Both the position numbers and the translations under genes were made by a program. DNA of 64,000 nt from Clostridia bacterium. Its GTDB lineage: Bacteria > Bacillota > Clostridia > Oscillospirales > Acutalibacteraceae. This document shows positions 1 through 64,000 of this stretch, in pieces; positions within the stretch are counted from its first letter, which is position 1, and every line of letters starts with the position of its first letter. Under the pieces are notes generated by a model. That model saw only the letters and a program-made list of their open reading frames with translations, was not told the origin of the DNA and searched no databases. The DNA is taken from NCBI GenBank assembly GCA_017379935.1, contig JAFNVC010000028.1, positions 49,920-113,919 on the forward strand. Direction: 5' to 3'.

Positions 1-2
1 GT

Positions 3-3000
3 TACCTTCCTCTTTCTGATATGGATGTAACACCCGGAACGGTGAAAACGATTAAAATATATGATTCTATTGAGTGTAGTGCGGAACTCAACGGCGCAAA
101 CACATCATACTGCTGTTACAATGAAGGTGTTCTCTGGACGGGCAATTTCCATTTCTGGAATGAAGACAAATATGACCAGTGGGCACACCCGGAGTATAAG
201 AGCATGCTCGTCGGATACAGACTTAGCGGTAACGATTCAACTGAGGAATGGAACAATCTGACTAAAGCTGAAAACGGAGAGGCGAAATCGGACTGTGCGG
301 GTAACCCGACATATGTAGTTGCGATTGACAACAGTATCGACCGTATTCAGTATGCGATGGTTGATAAGGGTAAACTATACATCAGCCGTTCATGGTCTCG
401 ATATGAGTCAGACAACCACATACGAGAGCTTGATGTCTGTGATTTCGACCTTAATGATCCCGGTAACATAGAGATTACCATAAATAACGTAAAAAGACGA
501 GGACATTATGTAAGCTTGGATAATGTAACACGTTTTGGTGGAGGTAAAGGTGAAGCAGGCGCCAAAAAGTGTCTGTATATGGGCGAAGCTCTTTGTGTTA
601 TTGATGACTATCTCTATATTTTTGGCGAGGGTGCAGCGTATAACTATCGTGTGCTTAAATCAAATGATCACACTTGTGAAGAGCCTATCGATGTTATCTG
701 GAAAATCGACCAGCATGCTATTATAGGCAATCACCGACCGGCTGAAGAGCTTGATGCCAGCCATTACGAAAAGGTGAACAGTCTCAGTGATATTACACCT
801 GAGGATGAATATATTATTCTTCATAAATCTCAGCTTAAGGACCCTGTTACACAGAAGGAGATACTCTATCTGCTTAATTCCGATGGCGGTTACGGCATCC
901 GCAAGCTTCCTAAGGATGATAATCCTACCTCGCTGAGCACAGGCGACTCTGTAGGTATGCTTCCGTATACTATCACAAGATATTCGGAAGAGGATAACGG
1001 AGAAATCCTCCATATTGAAAGCACGGATGACGAAAACCGTTCAATAAGATGGAAAATCAGCGGAGCAAATTCAGGCAATCTCAGAATTGCTAATGTGGAT
1101 AATTATTACGAAAATCACCCGTATCTGTTCTTTACGGGTCGACATATTGTAATGTCATCGACAAGCAATACACTTTTGTCGGGAATGCAGCTGTTACCGG
1201 TTGAAGGTAAACCCGGCACCTTCTACATTGCAAGCACAAGAGCTAATTTCTATGAATCTTATCTCTGGTGTAATGACGGTACTGTTCCCGAATATATAGA
1301 TAAGTATACAAATTATTACCAGAGCTATGCATACAATTTAGGTAACTATAACGGCCACGTTGAGGTTACAGGTACATTCCACCCGGATGCAACCGGTACG
1401 GCATACGGAAAAGGAGATCAGGGATCCGCAACAAAAGACCTTATAGGTACAGCCATTACCGAGGACCAGTATTATCTCGGCGAGTTCAACATTTACAAGA
1501 GAATAGAGAATCAGTCGGCATCTACTGCTGAGACCCGTGTGTATACCGATCTTGACCTTGCCTTGCAGGCGGACGGCACTTATGACCTTACTCTTGAGGC
1601 TTATACAGTAGGTGATAAGCAGATCGCAAAAACAGAAAACAACTCAAAACCCACAGACTATGTTTTTGTTGTTGACGCATCCTCGAGTATAGCGTATGAG
1701 GAAGGTGATGGTAGACATGGAGATTCATCGGGATTCATACGTTGGGGCGGTACTGACAGACCAAATGAAGATTTGCGCTACAATTCAATTGCGGCAGGTA
1801 AGATATATGCGCTTCATGCCGCTGACGGTAAATATTATAAATTAACGGTTGGTACAGATGTAGAAGGAGATGAGCCATCGCAACATGGTTGTGAGAGCAA
1901 ATGCACTGTATGGATCTCTTATTGGCATGAGCCGACCCAAACAAGGTATTATGCAAATTATAAGGTGGGAGAAGATTGCATAGCGACGTTTACAACAAAT
2001 AGGCCCCAGAAAGGCAATGACGATGCTCTTAATATAGCTTGCAAACCGGATAAACTTGACGATAACAATCCGATTGTCTTAAAAAAATTCCAACACTTTG
2101 AAAAGTATACCGGTAATGCGAGCCGAAGGGCAGCTCTTAACACTCTTGTTATTGAAATGTCCAGACAGATTTTTGAACAGGATACTAAGAATCGTGTTGC
2201 TTTTGTTCAGTTTGGCACATCGCAAAATGCGATTACGGGCTCTGCATGGCAGAATTCAGGCTTCTATACCAATTCTTCAACATCTATGATTAGCGCCGGT
2301 ACCACGGCGACAAATGCACAGTATGCGGCAGCCTTCCATTCAGAGTCACAGTTTGCTAATCTTCAGCAAGCAGTTTTGACTATGCCTGTAGGTGGTTCGG
2401 ATAAACAGGCTGAGGTAGGAATGGATTTGGCAAATAAAATCCTCAAAAACAGCGGCTACAAGTATTCTGCTGATGATGAGAGAAATGCATGTGTTATTCT
2501 CATAACAGATAATGCCGCAGGATACAGCAATGATAAGAATCAGACAACCATAAATGCAACAGGCTGTTGTAATTCAACGGTTATGAATGCAAAATACATT
2601 AAAGATCAGCACGCTATTGTTCATACGATCAGATTGCGTGAGGATGCAAATCCGTCGGGCTTTGACGTTGACGGATATCTTTCCTGTGTATCATCAGAAT
2701 ACCCCGATGCGAGAAGAATGACAAACCGAGGTACAAAGAGTGCATTAAATATTGATTATACCCATAATCTGACTTCATCAAGCTTTGATTGTTTTGCGCT
2801 TTGTACGGAAATTTTCAATTCCATTCAGCCTAGTAAGGACTATACTACGATGAAGCTGGATGCGGATACATATATCCGAGAAAACATCAATCTTGAAGCC
2901 TTCAATATGGCCGTAGCAACGCCGGCTCTGATTGCTACGGCGGATGGTCACTATGACGGCTTAGGCAGATTGTATTTTGATGAGCCTAAACCGGTTAGCG

Positions 3001-5096
3001 AATCTAGCGGCATTAAGTCTTCTATTACCACCGAGGCGGACGGAACAAGCTCTATCGTTGCTCACGGCTTCAACTTTACGGAACACTATCTTTCACCGGA
3101 CAGAGCGAGCGGAACCGGACAAAAGCTTGTTATCAAATATTCAGGACTTACACTTAAATATAATCCGGACAGCACAAGTGATTATATTGTTAATACCGCT
3201 ATCGACAATCCTAACAAGACTGCGCTTTACAGATCTGAAGCGTATATGAAGGCGAATGATCCGTACAAGGGCTTCCCGTCAGAGCATCTGTCCGTTCCGC
3301 AGTACACATACGTTCTTGACTACGGTATTGATATGCTTGACAGAGATATTAACGGAAAGCTGATTTCTGTTGATACAGATTTGCGGAAGCAGAGCTCCTA
3401 TAAAGACAGTGTGACTTCGGAAAATGCTCAGTTAGAGTTTGTTGACAATTCCGAGAACATGCTCTATCGCATTGGAACCGATGCAACCGATATATCTAAG
3501 CAATACGTTCTTATCCAGCGACCTAACGGTGATTATGACTGGTTTGGCATTAATATTGTTCCTGCATCAAATGTTTATTATGAAGATGCACAGATAACCG
3601 TACCTGACCGAACATCTTCAGATGAACACAAATGGACGACAGAAGGAACAGCAAGCTTTAATTCGCAGGCCGTTGAAATCCAGAACGATATTTACGGTTA
3701 CGATAAGAATTACGCAAATGATGATTCGAATTTCTCCAATAACACGGCGCTTAAATCTGTCGTCAGTGAATCCAACAGACAGAGCGACAAGGCAACGTTT
3801 ACCTTTACGGGTGAAGGCTTTGATCTGTATTCTGCCTGCGGCACAACAACGGGTGTTCAGGTTATTGCCATCAGAGATTCGAGCGGCGCTTTAGTGAAAT
3901 CGTATGTCATTGATACCTATTATAATCAGGCGGACTATAACCAGACATTCACTCAGGTTCCGATCCTCAGATTCAAGTGCCCGGCAAACAGTACCGGAAG
4001 CACTTACGGCACATATACGGTTGAGTCCACCGCAGCATACCTTCCGAGTATTTCGGGCGCAATCAAGGCTCAGAGCGTTTCGACACAGCTGATCGACGAA
4101 AACGGTGTTGTTTCTTACCCCTCAGAATACGCCGAAACATATGAAAACGAAATTCTCAGAGAGCTTGGCTTCGAAGAACTCATCGGAGAGGATGTAGAAT
4201 TTATCAGCTTCAGCGATGATTCCGTTCTCAACGGCGGCGAGGGTCCGTTTGCGGTTGAAGAGGGATCCTTTACCACGCAGTCTGTAACAGAGCTCGAAAA
4301 CTACATTGACGGCTACCGCATCTATAATCCTTGCGGAGATGACTCCGAAGTAATGGCTCATTATCCAAATTCGGAAAAGGGTGCGAAATATTATAACGTA
4401 ATAGATATCCTTGATGATGCAGACAGCTTTGGCGGCAGCGCTTCTGATGGAATTTATTACGAAAACACAGGCAGTGTTCTTGAATCTGTGACATATAAAT
4501 CTGTCGGAACACCGAAAAATGAATTCTATCTCAAGGCATCAAATGCAAATACCTTATCGTTCAAGATTCCGAATTGGGATAAGAATACGATGAGTGTAAT
4601 GGTTTCAGCTCGAGCTGCATACGGCAGCCCGAAATTAAAGGTACACACCGGCGAAATGGCTATTGACAGCAAGACGGAAATGTATTATAATGTTACGGAT
4701 TTCATTACAGATGATGGAAAACTTGTTATCAGCAATTCTGGCGATGGTCTTTTAGCACTTAACAATATCAAGATAGTTGATCCGTCAAGTGCTCCGAGCT
4801 TTACCTTCGAAACAGCAGGTACCGCTGAAGAAATTCAGCTTTTGCTGGATGTTGATGCAGAGTTGGTAGATTTCAATGCTCCGAAGGTTGAAACAGAAGA
4901 CTATCCGCTTCCGGAACCTGACATTTTTGTTCCGGGTGTTTCAGATGATTCGGATGACGACGCAGATGTTCCTGATGAAAAACCTGAAGAACCCACCAAT
5001 GACGGCTTCTTTAACAAGGTTGATAATTTCTTTACAAATACCGGAAACTTCTTCAAGAACATCATCAAAAAAATCACCTCATTTTTTAAATCTTAA
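3..5096 (+). CDS. Giant VWA-domain surface protein, 5' end outside window
   Basis: The frame is open from the window edge, so the gene is cut at its 5' end; the first Met is at base 21 and residue numbers count from there (1691 residues remain). A von Willebrand factor A domain spans about residues 545-945. Its MIDAS motif DASSS is at 552-556, followed by an unusual insertion of roughly 130 residues, then the helix RRAALNTLVIEMSRQIFEQD and the later MIDAS aspartate in LITDN near 830. The C-terminal third is beta-rich and repetitive in style. The end is an acidic linker (DDSDDDADVPDEKPEEP) and a Phe/Lys-rich tail with FF pairs every seven residues. No LPXTG-type sorting signal is present. VWA domains usually bind ligands through a metal ion, so an adhesin role is inferred. 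The signal peptide would lie upstream and cannot be seen. Confidence 0.85.
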   Translation, partial: YLPLSDMDVTPGTVKTIKIYDSIECSAELNGANTSYCCYNEGVLWTGNFHFWNEDKYDQWAHPEYKSMLVGYRLSGNDSTEEWNNLTKAENGEAKSDCAGNPTYVVAIDNSIDRIQYAMVDKGKLYISRSWSRYESDNHIRELDVCDFDLNDPGNIEITINNVKRRGHYVSLDNVTRFGGGKGEAGAKKCLYMGEALCVIDDYLYIFGEGAAYNYRVLKSNDHTCEEPIDVIWKIDQHAIIGNHRPAEELDASHYEKVNSLSDITPEDEYIILHKSQLKDPVTQKEILYLLNSDGGYGIRKLPKDDNPTSLSTGDSVGMLPYTITRYSEEDNGEILHIESTDDENRSIRWKISGANSGNLRIANVDNYYENHPYLFFTGRHIVMSSTSNTLLSGMQLLPVEGKPGTFYIASTRANFYESYLWCNDGTVPEYIDKYTNYYQSYAYNLGNYNGHVEVTGTFHPDATGTAYGKGDQGSATKDLIGTAITEDQYYLGEFNIYKRIENQSASTAETRVYTDLDLALQADGTYDLTLEAYTVGDKQIAKTENNSKPTDYVFVVDASSSIAYEEGDGRHGDSSGFIRWGGTDRPNEDLRYNSIAAGKIYALHAADGKYYKLTVGTDVEGDEPSQHGCESKCTVWISYWHEPTQTRYYANYKVGEDCIATFTTNRPQKGNDDALNIACKPDKLDDNNPIVLKKFQHFEKYTGNASRRAALNTLVIEMSRQIFEQDTKNRVAFVQFGTSQNAITGSAWQNSGFYTNSSTSMISAGTTATNAQYAAAFHSESQFANLQQAVLTMPVGGSDKQAEVGMDLANKILKNSGYKYSADDERNACVILITDNAAGYSNDKNQTTINATGCCNSTVMNAKYIKDQHAIVHTIRLREDANPSGFDVDGYLSCVSSEYPDARRMTNRGTKSALNIDYTHNLTSSSFDCFALCTEIFNSIQPSKDYTTMKLDADTYIRENINLEAFNMAVATPALIATADGHYDGLGRLYFDEPKPVSESSGIKSSITTEADGTSSIVAHGFNFTEHYLSPDRASGTGQKLVIKYSGLTLKYNPDSTSDYIVNTAIDNPNKTALYRSEAYMKANDPYKGFPSEHLSVPQYTYVLDYGIDMLDRDINGKLISVDTDLRKQSSYKDSVTSENAQLEFVDNSENMLYRIGTDATDISKQYVLIQRPNGDYDWFGINIVPASNVYYEDAQITVPDRTSSDEHKWTTEGTASFNSQAVEIQNDIYGYDKNYANDDSNFSNNTALKSVVSESNRQSDKATFTFTGEGFDLYSACGTTTGVQVIAIRDSSGALVKSYVIDTYYNQADYNQTFTQVPILRFKCPANSTGSTYGTYTVESTAAYLPSISGAIKAQSVSTQLIDENGVVSYPSEYAETYENEILRELGFEELIGEDVEFISFSDDSVLNGGEGPFAVEEGSFTTQSVTELENYIDGYRIYNPCGDDSEVMAHYPNSEKGAKYYNVIDILDDADSFGGSASDGIYYENTGSVLESVTYKSVGTPKNEFYLKASNANTLSFKIPNWDKNTMSVMVSARAAYGSPKLKVHTGEMAIDSKTEMYYNVTDFITDDGKLVISNSGDGLLALNNIKIVDPSSAPSFTFETAGTAEEIQLLLDVDAELVDFNAPKVETEDYPLPEPDIFVPGVSDDSDDDADVPDEKPEEPTNDGFFNKVDNFFTNTGNFFKNIIKKITSFFKS

Positions 5097-5108
5097 GGAG
5101 GGTGAAAA

Positions 5109-5366
5109 GTGAAAAAATATATGAAGCCCGTCTTCAACATTGCGGCAGCTGTTCCTAATCCGCATCCCGGCAACTCCTGCACGACTTCGCAGGAAGATAT
5201 GACCTTGATTGCACAAATTTTAGGAATGACCTGGGAGGAGTTGTCTGTATCAAAAGCTTTTGCATTATCTGAAGGCTGCGAAACCGTAGTTCCGTTGGAT
5301 ATGTATTGCAAATTCACATCTGTTTCAGCAACAGGCTCAGCCGGCGTAAAAGCCTTCCTTTCATAA
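5109..5366 (+). CDS. Small 85-residue protein of unknown function, possible RiPP-type or secreted peptide
   Basis: I do not recognise a family. The reading frame begins with GTG at 5109 behind a near-perfect Shine-Dalgarno sequence (AAGGAGGGTG, 5095-5104) that overlaps the stop codon of the giant VWA gene, so the two are probably co-transcribed and coupled. An internal ATG at 5121 is a weaker alternative start. The protein has no membrane segment. It has cysteines at residues 24, 57 and 67, a Pro/Asn/His stretch (VPNPHPGNSC) and a Ser/Thr/Gly-rich C-terminal end after Cys67. Leader-like acidic residues (QEDM, WEEL) precede the Cys-containing C-terminal half, which is the layout of some modified-peptide precursors, but no modifying enzyme is visible in the window. 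A perfect terminator follows at once. The coding call is supported by the ribosome site and tight spacing; the function is open. Confidence 0.7.
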   Translation: MKKYMKPVFNIAAAVPNPHPGNSCTTSQEDMTLIAQILGMTWEELSVSKAFALSEGCETVVPLDMYCKFTSVSATGSAGVKAFLS

Positions 5367-5388
5367 AAAATCCAAATAATTTTTCCGC

Positions 5389-5412
5389 ACCCGTGTGATT
5401 CGTCACACGGGT
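5389..5412 (+). terminator. Rho-independent terminator after the VWA/small-peptide genes
   Basis: A perfect 10-bp stem (ACCCGTGTGA paired with TCACACGGGT) encloses a TTCG tetraloop and is followed by GTGTTTTTT. It lies 22 bases after the small-peptide stop codon and separates that unit from the polysaccharide operon. Confidence 0.9.
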
Positions 5413-5464
5413 GTGTTTTTTGCTTTTCCAATTTACGGAAATCGACAAAATTACTGCAATTTTG

Positions 5465-5493
5465 TTGACTTTAAACCCCATATATAGTATTAT
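5465..5493 (+). promoter_or_regulatory. Sigma-70-type promoter of the polysaccharide operon
   Basis: The -35 box TTGACT (5465-5470) and -10 box TATTAT (5488-5493) are 17 bases apart. They sit about 30 bases upstream of the first operon gene at 5526. The region is AT-rich and lies just after the upstream terminator. No other strong promoter is evident before 33 kb, although internal ones cannot be excluded. Confidence 0.65.
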
Positions 5494-5525
5494 ATAATTA
5501 AGTATTTATGTAAAATCGGAGGGGT

Positions 5526-6260
5526 ATGATGTTTGATATTCACTGTCACATTTTGTACGGTCTTGATGACGGTGCTGACAGCCTCGACGATTCAGTAAAA
5601 ATGATTTCTCTTGCCTACGAGGGCGGTACGCGTGCGATCATTGCAACCCCGCACTGCAATGTTCCGAACTCCTACCGCAATTACCGTTCGCCGCTCTTTG
5701 ATGAGCGCCTTGCGCAGATTTCAGAAAAGCTCGCACGTCAGAAAATTGACGTCAGACTTTATCCCGGCCAGGAGGTTTTCTGCTCCGGCAGACTTATCTC
5801 CATGCTCCGTGAGGGTAAGATTATTACGCTGAATTCCTCACGATACATCCTCGTGGAATTTGATTTCACCGAGAATTCGGCTTCAGCTTATGTTAAGCTT
5901 GAGCAGCTTGTTGCGGAGGGTCTCGTTCCTGTTGTTGCACATCCGGAGCGCTATGCCTTCGTCTGTGAGGAGCCGGATGCCGCGATGCGGATGAAGGATA
6001 TCGGCTGCCTTCTTCAGGTTAACAAGGGAAGCATCAAGGGTGCCTTCGGCAGGTCTGCTTTCGTTGCTGCGAGACATATTCTCAACGAAAGGCTTGCTGA
6101 TTTTGTAGCAAGTGACGGCCACAGCCCTTACGTCAGGACTCCGTACCTCGCGGACGCCTTTGAAATTGTTTGCGAAGCTTGCTCAATGGATTATGCCGAA
6201 ATGCTTTTTGAGGAAAATCCGCTTGCTGTTATTGAAAACAAAGAGATTTTCCCGTTTTAA
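5526..6260 (+). CDS. PHP-family protein-tyrosine phosphatase (CpsB/CapC/YwqE type)
   Basis: This 244-residue protein matches the metal-dependent PHP phosphatases that dephosphorylate bacterial tyrosine kinases in capsule loci. Visible metal ligands are HCH at residues 6-8, the His in ATPHCN (43), the Glu in GQEVF (83), the His in VAHPERY (139) and DGH at 197-199. The length is normal for the family (about 240-255). Start choice: ATG at 5526 behind GGAGGGG; a second ATG follows directly. As first gene of the operon it precedes, with one gene between, the two BY-kinases, whose tyrosine tails are the expected substrates. Family membership is seen in the motifs; the substrate assignment is inference from known capsule systems. 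Confidence 0.9.
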   Translation: MMFDIHCHILYGLDDGADSLDDSVKMISLAYEGGTRAIIATPHCNVPNSYRNYRSPLFDERLAQISEKLARQKIDVRLYPGQEVFCSGRLISMLREGKIITLNSSRYILVEFDFTENSASAYVKLEQLVAEGLVPVVAHPERYAFVCEEPDAAMRMKDIGCLLQVNKGSIKGAFGRSAFVAARHILNERLADFVASDGHSPYVRTPYLADAFEIVCEACSMDYAEMLFEENPLAVIENKEIFPF

Positions 6261-6294
6261 AAGAATATACCTATCCTACAGAGGTGTTTTATAA

Positions 6295-7116
6295 ATGATC
6301 AGAATTTTAAGAATAGCGGTGCTCGGCCTTTTTGTTGTCGCGACTGTTTTTTCGGGTGTGCTGTTCATCAAGGACAAGGTCACAACCGACACTACAATTC
6401 CGAAGATTACAATCGAAGAAGAGGTTCTCGAGGTTGCGCTTAATGCTAAGAACGGTGATTTGCTCAAGGGTGTTACTGCTGCAGACGAGAAGGACGGAGA
6501 CCTCACGGATAAGGTCATAATTGAGTCGATTTCGAAGTTTATCGAAAAGGGTGTCTGCAAGGTTACCTATGCGGTCTGCGATAATGACAACAATGTTGCG
6601 ACGGCTGTCCGAAAGGTACGCTATAAGGGCTATAAGTCACCCGAATTCAAGATGACGGGCTCACCGTGCTACTCGCTGTATGAGTATATTGACCTTTTTG
6701 ATATCATCAGCGCGAAGGATTGCATTGACGGCGACATCACAAAGGATATCGTCATCACATCGAAGGATTTTGCAGGCTCAACCGCGGGTGTTTTCAACAT
6801 CGAAGCAACCGTTACCAACAGTAAGGGTGACACAAGCAACCTCAAATTCCCGATGGTTGTTGAGGATCGTACTCCGGGCGCTCCCGTAATCGAGCTTAAA
6901 AACTACCTTGTTTATACATCGGTCAACAAGAAGATTGATTTCAAGCAATATCTGCTGAAGGCAACGGATAATCACGACACTGACCTGACTCAGGCGGTCA
7001 GAATTGAAACAAACGTTGATTTCAGCAAAGAGGGAACGTACTCCGTGCATTATTACGTAACGGATGAGGCAGGCTCTCAGGGACACACAATGCTTATAGT
7101 GACTGTAGGTAAGTAA
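6295..7116 (+). CDS. Membrane-anchored protein with Ig-like (DUF5011-type) domains
   Basis: The 273-residue protein has an N-terminal signal anchor (about residues 4-22) and no cleavage or sorting motif, so it is probably fixed to the outer face of the membrane. The rest looks like three beta-sandwich repeats at about 35-105, 115-185 and 195-272. Two carry a DGDLTDKV or DGDITKDI motif typical of bacterial Ig-like modules in the DUF5011 group. It sits between the PHP phosphatase and the first BY-kinase and is separated from the latter by 3 bases, so it belongs to the polysaccharide assembly unit. A scaffold, or partner of the co-polymerase outside the cell, is a reasonable inference but not shown. 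Confidence 0.75.
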   Translation: MIRILRIAVLGLFVVATVFSGVLFIKDKVTTDTTIPKITIEEEVLEVALNAKNGDLLKGVTAADEKDGDLTDKVIIESISKFIEKGVCKVTYAVCDNDNNVATAVRKVRYKGYKSPEFKMTGSPCYSLYEYIDLFDIISAKDCIDGDITKDIVITSKDFAGSTAGVFNIEATVTNSKGDTSNLKFPMVVEDRTPGAPVIELKNYLVYTSVNKKIDFKQYLLKATDNHDTDLTQAVRIETNVDFSKEGTYSVHYYVTDEAGSQGHTMLIVTVGK

Positions 7117-7119
7117 TTT

Positions 7120-8622
7120 ATGAACAAAAAGATTACAATTGAAATTTATAGCATCCTCAAGGATCTGATAAGAAACGCGTGGGTTGTTCTGCTCAGTGTT
7201 CTCATCGGATCAATGGGTGTTTATATTGCGAGTGAGCAGCTCTACACTCCCGAATATACATCTTCGGCTACGATTGTTGTTAACCAGAAGAGCCAGATTT
7301 CGGACAACTATTCCAGCTTTGGTATGGCAAGCGAGATGTCGTCGATCATTACACAGATTCTCGTTGAGCCGACTGTTAAAAGCAAGGCTGCCGAATATGC
7401 CGAGAAGAGCTATTTTAACGGCTCGCTGACCGCTGAGAATATTTCGGACACGAATTTTATCGATATCCGCGTTACCTCCTCAAGCCCGCAGACCTCATAC
7501 GAGCTTCTGACGGCAGTGCTGGCGGTTTATCCTCAGGTTTCGGATAAGGTTTTCGAAAATGCAGTTATCACCCCGCTGACACTTCCGACAATGCCGCACG
7601 GCCCTTCAAACAACCCTGCGCTCGAGAACAAGAATCTGGTTATGTCAGCCTGTGCGCTGTTTTCAATAGCACTGATTGTTGTGTTCTCAATCATCCGCGA
7701 CACGGTCAAAAACGAGCAGGTTTTTGAGGAAAAAATTGATGCAAAGCTTCTCGGTGTTATTCCTCACGAGAGGAAGTTTATGAAGCTGAAGGATATATAC
7801 GAGAAAAAGAAAAAATCCCTGCTTATCAACGGCAGCAATCTTGTCGGTCTGCGCTTCAGTGAGGGTTATCACAAAACCGCCGCAAAAATCGAGTTCATAA
7901 AGCGCAGAACGGGACACAAGGTTTTCGCGGTCACAAGTGTTGCCGAGAACGAGGGTAAGTCCACAACGGCTTCCAACCTTGCGCTTTCTCTTGCAGGAAG
8001 CGGAAAGAGCGTCATTCTCTTTGACCTGGACAGAAAAAAGCCGGCACTCTACAAAATCTTTGAGGAAGAATACAAAGAAAATTACGAGCTGGGCGAGCTT
8101 TTCAACGGCAAAACTCCGTATTCAAAGTTCTGTCTGAGAACACATAAAAAGACGTCGATGTTCCTTGGTCTTAACACCTATGTTCATCAGGACTATGACA
8201 AGTGGATCAAGAATGGTGAGGTTGCCAAGGTTATTGACTACTGCAAGAAGAAGGTTGATTACATCATCATCGATACAGCGCCTCTTTCAGCTGACTCGAT
8301 GGTTACGGATATCGTAAAGCTTGTTGACGAGACAATTATGGTTGTCCGTACCGACAGAGTTCCCGTTGCGGCAGTCAATGACGCCATTGCAACGATTGAA
8401 GAGGTCGGCGGAACAGTTGCCGGATGTATCCTTAACGATGCATATCCGAGTGTTTCGATGTTCGGTATCACGGGCGTTGACGAGGGTGGCTACTATTACG
8501 GTAAGAAATACGGCAAGAACAAGTATTACAGCAACTATTATGCATACAATGCGCGTGAAGCCGCAAACGACAGATTGGTACAGGATCTTGATTTAATTTC
8601 AAACCTGCAGGAGAATGATTGA
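7120..8622 (+). CDS. Fused polysaccharide co-polymerase / BY-kinase (CpsC-CpsD type), copy 1
   Basis: This 500-residue protein joins a Wzz-like chain-length domain to a bacterial tyrosine kinase. Membrane segments are at about 18-38 and 173-193, with the extracytoplasmic Wzz part between them. The kinase part has a Walker A motif ENEGKST (276-282, retaining GKS but lacking the usual leading PG), Walker A' ILFDLDRKKP (299-308) and Walker B YIIIDTAP (381-388). The tail holds nine tyrosines between 458 and 476, the expected autophosphorylation cluster. In most Firmicutes the two halves are separate proteins; here they are one chain, as in proteobacterial Wzc. A second such gene follows 4 bases downstream. 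Confidence 0.9.
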   Translation: MNKKITIEIYSILKDLIRNAWVVLLSVLIGSMGVYIASEQLYTPEYTSSATIVVNQKSQISDNYSSFGMASEMSSIITQILVEPTVKSKAAEYAEKSYFNGSLTAENISDTNFIDIRVTSSSPQTSYELLTAVLAVYPQVSDKVFENAVITPLTLPTMPHGPSNNPALENKNLVMSACALFSIALIVVFSIIRDTVKNEQVFEEKIDAKLLGVIPHERKFMKLKDIYEKKKKSLLINGSNLVGLRFSEGYHKTAAKIEFIKRRTGHKVFAVTSVAENEGKSTTASNLALSLAGSGKSVILFDLDRKKPALYKIFEEEYKENYELGELFNGKTPYSKFCLRTHKKTSMFLGLNTYVHQDYDKWIKNGEVAKVIDYCKKKVDYIIIDTAPLSADSMVTDIVKLVDETIMVVRTDRVPVAAVNDAIATIEEVGGTVAGCILNDAYPSVSMFGITGVDEGGYYYGKKYGKNKYYSNYYAYNAREAANDRLVQDLDLISNLQEND

Positions 8623-8626
8623 TTAA

Positions 8627-10150
8627 ATGAATCAGACAGAAACAAAAATGAATAACAGGGAAAGACCCGACTCGAATGAGGTCAAGATTTACCTCAGCGA
8701 CCTTTGGAACGGTGTCAAAAAGCTGTGGTGGGTGTGCCTGCTGATTTCCGCGATTTTGGGCGCGTCAATGTTCATCAAGGCATATTCGTCCTATGTACCG
8801 ATGTATACGTCATCCGTAACACTGACAGTTACAACCCAGAAGTCATCGTCGGTCAACAGCATTTCGGTTTATTCCTTCTACTACGATGCATCAACCGCGG
8901 CACAGCTTGAGACCACATTTCCGATAATACTCAGAAGCAACCTTCTCCAGGATGCAATCTGTGAGGATATGGGAATTGACTATGTACCTGCGTCACTGAA
9001 CGCGACGGCTGTATCGGGAACGAATATGTTTACGATGACGGCAACCGGCAGAGAACCGCAGATGACATACGATGTGCTTCTTTCTGCGATAGAAAAGTTC
9101 CCGTCGGTTGCGAAATATGCTGTCGGTAATATCAGACTTGAGCTTATCTCGAGTCCGCAGGTCCCCGAAGCTCCGTCGAACAGCTCGGACTATATGGACA
9201 AAGCGGTAACAGGTGCTCTTATCGGTCTGATTATCGGCGTGATAATTATTTTGGTCTATATGGTTATGCGAAGAACGATAAAGACCAAGGATGACATAAA
9301 GAAGGAGCTCAACGTTGAGCTTCTCGGCTCAGTCCCCGAGGTGCATTTCAAGAAAAGAACGAAGCAGGTTGACGAATCCGTGCTGTTTACGAACAACAAG
9401 ACCGGAACAAGCTTCAAAGAGTCTCTCAGAGTGCTTCGGAATCTTTTTGCAAATGCTCTCAAGAAGAACGAAAAGGTGGTTATGGTTACCAGCACCGCTC
9501 CCGGCGAGGGAAAAACAACCGTTTCGACCAACCTTGCGCTTGCTCTTGCGGATTACGGCAAGAAGGTGCTTATCGTTGACGCTGACCTGCGCCATCCGAG
9601 TGTTCTCGGTCTCCTCGGTGAAAATGAAGAAAACATTGACTTTTTTGCCGTGACACCGCAGTACAAGATCGGCGAGCTTGAAAGGTTCGATGTTTCCTAT
9701 ATGTCTCTTATTAAGCAAAATAAGGATAAGCTTTTCCTTGATGTCGAGGAGCTTAAGGAAATCTTCAATACCGTACGCGATGATTATGACTATATTATCG
9801 TCGATACCCCGCCTTGCGGTCTTGTTTCCGACTCCTCCTATGTTGCACAGGCTGTTGATGCTGTTGTTTACGTTGTGCTTCAGGATACTGTCAGAATTTC
9901 AAAAATCCGCGACGGTATCGAAAGCCTTCTTTCAACGGATGCCAAGGTGCTCGGCTGTATTCTCAACGGGGTCAAGTCCGGTCTTTCGGGCTACGGCTAC
10001 GGTTATGGCTACGGTCGTTACGGCTATGGTTACGGAAAATATGGTTATGGTTATGGCTACGGTTACGGCTATGGATACGGCTACGGAGAAAAGAAAAAGC
10101 CGTCATTTATGCGACCGAAAGCAGAAGAAAAAAAAGAACAGCCGCAATAA
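8627..10150 (+). CDS. Fused polysaccharide co-polymerase / BY-kinase, copy 2, with YG-repeat tail
   Basis: The 507-residue protein has the same layout as the preceding gene but is clearly diverged. Membrane segments lie at about 32-50 and 192-213. The kinase motifs are canonical: Walker A APGEGKTT (291-298), Walker A' VLIVDADLRHP (314-324) and Walker B YIIVDTPP (389-396). The C-terminal tail is an almost pure Tyr-Gly repeat (residues 455-486, 15 tyrosines, broken by one Arg and one Lys) followed by a basic tail. The repeat is the likely phospho-acceptor region that controls polymer length through cycles with the PHP phosphatase. Having both copies suggests hetero-oligomers or a division of labour. 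Confidence 0.9.
   Translation: MNQTETKMNNRERPDSNEVKIYLSDLWNGVKKLWWVCLLISAILGASMFIKAYSSYVPMYTSSVTLTVTTQKSSSVNSISVYSFYYDASTAAQLETTFPIILRSNLLQDAICEDMGIDYVPASLNATAVSGTNMFTMTATGREPQMTYDVLLSAIEKFPSVAKYAVGNIRLELISSPQVPEAPSNSSDYMDKAVTGALIGLIIGVIIILVYMVMRRTIKTKDDIKKELNVELLGSVPEVHFKKRTKQVDESVLFTNNKTGTSFKESLRVLRNLFANALKKNEKVVMVTSTAPGEGKTTVSTNLALALADYGKKVLIVDADLRHPSVLGLLGENEENIDFFAVTPQYKIGELERFDVSYMSLIKQNKDKLFLDVEELKEIFNTVRDDYDYIIVDTPPCGLVSDSSYVAQAVDAVVYVVLQDTVRISKIRDGIESLLSTDAKVLGCILNGVKSGLSGYGYGYGYGRYGYGYGKYGYGYGYGYGYGYGYGEKKKPSFMRPKAEEKKEQPQ
9985..10090 (+). repeat. Tandem Tyr-Gly codon repeat inside the second BY-kinase
   Basis: About 100 bases of repeated TAY-GGN codons (GGCTACGGTTAT-like hexamers and dodecamers) encode 15 Tyr-Gly units near the end of the kinase. 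Synonymous codons vary (TAC/TAT, GGC/GGT/GGA), so the tract is constrained at protein level, but the repeat can still slip or recombine in six-base steps without a frameshift. Confidence 0.85.
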
Positions 10151-10186
10151 TGCGGTTGTTCGCAGACTTACATAAAGAGGGATGTT

Positions 10187-10909
10187 ATGATACTTCGGAA
10201 ATGGGAGGATCTGCCGACACGGATGCAAACTCCTGAAGTAGAGCGGTATTACAACATATTAAAGAGAAAAAAAGCACAGCTTTTGATAAAGCGTATTTCG
10301 GATGTTCTGATATCAGGTGTTTTGCTTGTGCTGCTATCACCGGTTTTTGCGGTGACGGCGCTCGCAATCAAGCTTGATTCAAGAGGTCCCGTCTTTTACC
10401 GTCAGGTAAGGGTGACACAATATGCGGAGCGCTTCAGCATCTTTAAGTTTCGTTCAATGGTGACGGATGCCGATAAGGGCATACAGCTTACCGTGAATAA
10501 CGATTCGAGAATCACGCGCACGGGCAGGTTCATAAGAAGACTGAAAATTGACGAGTTAAGTCAGCTTATCGACGTTTTCAGAGGAACGATGACCTTCGTC
10601 GGAACGCGACCTGAGGTTCCGAAATACGTTGAAAAATATACTGACGAAATGATGGCGACGCTTCTCCTGCCTGCAGGCATTACATCTCTTGCCAGCGTAT
10701 ATTACAAGGATGAAAATCAGCTTCTGGATGCAGCCGATGATCCCGAAGGAATGTATCTGGAAACGGTTCTTCCCGATAAAATGTATTACAACCTCAAGGC
10801 GATTGAGGAATTCGGTCTTGTTGAGGAGCTTAAAATCCTTATTATGACAGTGCTTGCTGTTATCGGTATGGATTTTGCCAAGAAAGAATCGCAGACAATA
10901 AAGAAATAA
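10187..10909 (+). CDS. Initiating sugar-phosphate transferase (WcaJ/WbaP catalytic-domain type)
   Basis: A 240-residue member of the bacterial sugar transferase family that loads the first sugar phosphate onto undecaprenyl phosphate. A hydrophobic segment at about 40-60 is followed by the typical GPVFYRQVR, FKFRSMV, RTGRFIRRLKIDELSQL and GTMTFVGTRPE motifs. The long N-terminal multi-span domain of WbaP is absent, so this is the short form. It is spaced 36 bases behind the second BY-kinase and directly precedes a GT4 enzyme that probably adds the second sugar. The identity of the first sugar cannot be read from the sequence. Confidence 0.9.
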   Translation: MILRKWEDLPTRMQTPEVERYYNILKRKKAQLLIKRISDVLISGVLLVLLSPVFAVTALAIKLDSRGPVFYRQVRVTQYAERFSIFKFRSMVTDADKGIQLTVNNDSRITRTGRFIRRLKIDELSQLIDVFRGTMTFVGTRPEVPKYVEKYTDEMMATLLLPAGITSLASVYYKDENQLLDAADDPEGMYLETVLPDKMYYNLKAIEEFGLVEELKILIMTVLAVIGMDFAKKESQTIKK

Positions 10910-10926
10910 AGCTTACGGTGATATAA

Positions 10927-12057
10927 ATGAGCAGAAACAGACTTATTGCTGTTTTGACGAACAATGATGATGATATATATTGCTTCAGAAAAGAGCTGAT
11001 AGAGGGCTTGATTCAGGAGGGCTTCAATGTGCTTATCTCCTGTCCCTACGGTGAAAAGTTCGAGCTGATGAAGGATATTGATTACATATACGATGATCCT
11101 GAGATTGACCGCAGAGGAACAAATATCGTAAAGGATATAAAGCTTCTTCTTCACTATTTCAGCCTGTTCCGAAGGCACCGCCCGTCAGTGGTTCTGACCT
11201 ATACGGCAAAGCCGAATATCTACGGCAGCTTTGCAGCAAGGGCGCTCGGCATTCCAGTTATAAACAATGTTACGGGCTTCGGAAGCGTTATCAATCATTC
11301 GGGTCTTACGCAGAAGCTCGTTATGACTCTTTTTAAAATCGCGTACAGCTTTTCCTCGTGCGTGATGTTCCAGAATTCAACAAATATGAAATATGCCGAA
11401 GAGACGGGTCTTGTAAAGGGCGAGCATAAGCTCATTCCCGGCTCGGGCGTCAATACAGAGAGATATCCCGCCGCAGCCTATCCCGACGGAGGAAACGGCA
11501 TTGAGGGCGAAAAGGTAGTTTTTAATTACATCGGCAGAATTCTTCATGATAAGGGCGTTGATGATTATATCAGCGCGGCGGAGATTATTAAAAAGAAATA
11601 TCCCGCGACTGAATTCAATCTTCTCGGCTTTATCGAGCCGACAGAAAGTCATTATGAGAATGATCTCAAGCAGCTCGAGAGCCGCGGGATTGTTAAATAT
11701 CATGGCAGTCAGAAGGATATAAAGCCATTTGTAGCGGCATCGCACGCGACGATTCATCCTTCGACCTACGGTGAGGGAATGAGCAATGTTCTGCTTGAAA
11801 GCGCATCATCGGCACGACCTCTTATTACAACGGACAACCCCGGCTGTATGGAAACGCTGATTGATAACGAGACAGGTTTTATGTATCACGGCGGTAATGT
11901 CAGTGAGCTTTGCGAAAAAATTGAAAAATTCCTTGCACTTTCCAACGAACAGCGTAAAGAGATGGGTCTTAAGGGCAGGGAATATATAGAGGAAAATTTC
12001 TCAAGAAATATAGTTATCAAGGCTTATCTTGATAAAATTAACGAAATATTAAACTGA
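10927..12057 (+). CDS. GT4 glycosyltransferase (PglA/CapM-like)
   Basis: The 376-residue protein has a two-domain GT-B form. The N-terminal part carries LTYTAKPNIYGSFAARALG and NNVTGFGS, and the C-terminal domain has the EGMSNVLLE motif (E-x7-E, about residue 281) and TDNPGCMETL. These resemble PglA/CapM transferases that add an amino sugar to an undecaprenyl-diphosphate-linked sugar. Its place directly after the initiating transferase fits a second-sugar role. Donor and acceptor specificity are inferred only. Confidence 0.85.
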   Translation: MSRNRLIAVLTNNDDDIYCFRKELIEGLIQEGFNVLISCPYGEKFELMKDIDYIYDDPEIDRRGTNIVKDIKLLLHYFSLFRRHRPSVVLTYTAKPNIYGSFAARALGIPVINNVTGFGSVINHSGLTQKLVMTLFKIAYSFSSCVMFQNSTNMKYAEETGLVKGEHKLIPGSGVNTERYPAAAYPDGGNGIEGEKVVFNYIGRILHDKGVDDYISAAEIIKKKYPATEFNLLGFIEPTESHYENDLKQLESRGIVKYHGSQKDIKPFVAASHATIHPSTYGEGMSNVLLESASSARPLITTDNPGCMETLIDNETGFMYHGGNVSELCEKIEKFLALSNEQRKEMGLKGREYIEENFSRNIVIKAYLDKINEILN

Positions 12058-12074
12058 ATTGAGGAGTAATTGTT

Positions 12075-13394
12075 ATGTCAGAATTTACAGGCTTGTATGA
12101 AAAAATAGTCAACAGAGAAGAGAAGATTTCTCTTGTCGGTCTTGGCTATGTAGGTATGCCGATTGCTGTTGCTTTTGCAAAAAAGGTTGATGTTATCGGT
12201 TACGATCTCAATGCGAAGAAAATAGAATTGTATAAAAACGGAATCGACCCCACTCGCGAGGTCGGTGACGAGGCAATCAAAAATACGACGGTTGAGTTTA
12301 CTGCTGATGAAACACAGCTCAAAAACGCAAAATTCCATATCGTTGCAGTTCCGACTCCCGTAAATGATGACCACACACCTGACCTTTCTCCCGTTGAGGG
12401 GGCAAGCCGTATTCTCGGACGAAACCTCACAAGGGGCTCAGTTGTTGTATTTGAATCAACGGTATATCCCGGTGTAACGGAGGATGTGTGCGTGCCGATT
12501 CTCGAAAAGGAATCAGGACTTAAGTGCGGTGAGGATTTCAAAATCGGATATTCTCCCGAAAGAATCAATCCGGGTGATAAGGTTCACCGCCTTGAAACTA
12601 TCAAAAAGATTGTTTCGGGTATGGATGAAGAAACCCTCGATGTTGTTGCAAAGGTTTACGAGCTTGTTGTTGATGCAGGTGTTCACCGTGCAGAGACAAT
12701 CAAGGTTGCCGAGGCGGCAAAGGTTATCGAAAATAGCCAGCGTGATATCAATATCGCATTTATGAACGAGCTTTCAATCATCTTCAATAAGATGGGTATT
12801 GATACTCAGGCGGTTCTCAGAGCTGCAGGCACAAAGTGGAATTTCCTTAAATTCTTCCCCGGTCTTGTCGGCGGTCACTGTATCGGTGTTGACCCATATT
12901 ACCTTACATATAAGGCAGAGATGCTCGGCTATCACAGCCAGGTTATCCTCGCAGGCCGCCGCATCAATGATGATATGGGCAGATATGTTGCGGAAAATGT
13001 TGTTAAGAACCTCATTGCCGCAGACAAACAGGTTAAAAACGCAAGAGTAGCGATTCTCGGCTTTACCTTCAAGGAGAATTGTCCCGACACAAGAAATACA
13101 AGAGTTATTGATATCGTCAATGAGCTTAAGGAATACGGTATTTCACCTGTTATTGCAGACCCTCAGGCTGACGCTGAGGAGGCACTCGCAATTTACGGTA
13201 TCGAATTTGCAGATATGTCCGAAATCAAGGATATGGATGCTGTTATTCTTGCAGTTGCACATGATGAATTCAAAAATATCACAATCGCTGATACAGATAA
13301 GATGATCAGCGGCAAGAAGGTTCTTCTTGATATCAAGGGTATCCTTGACCGTAAGGAATATGAGGATGCAGGCTATAATTACTGGAGGTTATAA
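12075..13394 (+). CDS. UDP-N-acetylhexosamine/UDP-hexose 6-dehydrogenase (TviB/WbpO/WecC group)
   Basis: The 439-residue enzyme makes a UDP-uronic acid by two-step NAD-dependent oxidation. The Rossmann motif VGLGYVGMPIAVAFAKK is at about 18-34. The catalytic cysteine is Cys269 in VGGHCIGVDPYYLTYKAE, a context typical of the UDP-GalNAc/GlcNAc dehydrogenases rather than of UDP-glucose dehydrogenase. A second nucleotide-binding domain contains GFTFKENCPDTRNT. It is followed 2 bases later by an epimerase of the TviC/WbpP type, so the pair probably supplies a GalNAc/GlcNAc-derived uronic acid to the polymer. Confidence 0.88.
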   Translation: MSEFTGLYEKIVNREEKISLVGLGYVGMPIAVAFAKKVDVIGYDLNAKKIELYKNGIDPTREVGDEAIKNTTVEFTADETQLKNAKFHIVAVPTPVNDDHTPDLSPVEGASRILGRNLTRGSVVVFESTVYPGVTEDVCVPILEKESGLKCGEDFKIGYSPERINPGDKVHRLETIKKIVSGMDEETLDVVAKVYELVVDAGVHRAETIKVAEAAKVIENSQRDINIAFMNELSIIFNKMGIDTQAVLRAAGTKWNFLKFFPGLVGGHCIGVDPYYLTYKAEMLGYHSQVILAGRRINDDMGRYVAENVVKNLIAADKQVKNARVAILGFTFKENCPDTRNTRVIDIVNELKEYGISPVIADPQADAEEALAIYGIEFADMSEIKDMDAVILAVAHDEFKNITIADTDKMISGKKVLLDIKGILDRKEYEDAGYNYWRL

Positions 13395-13396
13395 GA

Positions 13397-14374
13397 ATGG
13401 GCTATAAGGATTTGAAATTTCCCGAAAACTCATTGTTTCTCGTAACGGGAGGAGCAGGCTTTATCGGAACAAATCTGTGTGAGGCTATTCTCAATCTCGG
13501 CTACAGGGTGCGTTGCCTTGATGATCTTTCAACAGGCAAGCAGGAAAATGTAGATTTGTTGATAAACCACGAAAATTACGAGTTTATCAAGGGAGACATA
13601 AAGGATTTTGATACCTGTCTCAAGGCTTGTGAGGGTGTTGATTATGTTCTCAATCAGGCGGCGTGGGGCAGTGTGCCGAGAAGCATTGAAATGCCGCTGT
13701 TTTATTGTGCCAATAATATTCAGGGCACTCTCAATATGCTTGAGGCGGCAAGACAGAACAGCGTTAAAAAGTTTGTCTATGCATCAAGCTCATCCGTTTA
13801 CGGCGATGAGCCGAACCTCCCGAAGAAGGAGGGCAGGGAGGGTAACCTTCTTTCCCCCTATGCACTCACCAAGATGTGCGATGAGGAGTGGGCAAAGCAG
13901 TATACAAGACACTACGGTCTTGATACCTACGGACTGCGCTATTTCAATGTTTTCGGCAGAAGACAGAGTCCTGACGGCGCGTATGCAGCTGTTATTCCGA
14001 AGTTTATCAAGATGCTCCTTAACGGAGAAACACCGACAATCAACGGTGACGGTATGCAGAGCCGTGACTTTACTTATATAGAAAATGTAATTGAAGCTAA
14101 CCTCAAGGCTTGCGCCGCACCGCACGAGGCGGCAGGCGAGGCTTTTAATGTAGCTTACGGCGGACGAGAGTATCTTATAGATATCTACAACGGACTTACA
14201 CAAGCTCTCGGCGTTGACATCAAGCCGAATTTCGGGCCCGACAGACCGGGCGATATCAAGCACAGCAATGCGGATATCTCAAAGGCTAAGGAGCTTCTCG
14301 GTTATGATCCCGAATGGAGCTTTGAAAGAGGTATCAGTGCGGCAATCGACTGGTATAAGGAGAATTTAGCGTGA
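13397..14374 (+). CDS. NAD-dependent UDP-sugar 4-epimerase (WbpP/TviC-like SDR)
   Basis: This 325-residue extended short-chain dehydrogenase/reductase has the NAD motif TGGAGFIGTN (17-26), the catalytic SSSVYG region near 131 and Y155-x3-K159. The RYFNVFGRRQSPDGAYAAVIP segment is typical of WbpP/TviC epimerases, which interconvert UDP-GlcNAc/GalNAc or their uronic acids. Its partner is the dehydrogenase just upstream. Its last codons overlap the next gene by 4 bases (GTGA), indicating translational coupling. Confidence 0.88.
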   Translation: MGYKDLKFPENSLFLVTGGAGFIGTNLCEAILNLGYRVRCLDDLSTGKQENVDLLINHENYEFIKGDIKDFDTCLKACEGVDYVLNQAAWGSVPRSIEMPLFYCANNIQGTLNMLEAARQNSVKKFVYASSSSVYGDEPNLPKKEGREGNLLSPYALTKMCDEEWAKQYTRHYGLDTYGLRYFNVFGRRQSPDGAYAAVIPKFIKMLLNGETPTINGDGMQSRDFTYIENVIEANLKACAAPHEAAGEAFNVAYGGREYLIDIYNGLTQALGVDIKPNFGPDRPGDIKHSNADISKAKELLGYDPEWSFERGISAAIDWYKENLA

Positions 14375-15495
14375 GCCGCGGAACGATTATTTATGTCGGC
14401 GAGTTCGCCTTGCCCGACAGGTCTGCTGCAGCAAACAGAGTGGTGTCTAACGGCAAGCTGTTCAATTCACTCGGATACAGAACCGTGTTTTTGGGTGCAT
14501 CAGCTTCAGCAGAGAATTTCGCCGGAATAAGAGCGATAAGCAGTCATAACGATATGTATGAGCAGGCACATCCCGAAACTGCGTTGCAGTGGATTCGTCA
14601 TACACTCAGCACGAAGGAAATTGTTTCTCTTGTCGAAAAATACAATGACGTGAAAATGGTTATCCTTTACAATCTGCCGGTTATTACGCTTTGTCTTGTG
14701 AAAAAAGAACTGAAAAAGCGTAATATTGAAGTGGCGTATGACTGCACGGAATGGACAAATACGACAACAGGCTCTTTTATAAAAAAAGCTTTTAAATATA
14801 TTGACGAAATTGCCGTGCGCAGACTCGCGCACAGAGTTGCGGACAGAATGATAGTCATCAGCCGGATGATGGAAAAGAATTACCGCAAGGCGGAAAAGCT
14901 TCTGCGCCTGCCGCCGCTGATTGATACGGATGACGAAATCTGGCATCAGATGCCGGAAGAGCATAACGGTGTTTTTGAATTCTGCTTCGCGGGTGTTCCC
15001 GACGGCAAAAAGGAAAGCCTTGACAAGGTTGTGGAGGCGTTCATCGGCATTGCTGACGAAAACATTAGACTCCGCATAATCGGTGTAACGGCAGAGGAAT
15101 TCAAAGCTATGTATCCGGATATGGTGACTGATGCTGAGAAGAGAATTATCTTTATGGGAATTCAGTCTCATAAAGATACAATAAAATACCTCAGAAGCTC
15201 GGATTGCTGTGTGTTTTTCAGAGAATCCGACAGAAGAAACAATGCGGGATTTCCAACAAAATTTGCGGAAGCGTACACGTGCAATATTCCGATTATTACG
15301 ACCGATGTCAGTGATATCGGTGAATATATGAAAAATGAAAACTGCGGTCAGCTTATCAAAGCGGCGCAGAAACAGACAATAAAAACGGCAATGCTTGCCG
15401 AAATCCACAAGGGCTGCCGCAAAAGAGCGGGCATCAAAACAGCCTTTGATTACAGAGCGTATCAGAAAGGCTGCAAAGAGTGGTTAGAGGATTAA
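14371..15495 (+). CDS. Glycosyltransferase, GT4-like, specificity unknown
   Basis: The 374-residue protein starts with GTG overlapping the epimerase stop codon. It has GT-B features: a possible acceptor-side loop (GEFALPDRSAAANRV), a PLIDTDDEIW linker and a C-terminal motif FPTKFAEAYTCNIPIITTDV, which replaces the classical E-x7-E. That motif is weaker than in neighbouring GT4 enzymes, so it is a diverged member. It lies between precursor synthesis genes and the polymerase and presumably adds one sugar of the repeat unit. Confidence 0.75.
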   Translation: MSRGTIIYVGEFALPDRSAAANRVVSNGKLFNSLGYRTVFLGASASAENFAGIRAISSHNDMYEQAHPETALQWIRHTLSTKEIVSLVEKYNDVKMVILYNLPVITLCLVKKELKKRNIEVAYDCTEWTNTTTGSFIKKAFKYIDEIAVRRLAHRVADRMIVISRMMEKNYRKAEKLLRLPPLIDTDDEIWHQMPEEHNGVFEFCFAGVPDGKKESLDKVVEAFIGIADENIRLRIIGVTAEEFKAMYPDMVTDAEKRIIFMGIQSHKDTIKYLRSSDCCVFFRESDRRNNAGFPTKFAEAYTCNIPIITTDVSDIGEYMKNENCGQLIKAAQKQTIKTAMLAEIHKGCRKRAGIKTAFDYRAYQKGCKEWLED

Positions 15496-15512
15496 AAGGA
15501 TAGGAGAAGGTT

Positions 15513-16727
15513 ATGCTGAAAAGAGGTTTTACATACGGAACGGTACAGATGCTTGCTGTGCTGTACCTTGCTATATGGACAATCTCTCCTCCAATGGAAA
15601 TCGACCTTATCTACCGCTTGCTTGCCCTTGCGGCGGCGGCTGTTTGGTTCGTTGTGTTACTGCTCAGAGAGAATCCCGTTGTTCTCGGCAAGGAGCAGGT
15701 AACTGCCTTGTTCTTTATGCTGGCGGTTATACTGGTTACATTTATTCAGTCGGAAAGCTTCGAGGATATACTGAAGCAGATAGCGATATATATGCTGGTA
15801 ATCTGCTTTATTATGAATTATTTTTATAAGGACAAGTGGGATGAGCTTTCGGGAATATTGGTAATCGTTTTCATTCTGCTTATCGTATATAATTTCAGAA
15901 CTTACTCGGCACTCGTTGAGGATCTCACAATTGCGAGAAAAATCGTGAGAAATGACGAAAGCACATACGTATATCTCCGACAGGGAATCGGCGGATACAG
16001 CCTTGTTTATCCGCAGGTCTGTGTGGCTTCAGCGGCACTTGCCTGGACGATAAAGGCTTTCAGAAGAAACTGGCTTAAATTTGCTGTCGGAGCAGTATGG
16101 GCGGTTTCATTTGTATTGTTGATTTCAAAGGCAGGTTATTCGCTTGCCTTGTTCACCTCTGCAGTAGGTGCTTTGATATTATTATTTTATCGGGGTAAGA
16201 ACGGAATTGCGGCATTTTTTGTCGCTCTTGCGGTTTTTGCAGGCTCTATGATGGCGATACTTTATTGGCACGATTTCAGAAATTTCCTGCTTGAAATTTT
16301 CGACGGAACGGCAGTTGCGAAAAAGATAAACGATCTTGTGGCTACGGGCGACAGCGGTGCAGCTGAGGGCTCGATTCAGGCCAGAATGGAAGCCTATCAG
16401 GGAAGCATCGATACAATTGTTCAATATCCGCTGATAGGTGCTCTCTGGAAAGGAAGCGGCGGCGGACATTCAGCCTTCCTTGATATTACGGCAAAATACG
16501 GGATTTTCGGTGCGGCGATGTTTTCGCTGATGTTTTATATAGTACCGCGCTATTATAAGAAAAAATATCGCAGCCGCTTTATCATATCAATGGCCAACTC
16601 ATCATTGGTTTCCCTGCTGTTTGTGTCCTTGCTGGATTCCTTTACATACGGCTTTGTGTGTATGATCGCGCTTGTGCTGCCGATGCTTTTTGAAGATGTT
16701 ATAAAATGGACGGGTGTTAAAGAATGA
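15513..16727 (+). CDS. Wzy-like O-antigen/polysaccharide polymerase or ligase
   Basis: A 404-residue integral membrane protein with about ten to eleven hydrophobic segments and one large outside loop at about 270-325. The loop contains GSIQARMEAYQG and ALWKGSGGGHSAFLDITAKYG. A GGHSAFLD-like motif in that loop is a hallmark of the Wzy/WaaL superfamily. Such enzymes polymerise repeat units or ligate them on the outer face of the membrane. Wzy and ligase cannot be told apart from sequence alone. The next gene overlaps by 4 bases. Confidence 0.8.
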   Translation: MLKRGFTYGTVQMLAVLYLAIWTISPPMEIDLIYRLLALAAAAVWFVVLLLRENPVVLGKEQVTALFFMLAVILVTFIQSESFEDILKQIAIYMLVICFIMNYFYKDKWDELSGILVIVFILLIVYNFRTYSALVEDLTIARKIVRNDESTYVYLRQGIGGYSLVYPQVCVASAALAWTIKAFRRNWLKFAVGAVWAVSFVLLISKAGYSLALFTSAVGALILLFYRGKNGIAAFFVALAVFAGSMMAILYWHDFRNFLLEIFDGTAVAKKINDLVATGDSGAAEGSIQARMEAYQGSIDTIVQYPLIGALWKGSGGGHSAFLDITAKYGIFGAAMFSLMFYIVPRYYKKKYRSRFIISMANSSLVSLLFVSLLDSFTYGFVCMIALVLPMLFEDVIKWTGVKE

Positions 16728-18004
16728 GGCTTCTCTGGACTGTAAATCTAATACCGACGGATATGGCTCTTGAAATGAATATGAAGCCTGAGGTTCTCGG
16801 CGGCTGGGTTGAGGCGATGTCATCACAGCTTAAAGGGGTTAAGGATATCGAGCTTGCCATAGCCTGTAAATGCGAGCCCGGCACGGATTTTTGCAGGACA
16901 GTAAACGGTGTCGCCTATTACAGTCTTGCATATTCACCGAAAACAAGTGCAGATGAGCTTGCACACAGGTGCGGGGAAATTATATCTTCCTTCAGGCCGG
17001 ATATTATTCACATAGAGGGGACCGAATTCCTTCATGCAGGTGCAATGCTTACCGCAGCGAAAAAGGCGGGTATCCCCGCAGTTGCATCAATGCAGGGGAT
17101 TCTGAACGGACAGTACTCGTATCAGTGCGGTCAGCTTCAGGTCGACGATATGCTGCTTTCGGGCTCGCTTACAGAAATGTTTGCAGCGGCAATATTGCAT
17201 CTGAGAAAACGTAAATGGTACAAGCCGAGAATGAAGACAGAGCGAAAGATAATTGAAGGTGCCTCATATGTTCTCGGACGAACAACCTGGGATCGGGCTC
17301 ATACCTATGCAATCAACCCCAAGGCGAAATATTTTTCCTGCAACAGAGTTCTCAGGCAGCCGTTTTACGGTGAAAGCTGGGATAAGGAAAAAATGCAGCG
17401 GCATTCCATTTATGTCGGTAACGGATATTTTGCACTTAAGGGCCTGCATTTTGTTGTTCAGGCATTACCTGAGCTTATCAGAGAATATCCCGATGTGAAG
17501 GTATATGTTGCCGGCTATGAGCCGTACAAGAAAAATGACAGCAGAGCCTTTTTTAAAAAGGGATATGCGGCATATCTTAAAAAGCTTATCACTGATCTCG
17601 GCGTTCAGGATCACATTGAGTTCACGGGACCGCTGAAAGCCCAAGAGGTAGCGGAAAAGCTTGCAACGGTTAATGCGTATGTTCTTTGTTCGGCTATTGA
17701 AAACAGTCCGAACACCCTGGGCGAGGCGATGCTGGTCGGCACACCATGTGTTGCAGCTTATGTCGGCGGAGTGCCGGATATGGCAGATGACGGTAAGGAA
17801 GCACTCTTTTACAGAAATGATGATCCTCAGCTGCTTGCATGGAATATAAAAAGAATTTTCGACAGCGATGAGCTGGCACTCAGACTTTCGGAGAACGGAA
17901 GAAAAAGAGCAAGAGTTACACACGATCCGAAGCTGAATGCGGATACCTTACTGTCGGCTTACCAAACAATTCTGTCTGAAAACACAAAGGAGAAGCAGAT
18001 ATGA
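16724..18004 (+). CDS. GT4 glycosyltransferase
   Basis: The 426-residue protein shows a GT-B fold pattern: an N-terminal region with IIHIEGTEFLHAGAMLTAAKKAG and a C-terminal domain with YVGNGYFALKGLHFVVQALPEL, then AIENSPNTLGEAMLVGTPCV near residue 325 (E-x7-E type). It overlaps the polymerase gene by 4 bases and the next gene by 4 bases (ATGA), so translation is coupled. Donor and acceptor are not predictable. Confidence 0.85.
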   Translation: MRLLWTVNLIPTDMALEMNMKPEVLGGWVEAMSSQLKGVKDIELAIACKCEPGTDFCRTVNGVAYYSLAYSPKTSADELAHRCGEIISSFRPDIIHIEGTEFLHAGAMLTAAKKAGIPAVASMQGILNGQYSYQCGQLQVDDMLLSGSLTEMFAAAILHLRKRKWYKPRMKTERKIIEGASYVLGRTTWDRAHTYAINPKAKYFSCNRVLRQPFYGESWDKEKMQRHSIYVGNGYFALKGLHFVVQALPELIREYPDVKVYVAGYEPYKKNDSRAFFKKGYAAYLKKLITDLGVQDHIEFTGPLKAQEVAEKLATVNAYVLCSAIENSPNTLGEAMLVGTPCVAAYVGGVPDMADDGKEALFYRNDDPQLLAWNIKRIFDSDELALRLSENGRKRARVTHDPKLNADTLLSAYQTILSENTKEKQI

Positions 18005-18933
18005 ACAATGCACCGGTGATAATGTTTGTGTACAACCGCGCAGATCATTTTATGCTTACCTATAAGGCCCTTGCGGCGTGCAGAGGCGCCGCGGATACAG
18101 AGCTGTTCATATTTTCTGACGGAGCAAAAAATGAAGGTGCGGCAGAAGGCGTACGAAGAGTGCGCGAGGCAGCACAGAAAATAAAAAATTCAGATGATTT
18201 CAAGGCTGTTGAAATTACGGAAAGCAAAGTCAATAAGGGGCTTGCAAGATCGGTAATTGACGGTGTAACAAGGGTTATTGAGAAATACGGCAGGGCGATT
18301 ATTGTCGAGGATGACTGCGTGGCATCACCTCATTTTCTTGAATATATGAATACCTGTCTTGAATATTTCAAGGACGATAAATTAATCGGTGCTATTTCAG
18401 GCTATGCACCGGCAATTGATTTTCCGCAGGATTACGAAAAGGATATTTTTACTGCATACAGATCCTGCAGCTGGACATGGGCAACCTGGAGTGACAGGTG
18501 GCAGGGTGTTGACTGGGAGCTTCGCGAAATGAAGGATTTTTACAAGTCCCCGAAGCTTATCGGAAGGCTCAATTCCAACGGAAGCGACAGGTTTATGCGT
18601 TTGTACAGACAGACAAGAGGAAACGGCAGCTCGTGGTCAGTAAGATTCGGCGCTCACCTTGTGAAAAACGGACAGCTGACGGTTTATCCGAGATATTCGT
18701 ATATCAGCAACATCGGCTGCGATGAGTCCGGTGTCCACAGCAGAAATGAGGATGCCGAAAAAATGAAGGTTGATCTTTCAAAGGCGATTGCTCAGCCTGA
18801 AATAGAAGCGGTGGCATTGAATCACAAAATACAGAAAGCTCTGAAAAAGCACTATTCCTACGGCTTGCTTTCGGAGGCGAAAAGATTTGCGGCAACAGCT
18901 TTTATTGTTGCCAAAGAAAATATCAAGGGCTGA
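18001..18933 (+). CDS. GT-A glycosyltransferase, GNT-I-like/GT2-related
   Basis: The 310-residue protein begins PVIMFVYNRADHF and has the acidic metal-binding motif VEDDCVASPHFL near residue 102, followed by a Trp-rich segment (CSWTWATWSDRWQGVDW) at about 155-172. This pattern is seen in sugar transferases annotated as GNT-I-like or GT2-like in bacterial polysaccharide loci. The start codon overlaps the stop codon of the preceding transferase. A specific sugar cannot be assigned. Confidence 0.78.
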   Translation: MNNAPVIMFVYNRADHFMLTYKALAACRGAADTELFIFSDGAKNEGAAEGVRRVREAAQKIKNSDDFKAVEITESKVNKGLARSVIDGVTRVIEKYGRAIIVEDDCVASPHFLEYMNTCLEYFKDDKLIGAISGYAPAIDFPQDYEKDIFTAYRSCSWTWATWSDRWQGVDWELREMKDFYKSPKLIGRLNSNGSDRFMRLYRQTRGNGSSWSVRFGAHLVKNGQLTVYPRYSYISNIGCDESGVHSRNEDAEKMKVDLSKAIAQPEIEAVALNHKIQKALKKHYSYGLLSEAKRFAATAFIVAKENIKG

Positions 18934-18938
18934 TTTGA

Positions 18939-19928
18939 ATGAAAAATGAAGTAACGGTCAGTGTGGTTATCCCTGTCTACAACGTGGAAAAATATCTGCG
19001 CGAATGTGTGGACAGTGTCCTCAGGCAGACATACACCTCTTATGAAATTATACTCGTTGATGACGGCTCGACAGATTCATCCGGCAGTATCTGCGATGAA
19101 TATGTTGCAAAAGACAGCAGAATAAGCGTTGTTCACAAAGCAAACGGCGGACTTTCTTCTGCGAGAAATGCGGGCCTTGAAAAGGCTGAAGGCAAGTATG
19201 TTTATTTTCTTGACAGTGATGATTATATTATCGAGGATGCGATAAAAGCTCTTACGGAAAAAGCGGAAAATGATAATTCGGATATTGTCTTTTTCGACGC
19301 TGTTTCTTTTGCTGATGATGAGGATGATTTTAAGGTCAGTCAGAATTACAGGCGTAAGCACAGCTATAAAACCGATAAAGGTACTGAAGTTTTCGCTAAG
19401 TTGCAGAAAAATGATGAGTTTCACAGTGCGGTTCAGTTGATGTTTTTTAAAAGGTTGTTTTTGCATCAAGAGGGAATATTATTTGTTGATGGCATATATT
19501 ATGAAGATATGGTTTTTTCTTTTTGCGCTTTGTGCTTGGCGGATATAGTTTCTTGTATCGACCTTCCTTTGTATTATCGTCGCTACAGAGCGAATTCAAT
19601 AATGACCTCAAGAAAAAACGAAAAACATTTCATAAGCTTCACAAAGGTTTATGAAGAGGTTAAAAGCTTTTCTGAAAAGACCGGAATAGCTGATGAAGAT
19701 TTCGCAAAAGCTTATACTGCGCGTTGTGCATTTAATTGCTTCAACATCTACGAAAGACTTAACGAGAACGATAAAAAGGTAAATAAAAATAAGCTCAGAG
19801 AAATCATTGCAGACATATTAAAAAACAACGCCTACGATAATACGGCGTTGCGAATGAGATGCTACGGCAAAATATTCTGGGCAGCATATAAAATGATTGA
19901 AATACCGTTTAAAAAGCTACGGAGATAA
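18939..19928 (+). CDS. GT2 glycosyltransferase (first of three similar GT2 genes)
   Basis: The 329-residue protein has the canonical family 2 start SVVIPVYNVEKYLRECVD, the nucleotide-sugar motif LVDDGSTDSS (about 35-44) and the DSDDY metal-binding motif near residue 92. The C-terminal half lacks membrane segments. It resembles the GT2 genes at 22309 and 24550, with which it alternates with GT4 genes. Spacing to the next start is 4 bases. Confidence 0.88.
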   Translation: MKNEVTVSVVIPVYNVEKYLRECVDSVLRQTYTSYEIILVDDGSTDSSGSICDEYVAKDSRISVVHKANGGLSSARNAGLEKAEGKYVYFLDSDDYIIEDAIKALTEKAENDNSDIVFFDAVSFADDEDDFKVSQNYRRKHSYKTDKGTEVFAKLQKNDEFHSAVQLMFFKRLFLHQEGILFVDGIYYEDMVFSFCALCLADIVSCIDLPLYYRRYRANSIMTSRKNEKHFISFTKVYEEVKSFSEKTGIADEDFAKAYTARCAFNCFNIYERLNENDKKVNKNKLREIIADILKNNAYDNTALRMRCYGKIFWAAYKMIEIPFKKLRR

Positions 19929-19932
19929 ATCG

Positions 19933-21132
19933 ATGAAGAAAAAAGTGATAATGGTAATGCCCGTAATGAAGGGCGGAGGAGCCGAGCGTGTGGCGGCGTT
20001 GCTTCTCAATGAATTTCATAAAAACGGATACGGCTGCGAGTTTGTAATAACCTCCATGAATATGGAAGAGATTATTAACTGCGATCTTAATCCGCAGATT
20101 ACCGTTACCTGTATTAAAGATACGATTAAGAATAATAATTTCCGGAAGGTCGGGAATAAGGCTTTAAGGATACTTTCTTCGGTTATCTGCAGGACTTTTG
20201 AAGGATTTAAAAAAGCTGTACCTGCTGTATTCGCATATCTTTCGTTTATTTCCGAATACAGCATTGAAATAAAAGCCTTGAGAAAAATATTCAGGGATAA
20301 CCCCGATGCTACGGTGCTTTCCTTCCTGCAGCCGTCAATTCCGATGACACTTCTTGCGCTCAAAGGTCTTGGTAACAGAGTTATAGTTTCAGAGAGAGGT
20401 AATCCCGAAAGACTTATCCGAAAGCGTTACGGATATAATTTTATTGACAAATATTACAGACGTGCGGATGCGGTGGTTTTCCAGACAGAGGATGCAAAAA
20501 AAATATATCCTCCCGCGATAGCTGCAAAGGGAACCGTAATATATAATCCTATAAAAAACAATTTACCCGAGCCTTATACAGGCGAAAGGGAGAAGAATAT
20601 AACGACCTTCTGCAGAATATCAAGACAAAAGAATTTATCTGTTTTGGTTGGTGCTTTTGCCCTTTTCAGTAATGATATTCAAGGCTACCGATTGAAAATA
20701 ATCGGCGAAACCCAGAATAGTGATGATGAAGCATCATTTGCAGAGGCGATGAGTCTTGCTGAAAAGCTCGGAATAACGGACAAGATTGATCTTTTGCCGT
20801 TCGATGCACAGATTCATAGTACGATAATTCGTGATGCGATATATGCCAACTCCTCCGATTACGAAGGCATGTCCAATGCAATGCTTGAGGCAATGGCTAT
20901 CGGAATGCCGGTTGTATGCACGGACTGCCCTGTCGGCGGTGCGGCGGCGGTTATCAGAAACGGCGAGAACGGTTTTCTGACGGAGGTCGGAAACAGCGAA
21001 GAGATGTGTGAAGCTTTCAAAAAAATAGCAGGAAACAAGGCGCTTTCAGATAGGCTGTCTGAAAATGCGGCGAAAATCCGTGAAGAGCTTTCACTTGAAA
21101 ATACAGCAAAAAAATGGATGGAGCTGTTATAA
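19933..21132 (+). CDS. GT4 glycosyltransferase (EpsF-like group, paralog set)
   Basis: The start is placed at the ATG at 19933, four bases after the upstream stop and 8 bases behind GGAG, giving 399 residues; an open frame extends upstream but lies inside the previous gene. The protein starts KKVIMVMPVMKGGGAERV and carries DYEGMSNAMLEAMAIGMPVV near residue 309 and TDCPVGGAAAVIRNGENG. It is clearly related to the genes at 23364 and 25650. It is a retaining-type GT-B enzyme adding one sugar; specificity is unknown. Confidence 0.87.
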   Translation: MKKKVIMVMPVMKGGGAERVAALLLNEFHKNGYGCEFVITSMNMEEIINCDLNPQITVTCIKDTIKNNNFRKVGNKALRILSSVICRTFEGFKKAVPAVFAYLSFISEYSIEIKALRKIFRDNPDATVLSFLQPSIPMTLLALKGLGNRVIVSERGNPERLIRKRYGYNFIDKYYRRADAVVFQTEDAKKIYPPAIAAKGTVIYNPIKNNLPEPYTGEREKNITTFCRISRQKNLSVLVGAFALFSNDIQGYRLKIIGETQNSDDEASFAEAMSLAEKLGITDKIDLLPFDAQIHSTIIRDAIYANSSDYEGMSNAMLEAMAIGMPVVCTDCPVGGAAAVIRNGENGFLTEVGNSEEMCEAFKKIAGNKALSDRLSENAAKIREELSLENTAKKWMELL

Positions 21133-22301
21133 TGGAGAAAAAGAAAATATTGATAGTAGCTCACCACCTGACTGTCGGCGGAGTACAGAAGTCTTTGATC
21201 AGCGCCCTTAAAGCACTGGATTATGATAAATATGATGTGACACTCTACCTAAGAAAGAACAGGACAGATTTGTTGCAGTTTATAGACGGACGGGTCAGAG
21301 TTATTATCAATGAAGATTCTCACCATTATTACAGAAAACCGTACGCAATTTTGTTGCAGACACAAGAGCTTTTATATAAGCTGTTGAAAAACAACAAGAA
21401 GGCTGAAAACGCGAAAGCGAAGCTGGCGCGAAAAATAGCTGATAATTCAATGCAATATGAACATCACGCGTATTTCGTAACAGAAAAATATGACGTTGCA
21501 GTTGCGTACGTTCAGGGTTATGTTGCTGAGTTTGTAGCTGATTACATAAATGCGGACAAAAAAATAGTATTTTTTCATACAAGCACAGATGATCATCACG
21601 AAATGCATGAAAGGATTTTACCGGTGTTTGATACTGTGGTTGCATTACATGAGCAACAGCAGGCACTGATAGAAAAATGGTATCCCGAGACTTGCGGGAA
21701 AATAAAAATTGTAGAGAATTATTCTGACGGTAATCTGGTAAGGGAGCAGAGTAAGGCTTTTGAAATTGATAAAACAAGCCGTCTTTGCTTGTGCTCATGC
21801 GGACGCCTTGCTGTGGTCAAAGGCTTTGATCTTGCCGTACAGGCTGCGGAGATTCTTAATAATCATAGACTTGATTTTGTCTGGTTTTTTGTAGGTGACG
21901 GGCCTGAAAGACAGCGACTGGAAAGGCTGATTTCAGATAAAGGTCTTGAAAAAAGAATCGTTATCACGGGAATGAAGAAAAACCCGTACCCGTATATGGC
22001 GGCGTGCGATATATATGTACAGCCGTCGTATGAGGAAGCGTCACCAATGACAATTTCAGAAGTGTGCATACTAAAAAAGCCGATTGTTTCTACTGCAACG
22101 GTCGGAGGGAAAAAGCTGATTGATGACGGTGTCAACGGACTGCTTTGTGATATCAATGCCGAGGCGATTGCGGAAGCCGTCAGAAAGCTGTCGGACAGTA
22201 AGTCTTTATATAACTCTGTTAAAGGCAACTTAAAAAATCAGGATAATCTATCGGAATTTGAGGCTTTTAAATCGCAGTGGAAGGATATTTTAGAGGGGTG
22301 A
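21132..22301 (+). CDS. GT4 glycosyltransferase
   Basis: The ATG at 21132 shares one base with the stop codon of the previous gene (TAATG), giving 389 residues. The N-terminal domain starts KKKILIVAHHLTVGGVQKSL. The C-terminal domain has CGRLAVVKGFDLAVQAAEIL and the E-x7-E-like YEEASPMTISEVCILKKPIV near residue 300. The central region has a long charged segment. It is less similar to the GEGM/EGMSN set and so probably uses a different donor. Confidence 0.85.
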   Translation: MEKKKILIVAHHLTVGGVQKSLISALKALDYDKYDVTLYLRKNRTDLLQFIDGRVRVIINEDSHHYYRKPYAILLQTQELLYKLLKNNKKAENAKAKLARKIADNSMQYEHHAYFVTEKYDVAVAYVQGYVAEFVADYINADKKIVFFHTSTDDHHEMHERILPVFDTVVALHEQQQALIEKWYPETCGKIKIVENYSDGNLVREQSKAFEIDKTSRLCLCSCGRLAVVKGFDLAVQAAEILNNHRLDFVWFFVGDGPERQRLERLISDKGLEKRIVITGMKKNPYPYMAACDIYVQPSYEEASPMTISEVCILKKPIVSTATVGGKKLIDDGVNGLLCDINAEAIAEAVRKLSDSKSLYNSVKGNLKNQDNLSEFEAFKSQWKDILEG

Positions 22302-22308
22302 AACGGTT

Positions 22309-23367
22309 ATGAAATTCAGCATACTTGTTCCGGTTTATAATGTTGAAAAATATCTGGAGCAGTGTGTCGATTCATTACTTTCACAGGACTATGACGGTGA
22401 GTACGAAATAATACTCGTTGATGATGGCTCAACAGACAGCTCGGGTAAAATTTGTGATAAATACGCAGAGGAAAATCCTGAGATTGTAAAAGTATATCAT
22501 AAAAAAAACGAAGGACTTGTATCAGCTCGTGAGGCCGGCATAAAAAATGCAGCAGGTGATGTGTGCCTGTTTGTTGATTCGGATGATTTTGCAGATAATT
22601 GTCTTCTTGCAAAAATATCAAATGTTTATACACAGAATCCTGATGCAGATATCGTAATATATTCTTTTTCATATTTTACCGATGGCACAGTAATCCCAAG
22701 AAAACGTATTATATCTGAAGCGTTGGGCACTTATGAAGGTGAAAGAAAAAAAGAGCTGTATTCAAGCCTGCTATTTTCAACAAGCACCATTCCGATTTGG
22801 ACGAAAGCGGTTAAAACAGAATTGCTTAAAAAGGATGCAACCGATTACAGCTTGTATTACGAAAAAAATATGGCGGAAGATTGGTTCAGATCAATTAATC
22901 TTATAACACTAGCAAAAAAAGTTGTAAACACCAATATTTCATTGTACAATTACAGAACTAATAATCAAAGTATTTCCCGAAGCTTTTCGGCTGAGAACAT
23001 CGACAAGAAAAACATACTCTATGTCTATGAAAGATTAACCGAGCTTCTTCCCAAATGGGGAATGGATAATGGAGAAAACCGTCAGAAGCTCAAGGCACGG
23101 TGGCTGAATGAAACGATGTATACCTTTTCCAAGTATATGGAAAACGCGAAATGCTTAAAAGATATAAAATTGATTCTGAACTATAACTGGTCATCGATGC
23201 TGCCCGAGGGTGTTGAAAACAATCCGAACGAGTATGAAAACAAGACATACCGAAAGCTTTTTGAAAAATTGAAGAGCAAGGAATATTTCTCAATCCTTCT
23301 TTTCTTTATAAAGAAAAAAACAGTCCGAAAAATCCGAGATTTAAAATCGAAGGTGCTTGGCAAATGA
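22309..23367 (+). CDS. GT2 glycosyltransferase (second of three)
   Basis: The 352-residue protein starts KFSILVPVYNVEKYLEQCVD, with VDDGSTDSSG near 42 and VDSDDF near 90. Its C-terminal part is basic and helical (IKKKTVRKIRDLKSK), perhaps for membrane association. It overlaps the following GT4 gene by 4 bases. Base composition drops toward AT-rich from about 22.3 to 28.5 kb compared with the operon start. Confidence 0.87.
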   Translation: MKFSILVPVYNVEKYLEQCVDSLLSQDYDGEYEIILVDDGSTDSSGKICDKYAEENPEIVKVYHKKNEGLVSAREAGIKNAAGDVCLFVDSDDFADNCLLAKISNVYTQNPDADIVIYSFSYFTDGTVIPRKRIISEALGTYEGERKKELYSSLLFSTSTIPIWTKAVKTELLKKDATDYSLYYEKNMAEDWFRSINLITLAKKVVNTNISLYNYRTNNQSISRSFSAENIDKKNILYVYERLTELLPKWGMDNGENRQKLKARWLNETMYTFSKYMENAKCLKDIKLILNYNWSSMLPEGVENNPNEYENKTYRKLFEKLKSKEYFSILLFFIKKKTVRKIRDLKSKVLGK

Positions 23368-24557
23368 ACAAACAAATCGTATTTCTAATAAAAGTAATGA
23401 ACGGCGGCGGTGCTGAGAGGGTAGTTTCTCTTCTCAGCAAAGCTTTTACCGAGCAGGGTAAGCAGGTGACTCTTATCCTGACACACCAGTCGCTTTGCGA
23501 GGCTGATCTGACGAATATTGATAAACGGATATGTGTTATTTCTCTGCCCGATGCGACAAAAGCTTCTGCGGATTCATCACCGGAACCGAAGCTGCTTATG
23601 CTGTGGGCAAGGCTCATCGGAAAGTTAAAAAATAAGCACAGTGCGGAGAAATCATCAATTCTTAAGTATTACTCACGGAATTTCGGACAGATTGAATGGC
23701 TGAAGAAGTATTTTAAAGATAATAAAAATGCAACGGCAATAGCGTTTCTTTATGATTCCATTTTTTACACCTTACTTTCTGCAGGGAAAACAAACAGAGT
23801 AATCATCTCCGAAAGAGGAGACCCGTGCCAGTCGCTTGCAAGCAAGACGACGATGGCTTTTTTGAAAACAAAATTCCGGGAAGCAGATGATATTGTTTTT
23901 CAGTCACCTGATGTAAAGAAATGGTATGAACAGAACATCGGTGTCAGCGGAACTGTTATTTTCAATCCTGTAAAAGCAGACTTACCTGAGCTGTACAGCG
24001 GAGAAAGACAAAAAAAGATTGTAAACTTCTGCAGGATTTCAGATCAGAAAAATCTTTGTCTTCTTGTGCAAGCTTTTGCGAAATTCAGAGAGGTTTTTCA
24101 GGATTACGAGCTTGAAATCATCGGAGATCCAGTAGGTAATGGCGTGGAAGGCTATCTGCAGACGGTAGAGGATGAAATCAAACGCTGCAAATGCGAGGAT
24201 TATATCAGAATTCTGCCTTCCAGAAAAAACATCCACGAAAGCATAAAAAATTATGCAATGTTTGTGTCTTCATCTGATTATGAAGGTATGTCCAACTCAA
24301 TGCTTGAAGCGATGGCAATAGGATTACCGTGTGTATGCACCGATTGTCCTGCAGGCGGAGCAAGAGCTGTAATAAAAGACGGCGAAAACGGATTGCTTGT
24401 TCCTGTCAGAGATGCTGAAGCTCTGGCGAACGCGATGAAGCGCATAGTTGAAGAGGACGGACTTGCAGAAAAGCTGTCTTGCAATGCCGTTAAAATCAGA
24501 GAAGAACAGTCGTTAAATAAAATCATACAGAAGTGGATGGAAGTAGTAAATGATTAA
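23364..24557 (+). CDS. GT4 glycosyltransferase (paralog of 19933 and 25650 genes)
   Basis: The 397-residue protein has the N-terminal VMNGGGAERVVSLLS, VFQ-SPDVKKWY and FNPVKADLPELYSGERQKK segments shared with its paralogs, and DYEGMSNSMLEAMAIGLPCV near 304 followed by CTDCPAGGARAVIKDGENG. It overlaps the preceding gene by 4 bases and the next by 8 bases. Function: transfer of one sugar to the growing lipid-linked unit; specificity unknown. Confidence 0.87.
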   Translation: MNKQIVFLIKVMNGGGAERVVSLLSKAFTEQGKQVTLILTHQSLCEADLTNIDKRICVISLPDATKASADSSPEPKLLMLWARLIGKLKNKHSAEKSSILKYYSRNFGQIEWLKKYFKDNKNATAIAFLYDSIFYTLLSAGKTNRVIISERGDPCQSLASKTTMAFLKTKFREADDIVFQSPDVKKWYEQNIGVSGTVIFNPVKADLPELYSGERQKKIVNFCRISDQKNLCLLVQAFAKFREVFQDYELEIIGDPVGNGVEGYLQTVEDEIKRCKCEDYIRILPSRKNIHESIKNYAMFVSSSDYEGMSNSMLEAMAIGLPCVCTDCPAGGARAVIKDGENGLLVPVRDAEALANAMKRIVEEDGLAEKLSCNAVKIREEQSLNKIIQKWMEVVND

Positions 24558-25650
24558 AGTCAGCGTTATAGTTCCGATTTACAATGCGGAAAAATATCTT
24601 GAGCAGTGCCTCGACAGTGTTGTCAATCAGACACTCAAAGAAATCGAGATCATTCTCATCGATGACGGTTCAACAGACGGCAGCGCCGAAATCTGTAAGA
24701 AATATCTTGATGATGAGAGGGTAACGTATTTCCGCAAAGAAAATGAGGGACTTGCCGCTGCCCGCGATGACGGCATGAAGCTGGCACAAGGCGAATATAT
24801 CGGTTTTGTAGATTCAGATGACTGGTCAGAGCCGGATATGTATGATAAAATGTATACGGCCGCTAAAACAAACGATTCGGATATAGTTTTCTGTAACTGT
24901 ATGCAGAACGAGAACGGATATGTCTTTACGCCTGAAATGCCTTCGGGAGCATACGACCGAGAAAAAATAAAATCTGAAATTTTACCGCACACCTTGGCGT
25001 ATGTAGGTAAAGGCGGCAATAAACGTGCACTTCGTTGGTCTAATTGCCTGAGACTTTATAAAAAAGAATTGCTCGACAAAAATGGAATAAAATTCGACCG
25101 AAGACTTCGCAGAAGCCAGGATTTGCAGCTTACTTATGAAGCTACATTGGTAGCACAGAATTATTATTACATTGCTGAACCGTTGTACCACAACCGTGTC
25201 GTAGCGGATTCGCTTTCTCGCGGATACACAAAAAATATGTGGCCGCTTTATACATATCTTATTGAAATCCTGTATAAGGATACAGAGAATTTCAAAGAGC
25301 TTGATCTTATGGATCAGATGCATCTACGTGCGTTTTTCTTTGCGACAGATTGCATTGAAAATGAAATGAAGCCTCTTTGTCCGAACAATATAAGTAAGCG
25401 TATTGAGCTTATAAACGAGGTTATCAATGACCCGATTTGCGAGCGCTTTAAGGGTCATATACAGACTGATAAACTAAGTCCTCTTTACAGGAAGTATTAT
25501 GAGTTTATTGTGAAAAAGAAAGCGGAAAAGTTTATTCCGTATACCGAACGATACAAGCGAAACGCAGAGTTCAGAGGAAAATACATTAATCCGCTGATTG
25601 ATGCGCTTACAGAGAATAATGTTTACAAAACGATAAGAGGAAAGCGATAA
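24550..25650 (+). CDS. GT2 glycosyltransferase (third of three)
   Basis: The 366-residue protein starts KVSVIVPIYNAEKYLEQCLD, followed by IDDGSTDGSAEIC near 40 and VDSDDW near 88. The tail (RKYYEFIVKKKAEKFIPYTERYKR) is basic. It overlaps the previous GT4 gene by 8 bases and shares its last base with the next ATG (TAATG), so it is firmly inside the operon. Confidence 0.87.
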   Translation: MIKVSVIVPIYNAEKYLEQCLDSVVNQTLKEIEIILIDDGSTDGSAEICKKYLDDERVTYFRKENEGLAAARDDGMKLAQGEYIGFVDSDDWSEPDMYDKMYTAAKTNDSDIVFCNCMQNENGYVFTPEMPSGAYDREKIKSEILPHTLAYVGKGGNKRALRWSNCLRLYKKELLDKNGIKFDRRLRRSQDLQLTYEATLVAQNYYYIAEPLYHNRVVADSLSRGYTKNMWPLYTYLIEILYKDTENFKELDLMDQMHLRAFFFATDCIENEMKPLCPNNISKRIELINEVINDPICERFKGHIQTDKLSPLYRKYYEFIVKKKAEKFIPYTERYKRNAEFRGKYINPLIDALTENNVYKTIRGKR

Positions 25651-26873
25651 TGAAGCACATAGTTTTCGTGGTTGGCAATTACAAAAACGGCGGAGTTCCG
25701 ATGCGTTCAACCAATCTGGCGAATGCGTTTGCTAAAAAGGGATTTTCCGTTGATATACTTGTCACGGGAGAAATTGCAGAGGATGTGTTTTTTAAGCGCG
25801 AAGAAGGGGTAAATCTTGTTTCTTTGAAGGATTTTAAAGAAGCTTATAAAAACGATGATGATTTTGTGAGAATTAAAGAAAAATATAACAACAAAATCAG
25901 TCTGTTAAAAAAGCTTAGATATATCACAAAAAATATACCCGTGGTTGATGAAAAGCTCGAAAGAGCAATACGCGATATCCGGAAAGGTGAGGCGTTGATT
26001 CCATATGCCATTAAGCATCGGGACAGCATATATATAACTTTCGGAATCGGTTATTTTGATATTACTTATTGTGCAACAAAAAAGTTTGGCAACAGGATTA
26101 TCTATGCGGAGAGAAACGCTCCGGAGATTGATTTTCCTGAAGATGAAGCAAAGAGACAACGCTTGTTGCATCTGCTCAAAAACGCATCGGGTGCAGTCTT
26201 ACAAACACATGATGAGCTTGAATTTTTTGGGGATACTTTTAAAAATGCAGCTGTCATCCGAAATCCGGTGAAGCCTGATTTACCGGAACCTTATACAGAA
26301 GAAAGACGCAAGGTGGCGGTTAATTTCTGCCGTATTGCCGATCAGAAGAATCTTCCGATGATGATAAGAGCATTTATAAAACTGCACGAGAGATATCCTG
26401 AATATACTCTTGAAATCTACGGAAATACAGTAGCGGAAAATGAAGAGAAAATTAAAGAAGAGCTTATCAGAATGTTAGCAGAGCTCGGCGCAGAGAAGTA
26501 TATTAAAATATTACCTCCCCGCGGAGATATTCATGGTATTATCCGTGACTGTGCGATGTTTGTTTCGTCCTCAGATTTTGAGGGTTTGTCCAATTCTATG
26601 ATTGAGGCTATGGCGATTGGCCTTCCGTGCATATGTACAGATTGTCTTGGCGGAGGGGCAAGGGAAATGATCCGACACGGAGAAAACGGCTTGCTCGTTC
26701 CGATGAACGATGCGGATGCTCTTTGTGATGCAATGAAGTTGATGATTGAAGACGGTGGATTAGCCCAAAAGTGCTCGCAGAATGCAGCAAAAATCAGAGG
26801 TGAGCTTTCTGCGGATCGTATTGCGCAGCTATGGATAGATTTTATTGAAAAAATAGCGCAGGAGAAATTATGA
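25650..26873 (+). CDS. GT4 glycosyltransferase (paralog set, third copy)
   Basis: The 407-residue protein starts KHIVFVVGNYKNGGVPMRST, has VNFCRIADQKNLPMMIRAF (matching the VNFCRISDQKNLCLLVQAF segment of the 23364 gene) and DFEGLSNSMIEAMAIGLPCI near 308. These shared blocks show that this, 23364 and 19933 arose by duplication. It overlaps the next gene by 4 bases (ATGA). Confidence 0.87.
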   Translation: MKHIVFVVGNYKNGGVPMRSTNLANAFAKKGFSVDILVTGEIAEDVFFKREEGVNLVSLKDFKEAYKNDDDFVRIKEKYNNKISLLKKLRYITKNIPVVDEKLERAIRDIRKGEALIPYAIKHRDSIYITFGIGYFDITYCATKKFGNRIIYAERNAPEIDFPEDEAKRQRLLHLLKNASGAVLQTHDELEFFGDTFKNAAVIRNPVKPDLPEPYTEERRKVAVNFCRIADQKNLPMMIRAFIKLHERYPEYTLEIYGNTVAENEEKIKEELIRMLAELGAEKYIKILPPRGDIHGIIRDCAMFVSSSDFEGLSNSMIEAMAIGLPCICTDCLGGGAREMIRHGENGLLVPMNDADALCDAMKLMIEDGGLAQKCSQNAAKIRGELSADRIAQLWIDFIEKIAQEKL

Positions 26874-27580
26874 AGGGAATTTATATAAAAAGAAAACTGA
26901 ATAATTTCCGTCAATGGATTCAGAAACGACCGTACGAAATCAGACGATTTTTCACAAAGCTGTTTCTGAAGAACAAGGATTTCACGATAATTTCCAATAA
27001 CTGTTGGGCGGGGAGAGCGTACCAGTATCTTGATATGCCGTATCTGTCACCTACGGTAGGCTTGTATTTCTTTGCACCGGATTATATAAAGTTTATTTCG
27101 GATCTGCGCAGATACCTGGATATGCCGTTGAAATTCATTGAGCCTGCAGAATCCAAGTATTATGAAGAAGTACAGAAGCGCAATCAAACAGATAAGCCTA
27201 TCGGAATTCTTGGTGATGTTGAAATAGTTTTTCTGCACTACAAATCGCAGGCAGAGGCTCTGGAAAAATGGAACAGAAGAAAAGCAAGAGTGAATTTTGA
27301 TAATATTTTTATCAAAATGTCGAGGATGGATTTGTGTACGGAAAAGGAAATCCAAGAGTTTGATTTGCTACCTTTTAAAAATAAATTTTTTCTAAATAAT
27401 CGCCTACCGCAGAAGTATACAAGCGAAGTTTACTGGAATGAAGAGTGGCATGATGAAGGAATCTATAGAGATACCGAGCCTTTTCCGGGAAACATAAGCT
27501 TGATACAGTTATTAGGAAAGCGTCCGGAACAGTATAAAATTGTAAAAACCAATGGAGATGAGAATAATGCTGTTGATTGA
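26870..27580 (+). CDS. DUF1919-type exopolysaccharide biosynthesis protein
   Basis: This 236-residue protein has the characteristic block NNCWAGRAYQYLDMPYLSPT followed by GLYFFAPDYIKFISDLRRYLD (about residues 43-84), and IVFLHYKSQAEALEKWNRRK later. This matches the DUF1919 group found in polysaccharide loci, thought to be glycosyltransferase-like but without proven chemistry. It has no membrane segment. It overlaps both neighbours, so it is produced with the transferases around it. Confidence 0.8.
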   Translation: MKGIYIKRKLNNFRQWIQKRPYEIRRFFTKLFLKNKDFTIISNNCWAGRAYQYLDMPYLSPTVGLYFFAPDYIKFISDLRRYLDMPLKFIEPAESKYYEEVQKRNQTDKPIGILGDVEIVFLHYKSQAEALEKWNRRKARVNFDNIFIKMSRMDLCTEKEIQEFDLLPFKNKFFLNNRLPQKYTSEVYWNEEWHDEGIYRDTEPFPGNISLIQLLGKRPEQYKIVKTNGDENNAVD

Positions 27581-28493
27581 ATCGCTTTATAAGTTAAAAA
27601 GAGATCTTATAAAATTTTATAAAAAATACTTTACTATAGAAGGAACTTATACCTGCATTTTACCGGATAAGATTTATTTGAAAAAGCTGTATAAGCAAAG
27701 AACGGGTAAAAAGCTCAACTTAAGGAACCCGAAGACTTTTAATGAAAAGCAAAACTGGCTTAAATTATATGACCGACGACCTGAATATACTGTAATGGTT
27801 GATAAGTATAAAGCCAGAGAGTATATTGCTGAGAAAATCGGAGAAGAGTATCTTGTGCCTCTTTTAGGGGTATGGGATTCCCCAGACGAAATCGATTTTG
27901 ATGCTTTGCCAAACGAATTTGTTCTCAAATGTAATCACGATAATGGTGTTATTATATGCCGTGATAAGAGCAGGTTAGATATTGAAAAGACGAAAGAAGA
28001 ACTTCGATATAGACTGAGTCGTGACTATTATAAGAAATTAAGGGAATGGCCTTATAAAAAAATCAAAAGAAAAATTGTTTGTGAAAAGTATATAAGTGAA
28101 ATCGACTCGGATTGTTTAACGGATTATAAATTTCATTGTTTTAATGGCATTCCCCAATATATGTATGTTGTGACGACCCAAAACAATGAAACATATTTAG
28201 ATTATTTTGATATGAGTTACAAACCGTTGCCTATCATTCATTCAGTTCATCCGCGTTCACCGGAGAATTCGTTTTTTTCTAAACCAGATAACTATGAAGA
28301 AATGAAAAATATTGCAGCGAAATTATCAGAGGGTCTTCCGTACGTTAGAGTTGACTTGTACAATTTATCGGGGAAAATATATTTTGGAGAAACCACATTT
28401 TTTCCTACAGGAGGGTTTGCAGAACTTTTTCCGGAAAAATGGAATTTAATACTGGGCGATTGTTTAAAACTTCCACCCAAACACAGGAGGTAA
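27567..28493 (+). CDS. TupA-like ATP-grasp family protein (polysaccharide decoration)
   Basis: The start is placed at ATG 27567, inside the end of the previous gene and behind GGAGATGAG; two upstream in-frame ATGs (27552, 27558) have no better ribosome site. The 308-residue protein contains NPKTFNEKQNWLKLYDRRPEY, VDKYKAREYIAEKIGEEYLVP and FVLKCNHDNG, the pattern of the ATPgrasp_TupA family associated with teichuronopeptide and polysaccharide loci. Such enzymes may attach amino acids or other carboxylates; this is inference. The DNA here is visibly AT-richer than the operon start. Confidence 0.82.
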   Translation: MLLIESLYKLKRDLIKFYKKYFTIEGTYTCILPDKIYLKKLYKQRTGKKLNLRNPKTFNEKQNWLKLYDRRPEYTVMVDKYKAREYIAEKIGEEYLVPLLGVWDSPDEIDFDALPNEFVLKCNHDNGVIICRDKSRLDIEKTKEELRYRLSRDYYKKLREWPYKKIKRKIVCEKYISEIDSDCLTDYKFHCFNGIPQYMYVVTTQNNETYLDYFDMSYKPLPIIHSVHPRSPENSFFSKPDNYEEMKNIAAKLSEGLPYVRVDLYNLSGKIYFGETTFFPTGGFAELFPEKWNLILGDCLKLPPKHRR

Positions 28494-28495
28494 CT

Positions 28496-29353
28496 ATGGA
28501 ACAAAAATGGACGACGATTGTAAAAACGGAAAACAAGTTTTTTGATATGGACATCAAGGGCCTTAAAAATTGCAAGGACCTTATATTTCTTTTTGTCCGA
28601 AGAACCTTTGTTGCTAAGTATAAGCAGACTGTTCTCGGCCCTGCTTGGGCAATTATACAGCCGTTTTTTACAACGGTTGTTTATTCTGTGTTCTTCGGAA
28701 ACATTGCGGGACTTGGCGCATCAGGTGTTCCGAATTTTATATTTTATCTCTCGGGAACAATAGTGTGGACACTTTTTTCAAGCTGTCTTACCGAAACCTC
28801 GCATACTTTTACAGGAAACTCGGCTATTTTGGGTAAGGTGTATTTCCCGCGTCTTGTTATGCCTATTTCAACAGCGATTTCGCAGTTTATAGGCTTCTTT
28901 ATTCAGTTTGCTTTTATGCTTTGCTTCCTTGTTTACTATATGATAACCGATGCAGGTGTTTCCCCGAATCTCTATATTCTTATGACTCCCGTTCTTCTGA
29001 TTCAGCTTGCTGTGCTTGGTATGGGTTTTGGTATGATTATATCTTCTTTGACAACAAAGTATCGAGATCTTGCAATGGTTGTTTCTTTTGGTGTTAGTCT
29101 TTGGTCATATTGCTCTCCGGTTGCTTATGATATGTTCAGCCGTTCACAGCTTGCGCCGGGAACTTTGTTGTATAAAATATATATGCTTAATCCGGTTACT
29201 CCGTCAATCAATATTTTCAGATACGCCTTTTTAGGGACAGGTGAAATTGACTGGATGTTTTATACGATCAGCTGTGTGACGACGGTGGCGGTGGCGCTGT
29301 TGGGTGCAGTAATGTTCAGTAAGTCCGAAAAGACATTTATGGATACGGTGTGA
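28496..29353 (+). CDS. wzm: ABC-2 type polysaccharide exporter permease (Wzm)
   Basis: The start is placed at ATG 28496, seven bases behind AGGAGG, giving 285 residues. The protein has six hydrophobic segments and the typical N-terminal motif DLIFLFVRRTFVAKYKQTVLGPAWAIIQP of ABC-2 export permeases for O-antigen and teichoic acids. It is paired with the ATPase that follows (overlap of the stop region; next ATG at 29362). Together they export a finished, lipid-linked polymer across the membrane. Its presence beside a Wzy-like polymerase and BY-kinases is unusual (see findings). Confidence 0.88.
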   Translation: MEQKWTTIVKTENKFFDMDIKGLKNCKDLIFLFVRRTFVAKYKQTVLGPAWAIIQPFFTTVVYSVFFGNIAGLGASGVPNFIFYLSGTIVWTLFSSCLTETSHTFTGNSAILGKVYFPRLVMPISTAISQFIGFFIQFAFMLCFLVYYMITDAGVSPNLYILMTPVLLIQLAVLGMGFGMIISSLTTKYRDLAMVVSFGVSLWSYCSPVAYDMFSRSQLAPGTLLYKIYMLNPVTPSINIFRYAFLGTGEIDWMFYTISCVTTVAVALLGAVMFSKSEKTFMDTV

Positions 29354-29361
29354 GGTGCGCT

Positions 29362-30621
29362 ATGGAAGAGCTTGCAATCAAAGTTGAAAATGTTTCTAAA
29401 GAGTATCGCCTCGGCGCAATCGGAGGCGCAACGCTTAAGGGTGAAATACAATCAGGCCTTGCAAAACTATTACATAAAGAAGACCCGAATCTGAAAATAG
29501 GTGAGAAGGCACACGGGAAGAACGAGAGATTCCTTGCGCTTGATGATTTGTCCTTTGACATAAAAAAGGGTGAAACTGTTGGCATTCTCGGTCATAACGG
29601 TGCAGGCAAATCAACTATTCTTAAGCTGATTTGCCGTGTTACCGCTCCGACAAAGGGTAATATTTATCTTAACGGCAGAATAACCAGTATGCTCGAGGTC
29701 GGAACAGGCTTCCATCCTGAGCTTACAGGCCGCGAAAACGTATATCTTAACGGCGCCATTCTCGGTATGAGTAAGGCGGAAATTGATAAGAAATTTGATG
29801 AAATCGTAGAGTTCTCGGAGGTTGGACAGTTTATTGATACTCCTGTCAAGAGATACTCCAGCGGCATGAAGGTTAAGCTTGCCTTCTCTGTTGCATCACA
29901 TCTTGACAGTGAAATTCTTATTATGGACGAGGTCCTCGCTGTCGGTGATATTAATTTTCAAAATAAGTGTATTAACAGAATGAATAAGGTTGCCGAGAAG
30001 GACGGCAGAACAGTTGTTTACGTCAGTCACAATATGGCAACGGTTAAAAGCCTCTGTCAGCGCTGCATAGTTCTCGGTCACGGAAAAAAGATTTTCGAAG
30101 GCTCAACAGAAGAGGCTATTGCCGTTTATATGCAGAATGACGAAATGGATAATGCGGTATTCTTTGATACCTCAAAAGCAAAGAGACATCCCAAATGCAA
30201 CAAGCGTCATTTGCTTCAGAATCTTCATCTTTATGAAACGGAAACCAATAAATTCAGCTATGGGGACGTTGTGCCGTTCCGTATTGAGTGGAACAGTGAG
30301 AATGACGACGAGCGTCTGCTTATGAAAATGGTAATCAACGGAATTGATACAACACCTGTAGGTGTTATTTTCGGCGGGGAGCTGGAGCACAAAAAAGGTG
30401 TTAATACCGCAGAGTATAAGCTTGATACATCCTATCTTGTTCCCGGTAAATATACGGTGGATGTGATTCTCTACGATCAGGATCAGGCGGGCTCGGTAAT
30501 GTTTTATGATCGCGCGACTGCATTACGCTTTGATGTTGAGCACGGTGATAAATCCGAAAACCTCAAACACTGGTTCAAGGATTGGGGTAACGCGGTTTTG
30601 CCGTGCATCGAAAGAATATAA
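29362..30621 (+). CDS. wzt: ABC exporter ATPase with C-terminal carbohydrate-binding domain (Wzt)
   Basis: ATG 29362 behind GAGGTG is preferred over the GTG at 29350, giving 419 residues. Walker A is GHNGAGKS (77-84), the signature is YSSGMKVKLAFS (165-176) and Walker B is ILIMDE (185-190), with VGTGFHPELTGRENVYLNG typical of polysaccharide exporters. After about residue 255 there is an extra beta-rich domain of some 160 residues, as in Wzt proteins that recognise the capped end of the polymer. This implies that the exported chain carries a defined terminal modification. Confidence 0.9.
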   Translation: MEELAIKVENVSKEYRLGAIGGATLKGEIQSGLAKLLHKEDPNLKIGEKAHGKNERFLALDDLSFDIKKGETVGILGHNGAGKSTILKLICRVTAPTKGNIYLNGRITSMLEVGTGFHPELTGRENVYLNGAILGMSKAEIDKKFDEIVEFSEVGQFIDTPVKRYSSGMKVKLAFSVASHLDSEILIMDEVLAVGDINFQNKCINRMNKVAEKDGRTVVYVSHNMATVKSLCQRCIVLGHGKKIFEGSTEEAIAVYMQNDEMDNAVFFDTSKAKRHPKCNKRHLLQNLHLYETETNKFSYGDVVPFRIEWNSENDDERLLMKMVINGIDTTPVGVIFGGELEHKKGVNTAEYKLDTSYLVPGKYTVDVILYDQDQAGSVMFYDRATALRFDVEHGDKSENLKHWFKDWGNAVLPCIERI

Positions 30622-30642
30622 AATCAAAAGGAGGTTTGTTTA

Positions 30643-31890
30643 GTGGGTAATTGGGATTTTTTGAATTCAACTGAACAGACGCTCCTTTTTCTTGTTTCGG
30701 ATGCGTTGAACGGGAATGCGCGTCCGCTTGATACGGACAAGCTCGACTGGACTGCGCTGAAATACGAGGCGTACATTCAGACGGTGTCTGTGCTGGCGTT
30801 TTCAAAAATCAACAGTGAATTTTGCAGTGAAGAGGAGCTCGGGAGCATACGGCGTTTTCTCCAGATGCAGATGAGCCGCAACATTGCCGTCAACAAGGCG
30901 CACGTTTTCCTGCATTCTGTGATGCATTCGGCGGGAATTCCGTATAGCATTATCAAGGGTGCGGCTTCCGCGGCATACTATCCGGATCCGTTTGTCCGCT
31001 CAATGGGCGACGTTGATTTTCTTATAAATCGCTCGGATTACGAAAAAGCGGATGCTCTGCTTACCGAAAAAGGCTTCAGACGAAGCGACAGAGGACACTT
31101 CTATCATATTGTTTATGAATATAACGATTGCCGATACGAGATGCACTTTGAGCCTGCAGGTATTCCCGACGGAAGGGTCGGCGCTGTTGTGCAGGGCTAC
31201 CTCGCGGATATCCTTGACTGTGCACGTGAGCAGGAGACTGTTTTCGGGGAAATCACCGTTCCGTCCGTTTTTCATCACGGGCTTATTATGCTTCTTCATA
31301 TGTCGCATCATATGACGACAGAGGGAATCGGACTTCGTCACCTGTGCGACTGGGCGGTGTTTGTCAAGGGCTTTACTGACGAGGAATTCTGCTCGGTTTT
31401 TGAGGAAAAGCTCCGTCAGATCGGCTTATGGGATTTTACAAGGCTTATCACAAGAATCTGCACGCTGACACTCGGCTGTCCCGAAAAAAGCTGGGCGGGC
31501 GAACGTGATAAAGCACTCGAAGAGGGTATCGTCAGAGATATGTTCAAGGGCGGTAATTTCGGTCAGAAATCGGGTGCCAGAACGCACGAAAGTCTGCTCA
31601 TATCAAATGCATCAAAGGGCGGAATTGAGGAAAAGTCAATGGTCGGTCAGTTTATTGAATCGGTCAACGACATTATATATGTAAAATGGCCGGCGGCGAA
31701 AAAATGCAAGCTGCTTTTGCCTTTCGGATGGCTGTTTTATCTCGGCAGATATGTTCTGCGATCACTTTTCGGCAAGCGGACGAAGATTGAGCCGAAAAAA
31801 ATCGTTGCCGAAGCAGCAACAAGAAAAACATTGTACGGCAAGCTGAATCTTTTCGTCACAGACAGTAAAAAGCAGGACGGAGAAGGGTGA
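30643..31890 (+). CDS. Nucleotidyltransferase-like family protein (PF14907 type)
   Basis: It starts with GTG at 30643 behind a strong AAGGAGG. The 415-residue protein has the motif IIKGAASAAYYPDPFVRSMGDVDFLI (about 105-130), containing the D-x-D pair of polymerase-beta-like nucleotidyltransferases of the uncharacterised family seen at polysaccharide loci. A later region has HHGLIMLLHMSHHMTTEGIGLRHLCDW, typical of this family. The substrate is unknown; activation or capping of the polymer is a guess from context. It overlaps the end of the operon's last gene region by a few bases. Confidence 0.78.
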   Translation: MGNWDFLNSTEQTLLFLVSDALNGNARPLDTDKLDWTALKYEAYIQTVSVLAFSKINSEFCSEEELGSIRRFLQMQMSRNIAVNKAHVFLHSVMHSAGIPYSIIKGAASAAYYPDPFVRSMGDVDFLINRSDYEKADALLTEKGFRRSDRGHFYHIVYEYNDCRYEMHFEPAGIPDGRVGAVVQGYLADILDCAREQETVFGEITVPSVFHHGLIMLLHMSHHMTTEGIGLRHLCDWAVFVKGFTDEEFCSVFEEKLRQIGLWDFTRLITRICTLTLGCPEKSWAGERDKALEEGIVRDMFKGGNFGQKSGARTHESLLISNASKGGIEEKSMVGQFIESVNDIIYVKWPAAKKCKLLLPFGWLFYLGRYVLRSLFGKRTKIEPKKIVAEAATRKTLYGKLNLFVTDSKKQDGEG

Positions 31891-31895
31891 TTTTT

Positions 31896-33077
31896 ATGTC
31901 AGAAAAGTGGGTGCAGACCTGGGGTCAGGCGCATTCGGCACTGTCTTTTTTCTATTATCCGCCATGTCCCAAGACCTATCGTATGGTTGTTTCGTCAGCG
32001 ATATCCGGCAAAATGATAAGGCTTGAGCTTTCCAACGAGTACGCCGTAAACGATGTGAAAATCGGTGCGCTGACCGTTGCAAATTGTGATGAAAACGGAA
32101 GCTTCTGTGGTACATACAAGGCCTTGACGGTCAACGGTCAGACGTCATTTATCATTAAAAAAGGTGAAATTGTGAAGACTGACCCTGTGGATTTTTCGGT
32201 TGAGGTTGACGGATATTTCTGTGTCAGCGCGTATGTTGAAGAGGGTGCACTGCGAAGCGGAAATCTTATTGATAACGTCGGACTTATTACAGCAAAGGGT
32301 AACGTTACTGCACAGCAAAGCGTAGTGAACGAAAGACGCCCGCGCGACACGGTCCGGGAGATTGCGTCGAAGGTGCTGGGAATGTACTTTCATAAGCCGA
32401 TTCCGCTGTTTCAGTCTGTTGAGCTTCTCAATGAAACGGGAGCGACGGCAATCACTGTTTTCGGCGATTCAATCAGCCAGCAGGGCTATTGGACAAATGC
32501 TTTTACGGAGAGGATCCGTAAGGAATACAATGGAAGATATTCGGTTATCAACAAGTCGATAATGGGTAATCGTATCCGTCTCGATTTCAGCCCGCGCTTT
32601 ATCGCGAAGGGACTTTTCGGCATCAGCGGTCTGAACAGGCTGCAGCGTGATGTCCTAAACTATGACGACACGGAATACGTTGTTTTTGCTCTTGGCACAA
32701 ACGACTTTTTACAGTACGGAACGATTTCCGCACCAAGGTCGGAAAAGCCGACGGCGAAGCAGGCGCTTGATGCGGTTGTCTCCGTATCTGACAGACTCCA
32801 AGAAAAGGGCAAAAAGATGATTGTATTCAATGTCCTTCATTTTGGCTCAACTCCCGATTCAAATGCGGAGAAGGTTGCCATTCTGAAGGAATATAACCGA
32901 CTTCTTGAAGAAAATAAAGGAAAATTCTACGCCGTTTATGACCAGGCAAGCCTTTGCCTGAATCCGGAAAAGCCGGATTGCTCGAAGGATGAATATCTCG
33001 GCAGAGACAAGCTTCATCCGAACAAAAAAGGCGGTCAGGTTGTCGCGGATGCGATCGATCTTGGACTTTTCAGATAA
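31896..33077 (+). CDS. SGNH/GDSL-family hydrolase or acyl-esterase
   Basis: The ATG at 31896 behind GAGAAGGG is preferred over the in-frame GTG at 31887. The 393-residue protein has an N-terminal beta domain (1-165) and a catalytic SGNH domain: block I GDSIS (190-194, Ser192), the Gly in KSIMGNRI, the Asn of LGTND, and the C-terminal DKLHPN with catalytic Asp/His. No signal peptide is seen, so it probably acts inside the cell. Enzymes of this type add or remove acyl groups on polysaccharides. It is the last gene of the operon and is followed by a terminator. Confidence 0.85.
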   Translation: MSEKWVQTWGQAHSALSFFYYPPCPKTYRMVVSSAISGKMIRLELSNEYAVNDVKIGALTVANCDENGSFCGTYKALTVNGQTSFIIKKGEIVKTDPVDFSVEVDGYFCVSAYVEEGALRSGNLIDNVGLITAKGNVTAQQSVVNERRPRDTVREIASKVLGMYFHKPIPLFQSVELLNETGATAITVFGDSISQQGYWTNAFTERIRKEYNGRYSVINKSIMGNRIRLDFSPRFIAKGLFGISGLNRLQRDVLNYDDTEYVVFALGTNDFLQYGTISAPRSEKPTAKQALDAVVSVSDRLQEKGKKMIVFNVLHFGSTPDSNAEKVAILKEYNRLLEENKGKFYAVYDQASLCLNPEKPDCSKDEYLGRDKLHPNKKGGQVVADAIDLGLFR

Positions 33078-33081
33078 AAAT

Positions 33082-33120
33082 ATCCCCTGAAGCTTACAGC
33101 TTGCTGCTGCTTCAGGGGAT
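33082..33120. terminator. Bidirectional terminator between convergent operons
   Basis: A perfect 12-bp stem (ATCCCCTGAAGC with GCTTCAGGGGAT) has A-rich DNA on its left and TTCTTTTA on its right, so it can end transcription from both the rightward polysaccharide operon and the leftward carrier gene, whose stop codons flank it. Confidence 0.9.
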
Positions 33121-33125
33121 TTCTT

Positions 33126-35288
33126 TTATGCTCTGTAGCCGACAAGCCCGCGGTATCTTTCCTCAAGCTCGTTGTAGTGCGTGTAATATTTTTTCTGCTC
33201 AAGGTAGCTCTGTGCATCCGTGTAAGGCTTGATGATGCGCGTGTACATTGATTCCTTTTTAAGGAAAACGCGAAGCTCACGCTTGATTTTTATAGATTCG
33301 ATAAAGCCGGAGGCTTCCTTGTTGATAAGTGCCTCCTTAACCGATTCGTCGGGCTCGGAAATATTCTCTATGCCGAGACGGCGGATAAGTGATGCTGATT
33401 CCTTCTTAACCCGTGCGCATTTGATTGCATCTGAGCGGATAGCTTTTTCCTCCTCGGTCTTTTTCGGAAGCCTCTTTGCCGCGCGGAATTCATTCTTTGC
33501 GTTTTCGTAAAGATGAACCTTGCCGTAAGAAGCATCCTGCAGCATTTGTGATGCTTTTATCTGTGCCGCAGAGCCTGTAAATTTGTTGAGATCCTCCATA
33601 ATAATCGGGGCGCGCTCAATTGCGAGGTTTTCTTCCCTGATTCGGTGAAGCTCATCCTTTGCAGCTTTAATTGCCTGCTTACGGTAAGATTTTTCTTCTT
33701 CGGTTTTCTTCGGCAATTTGCGTGCCGCCTTTAAAGCGGTTTTGTCAATCGGAGTCTTTTCCTTGCCGTAGAGCTCTTTTGCCTGAAGAATAAGCTCCAT
33801 TGCATCCTCGAGCTCGGCATCCTCAAGCTCTCCGAGAGCGTGGTTCTCGAACATTGCGCGGATTTTAAGAACGCTTACGTATGCCTTGTGCTTATTTTCC
33901 GTCAGGTCATAGAAGCAGAAGGGGATGAGGTTGAGGAAGGCGCCGACAGCGGAGCAGATGATAAGAATTTCAAAAAGGTTGTTGCGCAGACTGTCGTTGT
34001 AGAGAACATCATAATTCTCCTGCAGGCCAAGCTTTTCGTAAATGGCAGGGTATACCATACCGGTGAAAAAGCCGATAACCGTGCCGATCATACCGAGAGG
34101 ACCGAAAAGTCCGTCAACGCGGACACCTGTTTTCCACTGGTGATAATCCCTCATATCTGCCTGAATATTGTGCTGAACGATGTTCCAGAAGGTGTTTATA
34201 AAGGTGTTGAAATACCACAGCACACAAATCAGAATCAGATTTTCGTAAACGAAATAGAGGATAATCATAACGAAAATATTTATTGTGTTTGCTGTGATAA
34301 GCAGGTTGCGCTTTCCCATCCATTTGATGACGAACGGCGCAGAAAGCATTGACCAGAGTGCCGCATTGCTGATAACCGTGTTTGCGATGCCGAGCATTGC
34401 GTCATATTCGCCGCCGTGACCGTAAACAAACGACCAGCCGAGAACAACACCGTATCCCGATTCAAGGAAAACAACCCAGCCTGCAATCTGAATTATCCAA
34501 TAATATTTATTCTTTGCAACCTCGCGTATAGCATCGAGCATCCGCACGGGCTCGGGCTTTTTCTTCGGGAGAATGAGCCTTTCCTTAACCTTGCGGAAGA
34601 AAACCAGACTCATTATGAGACCGATTACCGAAAAAACGGGATAAATCACTCTGTACGTCCAGATGTTATCGAGACCCCACGTCAGACCGGCAATTGTCGG
34701 AACTAAAAGGTTTGTGATCGTGGGTGCCATTGAATAAACAACCTGCGAAAGGCTCATAACTGTTGCGCGTTCCTGAGCGTCGGGACTGATGATCTGCTGA
34801 AAATATGTATAGCTTTCGTTATAGAAGCTGAGAAAAACATTCAGCAGAAGATACATAATTTCGACGACGATCACCTTTGTGATGTAATCGAAATTTTCAT
34901 ACGGCAGCCAGACAAAAATCAGCGGGATGAGTGCGATCGGCACAGCCGTGGACTGAATGAACGGCAGGAATTTACCGCCCTTGAGGTGATGATTGTCATA
35001 GTACCACGCGCGGAAGATGCCGAGCGGAATGCCGATAAGATTCGCGACATTGAGCATAATCTGCAAATCCATAGGCTTGAGTCCGATACAGGCACCGACG
35101 AGAAAGTTGGAGGCGTTAAGACCGATTGTGCTTGCGAGAAGCGTCAGCCAGTGAACGCCGAAGCCTGCACCGCTGAGGGATGCAATCTCCTTGTAGGGAA
35201 TGTAGTTGCCCTTAGGCGGAGTTGTCCAATACTCCTTGGCGGTATTAAAAATGCTTTTAGCCTTATCTACGGCTTTGATTTTACCCAT
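33126..35288 (-). CDS. MFS/GPH-type carrier with long repeated cytoplasmic tail
   Basis: The 720-residue protein has about twelve membrane segments between residues 40 and 460, with features of the glycoside-pentoside-hexuronide/major facilitator group. After residue 465 comes a charged, helical tail of about 255 residues without membrane segments. The tail contains an internal duplication: ALKAARKLPKKTEEEK (518-533) and EFRAAKRLPKKTEEEK (600-615), each followed by a basic helix. Family carriers are normally 430-500 residues, so the tail is an addition. The ribosome site is GAAGAAGG. The substrate is unknown; a sugar or uronide is a guess from family. The gene is alone, with its own promoter and shared terminator. 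Confidence 0.82.
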   Translation of the reverse strand: MGKIKAVDKAKSIFNTAKEYWTTPPKGNYIPYKEIASLSGAGFGVHWLTLLASTIGLNASNFLVGACIGLKPMDLQIMLNVANLIGIPLGIFRAWYYDNHHLKGGKFLPFIQSTAVPIALIPLIFVWLPYENFDYITKVIVVEIMYLLLNVFLSFYNESYTYFQQIISPDAQERATVMSLSQVVYSMAPTITNLLVPTIAGLTWGLDNIWTYRVIYPVFSVIGLIMSLVFFRKVKERLILPKKKPEPVRMLDAIREVAKNKYYWIIQIAGWVVFLESGYGVVLGWSFVYGHGGEYDAMLGIANTVISNAALWSMLSAPFVIKWMGKRNLLITANTINIFVMIILYFVYENLILICVLWYFNTFINTFWNIVQHNIQADMRDYHQWKTGVRVDGLFGPLGMIGTVIGFFTGMVYPAIYEKLGLQENYDVLYNDSLRNNLFEILIICSAVGAFLNLIPFCFYDLTENKHKAYVSVLKIRAMFENHALGELEDAELEDAMELILQAKELYGKEKTPIDKTALKAARKLPKKTEEEKSYRKQAIKAAKDELHRIREENLAIERAPIIMEDLNKFTGSAAQIKASQMLQDASYGKVHLYENAKNEFRAAKRLPKKTEEEKAIRSDAIKCARVKKESASLIRRLGIENISEPDESVKEALINKEASGFIESIKIKRELRVFLKKESMYTRIIKPYTDAQSYLEQKKYYTHYNELEERYRGLVGYRA

Positions 35289-35319
35289 TCGGCCACCTTC
35301 TTCGGAAAAATATATGTTA

Positions 35320-35349
35320 ATTGTAGCACAGCTTAATGTGATGTTTCAA
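35320..35349 (-). promoter_or_regulatory. Promoter of the MFS carrier gene
   Basis: On the minus strand, -35 TTGAAA (35349-35344) and -10 TACAAT (35325-35320) are 18 bases apart, about 35 bases before the start codon at 35288. Confidence 0.55.
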
Positions 35350-35370
35350 TTGAAAAAGTGTACAAAAAAA

Positions 35371-35391
35371 CTGCCCGAATTTTTCGGGCAG
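35371..35391 (-). terminator. Terminator of the PstS-like operon
   Basis: A perfect 9-bp stem (CTGCCCGAA/TTCGGGCAG) with a 3-base loop is followed on the minus strand by seven T residues. It lies 14 bases after the stop codon of the PstS-like gene. Confidence 0.9.
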
Positions 35392-35404
35392 AAGAAAATT
35401 CAAT

Positions 35405-36391
35405 TCAGTTAATCCGTACGTAACCGCATTCTTCGATAAGAGTCTGTCCCTCGTCCGAAAGTATCCAGTCAATCAGAACGGGGATATTTTCGTTTGTATT
35501 ATCGGCGCGGTAAATCGCATAAAACTGCGCAACAACGGGATAGCTTGCGTTACGGATATTTTCCGCGCTCGGATAAACACCGCCCAGCGAAAGCATCTTG
35601 ACATCCTCGTTACCGACAATGCCGTCCATATAATATCTGAAGGAAAAGCCGATCGCTCCGCCCATAAAAGCGAGAGGGGATTTCGGTGCGATTTCGCGAT
35701 CCTTCATAAAGGCGTCCATAGCGGATTGGCTTCCGCTTCCCTGCATTCGGGTGACGGGATTTATAATTCGGTCAGCTCCGCCGACATCGGACCAGTTTTT
35801 ATATTTGCCGCCGTAAATATCCCTGACCTGTTCGACGGTCAGGCTGTCAACGGGATTATCCTTGTTGACAAAAAACACAAATGCCTCGAGCCCTACGGGA
35901 ACGTAGACAAGCTCAACGCCCTTTTTCTCGGCGTATTGCTTCTGCTCTGCCGAGGGTGCGGCGCAGAAAAGAATATCCGTCGTGCCGTCAACGATTGCCT
36001 CATAACCGCGGACGGTGTTTTTGTATTGCATTTTACTGTCCTCGGCAAAATTTTCTCCGTAAAAATTATCGTCGGAGAATTTACCGCCCTCGTAGGTGAC
36101 CGAGCCTTCGGGATAAACCGCGTCGATAACCGAAGCGTAGACGGGCACAAGCGCCGCCGCACCGTCGAGCACGGGCAGATTTTCCGACAGCTTCAGCGAG
36201 GAGTTGATTTTTGCCAGCTCTGAGTTTTCTTCGTGCGGAAGATAGCGGCTGACGTCAATCATTTTTGATTGCGAGGTATCGCTGAAATTATTGGAAAGAC
36301 GGACTGTAAGCAACGAGTAAATGCCGAGATTGAAGGCTGCGAACAGAAGTATGACAAAAAATATGGTCAGAAGCTGCTTTGATTTTTTCAT
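35405..36391 (-). CDS. PstS-like phosphate/anion-binding protein, membrane-anchored
   Basis: The start is placed at ATG 36391 behind AAGGAG, giving 328 residues; an in-frame ATG seven codons upstream lacks a ribosome site. There is an N-terminal membrane segment (about 7-30) without a lipobox. The mature part matches the PBP-like/PstS fold: LFCAAPSAEQ, AFVFFVNKDNPVDSLTVEQVRDIYGGKYKNW and RMQGSGSQSAMDAF, the last being the anion-binding loop. No Pst permease or ATPase genes are nearby, so it may act as a sensor or partner of a distant system. Two tiny membrane proteins are encoded upstream in the same operon. Confidence 0.82.
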   Translation of the reverse strand: MKKSKQLLTIFFVILLFAAFNLGIYSLLTVRLSNNFSDTSQSKMIDVSRYLPHEENSELAKINSSLKLSENLPVLDGAAALVPVYASVIDAVYPEGSVTYEGGKFSDDNFYGENFAEDSKMQYKNTVRGYEAIVDGTTDILFCAAPSAEQKQYAEKKGVELVYVPVGLEAFVFFVNKDNPVDSLTVEQVRDIYGGKYKNWSDVGGADRIINPVTRMQGSGSQSAMDAFMKDREIAPKSPLAFMGGAIGFSFRYYMDGIVGNEDVKMLSLGGVYPSAENIRNASYPVVAQFYAIYRADNTNENIPVLIDWILSDEGQTLIEECGYVRIN

Positions 36392-36392
36392 A

Positions 36393-36533
36393 TCACCACA
36401 GCTCCTTTGCAATAAAATGTATTATCGAGCAATGCTGGTATGCATAAAAATCATATATCAGATGTGCAACCGTCAGCACGGTGCAGACCGCGATAACGGC
36501 AATCAGAATTTTTAAAAATCGGCGTTCGGTCAT
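36393..36533 (-). CDS. 46-residue membrane protein
   Basis: This short frame starts at ATG 36533, directly behind GAGGTGG that overlaps the stop codon of the upstream gene (TGAGGTGG). Its own stop codon is one base before the ATG of the PstS-like gene (TGATATG). It encodes one hydrophobic segment (LKILIAVIAVCTVLTVAHLI) and a short C-terminal tail. The coupling on both sides supports translation. The function is unknown; a small partner of the PstS-like protein is possible. Confidence 0.65.
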   Translation of the reverse strand: MTERRFLKILIAVIAVCTVLTVAHLIYDFYAYQHCSIIHFIAKELW

Positions 36534-36543
36534 ATCTGCCACC

Positions 36544-36789
36544 TCACATATAGGCGATGCCACCATAGAACAAAACAGCAACTGCAATTGCGGACACGAC
36601 CATAAAAGCCGCAAGGCAAAATGAAATTATAAAGCTTCTTTTGCGAGACTTTAATTCTTCTGCGCTGTATTTGTCGGGGCTTTGCCTGCTATTCTTTAAC
36701 GCATAGCTGTAGCTGACAGTGCTTGTGATAAAATAGATAACCGAAACGACGGGGAGGGTAAGAAAAGCACAAATAGCTAAATAAAACAT
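36544..36789 (-). CDS. 81-residue two-span membrane protein
   Basis: The frame starts at ATG 36789 seven bases behind a perfect AAGGAGG. Two hydrophobic segments (about 2-25 and 53-80) flank a charged loop (NSRQSPDKYSAEELKSRKRS). It is first in a three-gene leftward operon with the 46-residue protein and the PstS-like protein. No family is recognised. Confidence 0.72.
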   Translation of the reverse strand: MFYLAICAFLTLPVVSVIYFITSTVSYSYALKNSRQSPDKYSAEELKSRKRSFIISFCLAAFMVVSAIAVAVLFYGGIAYM

Positions 36790-36825
36790 AGTTCAGCCTC
36801 CTTGGATATGAGCTTTTACAGTTAC

Positions 36826-36853
36826 AGTATATCACAAATCCGAAATAAAACAA
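36826..36853 (-). promoter_or_regulatory. Promoter of the small-membrane-protein/PstS-like operon
   Basis: On the minus strand, -35 TTGTTT (36853-36848) and -10 TATACT (36831-36826) are 16 bases apart, about 37 bases before the start codon at 36789. The -10 box sits in a TGTGATATACT context. It overlaps the terminator of the gene to the right. Confidence 0.45.
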
Positions 36854-36857
36854 TAAA

Positions 36858-36891
36858 AAGCGGATTGAAATCATTTAATCTCAATCCGCTT
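36858..36891 (-). terminator. Terminator of the FadH-like gene
   Basis: A perfect 11-bp stem (AAGCGGATTGA/TCAATCCGCTT) is followed on the minus strand by TTTTATTG. It starts 15 bases after the stop codon of the flavoenzyme gene. Confidence 0.85.
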
Positions 36892-36906
36892 ATAAATTTT
36901 ATAGGA

Positions 36907-38970
36907 TTAAAGCTTCATTGCAACGTCCCATGCGCCCCAGATAACGGTACGAAGGTTACCGACCTTCTTTGCGTCACCGATAACGTGAACGTGCTTTGCC
37001 TTCTCTGCAATAGGAGCGGGTCTGTAACCAACTGAAAGGATAACGTTGTCAGTCGGGATTGTGATTGACTTGCCGTCCTTTGTCATAACAGTTACGCTTG
37101 TGTCTGTGATTTCGGTTGTCTTTGTCTCAAGATAAACGGGAACCTTGTTTGTTTTGAAGAAATCACGGAGGTAGCTTGTGTTAGCGAGAGCAACACCCGG
37201 AGTTGTGATAAGGTCATCCTGCATCTCGATGATTGTCGGATTCTTACCCTGGAGGTAAAGCTCATAAGCGATTTCACAGCCTGTAAGACCGCCGCCGACA
37301 ACAACAACGTTGTCGCCTACTGTCTTTGTGCCGAGAAGGAAGTCAACTGCTTCAATTGCCTTTTCAGCGCCCTTGACGGGAATCTTGTTTGCAACTGAAC
37401 CTGTTGCGATGATAACCTCATCAGCGCCGAGAGAAGCGATATCCTTAACCTCTGCGTTCATATGAATCTTGATAGCGTCGTAACGCTTAACCTCGCGGTT
37501 GTACCAAGCGATAAGGTCACGGTCCTTCTCCTTGTATGAGGGAGCAGCTGCTGCGATGAATACACCGCCGAGCTTGTCGCTCTTCTCGTAAAGATCAACC
37601 TTATGACCGCGCTGTGCACAAACGATAGCAGCTTCCATACCGCCGATACCGCCGCCGATAACAGCGATCTTCTTACTCTTCTTAGCGGGAAGAATCTTAT
37701 ACTTCTTGGACTGCATTGTCTTCGGGTTGATTGCGCAACGGGAAAGTCCCATTGTGTCAAAGAGATCCTGAGTATTAGCGTGGCCCTTTGATGATGAGAA
37801 GTTGAAGCAGCCTGCGTGACAGCAGATACAGGGCTTGATGTCCTCTACACGGTCCTCAATGAGCTTTGTGATCCACTCGGGGTCAGCAAGGAACTGACGT
37901 GCAACGCCGACACCGTCGATCTTGCCCTCTGCAACAGCCTGAGCGCCGACGTCGGGCTCCATACGGCCTGCGCAGACAACAGGAATGTCAACGAACTTTT
38001 TAATATGTGCAACATCATCAAGGTTACAGTTCTGAGGCATATACATCGGCGGATGTGCCCAGTACCATGAGTCGTATGTACCGTTGTCAGCGTTAAGCAT
38101 ATCGTAGCCTGCATCCTGAAGGTACTTTGCAGCCTTCTCTGATTCGGGCATTGCACGGCCGACCTCTGTGTACTCCTCGCCGGGCATTGCGCCTTCGCAG
38201 AAGCCCTTCATCTTTGATTCAACGGAGTAACGGAGTGATACGGGATAATCGTTACCGCAAGCCTCCTTGATAGCCTTAACAACCTCAACTGCGAAACGGT
38301 ATCTGTTCTCAAAGCTTCCGCCGTATTCGTCAGTACGCTTGTTGAAGAATTCGATTGCGAACTGGTCAAGAAGGTAACCCTCGTGAACAGCGTGAACCTC
38401 AACACCGTCAACGCCTGCATCGCGGCAGAGCTTTGCTGTCTTTGCGAAAGCCTCGATGATCTCGTGGATCTGATGCTTTGTCATCTCGGGACAGATGATA
38501 TCGTGTGCCCAACGTGAGGGCTGCGGGCTGGGAGATGCCAGCTCGTGTGATGTATCAAGAATCGGCTTAACAAGTGCGCGGGTGAACTTGTTCTTATGAA
38601 GCGGAGCAACAAGCTCTGTGATAGCCCAGCTTCTGCCCATACCTGCAGTCAGCTGAACGAAAAGCTTTGCGCCTGTCTTATGGATTTCGTCCATAAATTC
38701 CTTGAGCTCTTCAAACATCTTCGGGTTCTGCCAGAGCCACTTGCCCCAGAACGTATCACGCAGGGGTGCGATGCCGGGGATGATGAGACCGACATTGTTG
38801 TTAGCTCTTTCGAGGAAAAGCTTTGCAGCTTCCTTGTCAAAGTGACAGCCGCCGAGCTCGAACCAGCCGAACAAGGATGTACCGCCCATCGGACACATAA
38901 CGATACGGTTTTTGATTTCGACGTTACCTATCTTCCAGGGGGTGAATAAAGCTTCGTACTGCTTATCCAT
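36907..38970 (-). CDS. FMN/FAD/4Fe-4S enoate reductase (FadH/BaiCD-like NADH:flavin oxidoreductase)
   Basis: The 687-residue protein has the old-yellow-enzyme barrel at about 1-370 with the active-site block EVHAVHEGYLLDQF (191-204). The iron-sulfur cysteine cluster is at 381-412 (CICCHAGC and RCAIN). The FAD-binding motif GGGIGGMEAA (439-448) and a second dinucleotide motif VVVVGGGLTGCEIAYE (about 563) follow. This is the layout of 2,4-dienoyl-CoA reductase, 2-enoate reductase and bile-acid BaiCD/BaiH proteins, which reduce activated C=C bonds with NAD(P)H. The substrate cannot be chosen from the sequence alone. It is a single gene with its own promoter and terminator, and C-rich synonymous codons suggest good expression. 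Confidence 0.88.
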   Translation of the reverse strand: MDKQYEALFTPWKIGNVEIKNRIVMCPMGGTSLFGWFELGGCHFDKEAAKLFLERANNNVGLIIPGIAPLRDTFWGKWLWQNPKMFEELKEFMDEIHKTGAKLFVQLTAGMGRSWAITELVAPLHKNKFTRALVKPILDTSHELASPSPQPSRWAHDIICPEMTKHQIHEIIEAFAKTAKLCRDAGVDGVEVHAVHEGYLLDQFAIEFFNKRTDEYGGSFENRYRFAVEVVKAIKEACGNDYPVSLRYSVESKMKGFCEGAMPGEEYTEVGRAMPESEKAAKYLQDAGYDMLNADNGTYDSWYWAHPPMYMPQNCNLDDVAHIKKFVDIPVVCAGRMEPDVGAQAVAEGKIDGVGVARQFLADPEWITKLIEDRVEDIKPCICCHAGCFNFSSSKGHANTQDLFDTMGLSRCAINPKTMQSKKYKILPAKKSKKIAVIGGGIGGMEAAIVCAQRGHKVDLYEKSDKLGGVFIAAAAPSYKEKDRDLIAWYNREVKRYDAIKIHMNAEVKDIASLGADEVIIATGSVANKIPVKGAEKAIEAVDFLLGTKTVGDNVVVVGGGLTGCEIAYELYLQGKNPTIIEMQDDLITTPGVALANTSYLRDFFKTNKVPVYLETKTTEITDTSVTVMTKDGKSITIPTDNVILSVGYRPAPIAEKAKHVHVIGDAKKVGNLRTVIWGAWDVAMKL

Positions 38971-39014
38971 TTTTAAACACTTCCTTTATAAAGTATTAAA
39001 TTTCATACATAAAT

Positions 39015-39043
39015 ATAATAAAATAAAACGGGTTCAATGTCAA
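39015..39043 (-). promoter_or_regulatory. Consensus promoter of the FadH-like gene
   Basis: On the minus strand a perfect -35 TTGACA (39043-39038) and -10 TATTAT (39020-39015) are exactly 17 bases apart, 44 bases before the start codon, with AAGGAAG as ribosome site. Confidence 0.75.
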
Positions 39044-39079
39044 TGAATATTAAAAAGTTTGTTATAAAAATAACTAAAA

Positions 39080-39102
39080 AACTGCCCGATTTACGGGCAG
39101 TT
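39080..39102 (-). terminator. Terminator of the NhaC-like gene
   Basis: A perfect 9-bp stem (AACTGCCCG/CGGGCAGTT) with a 5-base loop is followed on the minus strand by TTTTTAG, just after the antiporter stop codon. Confidence 0.85.
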
Positions 39103-39105
39103 AAG

Positions 39106-40413
39106 TCATAACTTTTTTCGTTTTTGTTTAATCAGGCTGACAGCCAGATTATAAAGCGGTACAAGGTAGAGATAGCAGGCGGTCAGTATACATGCGGACG
39201 GGGCGCTGATGTTCGTCAGCGGAACGGTCGCCGCGATTGACCACGGCACGAGCGGAGCCATAACTACAGCCGTATTTTCGAGGCAGTAAGCCATTTTTTT
39301 GCCGTCCCTTTCGATGTCTCCGCAAAGCTGATGAGCGAGCATAATCGCGAGAGTCTGGTTGCAGGAAACAAGGCTTGACAGTATCGATGTTATGAAAACA
39401 CCGCCGAAGGGAGTCAGCTTACGGCTGAGCTTCATAAGGATGCCGTGGATTGAGCGCAGAAGCCCCGTCCCCTCAAACATTCCCGAATAGCACGCGGAAA
39501 TAAGAACGATTGCAAAGGCGTTTGCCATCGAAAGCATACCGCCGCCCGCGAGCAACGAAGCAACCTCAGGCGCTTCGGGAGCATATCCCGTAACGGACAT
39601 ACGCATAATTTCAGAAAACGGAATATCCTGAACGAAGGCGCAGATGAGCATAGCGCAGACGATGCTGACGCTCATTGTGATTTTTACATTGATTTTAAAA
39701 AGCGAAAAAACAATAATCACAACCGCAGGGATAATCACCACGGGGCTGAGGACAAAATTGTCGGTGAATAGGCTTTGTGTTGTGCCGATGTTGAAATCGG
39801 ATTCGAAGCCGCTGCCGATGACCGCGTAAAAGACGGCGGTTATCACGAAGGGGATTGCCGAGGTGCGCAGCATCATTGCGATGTTTTTGAAGAGATTGGT
39901 TTTGGTAAGCGAGCTTATTAGAAGAGCGCTTGTGCTCATCGGCGAGCAACGGTCACCCCAGAATGCACCCGACAGCACAGCACCGCCGGAATAAAGAATC
40001 GGGATTCCCATACTGTTTGCGATGGTTATGCAGATAACGCCCATCGTTGCGGATGTTCCGAAGGCGGTACCCGTCAGGAAGGAGATAAGCGCGCACAGCA
40101 AAAAGCAGATAAGCACCATCGCGTGCGGATTGCAGAAGCGTGTTGCATGGTAAACGATGTAAGGTATCGTTCCGCCTGCGCGCCAGACAGCGGTTATGAT
40201 GCCGATAAGCACGAAATTGAAAAGTATGTTACGGACGGTTTTTATGCCCGAAAGCGCGAGGGACAGCATTTCGCGGGCGCTGTGCTTTTGGTAGATGCCG
40301 TAGAAAAAGAGAAGAAAAAATCCGAAAATGAGCGCAAAAAGTATGGAAGCATCAAGCGCAACGCAGGCAAAAAGTGAGCCCACGAACAGAACAAGAACAG
40401 CAATTTCAAGCAT
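39106..40413 (-). CDS. NhaC-type Na+/H+ antiporter
   Basis: The 435-residue protein has about eleven hydrophobic segments and the family blocks FLTGTAFGTSATMGVICITIA and GAVLSGAFWGDRCSPMSTSAL (about 110-165), with LVSCNQTLAIMLA and APLVPWSIAA in the second half. These are typical of the NhaC/malate-Na-lactate antiporter group, which moves Na+ or organic anions against protons. The start codon is behind GGAGGTG. The gene stands alone. Whether it is a cation or an organic-acid exchanger is not decided by the sequence. Confidence 0.85.
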   Translation of the reverse strand: MLEIAVLVLFVGSLFACVALDASILFALIFGFFLLFFYGIYQKHSAREMLSLALSGIKTVRNILFNFVLIGIITAVWRAGGTIPYIVYHATRFCNPHAMVLICFLLCALISFLTGTAFGTSATMGVICITIANSMGIPILYSGGAVLSGAFWGDRCSPMSTSALLISSLTKTNLFKNIAMMLRTSAIPFVITAVFYAVIGSGFESDFNIGTTQSLFTDNFVLSPVVIIPAVVIIVFSLFKINVKITMSVSIVCAMLICAFVQDIPFSEIMRMSVTGYAPEAPEVASLLAGGGMLSMANAFAIVLISACYSGMFEGTGLLRSIHGILMKLSRKLTPFGGVFITSILSSLVSCNQTLAIMLAHQLCGDIERDGKKMAYCLENTAVVMAPLVPWSIAATVPLTNISAPSACILTACYLYLVPLYNLAVSLIKQKRKKL

Positions 40414-40493
40414 AAAATCACCTCCGTTAAAAAATTTACCAACCCGAATACTATATCACAAAATCCGACGGATTTCTACATTTTGAAAAAATA

Positions 40494-40517
40494 AAAACGG
40501 CGAAGCCTCGCCGTTTT
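40494..40517. terminator. Terminator after the lipoprotein gene
   Basis: A perfect 10-bp stem (AAAACGGCGA/TCGCCGTTTT) with an AGCC loop lies 8 bases past the lipoprotein stop codon on the minus strand; both flanks are A/T-rich, so it could act on either strand. Confidence 0.8.
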
Positions 40518-40525
40518 TTGCAAAT

Positions 40526-41413
40526 TTACATTTTTTTGAAGCCGCCGTTGACTGTCAGGGTGTTGACCATAACAATTGACGTTGAATCAACGGGCTGACC
40601 GAAAGCCTTGTAATTATCAAGGCGGATGTCAACCGTGTACTGCCACGTTCCGTTGACGATTTTACCGTTCGGGTCAATAAGCACCTGTACCGTGGCATTT
40701 GTGTAAGTGATTTTAGTCTCGTCGTAGTTGATTTCAAGCGGGAGCTTATCCTCGAGCTGCTTTGCGACAGAGCCGATGTCACCGACCGCCGTTACAGCGT
40801 GACCGACAGATCCGCTGTTTGCATCCTCACTCGGTCCTGAAACCTGCTTTTTCATCGTCATTTCAATAACGAGGGCGCTGCCGTTTCTGTACGCCTTTGC
40901 GCTTGCAACGTCAGATGCGGTCAGGCTGTCGTAACCGCCCGTTATGCCGTCCTTGTCAGTTTCGTTGCTTTTGAGGAAGGCGGACATAATCGGCACAACA
41001 AAGCCGATTTCCTTGCCGTTGACGAGAACCTCCTTCATTTCAATACGGTGCTGTGATTTTACTGAAGAATGAGTTCTTTTTGCGGCCGTTTTGTAGGCTT
41101 CAACAATCTTCTCTGTTGTCCAGTCCGAAGGCTCGTCAGACTTCTTCGTCGTTGCATTTGCGGGGACGGAGGAGACTTCGCTTTTGTCGGCTTTTGACGG
41201 CTCGGTGCTTACCGTGTCTGAAGCCTCGGGCGCTTCGGCTGTCGTACCCGTTGTGTCCTCGGGAAGGCTGTTTTCCGTGGTCTGACTGACGTCGGGTTCA
41301 GCCTTGACGGTTGTGTCCTGCGGAGTGTCGGGCGCTTCGTTTTTTCGGCAGGCCGCCAGCGACAGAAGCAGGAGAATTGAAAGAATGAAAGCAAAAAATT
41401 TTTTAATAAGCAT
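40526..41413 (-). CDS. Lipoprotein of unknown function
   Basis: The 295-residue protein has a clear lipoprotein signal peptide with lipobox LAAC, modified cysteine at residue 22. Residues 23-95 are a Thr/Ser/Glu/Asp-rich linker. The C-terminal domain (about 95-295) is mixed and beta-rich, with EVLVNGKEIGFVVPIM, GGYDSLTASDVASAKAYRNG and an ITYTNATVQVLIDPNGKIVNGTW segment. I do not recognise the domain. It is a single gene with its own promoter and terminator and would sit on the outer face of the membrane. Confidence 0.8.
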   Translation of the reverse strand: MLIKKFFAFILSILLLLSLAACRKNEAPDTPQDTTVKAEPDVSQTTENSLPEDTTGTTAEAPEASDTVSTEPSKADKSEVSSVPANATTKKSDEPSDWTTEKIVEAYKTAAKRTHSSVKSQHRIEMKEVLVNGKEIGFVVPIMSAFLKSNETDKDGITGGYDSLTASDVASAKAYRNGSALVIEMTMKKQVSGPSEDANSGSVGHAVTAVGDIGSVAKQLEDKLPLEINYDETKITYTNATVQVLIDPNGKIVNGTWQYTVDIRLDNYKAFGQPVDSTSIVMVNTLTVNGGFKKM

Positions 41414-41453
41414 ATAAATCCTCCCGATTATATGTTATGGAATTTCTGACAAA

Positions 41454-41482
41454 ATTATACTACAAAAACACCGAAATGTAAA
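41454..41482 (-). promoter_or_regulatory. Promoter of the lipoprotein gene
   Basis: On the minus strand, -35 TTTACA (41482-41477) and a perfect -10 TATAAT (41459-41454) are 17 bases apart, about 40 bases upstream of the lipoprotein start codon, which has GGGAGG as ribosome site. Confidence 0.65.
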
Positions 41483-41605
41483 GAATAGAATTGGTGTTGT
41501 AACGGTTGGTTATATTTACGCCTGAAAAGCTGATAAAATCGGGCTTTTTACGACGGTTAAGGCGGTAAAAATTGCTATAAATGCATAATATTTTTCTTAA
41601 TATTA

Positions 41606-41634
41606 TTGAGTTTTACTTTCTGCTGTGATACAAT
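41606..41634 (+). promoter_or_regulatory. Promoter of the pilus operon
   Basis: -35 TTGAGT (41606-41611) and -10 TACAAT (41629-41634) are 17 bases apart, about 45 bases before the first gene of the pilus unit. The 265-base gap 41414-41678 contains only this promoter and the divergent lipoprotein promoter, plus AT-rich DNA. Confidence 0.65.
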
Positions 41635-41678
41635 CTAATGGGTATCAATATTTAATAGTATAATAAGGCGATGATTCC

Positions 41679-42017
41679 GTGACTGATAAAGAATTAAAAA
41701 GGCTGAGCAGACTTGAATTACTGGAGCTTCTGCTGCAAGAAACGCGCGAAAACGAAAAGCTCAGAGCAGAGCTTGCGAAAGCAAAAAAAGAAAACGGCAT
41801 AGAAAAAAGTGCTGTAATTCTCAACGAAACCGCAAAGCAGCTCAACGAGGCTCTGCAAAGAGTAGCTTCACTGGGTAATGCACCGTCCGACACCGTCGGC
41901 AACAAGGCCTCGTCGGGCAAAAAACCGAAGCTGCTCGGTGCTTTTTCAAAGAGCATATTCAAGTCGGATTCAAAGTCCAGCAAGAAATCTAAATTCCAGA
42001 GAAAACCGAAGATATAA
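41679..42017 (+). CDS. Small coiled-coil protein at head of pilus operon
   Basis: It starts with GTG at 41679, with AAGGCG as a moderate ribosome site 10 bases upstream. The 112-residue protein begins with a highly charged, leucine-rich helix (KELKRLSRLELLELLLQETR then RENEKLRAELAKAKKENG) that reads as a coiled coil over about residues 5-70, then a basic, Ser/Lys-rich tail. There is no signal peptide or membrane segment, so it is cytoplasmic. It is followed 44 bases later by signal peptidase I. Its role in the pilus unit is unknown; the family is not one I can name with certainty. Confidence 0.72.
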   Translation: MTDKELKRLSRLELLELLLQETRENEKLRAELAKAKKENGIEKSAVILNETAKQLNEALQRVASLGNAPSDTVGNKASSGKKPKLLGAFSKSIFKSDSKSSKKSKFQRKPKI

Positions 42018-42061
42018 TAAACATAATTCTTCTGGCATATTAACGGAGGTTCTTTCAACAG

Positions 42062-42700
42062 ATGGCATTAAGAAGAAAGAAAAAAGAGCTTCAGCCTCCC
42101 ACATCAGGGCAGATTGAAAAAGCGATTGCAAAAGAGCAATACAGCCGTAAGTATAAAAAGGTGCTTAAAAGCACAATTTCTTCGCTTATCGTTGTTGCGG
42201 CGATAGCAGTGCTTATCGCAACGCTTGTTTTGCCGGTTTTGCAGATACAGGGAAGCAGTATGGAGCCGACACTAAACGATGAGGAAATTGTTGTTCTTAT
42301 CAAAACACCGACACTCAAAAGGGGACAGCTGTGCTGCTTCTCCTATCAGAACAAGCTTCTTATAAAACGAATAATCGGTATACCGGGAGACAGCATCAAC
42401 ATCAACGAAAAGGGCGATGTTTATCTCAACGGCGAGCTGTTGGATGAGCCTTATGTCATCGACCGCGCTCTCGGTGAATGTGATATTAAATTTCCTTTTC
42501 ACGTAACCGAAAACCACTATTTCATTCTCGGAGACCACCGCTCAACGTCAATCGACAGCCGAAGCTCGGTTGTAGGTCTTGTAAGCTCCGAGCAGATTGT
42601 CGGCAGAATTTTCTTCAGAATCTGGCCGTTTGACAAGATGGGCAGCATAGAGCCTCAGGGCAATACCGAAAGCCCGGAGGAGCCGCAGGCACAGGAATAA
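42062..42700 (+). CDS. lepB: Signal peptidase I of the pilus operon
   Basis: The 212-residue protein has a basic N-terminal region, one membrane segment at about 41-61 and the S26 family boxes: IQGSSMEPTL with catalytic Ser66, LLIKRIIGIPGD with catalytic Lys102, and LGDHRSTSIDSRS. It is anchored in the membrane with the active site outside and cleaves signal peptides. Dedicated signal peptidases are common in pilus loci, where they process pilins (as SipA in streptococci), so it probably acts on the tip and major pilins encoded next. Confidence 0.9.
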   Translation: MALRRKKKELQPPTSGQIEKAIAKEQYSRKYKKVLKSTISSLIVVAAIAVLIATLVLPVLQIQGSSMEPTLNDEEIVVLIKTPTLKRGQLCCFSYQNKLLIKRIIGIPGDSININEKGDVYLNGELLDEPYVIDRALGECDIKFPFHVTENHYFILGDHRSTSIDSRSSVVGLVSSEQIVGRIFFRIWPFDKMGSIEPQGNTESPEEPQAQE

Positions 42701-42738
42701 GCCACTCATAAAAAACACAGAAAGGGGGAAATGCAATT

Positions 42739-45700
42739 ATGGCATCCGTAAACAGCGAATATCTCAAAGACCATAAGCTGTACAGAGTACGTAACAAAAG
42801 AATAATTGCTTTATTTCCCCTGGTTGCCGTTATTGTTGCAATTTCGGTTTTCTGGTGTCTTAAGCTGGTCGGCATTACGATTACGAGCGACGCGCTGTGC
42901 GAGCTGGAGGAGCATACACATATCAGCAGCTGCTATTCAGGCGAGGAGCTTATCTGCTTCAAGCCCGAGCACACTCACACCGCCGAATGCTTCCCCGACA
43001 GAACGGTTGACACGGAAACGGCAAACGATTGGGTAAAAACGCTCAGCAAGGTTACGCTGACAAACAATACTGCTGAAAATCTTATTTCCGTTGCGATCTC
43101 GCAGGTCGGCTACAGCGAAAGCGACCGTAACTATCAGTACAATGCACTTGCTGAAAAGAGCAGCTACACCCGCTACGGCGAATGGTACGGAAGCCCTTAC
43201 GGCGAATGGAACACGATGTTCGTTTCCTTCTGCATCGGTCACGCGAACATCAACGGCGCAGAAAGTCTGTCAAGCGCATCTGCCGAGTCGTTGAGACTTG
43301 CGTGGGAGAACCGATTGGCTTATGCCTCTGCCGAAAGCTATGACGGACAGAGAGGTGACGTCGTCTTCTTCGATACGGACGCGGACGGCAGGGCTGACCG
43401 TACGGGTATTGTTTCTTATAAGTCGGAAACACTCTTCGGATACATCGAGGGTGATGTTGAAGGTAAGGTTGAAAGCATCGTTACGAAGAAAGCCGAGAGC
43501 ATTTTAGGCTACGGCAAAACGAGCACGCTTTCTGCGGCGGAGAATATCACATCAACAGATGCCGGACAGTCCGGAACAGGTACAGTCAGACCCGTGCTTG
43601 AGGGCGAGCTCGTGCGTTATATCCCGAACGAGGTAACACGCACTACATATAATCTCAGACGCTCTGCCGTACAGAGCATATACGACAGCGAGCCGCTGGT
43701 GATGATGACGGCATCAAACAACAATATCACCTATACATCTGACCTTACGGGTGTGCTTTCAAACGCTGTGTTCAAGGATACGGCAGGCAACCCGATCGAG
43801 AACAACGGAACGGTTTACATCGGACAGACGTACGTCATTTCTCTCGAATTCAGCGAAATCAATACGGGTAATAAGTGGATTCAGTTTGAGCATAATGCGA
43901 ACGGCGTATTGACTTATCAGATACCCTCCAACCTTCAATGTGAGCCATTCGACAGCTGGCATAAAATTTCTGCCAAGACAGAAAACGGAATGATCACGGA
44001 CGTTGGTGAGTATTACATTGACGAAAACGGACTTTTGCAGGTTAAGTTCTATGACGATGCAAACGGAGAGAACTTCGTTGATAAATATTCAAACGTTGAC
44101 TTCGTAATTGATTTCAGCGCGACGGTTGCGGAATCGCAGTCGGGCAACAAGACAGAGGTTGATTTTAACGATAATATCCACATTGACCTCAACGTTGACG
44201 GTAACGCGGGCGTGTCGGTCGAAAAGGTACACGGCGAATATAATGACGAGGATGCTACGGTTGATTTCACCATCAAGGTTGAAGCAACTCACGGTCTTGT
44301 AAAGGATCTCTTTATCACTGACGATATCTGGGAAAACCACCACGCGCTCAGAGACACGATAGTGGTAACTGACCTTGACGGCAATCCGATCGTTCCTCAG
44401 CCGACAATAAGCGACCATACTAATCCCCAGCTGAACGCCGGCTTTTCGCTTTCCGGTTTCCCCGATTTTTCGGCCGGTGAAGGCTTCCTTATTAAATATA
44501 AATCACAATTCAACGACAACATTCTCACTCAGGATTCGGGCGGTATGTGGAACCAGGCGAACGCTTTCGGTAACAATGCCAACGGCGGTTCGATCACAAA
44601 CAAGTACGATGATGACTGGATTTCGGTTGAGTTCAACAAAATTGAGAAAGACGGTAAAATGACTGTTCTAGAGGATGCAAACGGCAACAAAATCCCCGTG
44701 ATCGAGTGGGGCGTCGGCATAAGAAAGACTGCTACAGACATCCAGGGCACGGTTGTTATTGATACACTCGGTGAGGGTCTTGCGTATTATACGGATCAGC
44801 CGATTATTATCAAGCGTTATGATGCCAATGGCAAGGAGCTTCCCGATTCATACCTCAGCTGGGATGACGTCACAATCACAACCACCAACGGCAACACCTC
44901 GATGCAGTTCGCTCTTCCTTCGGGATATGCCTTTGATATTATTTATTACACGACCTTCCCGCCTCTTGCCGAAGGCGAGACGGCAACACATACAAACCGC
45001 GTTGAAGCGGTAATCAACACGAAGCCCGAGGGTACATACGGCTCGGCAGACGTTATCGGCTTTGTTCCCGAGCTTAAAAAGAGCGCAAGCGGTGACGACG
45101 GCGAATATGTCAACTTTTCACTTGAGGCTGATGTTTCCAAGGCAATCAAGGATTGGGGTTACTTCTACCTGACTGACCTTGCGGCATTCTGGGGCTACAA
45201 AAACAACGAAGCCGGATATCTCTACGTCGAGAACTTCCCCGAAGACCTCGTGATAACCGCAACAACAAAAAGCGGACAGGTGATAACCTTCACTCCTTAT
45301 GTCGAGGGTCAACCCGCGGAGAACACGTATATGCTCGTTGCTCCCGGATTCAGTAAGCCGGGAGTCGAGGATTTATACCATACCTTCAACATACTGTTCA
45401 ACACAGCGGATAAGACGTATGAATCGTCAAAATGGTTGCTGGACGAGGATGCAACTCTTAAGATAACCTACAAGCTTCCGTTCGATGCGAAAACAGGTAC
45501 CAACTGGACAGGAATGCTGGACGGAGACAAGACGGTAGAGGATGTGCTTCTTGAGGGCTACTCTTTATCAAACGAAGCTTACCTCAATTTCACGCAGGCT
45601 ATCACGGCGGTTTCCAGTGTAAACTATAAGTATTCTCCGATGCTAACCAAGAAGGCACATGTCAATGAGGACGGCACTATTGATTACACGGTTGTGTTCA

Positions 45701-47097
45701 ACAACACGGTTCCCGGCTCGGGCGGTAACACAGGATACCTGAACAGCGGCACGTGGAACATTGTATTCAACGATACCTTTGACGATAAGCTTGAATATGT
45801 CAAGGATTCACTTACGCTGACCGCCTATGACCCATGGAACGATAACCGATGGTATGCGAAATATAAATATTACGGCGAGGCGGACGGCAACACTCTTGAA
45901 ATCCCCGCAGATGAGCTGCTTTATTATGATTTCAACGATGACGTAACCTGGACGGATATTAAAAAAACCAAGAATTTTGCAGAGTATTGCAAAATGGTCA
46001 CCGCGGGCGGCAGGCACATTTACACCTATCAGCTTAAGCTCAAGGATGAATATATCAACACGACCGATTATTCAAAGCTGCAGCTTGATAACGTGGCTGA
46101 GCTGACGTGGAATGCGGATAAAACCTCCGGCCCTGCGGACGAAACGGTCGAATTTGAAACGGGACTCCTTGACAAGCAGGTTGTGCAGGATCAATCAACG
46201 CTCGACTTCGGCGTTCACATCAATCGCGGCGCGTTGGATCTTCTCGAGGGCTCGGAAACGCTGACGATTGAAGATACGATGACGGAAAATATTTCCGTTT
46301 ACTGGGAATCAATCAAGCTTCAGTATTATGACGAGCAGAGCCAAGCCTGGGTTGATTTCGACTCGGCGCAGAGCAGATATACCTACGATATTACCTACGA
46401 CCCTGCGAGCAACAAGCTGACGTTCGTAGTCCCCGATGAGCTTCATATCATCATCGATTATAAAACGCTTATAACGGAAAGCGGCTACGTTTCGGTTAAG
46501 AACTCAATCGTCGTTGTCGGTAAGGCAGAGGTCACGGATATGGTCGATGCGGTGTTCAAGGTTGAAGGACACAGCGGCGGCGCCTCAGGTTCAAACCGCG
46601 AGATAACGCTGCTCAAGCAGGACGGTCTGACGAACGCACGATTGCCGAACGCAACGTTCGCGCTCTACGGCCAGATGAGTGACCTGAACCTGACTCTGCC
46701 GAGCGGTGTTCCGAGGACAATAGTCACTGAGGACGGCATAACGCTCACCTACATCGGCTCTTACACAACAGGCGCGGACGGCTCAGTCAACGTTGAATCG
46801 CAGTACCTTACCCCGGGCGGACCGTACGCGTTCGTTGAGCTTGTCGCCCCCGAAGGATATGAGCTTTTGGATAAGCCCGTATACTTCTACTTCTACGATA
46901 CGGATCCTGACGGATTCATTCAAAGCGTTACCACCCTTATAGCAATCGAAAATTTCTCGGGAGGCTTTCTCATTCCCGAAACGGGTGGTAACATATTAAT
47001 CACGGCAATAATCGGCTTTGCCGCAACGGCAGCTCCGATTTTGTATAGTTTGATTCGTCGTAAACGGGAAAGGAGGCTTAAAAACCTCCTTGGCTAG
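42739..47097 (+). CDS. Large sortase-anchored pilus tip/adhesin protein with CHAP-like domain
   Basis: The 1452-residue protein has a membrane segment at about 22-46, which serves as signal sequence. Two short Cys/His units follow (CELEEHTHISSC and CFKPEHTHTAEC, residues 54-84). Residues about 112-235 resemble a CHAP/amidase domain, but the usual cysteine position reads GEWNTMFVSFC (Asn158) and the usual His-Val-Gly-Ile is RTGIV (221-225), so activity is doubtful. A long beta-rich adhesin region follows, then an SpaA-like domain (TNARLPNATFALYG) near 1310. The C-terminal sorting signal is IPETGG (1412-1417), a membrane segment and RRKRERR. The stop codon TAG is formed at the edge of an inverted-repeat element (see 47097-47360). 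Confidence 0.88.
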   Translation: MASVNSEYLKDHKLYRVRNKRIIALFPLVAVIVAISVFWCLKLVGITITSDALCELEEHTHISSCYSGEELICFKPEHTHTAECFPDRTVDTETANDWVKTLSKVTLTNNTAENLISVAISQVGYSESDRNYQYNALAEKSSYTRYGEWYGSPYGEWNTMFVSFCIGHANINGAESLSSASAESLRLAWENRLAYASAESYDGQRGDVVFFDTDADGRADRTGIVSYKSETLFGYIEGDVEGKVESIVTKKAESILGYGKTSTLSAAENITSTDAGQSGTGTVRPVLEGELVRYIPNEVTRTTYNLRRSAVQSIYDSEPLVMMTASNNNITYTSDLTGVLSNAVFKDTAGNPIENNGTVYIGQTYVISLEFSEINTGNKWIQFEHNANGVLTYQIPSNLQCEPFDSWHKISAKTENGMITDVGEYYIDENGLLQVKFYDDANGENFVDKYSNVDFVIDFSATVAESQSGNKTEVDFNDNIHIDLNVDGNAGVSVEKVHGEYNDEDATVDFTIKVEATHGLVKDLFITDDIWENHHALRDTIVVTDLDGNPIVPQPTISDHTNPQLNAGFSLSGFPDFSAGEGFLIKYKSQFNDNILTQDSGGMWNQANAFGNNANGGSITNKYDDDWISVEFNKIEKDGKMTVLEDANGNKIPVIEWGVGIRKTATDIQGTVVIDTLGEGLAYYTDQPIIIKRYDANGKELPDSYLSWDDVTITTTNGNTSMQFALPSGYAFDIIYYTTFPPLAEGETATHTNRVEAVINTKPEGTYGSADVIGFVPELKKSASGDDGEYVNFSLEADVSKAIKDWGYFYLTDLAAFWGYKNNEAGYLYVENFPEDLVITATTKSGQVITFTPYVEGQPAENTYMLVAPGFSKPGVEDLYHTFNILFNTADKTYESSKWLLDEDATLKITYKLPFDAKTGTNWTGMLDGDKTVEDVLLEGYSLSNEAYLNFTQAITAVSSVNYKYSPMLTKKAHVNEDGTIDYTVVFNNTVPGSGGNTGYLNSGTWNIVFNDTFDDKLEYVKDSLTLTAYDPWNDNRWYAKYKYYGEADGNTLEIPADELLYYDFNDDVTWTDIKKTKNFAEYCKMVTAGGRHIYTYQLKLKDEYINTTDYSKLQLDNVAELTWNADKTSGPADETVEFETGLLDKQVVQDQSTLDFGVHINRGALDLLEGSETLTIEDTMTENISVYWESIKLQYYDEQSQAWVDFDSAQSRYTYDITYDPASNKLTFVVPDELHIIIDYKTLITESGYVSVKNSIVVVGKAEVTDMVDAVFKVEGHSGGASGSNREITLLKQDGLTNARLPNATFALYGQMSDLNLTLPSGVPRTIVTEDGITLTYIGSYTTGADGSVNVESQYLTPGGPYAFVELVAPEGYELLDKPVYFYFYDTDPDGFIQSVTTLIAIENFSGGFLIPETGGNILITAIIGFAATAAPILYSLIRRKRERRLKNLLG

Positions 47098-47360
47098 GGA
47101 AACAGTACAAATCCGAACCCGTCTGAAAGTCGTTATTTTATCGGCTTTTTGGACGTATCGGGTTTGAAAAGGAATAGGTCTTACTGTACCCTAAGCCACT
47201 GAAATTTCTGAAAGCTTTGTTGCAGGGGGACAGAGCTTTTCAGAAATTTAATAGGTTGTTAATCTTGGCGAAACACAAAAATCTCTCCGATTTTTTGCGC
47301 TTTGCCGAAGGGGCGGCGAAATCCGGCTAATAAAACGGGCTCGGATTTTAACTGTTTCCC
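47097..47360. mobile_element. 264-bp structured inverted-repeat element (MITE-like or cis-acting RNA) between tip and major pilin genes
   Basis: The terminal repeats 47096-47121 and 47336-47361 are inverted copies: GGGAAACAGT at one end and ACTGTTTCCC at the other, then ATCCGA and CCCG blocks, about 25 of 28 positions pairing. Both ends are flanked by TA (47095-47096 and 47361-47362), as expected for a TA target-site duplication. Inside are three further stem-loops: 47121-47154, 47202-47249 (18-19-bp arms) and 47267-47306. No open frame of useful size is present. The left TA supplies the first two bases of the tip-protein stop codon. It fits a miniature inverted-repeat transposable element; it would also be transcribed as the leader of the major pilin gene, and may act as an RNA element. 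Only copy-number or structure analysis can decide. Confidence 0.7.
47202..47249. repeat. Long hairpin inside the intergenic element
   Basis: AAATTTCTGAAAGCTTTG (47202-47219) pairs with CAGAGCTTTTCAGAAATTT (47231-47249) with one bulge and one mismatch or wobble, leaving a purine-rich loop with AGGGGGA. It is the central arm of the structured element. Confidence 0.85.
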
Positions 47361-47426
47361 TATGCTGACCCGAATATGATGAAGAAAACAAAATTGCAAA
47401 TTAAATTATAGAAAGGAAGTAAGTTT

Positions 47427-48884
47427 ATGAAGAAATTATTTGCAGTTTTAATGGCTATCGCACTCGTTCTCTCTATGGGAACAACAATGGCATTTGCAGC
47501 AGGTGACGGCACAATTACAATTGAAGGCGCAATCGATAAGTCAACTTATTCTGTCTACAAGATGCTTGACTTTGCTCCTACAGCTGGCAGCAATGATAAG
47601 GGTATCTACACAATCGCTAACGGTTGGGAAGCTTTCTTCGTATCAGCACCTGCTACAGACTACTTTACTAAAGTTACACAGGGCGGTCAGACAACAGTTG
47701 TTCTTAAGGACGGTGTAACTGCTGTTGATCAGACTCTTGCAAAGGCAGCAGTTGCTTATGCTAAAGCAAACAGCATAGGCGCTACAAAGACTGAGACAGC
47801 TAACGGCGAAACTGTAGAGTTTACAGGTCTTGATCTTGGCTACTATGCAATCGACACAACTGTAGGTACACTTTGTGCACTTACACCGACAAGCACAAAC
47901 TTTACAGCTATTGAAAAGAACGAAAAGCCTGACATCGACAAGTTCGTTCAGGAAGACAGCGAAATCAACAACGCTGACGAAGGTTGGGGCAAGGTTAACG
48001 ACGCTGATATCGACCAGAAAGTTAACTACAAGTCAACAATCACAGTCGGTAAGGGCGTTACAAACTATGTAATGCACGATACAATGGAAGCAGGTCTTAC
48101 ATTCAATAACGACGTAACTGTTGAGCTTGCTGACGGCACAGTTGTTGATGCTGATAACTACACTGTAACAGTTTCTCCTGCTGATGGTCACACATTTGAT
48201 GTTGCATTTAAAAATGAATTCATTGCAACACTTGCACAGGGCATACAGTTCACAGTTTACTACTCAGCAACTCTTAACGAGAATGCTAACATCGTAGATG
48301 ACGGTAACGACAACACAGTTAAGCTTACATACGGTGAAGACAACACTTGGGAAACAGCTGAGCACAAGACAACAACATACACATGGAAGATGGATGTTTT
48401 GAAGTTCACAAATGACGGCACAAACAATGTTCCTCTTGCAGGCGCTAAGTTCCAGCTTCTTGATAAGGATGGCAAACCCATCACTTTCTCAGAGGTAGCA
48501 GGTGCAGCAGTTCCTACTTACAAGGTAGATGCTGAAGGCACAGTTACAGAGATCACAACTACTGCGGACGGTAAGTTCGAAATCGTTGGTCTTGACGAAG
48601 GCGCATACAAGCTTCGCGAGACAGAGGCTCCTGCAGGTTATAACAAGATCGCAGCAGATCTCGATGTAATTATCACAAGCGAGTACGATGAAGCAGCTCT
48701 CACAGCTACATACGAAATCAACGATGCAACTCCCGCAACAATCGAAGTAGAAAACAAGACCGGCGGTCTCTTCCCCGAAACAGGCGGCATCGGTACAACA
48801 ATCTTCTACCTCGTTGGCGGTCTCCTCATGCTCGGCGCATTCGTATTCCTCGTTTCAAAGAAGAGAATGGCTACAGCTGCTTGA
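47427..48884 (+). CDS. Major pilin (SpaH/EbpB-like, sortase-polymerised)
   Basis: The 485-residue protein has a signal peptide (cleavage likely after AFA, residue 24), a candidate pilin-motif lysine at Lys172 in NEKPDIDKFVQED, Ig-like pilin domains and the E-box KLRETEAPAGY (395-405), which supports isopeptide bond formation. It ends with the sorting signal FPETGG (449-454), a hydrophobic span and SKKR. This is the shaft subunit joined by the class C sortase downstream. Its codon use differs from its neighbours (ACA for Thr, GCA/GCT for Ala, few ACG/CTC codons), consistent with very high expression. Its ribosome site is GAAAGGAAG. The frame continues after TGA with an acidic tail (see findings). 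Confidence 0.92.
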   Translation: MKKLFAVLMAIALVLSMGTTMAFAAGDGTITIEGAIDKSTYSVYKMLDFAPTAGSNDKGIYTIANGWEAFFVSAPATDYFTKVTQGGQTTVVLKDGVTAVDQTLAKAAVAYAKANSIGATKTETANGETVEFTGLDLGYYAIDTTVGTLCALTPTSTNFTAIEKNEKPDIDKFVQEDSEINNADEGWGKVNDADIDQKVNYKSTITVGKGVTNYVMHDTMEAGLTFNNDVTVELADGTVVDADNYTVTVSPADGHTFDVAFKNEFIATLAQGIQFTVYYSATLNENANIVDDGNDNTVKLTYGEDNTWETAEHKTTTYTWKMDVLKFTNDGTNNVPLAGAKFQLLDKDGKPITFSEVAGAAVPTYKVDAEGTVTEITTTADGKFEIVGLDEGAYKLRETEAPAGYNKIAADLDVIITSEYDEAALTATYEINDATPATIEVENKTGGLFPETGGIGTTIFYLVGGLLMLGAFVFLVSKKRMATAA

Positions 48885-48947
48885 AGGGATAAAGAATCTG
48901 AAGATTCCGAAGAATCAGAAGATTCTGATAACTCCGAAGAATCATAA
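48885..48947 (+). other. In-frame acidic Ser/Glu/Asp extension beyond the pilin stop codon
   Basis: After the TGA at 48882-48884 the same frame reads twenty codons, RDKESEDSEESEDSDNSEES, before TAA at 48945-48947. The DNA consists of repeated GAATCT/GAAGATTC units. It is either a lost C-terminal tail cut off by the TGA or a product of rare readthrough. Since the region behind FPETG is removed by sortase, loss would cost little. Confidence 0.6.
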
Positions 48948-48986
48948 GATTCCCGCGGCGAATGCTGCACAGTAAAAACTAAAAAT

Positions 48987-49013
48987 CCCCTACCGGCCCC
49001 CTGCCGGTAGGGG
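48987..49013. terminator. Strong hairpin between major pilin and sortase (attenuator/3'-end stabiliser)
   Basis: A perfect 10-bp stem (CCCCTACCGG/CCGGTAGGGG) with a CCCCCTG loop has no T-run on the plus strand (TAATCCC follows), so it probably lowers readthrough or protects the pilin mRNA end rather than fully terminating. On the minus strand it is followed by TTTTT. This fits much higher pilin than sortase expression. Confidence 0.75.
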
Positions 49014-49105
49014 TAATCCCAGGAAACGGTCACTTAAAATTCTGACCGCTGTTACCGAATTTCGGCTGCAGCGTTGAAAATTTTAAATGAATCAAGAGAT
49101 ATATT

Positions 49106-50035
49106 ATGAAAGAAAATAAACAGCAAAAAGTAAAAAAGACCAAAAAGAAGAAAAAGAAAAGCGGTCTCGGCTCAACTATCGCTCTCGTCGCTATCTTTTT
49201 CGTTGGCTTGTGCGTTCTGCTTTATCCCACGATAAGTGATTTCTGGAACGAGAAAAGACAGTCGCAGGCGGTTATGAACTACGAGGACTTGATTGTTGAC
49301 CTCACTCCCGAGGATTTTCAGGATTACTTCGACAAGGCTGACGACTACAACCGCAAGCTCCGCAAGATTTCCTTCCCGTTTATCGGATACAGCGCGCTTG
49401 ACGATCAGTACTATTCAACGCTTGATGTCAACGGCGACGGAATGATGGGATACATCACGATTGACAAAATCAAGATTCAGCTTCCCATTTACCACGGCAC
49501 GAGCGATAAGGTGCTCAACTCCGCGGTCGGCCATATGGAGGGCTCGAGTTTTCCCGTCGGCGGTGTCAACACTCACAGCGTGCTTTCCGCTCACCGCGGT
49601 CTGCCATCTGCAAAGCTCTTCACAAACCTTGATAAAATGGAAATCGGCGACATCTTCACCATAACTATCCTCGACCGCACAATCACGTATCAGGTCGATC
49701 AGGTGCTTATCGTTCTCCCCGGTGAGGTTAATAACCTTTATGTTGAAAAGGGACAGGATTACTGCACTCTCGTTACCTGCACCCCATACGGTATCAACAC
49801 TCACCGTATGCTCGTGCGAGGCACACGAATAGAGAACATTGAAGAGGAAAAGAAGATTAATATCTTCACCGAGGCTTATCAGATTGACCCGTTCATCGTT
49901 ACGCCTGCCGTTGCGGCTCCGATTCTCGGCGCCCTCCTGATTTACCTTATGGTCAAATCCTCAAAGGAAAAAAAGAAGAATGCGGCTCTGGCAAAAGAAA
50001 ATAAAAAGAAAAGTGAAAACAAAGAAAATGAATAA
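49106..50035 (+). CDS. srtC: Class C (pilus-polymerising) sortase
   Basis: The 309-residue protein has a very basic N-terminus (KKTKKKKKKS), a membrane segment at 22-42, and the sortase core with His163 in LSAHRG, Cys225 in LVTCTPYGINTHR and the catalytic Arg in that block (234 or 238). A second membrane segment near 273-290 and a basic tail are typical of class C enzymes. A possible lid segment (KISFPF, about 87-92) precedes the core. It links pilin subunits through the FPETG/IPETG signals and the pilin lysine. It has a 221-base leader after the pilin with a hairpin that may tune its level. Confidence 0.92.
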   Translation: MKENKQQKVKKTKKKKKKSGLGSTIALVAIFFVGLCVLLYPTISDFWNEKRQSQAVMNYEDLIVDLTPEDFQDYFDKADDYNRKLRKISFPFIGYSALDDQYYSTLDVNGDGMMGYITIDKIKIQLPIYHGTSDKVLNSAVGHMEGSSFPVGGVNTHSVLSAHRGLPSAKLFTNLDKMEIGDIFTITILDRTITYQVDQVLIVLPGEVNNLYVEKGQDYCTLVTCTPYGINTHRMLVRGTRIENIEEEKKINIFTEAYQIDPFIVTPAVAAPILGALLIYLMVKSSKEKKKNAALAKENKKKSENKENE

Positions 50036-50058
50036 CAAGACAGAAAGGCGGCGGAAAA

Positions 50059-51072
50059 ATGAAAACTAAAGGCTATGCAAGGCTCATTGCGTTGATGATG
50101 GCGTTTCTGATGCTTTCTCTTGCGTTTTCCGTAACTGCCACAGCAAGCCTCAGCAAGGATGCAAGCATCACTCTTAACATCAGGGATACTCAGACGGGCG
50201 TTCCGGTTCCCGATATGAGCTTCAGACTCTTTTTCGTTGCGACAGCATACGAGACCGCCGACGGAATTGATTTTAAGCTTGTTCCGCCATACGGCGAGGC
50301 AGGCGTTGATCTTAAGAATCTGCAGGATTCGTCCCTGCCGATACATCTCGCTTACTTTGCCGCATCGCGTTCGCTTGAGTTTGCCGAAAAAAGCACGGAC
50401 AAAAACGGTGTTGTAGTTTTTGATAAGCTTACACCGGGCTTGTATCTCATTGTGCCGTCTCAGGCGGCTGAAGACCGATGCAGTGTTTCGCCGTTCGTTG
50501 TCAGCGTCCCCGAGTATGATCGAGAAAGCAAGCAGTGGATTTATGATGTCAGTGCAAGCCCGAAAATCAACGGTGACATCAACGGTGAAGGTAAGGATAC
50601 TTATATCAGCGTTGTGAAAAAGTGGGAAACTGACGGTGAAATCCCCGAAAGCATAACGGTTGTGCTTCTCCGCGATTTCAGGGAGTATGCAAAAATTCAG
50701 CTCAACGAGGATAATGACTGGTATTACCGTTGGGACGGACTTTCAAAAAATTACGTGTGGAACGTTGTTGAATCGATTGTTCCCGACGGATATACGGTTT
50801 CTTACGAAACGTCGTCAAACACGGTTACGATTATTAACAGAGATACCGAGGAAGGTACGACCGAGCCGGGAACCGGACCGGGAATCGAACCGGGAACCGA
50901 ACCGGGTGAGGGGACAACCCGCCCGTCGGACGGCGGAGAGGATGACGACGGCAAGGATGATCTTGCGGATACGGGCCAGCTCAACTGGCCGGTACCTGTT
51001 CTTGCAACGGCAGGTCTCCTTCTCTTCAGCATCGGCTGGGCAGTACTTAACTTAGGCAAAAAAGAAGGCTAA
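50059..51072 (+). CDS. Minor (base/anchor) pilin with SpaA-like domains
   Basis: The 337-residue protein has a signal peptide (about 1-30, ending ATAS), an SpaA-like domain (RDTQTGVPVPDMSFRLFFVA), a second Cna-B-like domain (YISVVKKWETDGEIPESITV, about 180-265), a Pro/Gly/Glu/Thr linker (TEPGTGPGIEPGTEPGEG) and a C-terminal LADTGQ sorting signal with membrane span and GKKEG tail. The Pro-rich spacer before the anchor is typical of base pilins that tie the shaft to the wall. LADTG differs from IPETG/FPETG, so a different sortase, possibly the one encoded next, may recognise it. Confidence 0.87.
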   Translation: MKTKGYARLIALMMAFLMLSLAFSVTATASLSKDASITLNIRDTQTGVPVPDMSFRLFFVATAYETADGIDFKLVPPYGEAGVDLKNLQDSSLPIHLAYFAASRSLEFAEKSTDKNGVVVFDKLTPGLYLIVPSQAAEDRCSVSPFVVSVPEYDRESKQWIYDVSASPKINGDINGEGKDTYISVVKKWETDGEIPESITVVLLRDFREYAKIQLNEDNDWYYRWDGLSKNYVWNVVESIVPDGYTVSYETSSNTVTIINRDTEEGTTEPGTGPGIEPGTEPGEGTTRPSDGGEDDDGKDDLADTGQLNWPVPVLATAGLLLFSIGWAVLNLGKKEG

Positions 51073-51095
51073 TAAAAAAGATCGGAGAGCATAGT

Positions 51096-51674
51096 ATGAA
51101 AAGAAAAGTCGGTATTTCACTGATAGCCATTGGGCTGACACTGATTTTCTGTGCGGCAGCTCTCCTTATCTATAACAACTATGAAAGCAGCAGAGCAAAG
51201 GCTCAGGCGGATGCATTGATGGGCTCGATTGTCGATGAGATTAACGCCAATCAGACAGCCGATATCGACCCGTTCGACAAGGAAATGAAGGTTGTTGACA
51301 TCGATGGCTATGGTTATATCGGGTATATTTCCGTTCCTGACCTTAAAATCAATCTTCCCGTTATGTCCGAGCTCGATCAGGGACGGTTGAAAATCGCGCC
51401 CTGCCGTTATTACGGCTCGTCAAAAACGGATAACCTTGTTATCGCTGCCCATAATTACAGAAGCCATTTCGGTTATCTGGGCAAGCTGGAAATCGGTTCA
51501 GCAATTTCCTTCACCGATATGGAGGGCGAGAAAAAATCCTACATCGTAACGTCGGTAGAAATCCTGCCCCCCTCCGACTCCGATAAAGTAAAGGATACGG
51601 GCGACGACCTCATCCTGTACACCTGTACATACCGAGGCGTCAGCAGAATTGTTGTAAGATGCTCTGAAATTTAA
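51096..51674 (+). CDS. Second small sortase (class B/D-like)
   Basis: The 192-residue protein has an N-terminal signal anchor (about 6-26) and a compact sortase core: GYISVPDLKINLPVM, catalytic His119 in IAAHNYRSHFG, catalytic Cys177 in LILYTCTYRG and Arg184 or 188 in VSRIVVRC. There is no C-terminal membrane span, unlike the class C enzyme. The gene ends the pilus operon, 23 bases after the minor pilin, and is followed by a terminator. A likely job is to anchor the base pilin (LADTG) to the wall; that pairing is inferred from position and differing signals. Confidence 0.87.
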   Translation: MKRKVGISLIAIGLTLIFCAAALLIYNNYESSRAKAQADALMGSIVDEINANQTADIDPFDKEMKVVDIDGYGYIGYISVPDLKINLPVMSELDQGRLKIAPCRYYGSSKTDNLVIAAHNYRSHFGYLGKLEIGSAISFTDMEGEKKSYIVTSVEILPPSDSDKVKDTGDDLILYTCTYRGVSRIVVRCSEI

Positions 51675-51691
51675 AATAATGGGACATAAAA

Positions 51692-51723
51692 AGCCAACCG
51701 GGATCTGATGATCTCGGTTGGCT
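51692..51723 (+). terminator. Terminator of the pilus operon
   Basis: A 14-bp stem (AGCCAACCGGGATC with GATCTCGGTTGGCT, one G-T pair) with a TGAT loop lies 17 bases after the sortase stop codon; GCTTTAA follows as a weak T-tract. Confidence 0.85.
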
Positions 51724-51750
51724 GCTTTAATATAGAATTTGGTTTATGAA

Positions 51751-51995
51751 TTATTCCCACTCACTTAAGTTCATTATTTTAAATTTTATGAAACCGCGTA
51801 AAATCAAGCTTTTTTAAAAGTCGGGATAGGGGGAAAAGACCGCTTTTGACCACTTGATACTGTACTTTCAGTATCACCGACACTTTTTCTGAGCCGAAAA
51901 ACAACCCCACCAGCCTGAAAATATATATTTCACGATTCCAAATGGATTGTACCATATAAAAAACCAAATGTCAACACTTTAAAGCGATAAAGTGT
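51751..51995 (-). repeat. Dispersed ~245-bp repeat, copy A, with outward promoter
   Basis: This intergenic stretch (51724-52001 holds no gene) is a diverged copy of 58064-58304. Shared blocks in the same order include TTATTCCCA(C/T)TCACTTA, a CGTAAAAT block, CAGTATCAC, CCTGAAA, an AAATG(G/A)ATTGTA block and ATGTCAA(C/T)ACTTTAAAG. On the minus strand it holds TTGACA (51974-51969) and TACAAT (51951-51946), 17 bases apart. A perfect inverted repeat TGATACTG/CAGTATCA lies inside, and CACTTTA/TAAAGTG arms sit at the right edge. Confidence 0.75.
51946..51974 (-). promoter_or_regulatory. Consensus promoter inside repeat copy A, reading left
   Basis: Minus-strand TTGACA, 17-base spacer, TACAAT. No convincing gene follows it; transcription would enter the repeat and the convergent pilus terminator. 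Copy B holds the same promoter with identical spacing. Confidence 0.65.
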
Positions 51996-52001
51996 TATAA
52001 A

Positions 52002-52589
52002 TCACAGCTTTGTTCCTGAGATTACATACATATCGTTATCGGAAATGCAGGTGTCGATATTGAAATACGGTTTCATAATTTCTTTTAATTCACTTATTTC
52101 GGGGAGAATGGTCGAAACTGATTCCGCTCTGCCTGAGTGGTGACGGGTCAGGTCCTCTCTGCTCATACCGTGAGCAATTGTGATGCGTCCGCTATCGTTG
52201 AGATGTGCCGACAGATTTTCAAAAAGAAGAGTGCGGTTTGCAAAATGCGGAAAAGCGTTGTAGATGACAATACAGTCAAAGCTTTCTGAAAATTTATATG
52301 TTTCTGCATCTTCACAAATATAACTGATGTTTCCGTAACCCCAAAACTTGTTTTTAGCAATTTCTATCATATTGTGTGAAATATCAATACCCACATATTT
52401 ACGGACATTTCTACTTATGTAATCGGGGACAAGCACGCCTGTACCGCAAGCAACGTCAAGTACGCTCTTGCCCTGTGTTACTTCAGCAATACTGAGTATC
52501 CGGTCAATTTTCCATTGATTTTTTATCATTTCTTCGTCCCAGGATTCAGCAAGTGAATCGAAAAACGATGCAATTTCTTTCTTATCCAT
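52002..52589 (-). CDS. Class I SAM-dependent methyltransferase
   Basis: The start is placed at ATG 52589 behind GAGG, giving 195 residues; the open frame extends 14 codons upstream without a ribosome site. Motif I is VLDVACGTGVLVP (about 44-56), then VGIDISHNMIEIA and the motif IV-like DCIVIYNAFPHF, typical of small-molecule methyltransferases of the Methyltransf_11/25 group. The substrate is unknown. It is divergent from the CooC-like gene (156-base shared upstream region) and its stop codon abuts repeat copy A. Confidence 0.85.
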   Translation of the reverse strand: MDKKEIASFFDSLAESWDEEMIKNQWKIDRILSIAEVTQGKSVLDVACGTGVLVPDYISRNVRKYVGIDISHNMIEIAKNKFWGYGNISYICEDAETYKFSESFDCIVIYNAFPHFANRTLLFENLSAHLNDSGRITIAHGMSREDLTRHHSGRAESVSTILPEISELKEIMKPYFNIDTCISDNDMYVISGTKL

Positions 52590-52684
52590 CGCAACCTCGT
52601 GCTTATAATTAAGATAAGTACAGTATACCACACTAAAGCTACTGTTTTCAATGTCTTTAAATGTCGTAAAATTTTGGGTTATGA

Positions 52685-52713
52685 TTGAAGAAAAAGTAAA
52701 CTTGTGTTATATT
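52685..52713 (+). promoter_or_regulatory. Promoter of the CooC/dehydratase cassette
   Basis: -35 TTGAAG (52685-52690) and -10 TATATT (52708-52713) are 17 bases apart, about 33 bases before the CooC-like start codon, which has AGGAGTGA as ribosome site. Confidence 0.6.
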
Positions 52714-52745
52714 ATATATGACAAATTTTCAGGAGTGACAAAAAG

Positions 52746-53513
52746 ATGAAAGAAAACGCAACAATAATAGCTCTTTCGGGCAAGGGCGGTGTCGGTAAAA
52801 CTTCGATTTCAGCCGCAATCGTAAAGCTGCTCGTGGAGGCTTATCCTGACAAAAAGATACTTGCCATTGATGCGGACCCTGCAGTAGGACTTTCAACTGC
52901 ACTCGGCATTGATGTTAAAATGACTATTGATGATATCCGCAAGGAGATTGTTGAAACTGTTGAAGATGGACAGACAAAGGCGGCAATCGAATTGCTCGGC
53001 GATGCAAGATATAAAATCTTTGATGCTCTCGTTGAAACCGACGGCTTTGCTTTCATTGCTGTCGGCAGACCTGAAAGTGCAGGCTGTTACTGTAAAATCA
53101 ATACCTACCTCAAGGAAGTAATAAGCATACTTTCAAATGAGTTTGACTTTGTCGTTATTGACGGTGAAGCAGGCATTGAGCAGATTAACCGCCGCGTTAT
53201 GGAAAAGGTTACGCATCTGCTTCTTATCACAGATGCAAGCAAAAAAGGAACGCAGGTTATTTCAACCATCAAGAGTGTTGCTGATGAACTTGTTATGTAC
53301 AAGAAAATCGGTGCAATTGTCAACAGAATCCCGGACGAAAGCGTTATTCCTTATATTGACACAAACGGAATTCCTGTTTTGTCATACATTCCTACTGATT
53401 CAAATCTTGCAATCTACGATATTGAGGGTAAGAATATTACCAAACTTCCCGATGATTCAAATGTTGTTGAGGGTGCAAAAAGAGCCCTTATTGAAATGGA
53501 GATTTTAAAGTGA
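52746..53513 (+). CDS. CooC-like P-loop ATPase (nickel/Fe-S maturation type)
   Basis: The 255-residue protein belongs to the MinD/NifH/CooC group. It has the deviant Walker A SGKGGVGKTS (11-20), a switch-type IDADPAVGLSTALG (41-54) and the dimer-interface pair Cys114-x-Cys116 in GCYCKIN, the metal-site signature of CooC, the ATPase that matures the nickel site of CO dehydrogenase. No CO dehydrogenase gene is in the window; instead the gene starts an operon with dehydratase-family subunits and an ACS-like domain protein. It may mature a metal centre in that complex or donate electrons like NifH; this is inference. The next start (GTG) overlaps its stop by 4 bases. Confidence 0.88.
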   Translation: MKENATIIALSGKGGVGKTSISAAIVKLLVEAYPDKKILAIDADPAVGLSTALGIDVKMTIDDIRKEIVETVEDGQTKAAIELLGDARYKIFDALVETDGFAFIAVGRPESAGCYCKINTYLKEVISILSNEFDFVVIDGEAGIEQINRRVMEKVTHLLLITDASKKGTQVISTIKSVADELVMYKKIGAIVNRIPDESVIPYIDTNGIPVLSYIPTDSNLAIYDIEGKNITKLPDDSNVVEGAKRALIEMEILK

Positions 53514-54715
53514 GAGATTTAAAACATCTTTATGAATTTGAAAACCTGCTTCAGGAAGCAAACAACGCCCTTGTACAGCAGGCAAAAAACGAAGGCGGAA
53601 TAGCACTCGGCTATACCTGCTACCATATCCCCGAGGTTTTACTCAACTGCGGAAACTGCTTTTCCGTCAGACTCCGTGCACCGCGTACGGGCTCAATGGA
53701 TATTGCTACATACTATATGAGTGCCTTCCTCTGCGGTTTTTCAAAGGCTATTCTTGAGCGAGCAATTGAGGGCGGATACAATTTCCTCAACGCACTTCTT
53801 GCAAGTGAAACCTGCTCCGAAATGAACAGGGCGGCAGAGCATTTTGAACTTCTCAAGCTTGTTGAAAATGACAAGTTTTTCCTGAGCTTTCTTGATATGC
53901 CGTTCAAAATTGCTGACCACACTGTCAAGCACTATGTTACACAGACGAGAAATAAAATCCTCAACAAAATGACTGAGGTTTACGGTGTTGATACATCCGA
54001 TGCGGCATTGCTCAAGGCTGTTGAAGAACACAACGAGGTCTGCCGTCTTATAACAGAAATCGGCGAATACAGAAAAGAGGATAATCCGAGAATAACAGGA
54101 TACGAGTATCATATTCTTAATCTTGTTACATATTGCTGTCCCAAATCACTTATTCTGCCGAAGCTCCGTGAAACTGCAGAAGAGCTCAGGACAAGAGAGC
54201 CTGATGCAAAAAAGAATTTCAGAGCGAAGATAGTTGTTGTCGGCTCGGAGATGGATGACCCCGATTTCACCGCACTTATTGAAGACAGCGGTGCATTGGT
54301 TGTTGCGGACAGATACTGCTTCGGTGCTATGCCCGGCAGAGAAGAAATAAAAATCAATCCCGATGAGGATGTACTCACACAGATTTGTTTGCATTACCTT
54401 AAAACAAGCCAGTGTCCCCGTTATATGAGCCACGAAAAGGTTCAGGAACGCAGGGATTACGTTAAAAAGCTTGTTGACGATTATCATGCAGACGGTGTTA
54501 TGTACGAACAGCTCAAGTTCTGCGAATACTGGGGCTACGAAAGAGCACTTGCTTCATACGTTATGAGTAACGACTACGGTGTACCCACCGCTGCGGTTGA
54601 CAGACAGTATACAGCTTCCGCTTCGGGACAGCTGCGTACACGCGTTCAGGCTTTTGTTGAAAGCCTTGAAATCAAGAAAATCCAGAAGGAAAGGCAGGCG
54701 AAGGAAAATGGCTGA
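53510..54715 (+). CDS. 2-hydroxyacyl-CoA dehydratase/benzoyl-CoA reductase family subunit (smaller)
   Basis: It starts with GTG overlapping the CooC-like stop. The 401-residue protein has the family opening GYTCYHIPEVLL with Cys37, then an extra NCGNC pair (Cys47, Cys50), Cys75 in AFLCGFSK and Cys102 in SETCSEMNRAAEHF. The C-terminal domain has RYMSHEKVQERRDYVKKLVDDY and GVMYEQLKFCEYWGYERAL, typical of HgdB/BcrB/BcrC proteins that bind a [4Fe-4S] or double-cubane cluster. It works with the next protein and the activator. The NCGNC motif may mark a double-cubane type; which substrate is reduced is unknown. Confidence 0.85.
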   Translation: MRDLKHLYEFENLLQEANNALVQQAKNEGGIALGYTCYHIPEVLLNCGNCFSVRLRAPRTGSMDIATYYMSAFLCGFSKAILERAIEGGYNFLNALLASETCSEMNRAAEHFELLKLVENDKFFLSFLDMPFKIADHTVKHYVTQTRNKILNKMTEVYGVDTSDAALLKAVEEHNEVCRLITEIGEYRKEDNPRITGYEYHILNLVTYCCPKSLILPKLRETAEELRTREPDAKKNFRAKIVVVGSEMDDPDFTALIEDSGALVVADRYCFGAMPGREEIKINPDEDVLTQICLHYLKTSQCPRYMSHEKVQERRDYVKKLVDDYHADGVMYEQLKFCEYWGYERALASYVMSNDYGVPTAAVDRQYTASASGQLRTRVQAFVESLEIKKIQKERQAKENG

Positions 54716-56240
54716 CTTCGGTAAGCTTTACAGCGATGACCGCAAGGCTCTGCTCAAGCACAGAGAATGGCGTGGCTTCAAGGATACGATGTATGACTAC
54801 TATCGCTGGCTTGTAACCTGGAAGGATATGATAGTCATGGTGCTCAAGGCACCGATATCAACGGTAAAGGGATTGTGGAAATACCGTTGGATGGCATCCT
54901 ATCTCTCTACACCTTCATTTATCGACAGACACACCGCAGGACTCAGGGGCACACACCTGCGCATTGTTCACCTGCATTTCAATATGATTGTTAAGCACGC
55001 AACAGGACTTATTCACACTTCCTTTGTTGCTGACGAAAAAATCAATCCGAACAACAAGCTTTCAAAAAAGATTGTTCTGACGGACGAAATTATTCCGAAC
55101 GAAATCTTCTCAGGTTTCCCGAATCTTAAGGTTGTTCCGTTGCAGACTATTCCCATTTTCCTTACATCAATGGTTGACCAGCAGATAACTCCGCCTTACC
55201 TCGAGGTTACGGAAAGCTTCGGTGTGCCTGCGGACGTTTGTCCTCTTCCCTCTGCTGAAGCAGGTGTTGCAATCGATGACGATTATCCGAAAATGGGTTG
55301 CTGTATGGTTGCAACAAATATGCCGTGCGACGGCTCGGTTATGAACTCAACCTTCCTTGACCGCAGACTCAATCTTCCCGTTCATCTTTTCAATATACCG
55401 CTTCGTTATAACGATGAAGATGTTCAGGAATATGCCGTTGAAGAGGTAAAAGAGCTTATTAAATTTATCGAAGAGCAGACAGGCGAGAAGTTTGACTGGG
55501 ACGTATTCTTCGAGGCTCTTAAAACCTCAAACGAACAGCTTGAATATGAGCTTGAAAAATGGGATATAAACAAAACGGATTATCCGCAGATGACAGGCGC
55601 AGCATTCTGGCTTTACAGAATCTACTATTTCAATCTTTCGGGCGGTGTTGATAAGCGTTTCCTTAAGGTTGATAAGAAGGTCAACAAGCTTATGCTCAAG
55701 GGTTATGAGAAAAAAGAACCCGTTTCCAAAGAGATGCGCCACCGCGCAGTTGTATGGAGTTGTCCTGCAAACTACTACACGAGCTTTGCAAACTGGCTTG
55801 AAAACTGCTGGGGTATGAATGTTGTTATGGATATGGAAACAATGATTTCTTATATCAAATACAACACCGAGGATAAGGAGCAGGCACTCAAGGATGTTGC
55901 CAAAACATATCAGCGTTCAATTATGCGTAAGCACACAAAGGGCGGTTACAGAAATGTTGTTGACGAGCTCTGGCGCATAGTTGAAGAGTACGGTGCGGAC
56001 ACGGTTATTATGTATGACCAGATTTCGTGTAAGGGTATGGACGGACTTGCAGGTATATTTGACGATCAGGCAAGAGAACGCAATATCAATTTTATCTGGG
56101 TCAAGCAGGACCTTATGGATCCGAGAACAATTTCGAGACGAGAAATGCGCGACCAGGTCAACAAATATATGCAGACTGTTCTTCAGGAAGAACCGATTGA
56201 TCCCACACTTGTTGATTTTGAAGACGACTTAGCTTGGTAA
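54708..56240 (+). CDS. 2-hydroxyacyl-CoA dehydratase/benzoyl-CoA reductase family subunit (larger)
   Basis: The start is placed at ATG 54708, inside the end of the previous gene (8-base overlap) behind AAGGAAA; an upstream frame exists but overlaps coding DNA. The 510-residue protein has an N-terminal extension and the family domain with candidate cluster ligands in PADVCPLP, KMGCCMVATNMPCDG and AVVWSCPANYYTSFANWLENCWG, and a late YDQISCKGMDG block near the C-terminus. Family members transfer one energised electron to a thioester or other substrate. It is longer than HgdA (about 430-480). Its partner lies immediately upstream and the ATPase activator follows. Confidence 0.83.
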   Translation: MADFGKLYSDDRKALLKHREWRGFKDTMYDYYRWLVTWKDMIVMVLKAPISTVKGLWKYRWMASYLSTPSFIDRHTAGLRGTHLRIVHLHFNMIVKHATGLIHTSFVADEKINPNNKLSKKIVLTDEIIPNEIFSGFPNLKVVPLQTIPIFLTSMVDQQITPPYLEVTESFGVPADVCPLPSAEAGVAIDDDYPKMGCCMVATNMPCDGSVMNSTFLDRRLNLPVHLFNIPLRYNDEDVQEYAVEEVKELIKFIEEQTGEKFDWDVFFEALKTSNEQLEYELEKWDINKTDYPQMTGAAFWLYRIYYFNLSGGVDKRFLKVDKKVNKLMLKGYEKKEPVSKEMRHRAVVWSCPANYYTSFANWLENCWGMNVVMDMETMISYIKYNTEDKEQALKDVAKTYQRSIMRKHTKGGYRNVVDELWRIVEEYGADTVIMYDQISCKGMDGLAGIFDDQARERNINFIWVKQDLMDPRTISRREMRDQVNKYMQTVLQEEPIDPTLVDFEDDLAW

Positions 56241-56254
56241 AGGAGAAGAAATTT

Positions 56255-57049
56255 ATGAAATATTTTGGCGGATGTGACGTCGGCTCAACATATACAAAAT
56301 GCATTATTCTTGATGAAAACGGCAAAATTGTTGCCAAGGTCACAAACAGAAGTAAAATCAACCCCGTTGCAAGTGCTGAAATTGCACTCGCTGACGCTGT
56401 TGCACAGGTAGACGGTCTTAATTCTGCAGAAGAGCTCACTTATCTTATCGGTACAGGCTACGGCAGAAACAAGGTGCCCTTTGCAGACGAAAATATTTCG
56501 GAAATCAGCTGTCACGCTATGGGTGTTCACGTTACAAATCCCGAGGTTAAGGCTATTATCGATATCGGCGGACAGGACGTTAAGGGTATCTCAATTGATA
56601 CAGACGGTACTGTTAAAAACTTCGCAATGAACGATAAATGCGCTGCAGGTACAGGCCGATTCTATGAAGCTATGGCAAATGCTTTTGAAATGACTCTTCC
56701 TGAGTTTTCAAAGCTTTCTCTTCAGGCAAAAAACACTATTCCCATCACAGCTCAGTGTACTGTTTTTGCCGAGAGCGAGGTTATCTCGCTTGTCGGTGAA
56801 GGAAAGCCTATGGATGAAATTGCTGCAGGTATTCAGCTTGCTGTTGCAAAGAGATGCTTTGTTATGGCAAAGAAAGCAGGTGCAACAGACAGCATCACTC
56901 TCACAGGCGGTTGTGCAAAGAATGACGGCCTTAAAAAAGCTATCGAAAAGGTGCTTAAAATTAAGGTTGTCGAGCTTTCAACTGACCCGCAGCTTATGGG
57001 TGCACTCGGTGCAGCTGAATATGCACGTCAGAAGGGAATGGATAAATAA
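56255..57049 (+). CDS. ATP-dependent activator (HgdC/BcrD/FldI-type ASKHA ATPase)
   Basis: The ATG at 56255 behind AAGGAG is the start, giving 264 residues. The fold signature is complete: GCDVGSTYTK (6-15), LIGTGYGRNK (64-73), IDIGGQDVKG (102-111) and LTGGCAKNDG near 220. The two cysteines that hold a [4Fe-4S] cluster at the homodimer interface are Cys129 in NDKCAAGTG and Cys168 in TAQCTVFAESE. It uses ATP to push a low-potential electron into the partner reductase. Length and motifs match standard activators, so the cassette should be functional. Confidence 0.92.
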   Translation: MKYFGGCDVGSTYTKCIILDENGKIVAKVTNRSKINPVASAEIALADAVAQVDGLNSAEELTYLIGTGYGRNKVPFADENISEISCHAMGVHVTNPEVKAIIDIGGQDVKGISIDTDGTVKNFAMNDKCAAGTGRFYEAMANAFEMTLPEFSKLSLQAKNTIPITAQCTVFAESEVISLVGEGKPMDEIAAGIQLAVAKRCFVMAKKAGATDSITLTGGCAKNDGLKKAIEKVLKIKVVELSTDPQLMGALGAAEYARQKGMDK

Positions 57050-57050
57050 G

Positions 57051-57206
57051 ATGGAAATTATTTTTATAATTCTCGGTGTTGTCCTTGCACTTTTTGTTCT
57101 TACGTTTATAATCTATTTCTTCAATCTTGATATGAAGCTTATCCGCAAGGTTTACGACCTGCTCGGTAAGCATTACGACACAATGAAAAGGGATAAGAAG
57201 CTCTGA
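57051..57206 (+). CDS. 51-residue single-span membrane protein
   Basis: It starts one base after the activator stop codon and its TGA overlaps the ATG of the next gene (TGATG), so it lies in a coupled chain. An N-terminal hydrophobic segment (about 2-25) is followed by a basic helix (MKLIRKVYDLLGKHYDTMKRDKK). It may tie the reductase complex to the membrane. No family is recognised; the ribosome site is GAAGGGAATGG at some distance. Confidence 0.65.
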   Translation: MEIIFIILGVVLALFVLTFIIYFFNLDMKLIRKVYDLLGKHYDTMKRDKKL

Positions 57207-57898
57207 TGAAATTTTTTGATTCGTTGATTGCTGAAACAGAAAACTTGATATTACCCTTCAGAAGGAAAGAGTTGTCCTTGTGTGAGCCTTGGTGCGATGC
57301 CGGTCAGACGCAAGTTATCTTACGGCGCGACACAGCATACGAGCTCGAGGGTGTAGGCTTCAATCTTGTCACATCATCAGATATTTCTGACTCGGTAGTT
57401 GTTGTCGGTGATGATCTTGAAGCAATAAAGGACAGTCGTAGCTTTGCACGGATTTGTCTTGTGCAGATTGAGGACAGTGGTGATGAGCAGAAGTCATATA
57501 ATCTGATTAAAAAGATTGACTATGTGAAATACCATACATTTCCGGACGGTTATATGATGCGAAGCACCTCACGCTCACATAAAGAGGCAGTACGTGTTTC
57601 AAAGCAGGCACTGAAAAGCGGTATTTCTTTTCAAAAAATCGGGTCTTTACTGATTAAAAACTACAAAGAAATTCCGTCAGTCAAAGGTGTCAAAGTTATA
57701 TTTATTACTGCAGACGGTGCAGATTACAACGAGACCGAAAGAATTGCAGAGAGAAATCACGCCATAACACAGACACTGAACCATATTATGAACAGCGTAA
57801 ACTTTGATTGTGATACCTGCAATCTCAAAGCAATTTGCGATGAGGTGGAGGGTATGAAAGAACTTCACTTCAGTAAAACCGACAAGGAGTCATTCTGA
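57206..57898 (+). CDS. Acetyl-CoA-synthase (AcsB/CdhC)-like middle-domain protein without A-cluster domain
   Basis: The 230-residue protein resembles a central part of acetyl-CoA synthase: the segment EAVRVSKQALKSGISFQKIG (127-146), then VKVIFITADGADYNETERI and VNFDCDTCNLKAICDEVEG (198-216), aligns in order with the corresponding stretch of AcsB (from memory of the Moorella protein). The C-terminal nickel A-cluster domain is absent, and the N-terminal part is reduced to about 95 residues. Cysteines 26, 30, 84, 202, 205 and 211 could bind metal. As last gene of the CooC/dehydratase cassette it may be a metal- or corrinoid-binding partner. The homology call is mine by eye and moderate. Confidence 0.6.
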   Translation: MKFFDSLIAETENLILPFRRKELSLCEPWCDAGQTQVILRRDTAYELEGVGFNLVTSSDISDSVVVVGDDLEAIKDSRSFARICLVQIEDSGDEQKSYNLIKKIDYVKYHTFPDGYMMRSTSRSHKEAVRVSKQALKSGISFQKIGSLLIKNYKEIPSVKGVKVIFITADGADYNETERIAERNHAITQTLNHIMNSVNFDCDTCNLKAICDEVEGMKELHFSKTDKESF

Positions 57899-57908
57899 TA
57901 TAAAAAAT

Positions 57909-57947
57909 ACCTCTCTCGAATGAACTAAGTGTTCAAACGAGAGAGGT
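57909..57947 (+). terminator. Terminator of the reductase cassette
   Basis: A perfect 10-bp stem (ACCTCTCTCG/CGAGAGAGGT) with an inner TGAAC/GTTCA pair is followed by TTTTCTTTTG, 10 bases after the last stop codon of the cassette. Confidence 0.9.
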
Positions 57948-58063
57948 TTTCTTTTGTATGATTTTATTGTGAACAAGCCGTATACAGTATCATTTTTGTA
58001 TCACGAGGCTTTCTGAAAGTCTCAAAACCCTTGATATATAAGGCTTTGCGAGCTTTTCGTTTC

Positions 58064-58304
58064 TTATTCCCATTCACTTAGTTTTGATATTTAACTTGTG
58101 AAAAGGCACGTAAAATAAGGGTTTCTGAGGGGTCAAAACTGATGTTTTTAAGTTTTTTGCCCATTTGCTGTATCAAAACCAGTATCACGGAGCAAAAACA
58201 CTAACCCCGGCGGATTCACACCCACCTGAAACACACTGTATTTACAATTGCAAATGAATTGTAGCACATATAAAACAAGATGTCAATACTTTAAAGTGGT
58301 AAAG
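58064..58304 (-). repeat. Dispersed ~245-bp repeat, copy B, with outward promoter
   Basis: The gap 57948-58305 holds no convincing gene. Its right part is the second copy of the repeat described at 51751-51995, in the same orientation. It carries a minus-strand TTGACA (58286-58281) and TACAAT (58263-58258) with a 17-base spacer, and the ACTTTA/TAAAGT arms next to the stop codon of the following leftward gene. Left of it (57970-58063) further TGATAC motifs occur (GTATCATTTTTGTATCA). Confidence 0.75.
58258..58286 (-). promoter_or_regulatory. Consensus promoter inside repeat copy B, reading left
   Basis: Minus-strand TTGACA, 17-base spacer, TACAAT, the same arrangement as in copy A. It points toward gene-free DNA and the cassette terminator. 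Confidence 0.65.
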
Positions 58305-58305
58305 T

Positions 58306-59910
58306 TTAGCCTTCTGTTTGTTTTCTGATTAAACATACCGAATACTTAAAATGCATCCGTTCTAACTCTTGTGCTGTTAACATCAGATTCACCTTGCTAA
58401 AGAAAGGTAATTTTTCATTTATATCTGTATCCTTATCATCTATAATCGCATATATAATCTCATACTCATTTGAGCTAGGCTTTAATGAAGCATCAAATGG
58501 CATCGACCCAAATTTTGCGGTCGCAATTTCAGATACTTGTTTTCGGAATGATTCATCACTAGAAAAACACTCTGCTGACACTTTACCTTGAGCAAATAAA
58601 TGGCTAAGCTGTGAGGATTGTCCTTTATTTTTAACATGTATAAACTGTTTGCTCTTTGTATAAATATCGCACGCTTCTATCTTTTTGGGACTACCATCAG
58701 CTGAAAGCATTTTACAATCAAATAAACAATAATCATCGTTACCATCTGCAACCATTTGATTGTATTTGCCTTCATTTTTGTCTTTAGGACATTCTGGTAA
58801 ACTAATTGATGATATAGGAATTCTATTACGAATAAAATTGTTGACCTGGTTAAAAAACGATGTTTCCACTTGGTACCATGTACCTGAAGAAAAAATATAG
58901 TTTCGTCCTTCGTATTCAGTTTGAAACACTAGTGCTGCATATATGCTACAAATAGCAAAAGGTACACCATCCGAATTCATCGCATAAAGTTTATCCCTTC
59001 GAATCTTAGCATATATGTTACACTTTTCTCGAATACTATTTACATATTCCTCTATATCTAAATTCAAATTATAGCTTTCAGGATCATCTGGTTTTTTGCC
59101 AATCCCAGAATAACAAAAGCCTATAATCCTATCCCAATCGGTTGTTTCGGGAGGAGCAATATGTAAATGATTGACATTGTGTTTTTCAATAGTATCCGTA
59201 AGCAAAAAATCAAGGTTTTCAGAAAGTACAGAGTCTCTAACTTCAGCAACATTATCAACCCATTCAAAACCGATTCTTTTATAGCGATCATCAGTATATG
59301 CAGAATAATATAATTCTAACTTATCTTTTAATTCATTCAACTCCATTGAAACGGAAACAACGAGAGAATCTTTTCCACTAATGTGATTACCATATTCTTC
59401 GTCAAAAGGTTCTCCCGTGATACCCTTCATAATATCATTAGTTACATTTAATCCGAATTCATCTTGTGATGTGCTATAACTTGCCTGACGTTGAGTGGTT
59501 ACCACCATATCTTCTATAGTAGCAGCATTAACACTACGCATTTTGTTTGGATTGATTGTATTGAGAGCAACTTTAAAACCAAAGTTTCGTTCAATGCATT
59601 CTTCTTTCAGGAACGACCTGCCATAACCAAAAACAACAGCCATTATTCGATTTTTCAATTTAACTAGCATTATTGCTTTATTCGAGGCGTTATCAGAAAT
59701 ATCAATAGTGTCCGTTGCCCATTGGTCAAGATAGGGTTTCCACCGAGGTGGTTTTTTCTTACTATCACAATAGTATATAATTCCATCCATTCCAAAAGTT
59801 GCTTTTATTTTTGATTTTGAAAGATTGTCTGGAGATTTCATACAGTCTTTGAAATCCTTAATATAATCCTTAATAAGAAAAACAGTAAGATTGATAACTT
59901 GTTTATCCAT
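58306..59910 (-). CDS. TIGR04141/DUF6119 family protein (defence-island associated)
   Basis: The 534-residue protein matches the sporadically distributed TIGR04141 (DUF6119) family: N-terminal INLTVFLIKDYI, a middle GYGRSFLKEECIERNFGFKVALN (about 108-130) and MRSVNAATIEDMVVTTQRQAS (about 138-160), and a C-terminal YCLFDCKMLSADGSPKKIEACDIY with IHVKNKGQSSQLSHLFAQG. Members are found beside restriction systems, but the biochemical role is not established as far as I know. The VKNKGQSSQLSHLF region looks like a site near a nuclease or nucleic-acid-binding fold, which is speculation. The ribosome site is GAGGTG. It lies downstream of HsdR on the same strand; AT-rich codon use differs from the reductase cassette. 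Confidence 0.82.
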   Translation of the reverse strand: MDKQVINLTVFLIKDYIKDFKDCMKSPDNLSKSKIKATFGMDGIIYYCDSKKKPPRWKPYLDQWATDTIDISDNASNKAIMLVKLKNRIMAVVFGYGRSFLKEECIERNFGFKVALNTINPNKMRSVNAATIEDMVVTTQRQASYSTSQDEFGLNVTNDIMKGITGEPFDEEYGNHISGKDSLVVSVSMELNELKDKLELYYSAYTDDRYKRIGFEWVDNVAEVRDSVLSENLDFLLTDTIEKHNVNHLHIAPPETTDWDRIIGFCYSGIGKKPDDPESYNLNLDIEEYVNSIREKCNIYAKIRRDKLYAMNSDGVPFAICSIYAALVFQTEYEGRNYIFSSGTWYQVETSFFNQVNNFIRNRIPISSISLPECPKDKNEGKYNQMVADGNDDYCLFDCKMLSADGSPKKIEACDIYTKSKQFIHVKNKGQSSQLSHLFAQGKVSAECFSSDESFRKQVSEIATAKFGSMPFDASLKPSSNEYEIIYAIIDDKDTDINEKLPFFSKVNLMLTAQELERMHFKYSVCLIRKQTEG

Positions 59911-60023
59911 AATATTTCACCTCACTTAGTAGTTAACGCGCATATATTTTACATTCATCGTACACTGTATTACAATAACTTCCTTCGAATATCTACTTCT
60001 TTTAATTTACCGAGTTTCATTTT

Positions 60024-63000
60024 TTACACCTCTGCATTATCTGTCCACATTTCGCACTGGCTGATAACCGTTTCAATAGCGTTTTCGTACTGCTCCGGCG
60101 GGTACTTATACTTCTTCAACAGGCGTTTAACCATCTTGCGCATAGTAGCTCTTGCTGTTTCTTTTTTCTGCCAGTCTATAGTACGGTTTTTACGAAGAAG
60201 TTCCGTCAATTCACGTGTCATCTCAACAAGAACATCATTTTCATAGAAATCCTTAATAGCTTCAGGCTTTGTAAGAGCATCATAGAACGCAAGCTCCTCC
60301 TGCGTTAATCCAAGAGTTTCACCTGCCTGATAAGCTTCCATAACCTTTTTGGCAGCTTCTAACAACTCTTCAATGGTTTTCTCATTGTTAATATGTCCGT
60401 TGTAATATGCATTCATTATGCGAGTAATCATCTCTGAAAACTTCTGAGACTGCACAAGATTAGTGCGCTTATACAATGATACCTGTTCAGCAAGCAATTT
60501 TTTGAGAATCTCAACAGCGATGTTTTTCTGTTTCATCTTTGAGATTTCCTCAAGGATATTCGGGTCAAACAAAGAGAAGTTTTCTCCTACATTACGACAG
60601 TCAAACAAACTGATAACACCATCGCTCTGTATGCTTGCTTTTAAAAGCTCGTTTATCTGTGCATTTATTTCTTTAAGTGATAACGGTTTACCGCCATTAC
60701 CACCATAAGTTAATTTAACAACTGTTGAGCGCACAGCTTCGAAATAAGCCTGTTCTCTGCGTTCTTTATCAGTAGTCATACTTGAGCAAAGAGACATTGC
60801 CTGCTTCATAAGCAAGGCTTCTTTTAAGAACAAGTCTTTGCGGTCTTTAACTTTCGGATCTAATACAAAGTTAGCACCTTCAGAAATAAGCTGCGCCATA
60901 ACCAACGGAGTACCTGTAAGGAATCCGCTATAATCGAATCCGTGGAACAAATCACGACATACCTGCAGTTTCTCCTGGAACTTAGGATAAGCCGTTTTTG
61001 CAATATCCATATCTCCGTACTTTGCGCGGTCACGTGCGGTATACTCATTCATTGCTGCTTTTAAAGCACCTGCAATACCAACATAGTCTACAACAAGACC
61101 GCCTTCTTTATCTTTGAATACACGGTTAACACGGGCAATTGCCTGCATAAGATTATAACCGTGCATAGGCTTGTACACATACATAGTATGCATAGAAGGA
61201 ACATCGAAACCAGTAAGCCACATGTCGACAACAATAGCTATCTTCATAGGGTCATCGTTATCCTTGAATTTTCTTGCTAATTCATCCTTGTGGTGTTTGG
61301 TACCGATTATTTCTTTCCAATCTTCAGGATCGTTATTGCCGCTGGTCATTACAACACCGACTTTTTCTTTCCAATCGGGTCTGACTTCCATCAATCGGCG
61401 GTATATCTTCATAGCAATAGGACGTGAATATGCCACAATCATCGATTTACCTGTAAGAAGATTTGCTCTGCCGCTTTCATAATGCTGAACAATATCATCA
61501 ACAAGAGACTTGATTGTAGAATCAGCACCAAGAACACTCTCCATCTGACCGAGCATCTTTTTGCTCTTCTCAATAGTTACAGAATCAGCCTGCTGCTCTA
61601 AAACATCGTATGTAGAGTCAATAAGCTTAAGTGTATTTTCATCCAACTTAAGATGAATAACACGGCTTTCATAATAAACAGGACGGGTTGCACCGTCTTC
61701 AACAGCCTGTGTCATATCATAAATATCAATATAGTCACCGAACACTTCGCGGGTGTTACGGTCTTTTGATGAAACAGGAGTACCTGTAAAGCCGATAAAT
61801 GTTGCATTCGGAAGAGCATCACGAATTATACGGGCATTACCGATTACTATTCTTGCTTCGGTTTCGCCCTGCTCATTTTCACTCATAACAACACGCTCGT
61901 CCATGCCGTACTGTCCACGGTGGGCTTCGTCTGCCATAACAACAATATTACGACGAGTGGACAGCGGTTCTTCGCTTTCCTCGAACTTAAACATAGTAGT
62001 GAAAATAATACCGTTAGCTTCTCTGCCGGCAAGTAATTCTTTTAAATGCACTTTGCTTTCTGCCTGAACAGGTGTTTGACGCATGAAAGCTGCACACTTA
62101 GAGAACTGAGAATACAACTGGTCATCAAGATCTATTCTGTCTGTCATAACAACAAGAGTAGGACTGTCTAATGCTTCCTGTAATAAATGAGCATAGAAAA
62201 CCATAGACAATGACTTACCACTGCCTTGTGTATGCCAGAAAACGCCGCCTTTACCGTCTGTTGATGTGGCAATTTTTGCTTTTTCTACCGCTTTGCGAAC
62301 TGCAAAATACTGATGATAACCAGCAAGAATCTTAAAAGCCTTTGCCTGCTCTACCGAGAAGCAGATAAAGTTTTTTATAATATCAAGCAGACGTGCTCTG
62401 TCAAACATACCTTCATAGAAAGTGTCAAACTGAGCCAATGCAGTGTTTTCATAACTGCCGTCTTTGGTCTTCCACTCCATAAAACGGTCAAGACCGGAAG
62501 TGATTGTACCTGCCTTATTTGTAGTAAGGTCACTGATAACACAAATTGCATTGTAATTGAAAATTGAAGGTATATCCTGCATATAGTTTCGTATCTGATT
62601 ATATGCATTTTCGGCGTTAACTTCGTCTTTGGAAGGACTTTTAAGTTCCATAAGCACCAAAGGTAAGCCGTTGACAAACAGAATAATATCAGGGCGACGG
62701 TTATTGCCGTTTTCTATGTATGTAAACTGGTTAACTGCATAAAAACTGTTATTCTGAACATTCTTATAGTCTATCAGATACACAATAGATGTGCGTTCTT
62801 CGCCCTTTACAAAGTATCTTACAGGCACACCGTTCTGCAGGTAATCCATGAACTGCATGTTTTTCTGCAACAGACTACCTGTATCGAAGTTGCGAAGCTT
62901 ATTCATCGCTTCGTTGATTGCATCAAGAGGCAAACCTTTATTAAGTTTTACAAGGCTATCCATAAGGACAGAATCCAGCAGAGGGCTGGAATAATCACGC

Positions 63001-63089
63001 TCCATATCTGGTGCGTAGATGTGGGTATAACCCATATTCTCCAAAAGCTCTATGACAGCTTGTTCAAACATGTCTTCTGTAAAATGCAT
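60024..63089 (-). CDS. hsdR: Type I restriction endonuclease, R subunit
   Basis: The 1021-residue protein is of normal HsdR length. The nuclease domain has the PD-(D/E)xK motif RPDIILFV (Asp134) then ELK (Glu148, Lys150). The helicase/translocase part has Walker A HTQGSGKSLS (286-295), DEAHR (387-391), GFTGTPV and VDMWLTGFDVPSMHTMYVYK. The C-terminal helical region contacts the methyltransferase. With HsdS and HsdM it cuts unmodified foreign DNA after translocation. HsdS lies upstream on the same strand; HsdM is expected beyond the window. No frameshift is visible, so it should be active. Confidence 0.95.
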   Translation of the reverse strand: MHFTEDMFEQAVIELLENMGYTHIYAPDMERDYSSPLLDSVLMDSLVKLNKGLPLDAINEAMNKLRNFDTGSLLQKNMQFMDYLQNGVPVRYFVKGEERTSIVYLIDYKNVQNNSFYAVNQFTYIENGNNRRPDIILFVNGLPLVLMELKSPSKDEVNAENAYNQIRNYMQDIPSIFNYNAICVISDLTTNKAGTITSGLDRFMEWKTKDGSYENTALAQFDTFYEGMFDRARLLDIIKNFICFSVEQAKAFKILAGYHQYFAVRKAVEKAKIATSTDGKGGVFWHTQGSGKSLSMVFYAHLLQEALDSPTLVVMTDRIDLDDQLYSQFSKCAAFMRQTPVQAESKVHLKELLAGREANGIIFTTMFKFEESEEPLSTRRNIVVMADEAHRGQYGMDERVVMSENEQGETEARIVIGNARIIRDALPNATFIGFTGTPVSSKDRNTREVFGDYIDIYDMTQAVEDGATRPVYYESRVIHLKLDENTLKLIDSTYDVLEQQADSVTIEKSKKMLGQMESVLGADSTIKSLVDDIVQHYESGRANLLTGKSMIVAYSRPIAMKIYRRLMEVRPDWKEKVGVVMTSGNNDPEDWKEIIGTKHHKDELARKFKDNDDPMKIAIVVDMWLTGFDVPSMHTMYVYKPMHGYNLMQAIARVNRVFKDKEGGLVVDYVGIAGALKAAMNEYTARDRAKYGDMDIAKTAYPKFQEKLQVCRDLFHGFDYSGFLTGTPLVMAQLISEGANFVLDPKVKDRKDLFLKEALLMKQAMSLCSSMTTDKERREQAYFEAVRSTVVKLTYGGNGGKPLSLKEINAQINELLKASIQSDGVISLFDCRNVGENFSLFDPNILEEISKMKQKNIAVEILKKLLAEQVSLYKRTNLVQSQKFSEMITRIMNAYYNGHINNEKTIEELLEAAKKVMEAYQAGETLGLTQEELAFYDALTKPEAIKDFYENDVLVEMTRELTELLRKNRTIDWQKKETARATMRKMVKRLLKKYKYPPEQYENAIETVISQCEMWTDNAEV

Positions 63090-63214
63090 TATGATGCCTC
63101 CTGTAAAATGTATTTATTCTTCTGTTGCTATCCATACCATATGTTTCTGCTTAATTGGTAACTTTTCATCAAACAATCTATGTTTAGTCCTCATATAAAC
63201 GATAATTTAGCGGC

Positions 63215-64000
63215 TTAAAACCGGATGTCAGAAATATCGATTTCACCAGATATGAGCTTCGGCAATAGTAAGTCTCGCAACGCAGTCAAACGCTCATTTT
63301 CGAGAAGGTTATTCTCAATTTGAGGTATAATAGACCACGAGAAGTCAGCAAACGCTTTAAGTGATTCCTCATTTGCAAGAGGAATTTCAAAAGCAGCGAT
63401 CATCTTAGTTGTCAAACTACCTCGAATACTACTTGAGTCTGAGATTGCTCGAAGTTCATCATACCGATTTGCTAAATTCCAAAACAGATATGGCAGAACA
63501 TTCCTCTCAGCATGAATGACGATTACGGACTGATTGACATAGGTATCAATCAAAAGCATAGAGGTCTGACCTCGCGTAAACCCTTGACCGGCAGATGCCA
63601 TGACAATATCGTGTTTCGTAGCAAGTTTGGTAGATGAATTATTCACACCAGCTTGAGTGATGGTCTTATCTGTTGTGATCACAAAGCGATTTCGCGTCTC
63701 ACCGGATGAAAACCAACCAAACGCACCATTCCAATATGCATCGTTTGATGTCGTTGGAGTTCCACCACTGTATATGTGCTTAGCATAGCTGCCGATTGTG
63801 GTCATTTCGCATTCAACCTCCCTGAAAAGTGATATGTAATAGGCGTTGACCATCTCATATAAATTATCGTTTATCTTATTATTAAGTGCAATTTTGTCTT
63901 CTAACAAACGCAAAATGCTGGCTATTTTTTTTTGATCCTCAATACTTTCGGGCACCACAACTGGCAATGTGTGGATATGGTTTCTGTTGAGTGTGGGAAC
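63215..64000 (-). CDS. hsdS: Type I restriction specificity subunit, 3' part (5' end outside window)
   Basis: The frame is open to the window edge, giving 261 visible residues, so the first target-recognition domain is cut off. The visible part begins with the end of the first conserved helix region (LPVVVPESIEDQKKIASILRL and LEDKIALNNKINDNLYEM), then the second target-recognition domain (GSYAKHIYSGGTPTTSNDAYW, WFSSGETRN, VNQSVIVIHA) and the C-terminal repeat (IENNLLENERLTALRDLLLPKLISGEI). It sets which bipartite sequence is recognised by the HsdRMS complex. A 125-base gap to HsdR holds no gene. Such genes often exchange recognition domains by recombination. Confidence 0.92.
   Translation of the reverse strand, partial: VPTLNRNHIHTLPVVVPESIEDQKKIASILRLLEDKIALNNKINDNLYEMVNAYYISLFREVECEMTTIGSYAKHIYSGGTPTTSNDAYWNGAFGWFSSGETRNRFVITTDKTITQAGVNNSSTKLATKHDIVMASAGQGFTRGQTSMLLIDTYVNQSVIVIHAERNVLPYLFWNLANRYDELRAISDSSSIRGSLTTKMIAAFEIPLANEESLKAFADFSWSIIPQIENNLLENERLTALRDLLLPKLISGEIDISDIRF

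Follow-up and report, generated by a model that had tools for sequence, protein, structure and literature searches.

Several described repeats come close to the element analysed here. The ERIC/IRU/RU-1 repeats share with our element TA ends, a TA duplication and a stable hairpin, and ERIC is described as co-transcribed with its neighbours, with an orientation-dependent effect on mRNA reported (PMC2229807, PMC2759123). Compared by description only, ERIC differs in its length of 127 bp and its occurrence in Enterobacteria, whereas our element is ~276 bp long, has two inner arms and often abuts a Shine-Dalgarno (SD) sequence with its right end. RUP of Streptococcus pneumoniae is, like our element, small, intergenic, targeted to TA and bounded by terminal repeats, and it shares its ends with IS630-Spn1 (PMC2229807), whereas no IS630 partner was found for our element. 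RUP copies are densest 50-150 bp from genes, and RUP, BOX and IS elements of the pneumococcus are all over-represented between convergent genes (PMC3049150), whereas our element lies mostly in same-direction gaps. BOX, from the same species, is built of boxA-B-C modules, unlike our element, and encodes the upstream stop codon in 36 of the 58 coding sequences that it overlaps (PMC3049150); our element, likewise, often provides the codon on which the upstream gene stops, and such supply by a repeat is already known from BOX. The Chunjie MITE of Geobacter uraniireducens resembles our element in its intergenic copies, one of them in an operon, differs in its length of 235 bp, and is said in a review to disrupt a phosphate uptake operon (PMC10969869). 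Within the open-licence literature, searched by titles and abstract beginnings, no such family as ours was described, which is weak evidence of novelty because only open-licence papers were covered; as far as searched, the family is new, and its distinctive traits are the polarity toward SD sequences and a conserved two-arm interior. The primary paper on Chunjie reportedly states, in its title, that operon structure was left undisturbed.

Here we describe a structured block between two pilus genes of a clostridial genome. We consider it very probable that this block is an inserted copy of a small, non-autonomous, MITE-like family whose members favour the SD side of gene junctions and often lie within the upstream stop codon.

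A TA-bounded element separates the pilus tip gene from the major pilin gene

The window, the whole 64-kb stretch of DNA that was analysed, belongs to contig C1 of G000, a 1.84-Mb draft genome made up of 36 contigs. It carries a sortase-type pilus operon that encodes a signal peptidase, a tip protein, a major pilin, a sortase, a Cna_B protein and a second sortase. By ORF and domain searches, the tip gene (42739..47097, + strand) has a SpaA domain and an IPETG near its end, and the major pilin gene (47427..48884, + strand), with its SD region GAAAGGAAG at 47411..47419 (+ strand), has a pilin backbone, SpaA and an LPXTG anchor. Between them sits the element, a subfamily A copy that spans 47095..47362 (+ strand) with both TAs, as delimited by sequence and by a profile not trained on it, and that ends 64 bp before the pilin start. 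A TA on both sides had been predicted and was found at 47095-47096 and 47361-47362, which we read as a target duplication; 264 nt (47097-47360) lie between. Inverted-repeat comparison placed the 28-nt terminal repeats, both on the + strand, at 47095..47122 (left, TAGGGAAACAGTACAAATCCGAACCCGT) and 47335..47362 (right), complementary at 25 of 28 positions and hence just as near-perfect as the original prediction had put them. This was the sole inverted repeat in the 64-kb window with at least 25/28 complementarity and outer ends at most ~330 nt apart, and five local-composition shuffles of the window yielded none at that spacing.

Folded as RNA, 47090-47365 reached -105.5 kcal/mol (z -7.2), a stability equalled by none of 200 dinucleotide shuffles. 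All three internal hairpins that had been noticed from the letters are present in the minimum-energy fold (+ strand): the first, noticed at 47121-47154, folds at 47120-47155 and is lengthened outward to 47108..47166, the second (47202..47249) has perfect 12-nt arms, and the third (47267..47306) has 15-nt arms that are 80% complementary, the last two being supported by arm comparison as well. Two traits of MITEs are thereby found in the pilus element, which has terminal inverted repeats (25/28) and is short (268 bp), with no transposase gene and no ORF of at least 80 aa contained in it. A search of Rfam with positions 46900-47500 and 15 family loci gave no match on the element at or above the gathering score.

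The tip ORF ends on T47095-A47096-G47097, so that, as predicted, the left TA provides the first two bases of the TAG stop and the first element base provides the third. Upon joining the flanks through a single TA, the frame stays open for YADPNMMKKTKLQIKL, the 16 further codons that had been foreseen, before reaching a stop, and the junction itself reads TAT, which is no stop. The accompanying claim that the insertion had truncated the 3' end of the tip gene did not survive comparison with homologues. Tip-like matches were found in 20 other genomes out of 398, and we read the 3' junction in the ten strongest of them, from six genera. Nine homologous tips bear the motif RRKRERR; eight of them end 2-3 residues past it and one ends 8 residues past it, whereas the tip in the window extends 6 residues, longer than eight of the nine and shorter than one. 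Because homologous tips mostly end sooner after RRKRERR, the tip of G000 and of its genus relative G002 was not cut short, and we dropped truncation as an explanation. In the simplest history, an ancestral tip stop would have lain just upstream and would have disappeared once the element provided another. G002 carries the same tip-pilin insertion, with an identity of 92% in the element, 77% in the last kb of the tip gene and 82% in the pilin gene. At the ten homologous tip-pilin junctions (the ten strongest of the 20 genomes matched), no profile match was obtained; in nine, a long frame starts 24-93 bp past the tip stop, and in the tenth the sequence ends 188 bp past it.

Dispersed relatives in one family of Clostridia

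With the pilus copy as query, plain BLAST of its own genome gave, apart from the query itself, nothing but short matches. A single-copy status of the family in that genome was dropped as an idea after a search with subfamily C, a third type with ends TAGGGTGACG, gave four further copies (two on C17, one each on C12 and C34), five with the pilus copy. This search had matches in 10 of 18 genus genomes, in G015 through 34 nt only. Further copies were also present in G002, G005, G013 and G014; the presence of several dispersed copies per genome is a trait shared with MITEs. The additional 276-bp relatives in G002 form subfamily B, which is ~65% identical to the pilus copy and 87-96% identical internally (five copies compared); the pilus copy is a divergent subfamily.

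Across the taxonomic family, where no more than two candidates per genome were scored, 69 of 398 genomes had relatives of ~276 bp, and these genomes fell into 35 of 135 genera. Most relatives had TA at both ends; the dispersed, TA-flanked copies that the original prediction had proposed to look for by BLASTN thus came to light at the family scale. They adjoin many different genes, and the element interior is conserved across genera, more so than would be expected of a decaying MITE, an observation that counts against the reading that we prefer. A profile built from 28 copies, with neither pilus copy included, matched 47096-47362 over positions 2-276 of its 276 (E 6e-24), the next match in the window outside the element having an E value of 0.62. 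The copies analysed below were collected with a profile trained on 30 genus copies, both pilus copies included, which gave 112 copies at 45 bits or more from the genus matches and 68 family loci (28 from the search and 40 fetched from the upper part of 122 listed places). At least 235 model positions were covered by 91 of the 112; 89 of these had flanks, and merging 8 that shared flanks left 81 sites. For structural comparison we aligned 41 representatives of the 91 at less than 88% identity (309 columns).

Variable ends, an unoccupied site and a nested copy

Among the 91 full copies, TA is found at the left end in 75 and at the right end in 84. The end sequences differ by subfamily (TAGGGTGA, TAGGGAAA, TAAGCAAA, TAAGCAGA, TAGCCAAA and others), and in each of the 41 representatives the two ends match one another at 16-24 of 24 positions.

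An empty-site comparison, which had been suggested for related strains, was possible at a junction beside a MinD-like gene, readable in 17 of the 18 genus genomes. Fifteen of the 17 had no profile match there, with gaps of 9-54 bp in 14 and of 112 bp in G013, whereas G000 holds a subfamily C copy and G002 a subfamily B copy. The nearest MinD-like protein is that of G014, at 93%, and its junction is empty with a short target site in place: G014 reads TAAGGAGTGAAAACTATG where G000 reads TAGGG...CCCTACGAGGTGAAAACTATG, of equal length with three substitutions, the element in G000 being preceded by TA and followed by TACGAGGTGAAAACTATG. The TA in G014 is part of a stop codon that overlaps the SD sequence. 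The joined flanks of G000 read TAC, through a later change of the third base or because the ancestor was different. A further sign of insertion came from G013, where another element, 278 bp long and with ends TAGGGTATAGG, sits at an inner TA of one copy; the same composite lies at two other junctions in G014, cut by contig ends.

What moves the copies was sought through IS630-type transposases, since the original prediction had placed the element in the IS630/mariner class. Beyond the TA target, nothing found here supports this placement. PF13358 (DDE_3) was found in none of the 18 genus genomes, all drafts, and in 39 of the 398 family genomes; 20 of the family DDE_3 loci were inspected, and they had no profile match and candidate inverted ends in six, none resembling those of the element. 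Allowing up to three mismatches, we found no paired ends with a long interior among those listed for the 18 genus drafts. Fourteen loci with solo or degenerate ends are relics, and no transposase was noticed by eye among their neighbouring ORFs. Multi-copy insertion sequences are often lost from draft assemblies, so the absence of an IS630 partner is not final. Since neither an autonomous partner nor a transposase was found, we infer movement, presumably by an enzyme acting in trans, from the pattern of copies and not from an enzyme.

The right end often lies beside ribosome-binding sites

We scored an end as placed at an SD sequence when a start codon that begins a long frame and has an SD-like core lay no more than 30 nt away. 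By this rule, which misses genes of less than 90 codons such as that at L128, 37 of the 81 independent sites had a right end in sense that qualified, 7 had a left end in antisense that did, and 37 had neither. The background, in which loci with two partial matches (e.g., L148, L170) were counted twice, was 435/6676 (6.5%) for noncoding TA site-strands of the same loci and 1380/44703 (3.1%) when coding sites were kept. Hence, the right end is strongly enriched at SD sequences relative to noncoding TA (binomial p about 1e-22), and the left end stays at background (p 0.37). In the right flank, A-G-G-A-G-A are the most frequent bases, at 59, 38, 38, 42, 39 and 46 of 88, with G (38) ahead of A (22) at position +3. 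At the 37 sites with an SD at neither end, the flank shows a weak A at +1 and nothing more, and we therefore rejected a target motif beyond TA as the cause: sequence motif alone does not explain the association with SD sequences. The pilus copy is atypical of the family, as it is not of the SD-abutting kind.

Genes on both sides run in the same direction at most sites, with the element in sense at 47 and in antisense at 13; neighbours are divergent at 10 sites and convergent at 7, and at 4 a neighbour was called on one side only. A sense ORF of at least 80 codons enters or reaches the left end in 36 of 88 copies, and 20 of these 36 stop on the first codon of the element. By the joined flanks, a stop had already been present at the same codon in 17 of the 20; the exceptions are both pilus copies and the MinD-like site of G000. 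Of the 17, L179 and L180 represent a single shared site, where the copies probably lie antisense and the ORFs are spurious; in L054, the right end is TC instead of TA.

Conserved pairing that does not clearly favour G-U

The 41 representatives share a consensus of a terminal helix and inner arms, with two-sided changes in 38 of 50 pairs. Paired cells amount to 93.2%, and two-sided changes were counted in 333 cells compared to a shuffle mean of 94 and to 41-66 with slid partners. Further covarying pairs (e.g., columns 163-171/271-280 and 190-193/252-255) define a second arm, so that the element consists of a terminal stem and two long arms.

An RNA selected in the sense strand should tolerate G-U over A-C. 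Over four helix groups, in a test that is uncalibrated, we counted 64 G-T and 55 A-C mismatches, 15 of the 64 coming from one pair. The terminal helix had 28 G-T and 29 A-C cells, arm one had 25 and 20 (15 of the 25 at that one pair), and the two hairpins had 4 vs 1 and 7 vs 5; the listed pairs of arm two lean somewhat to G-T, for which the rule of that scan itself selects. Because G-T and A-C are about equally frequent, the pairing looks like a property of the DNA rather than of a sense RNA, and it may be kept there through recognition of ends and arms or through templated correction of palindromes. Covariation alone is hence no proof of a functional RNA, as pairing is conserved here without a clear G-U preference. 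Terminator-like hairpins at -8 kcal/mol or below were predicted for the sense strand in 2 of the 41 representatives and for the antisense strand in 11 (1 and 5 at -10 kcal/mol or below), and the antisense strand folds more stably in most copies, the sense strand being lower in 8 of 41. The greater number of antisense terminator-like hairpins may help to explain the sense bias.

Conservation beside and beyond the pilus site

When G000 and G002 were compared in 39 aligned bins of 268 bp, the bin covering most of the element ranked top with 91.4% identity, followed by 91.1% in the next bin and a mean of 78.2%; the element alone is likewise 91.4% identical. The tip end and the leader beside the element are conserved as much or more, and the pilin leader is similar in other genomes that have no element. 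Five other pairs of copies share flanks. In two of them, the element exceeds the left flank by 13-15 points (98.2 vs flanks of 82.8 and 81.7 for L179/L180, and 95.3 vs 82.0 on the left and 96.5 on the right for L136/L139); in the remaining three, it equals the left flank in one and is lower in two. As two other shared sites also exceed their left flank, the high identity is not special to pilins, and a constraint at the pilus site is possible that, judged by these identities, would not be specific to it. One of the two lower pairs, L050/L135, consists of two different subfamilies.

Origin and meaning of the element

Insertion of a MITE-like element with TA duplication, as originally predicted, is supported by the dispersed TA-ended relatives, the homologous pilus loci that have no element, the empty MinD-like site and the nested composite. 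The mobile unit would be a MITE-like element of ~276 bp, hosted by one family of Clostridia, whose insertion duplicates a target TA and whose terminal repeats enclose two long inner inverted-repeat arms. Its copies are strongly over-represented in short same-direction gaps, with the right end just 5' of the downstream SD sequence, and they often lie within the upstream stop. There, its first bases, TAG or TAA, or a TGA a few bases in, end the upstream gene; because element bases stop that gene and the duplicated TA spares the downstream SD, such an insertion should be nearly harmless. At the pilus locus, two species of the genus have a copy in the leader between tip and pilin, and the tip now ends on the TAG of the element. 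The excess of sense copies would perhaps come from the antisense terminator-like hairpins, or from an enzyme that reads an asymmetric target. A tentative idea, which we hold to be possible but doubtful, is that the integration machinery recognises the stop-codon/SD junction of operons with a fixed polarity, which sets the right end directly 5' of the ribosome-binding site, and that the two-arm structure is conserved at the DNA level over many genera. If so, this would be a transposition system aimed at translation-initiation signals. On the main reading, a small element would be spreading through operons close to where an insertion should cost least, and many genera of gut bacteria would thereby have acquired a structured spacer of 276 bp between genes of one direction. 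The polarity itself, with right ends at SD sequences and left ends at background, allows targeted integration to be tested against selection after random insertion.

Other origins have to be set against such a MITE-like insertion. A classical MITE of the IS630/Tc1-mariner kind, mobilised by an IS630-family transposase whose element has the same ends, would account for the TA target duplication and the terminal repeats, but a DDE_3 enzyme with such ends was found neither among the 18 genus drafts nor at the 20 inspected loci drawn from the 39 of 398 family genomes with PF13358, where the candidate ends of six were unlike those of the element; we regard this origin as unlikely. In a second proposal, the element was recruited as a structured RNA in the leader and sets how much major pilin is made relative to the tip. 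Its very stable fold (z -7.2), its top rank among the 39 bins (91.4%) and the two-sided changes at 38 of 50 family pairs leave room for such a role, and to this extent co-option for pilin expression stands as possible; the strand comparison (G-T 64, A-C 55, uncalibrated), however, gives no sign of the G-U tolerance that marks a selected sense RNA. Bases beside the element are conserved as much or more, the elements of L179/L180 and L136/L139 likewise beat their left flanks by 13-15 points, and a structured RNA conserved upstream of pilins, the alternative that the original prediction had raised, finds no counterpart at the ten homologous pilus junctions. Because those ten closest loci have no match and a pilus-free profile recovers the element, we favour an inserted element over a pilin-specific RNA, for which a regulatory effect on pilin expression appears improbable.

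More improbable again is a non-mobile, old intercistronic structured element that was kept or lost at particular operon junctions. Conservation of the interior across genera, the strong sense bias and the sharing of some sites between species would suit it, but it sits poorly with presence and absence with TA duplication at the MinD-like junction, with two subfamilies at that same junction in two species, with a composite containing a nested second element at three junctions, and with a copy in a viral-collection contig.

Occurrence in gut metagenomes and a viral contig

In subfamilies B and C there is a 19-nt motif that was found in 11 stretches of named genomes, nine of them in Clostridia MAGs from the gut of deer, sheep, goat and cattle. 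The remaining two lie in a further Clostridia assembly and in Saccharospirillum. A blastn search of phages and plasmids with the pilus copy and one subfamily C copy gave no match, and two patterns of exact motifs gave none in viral contigs. An exact motif from the conserved core found one, a 5-kb contig of a viral collection. It carries a copy whose right end reads CCCTAAGGAGG and is followed by a TTG start; a way in which the family could spread is thus suggested. Judged by eye, the ORFs on this contig resemble phage structural genes.

Element-free leaders and hairpins resembling the terminal repeat

At tip-pilin junctions without the element, the leader from the tip stop codon to the pilin start codon is similar between genomes (loci L244-L251 and L253), and these leaders have in common GGAGGTT..TCTCC, GCGACGGAGAATGC, and AAATTGCAAATTAAA ahead of the Shine-Dalgarno sequence. 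Elsewhere in the family and order, hairpins at L028, L029 and L031 carry 20-21 nt identical to the terminal repeat of the window's element, and one at L036 matches it at 92% over 24 nt. Judged by eye, the sequences adjoining these hairpins look like tRNA genes; the hairpins are perhaps terminators, or the resemblance may have arisen by chance.

Composite copies, relics and genomic neighborhoods

Within a subfamily C copy of the element's family, we found a second TA-flanked element of 278 bp, at about 2773-3050 of L148, with the ends TAGGGTATAGG and CCTATACCCTA. This composite is present in genome G013 and also in G014, there at two junctions and interrupted by contig ends (L146, L147 and L153). 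Solo or fused ends of less than about 90 bp form short relics, at L241 (about 2175-2203), L157 (3035-3119), L158 (3019-3076), L238 and L234, and the L241 junction looks like the same one that full copies occupy in G005 and G003.

Some family copies adjoin conserved housekeeping genes, named here by eye from sequence: the copy at L150 lies between dnaK-like and dnaJ-like genes, and those at L149 and L175 lie upstream of a pnp-like gene, their sites sharing common flanks even though the genomes belong to different genera. Close to the copy at L214, Rfam placed a Gut-1 RNA at 27-97 (56.5 bits against a gathering score of 50), as well as a T-box leader match scoring under its cut-off. A further copy occupies about 647-924 of L301, a 5030-bp contig from a viral collection, where its right end is followed by AGGAGG and then a TTG start, and the genes on either side resemble phage structural genes on visual inspection.
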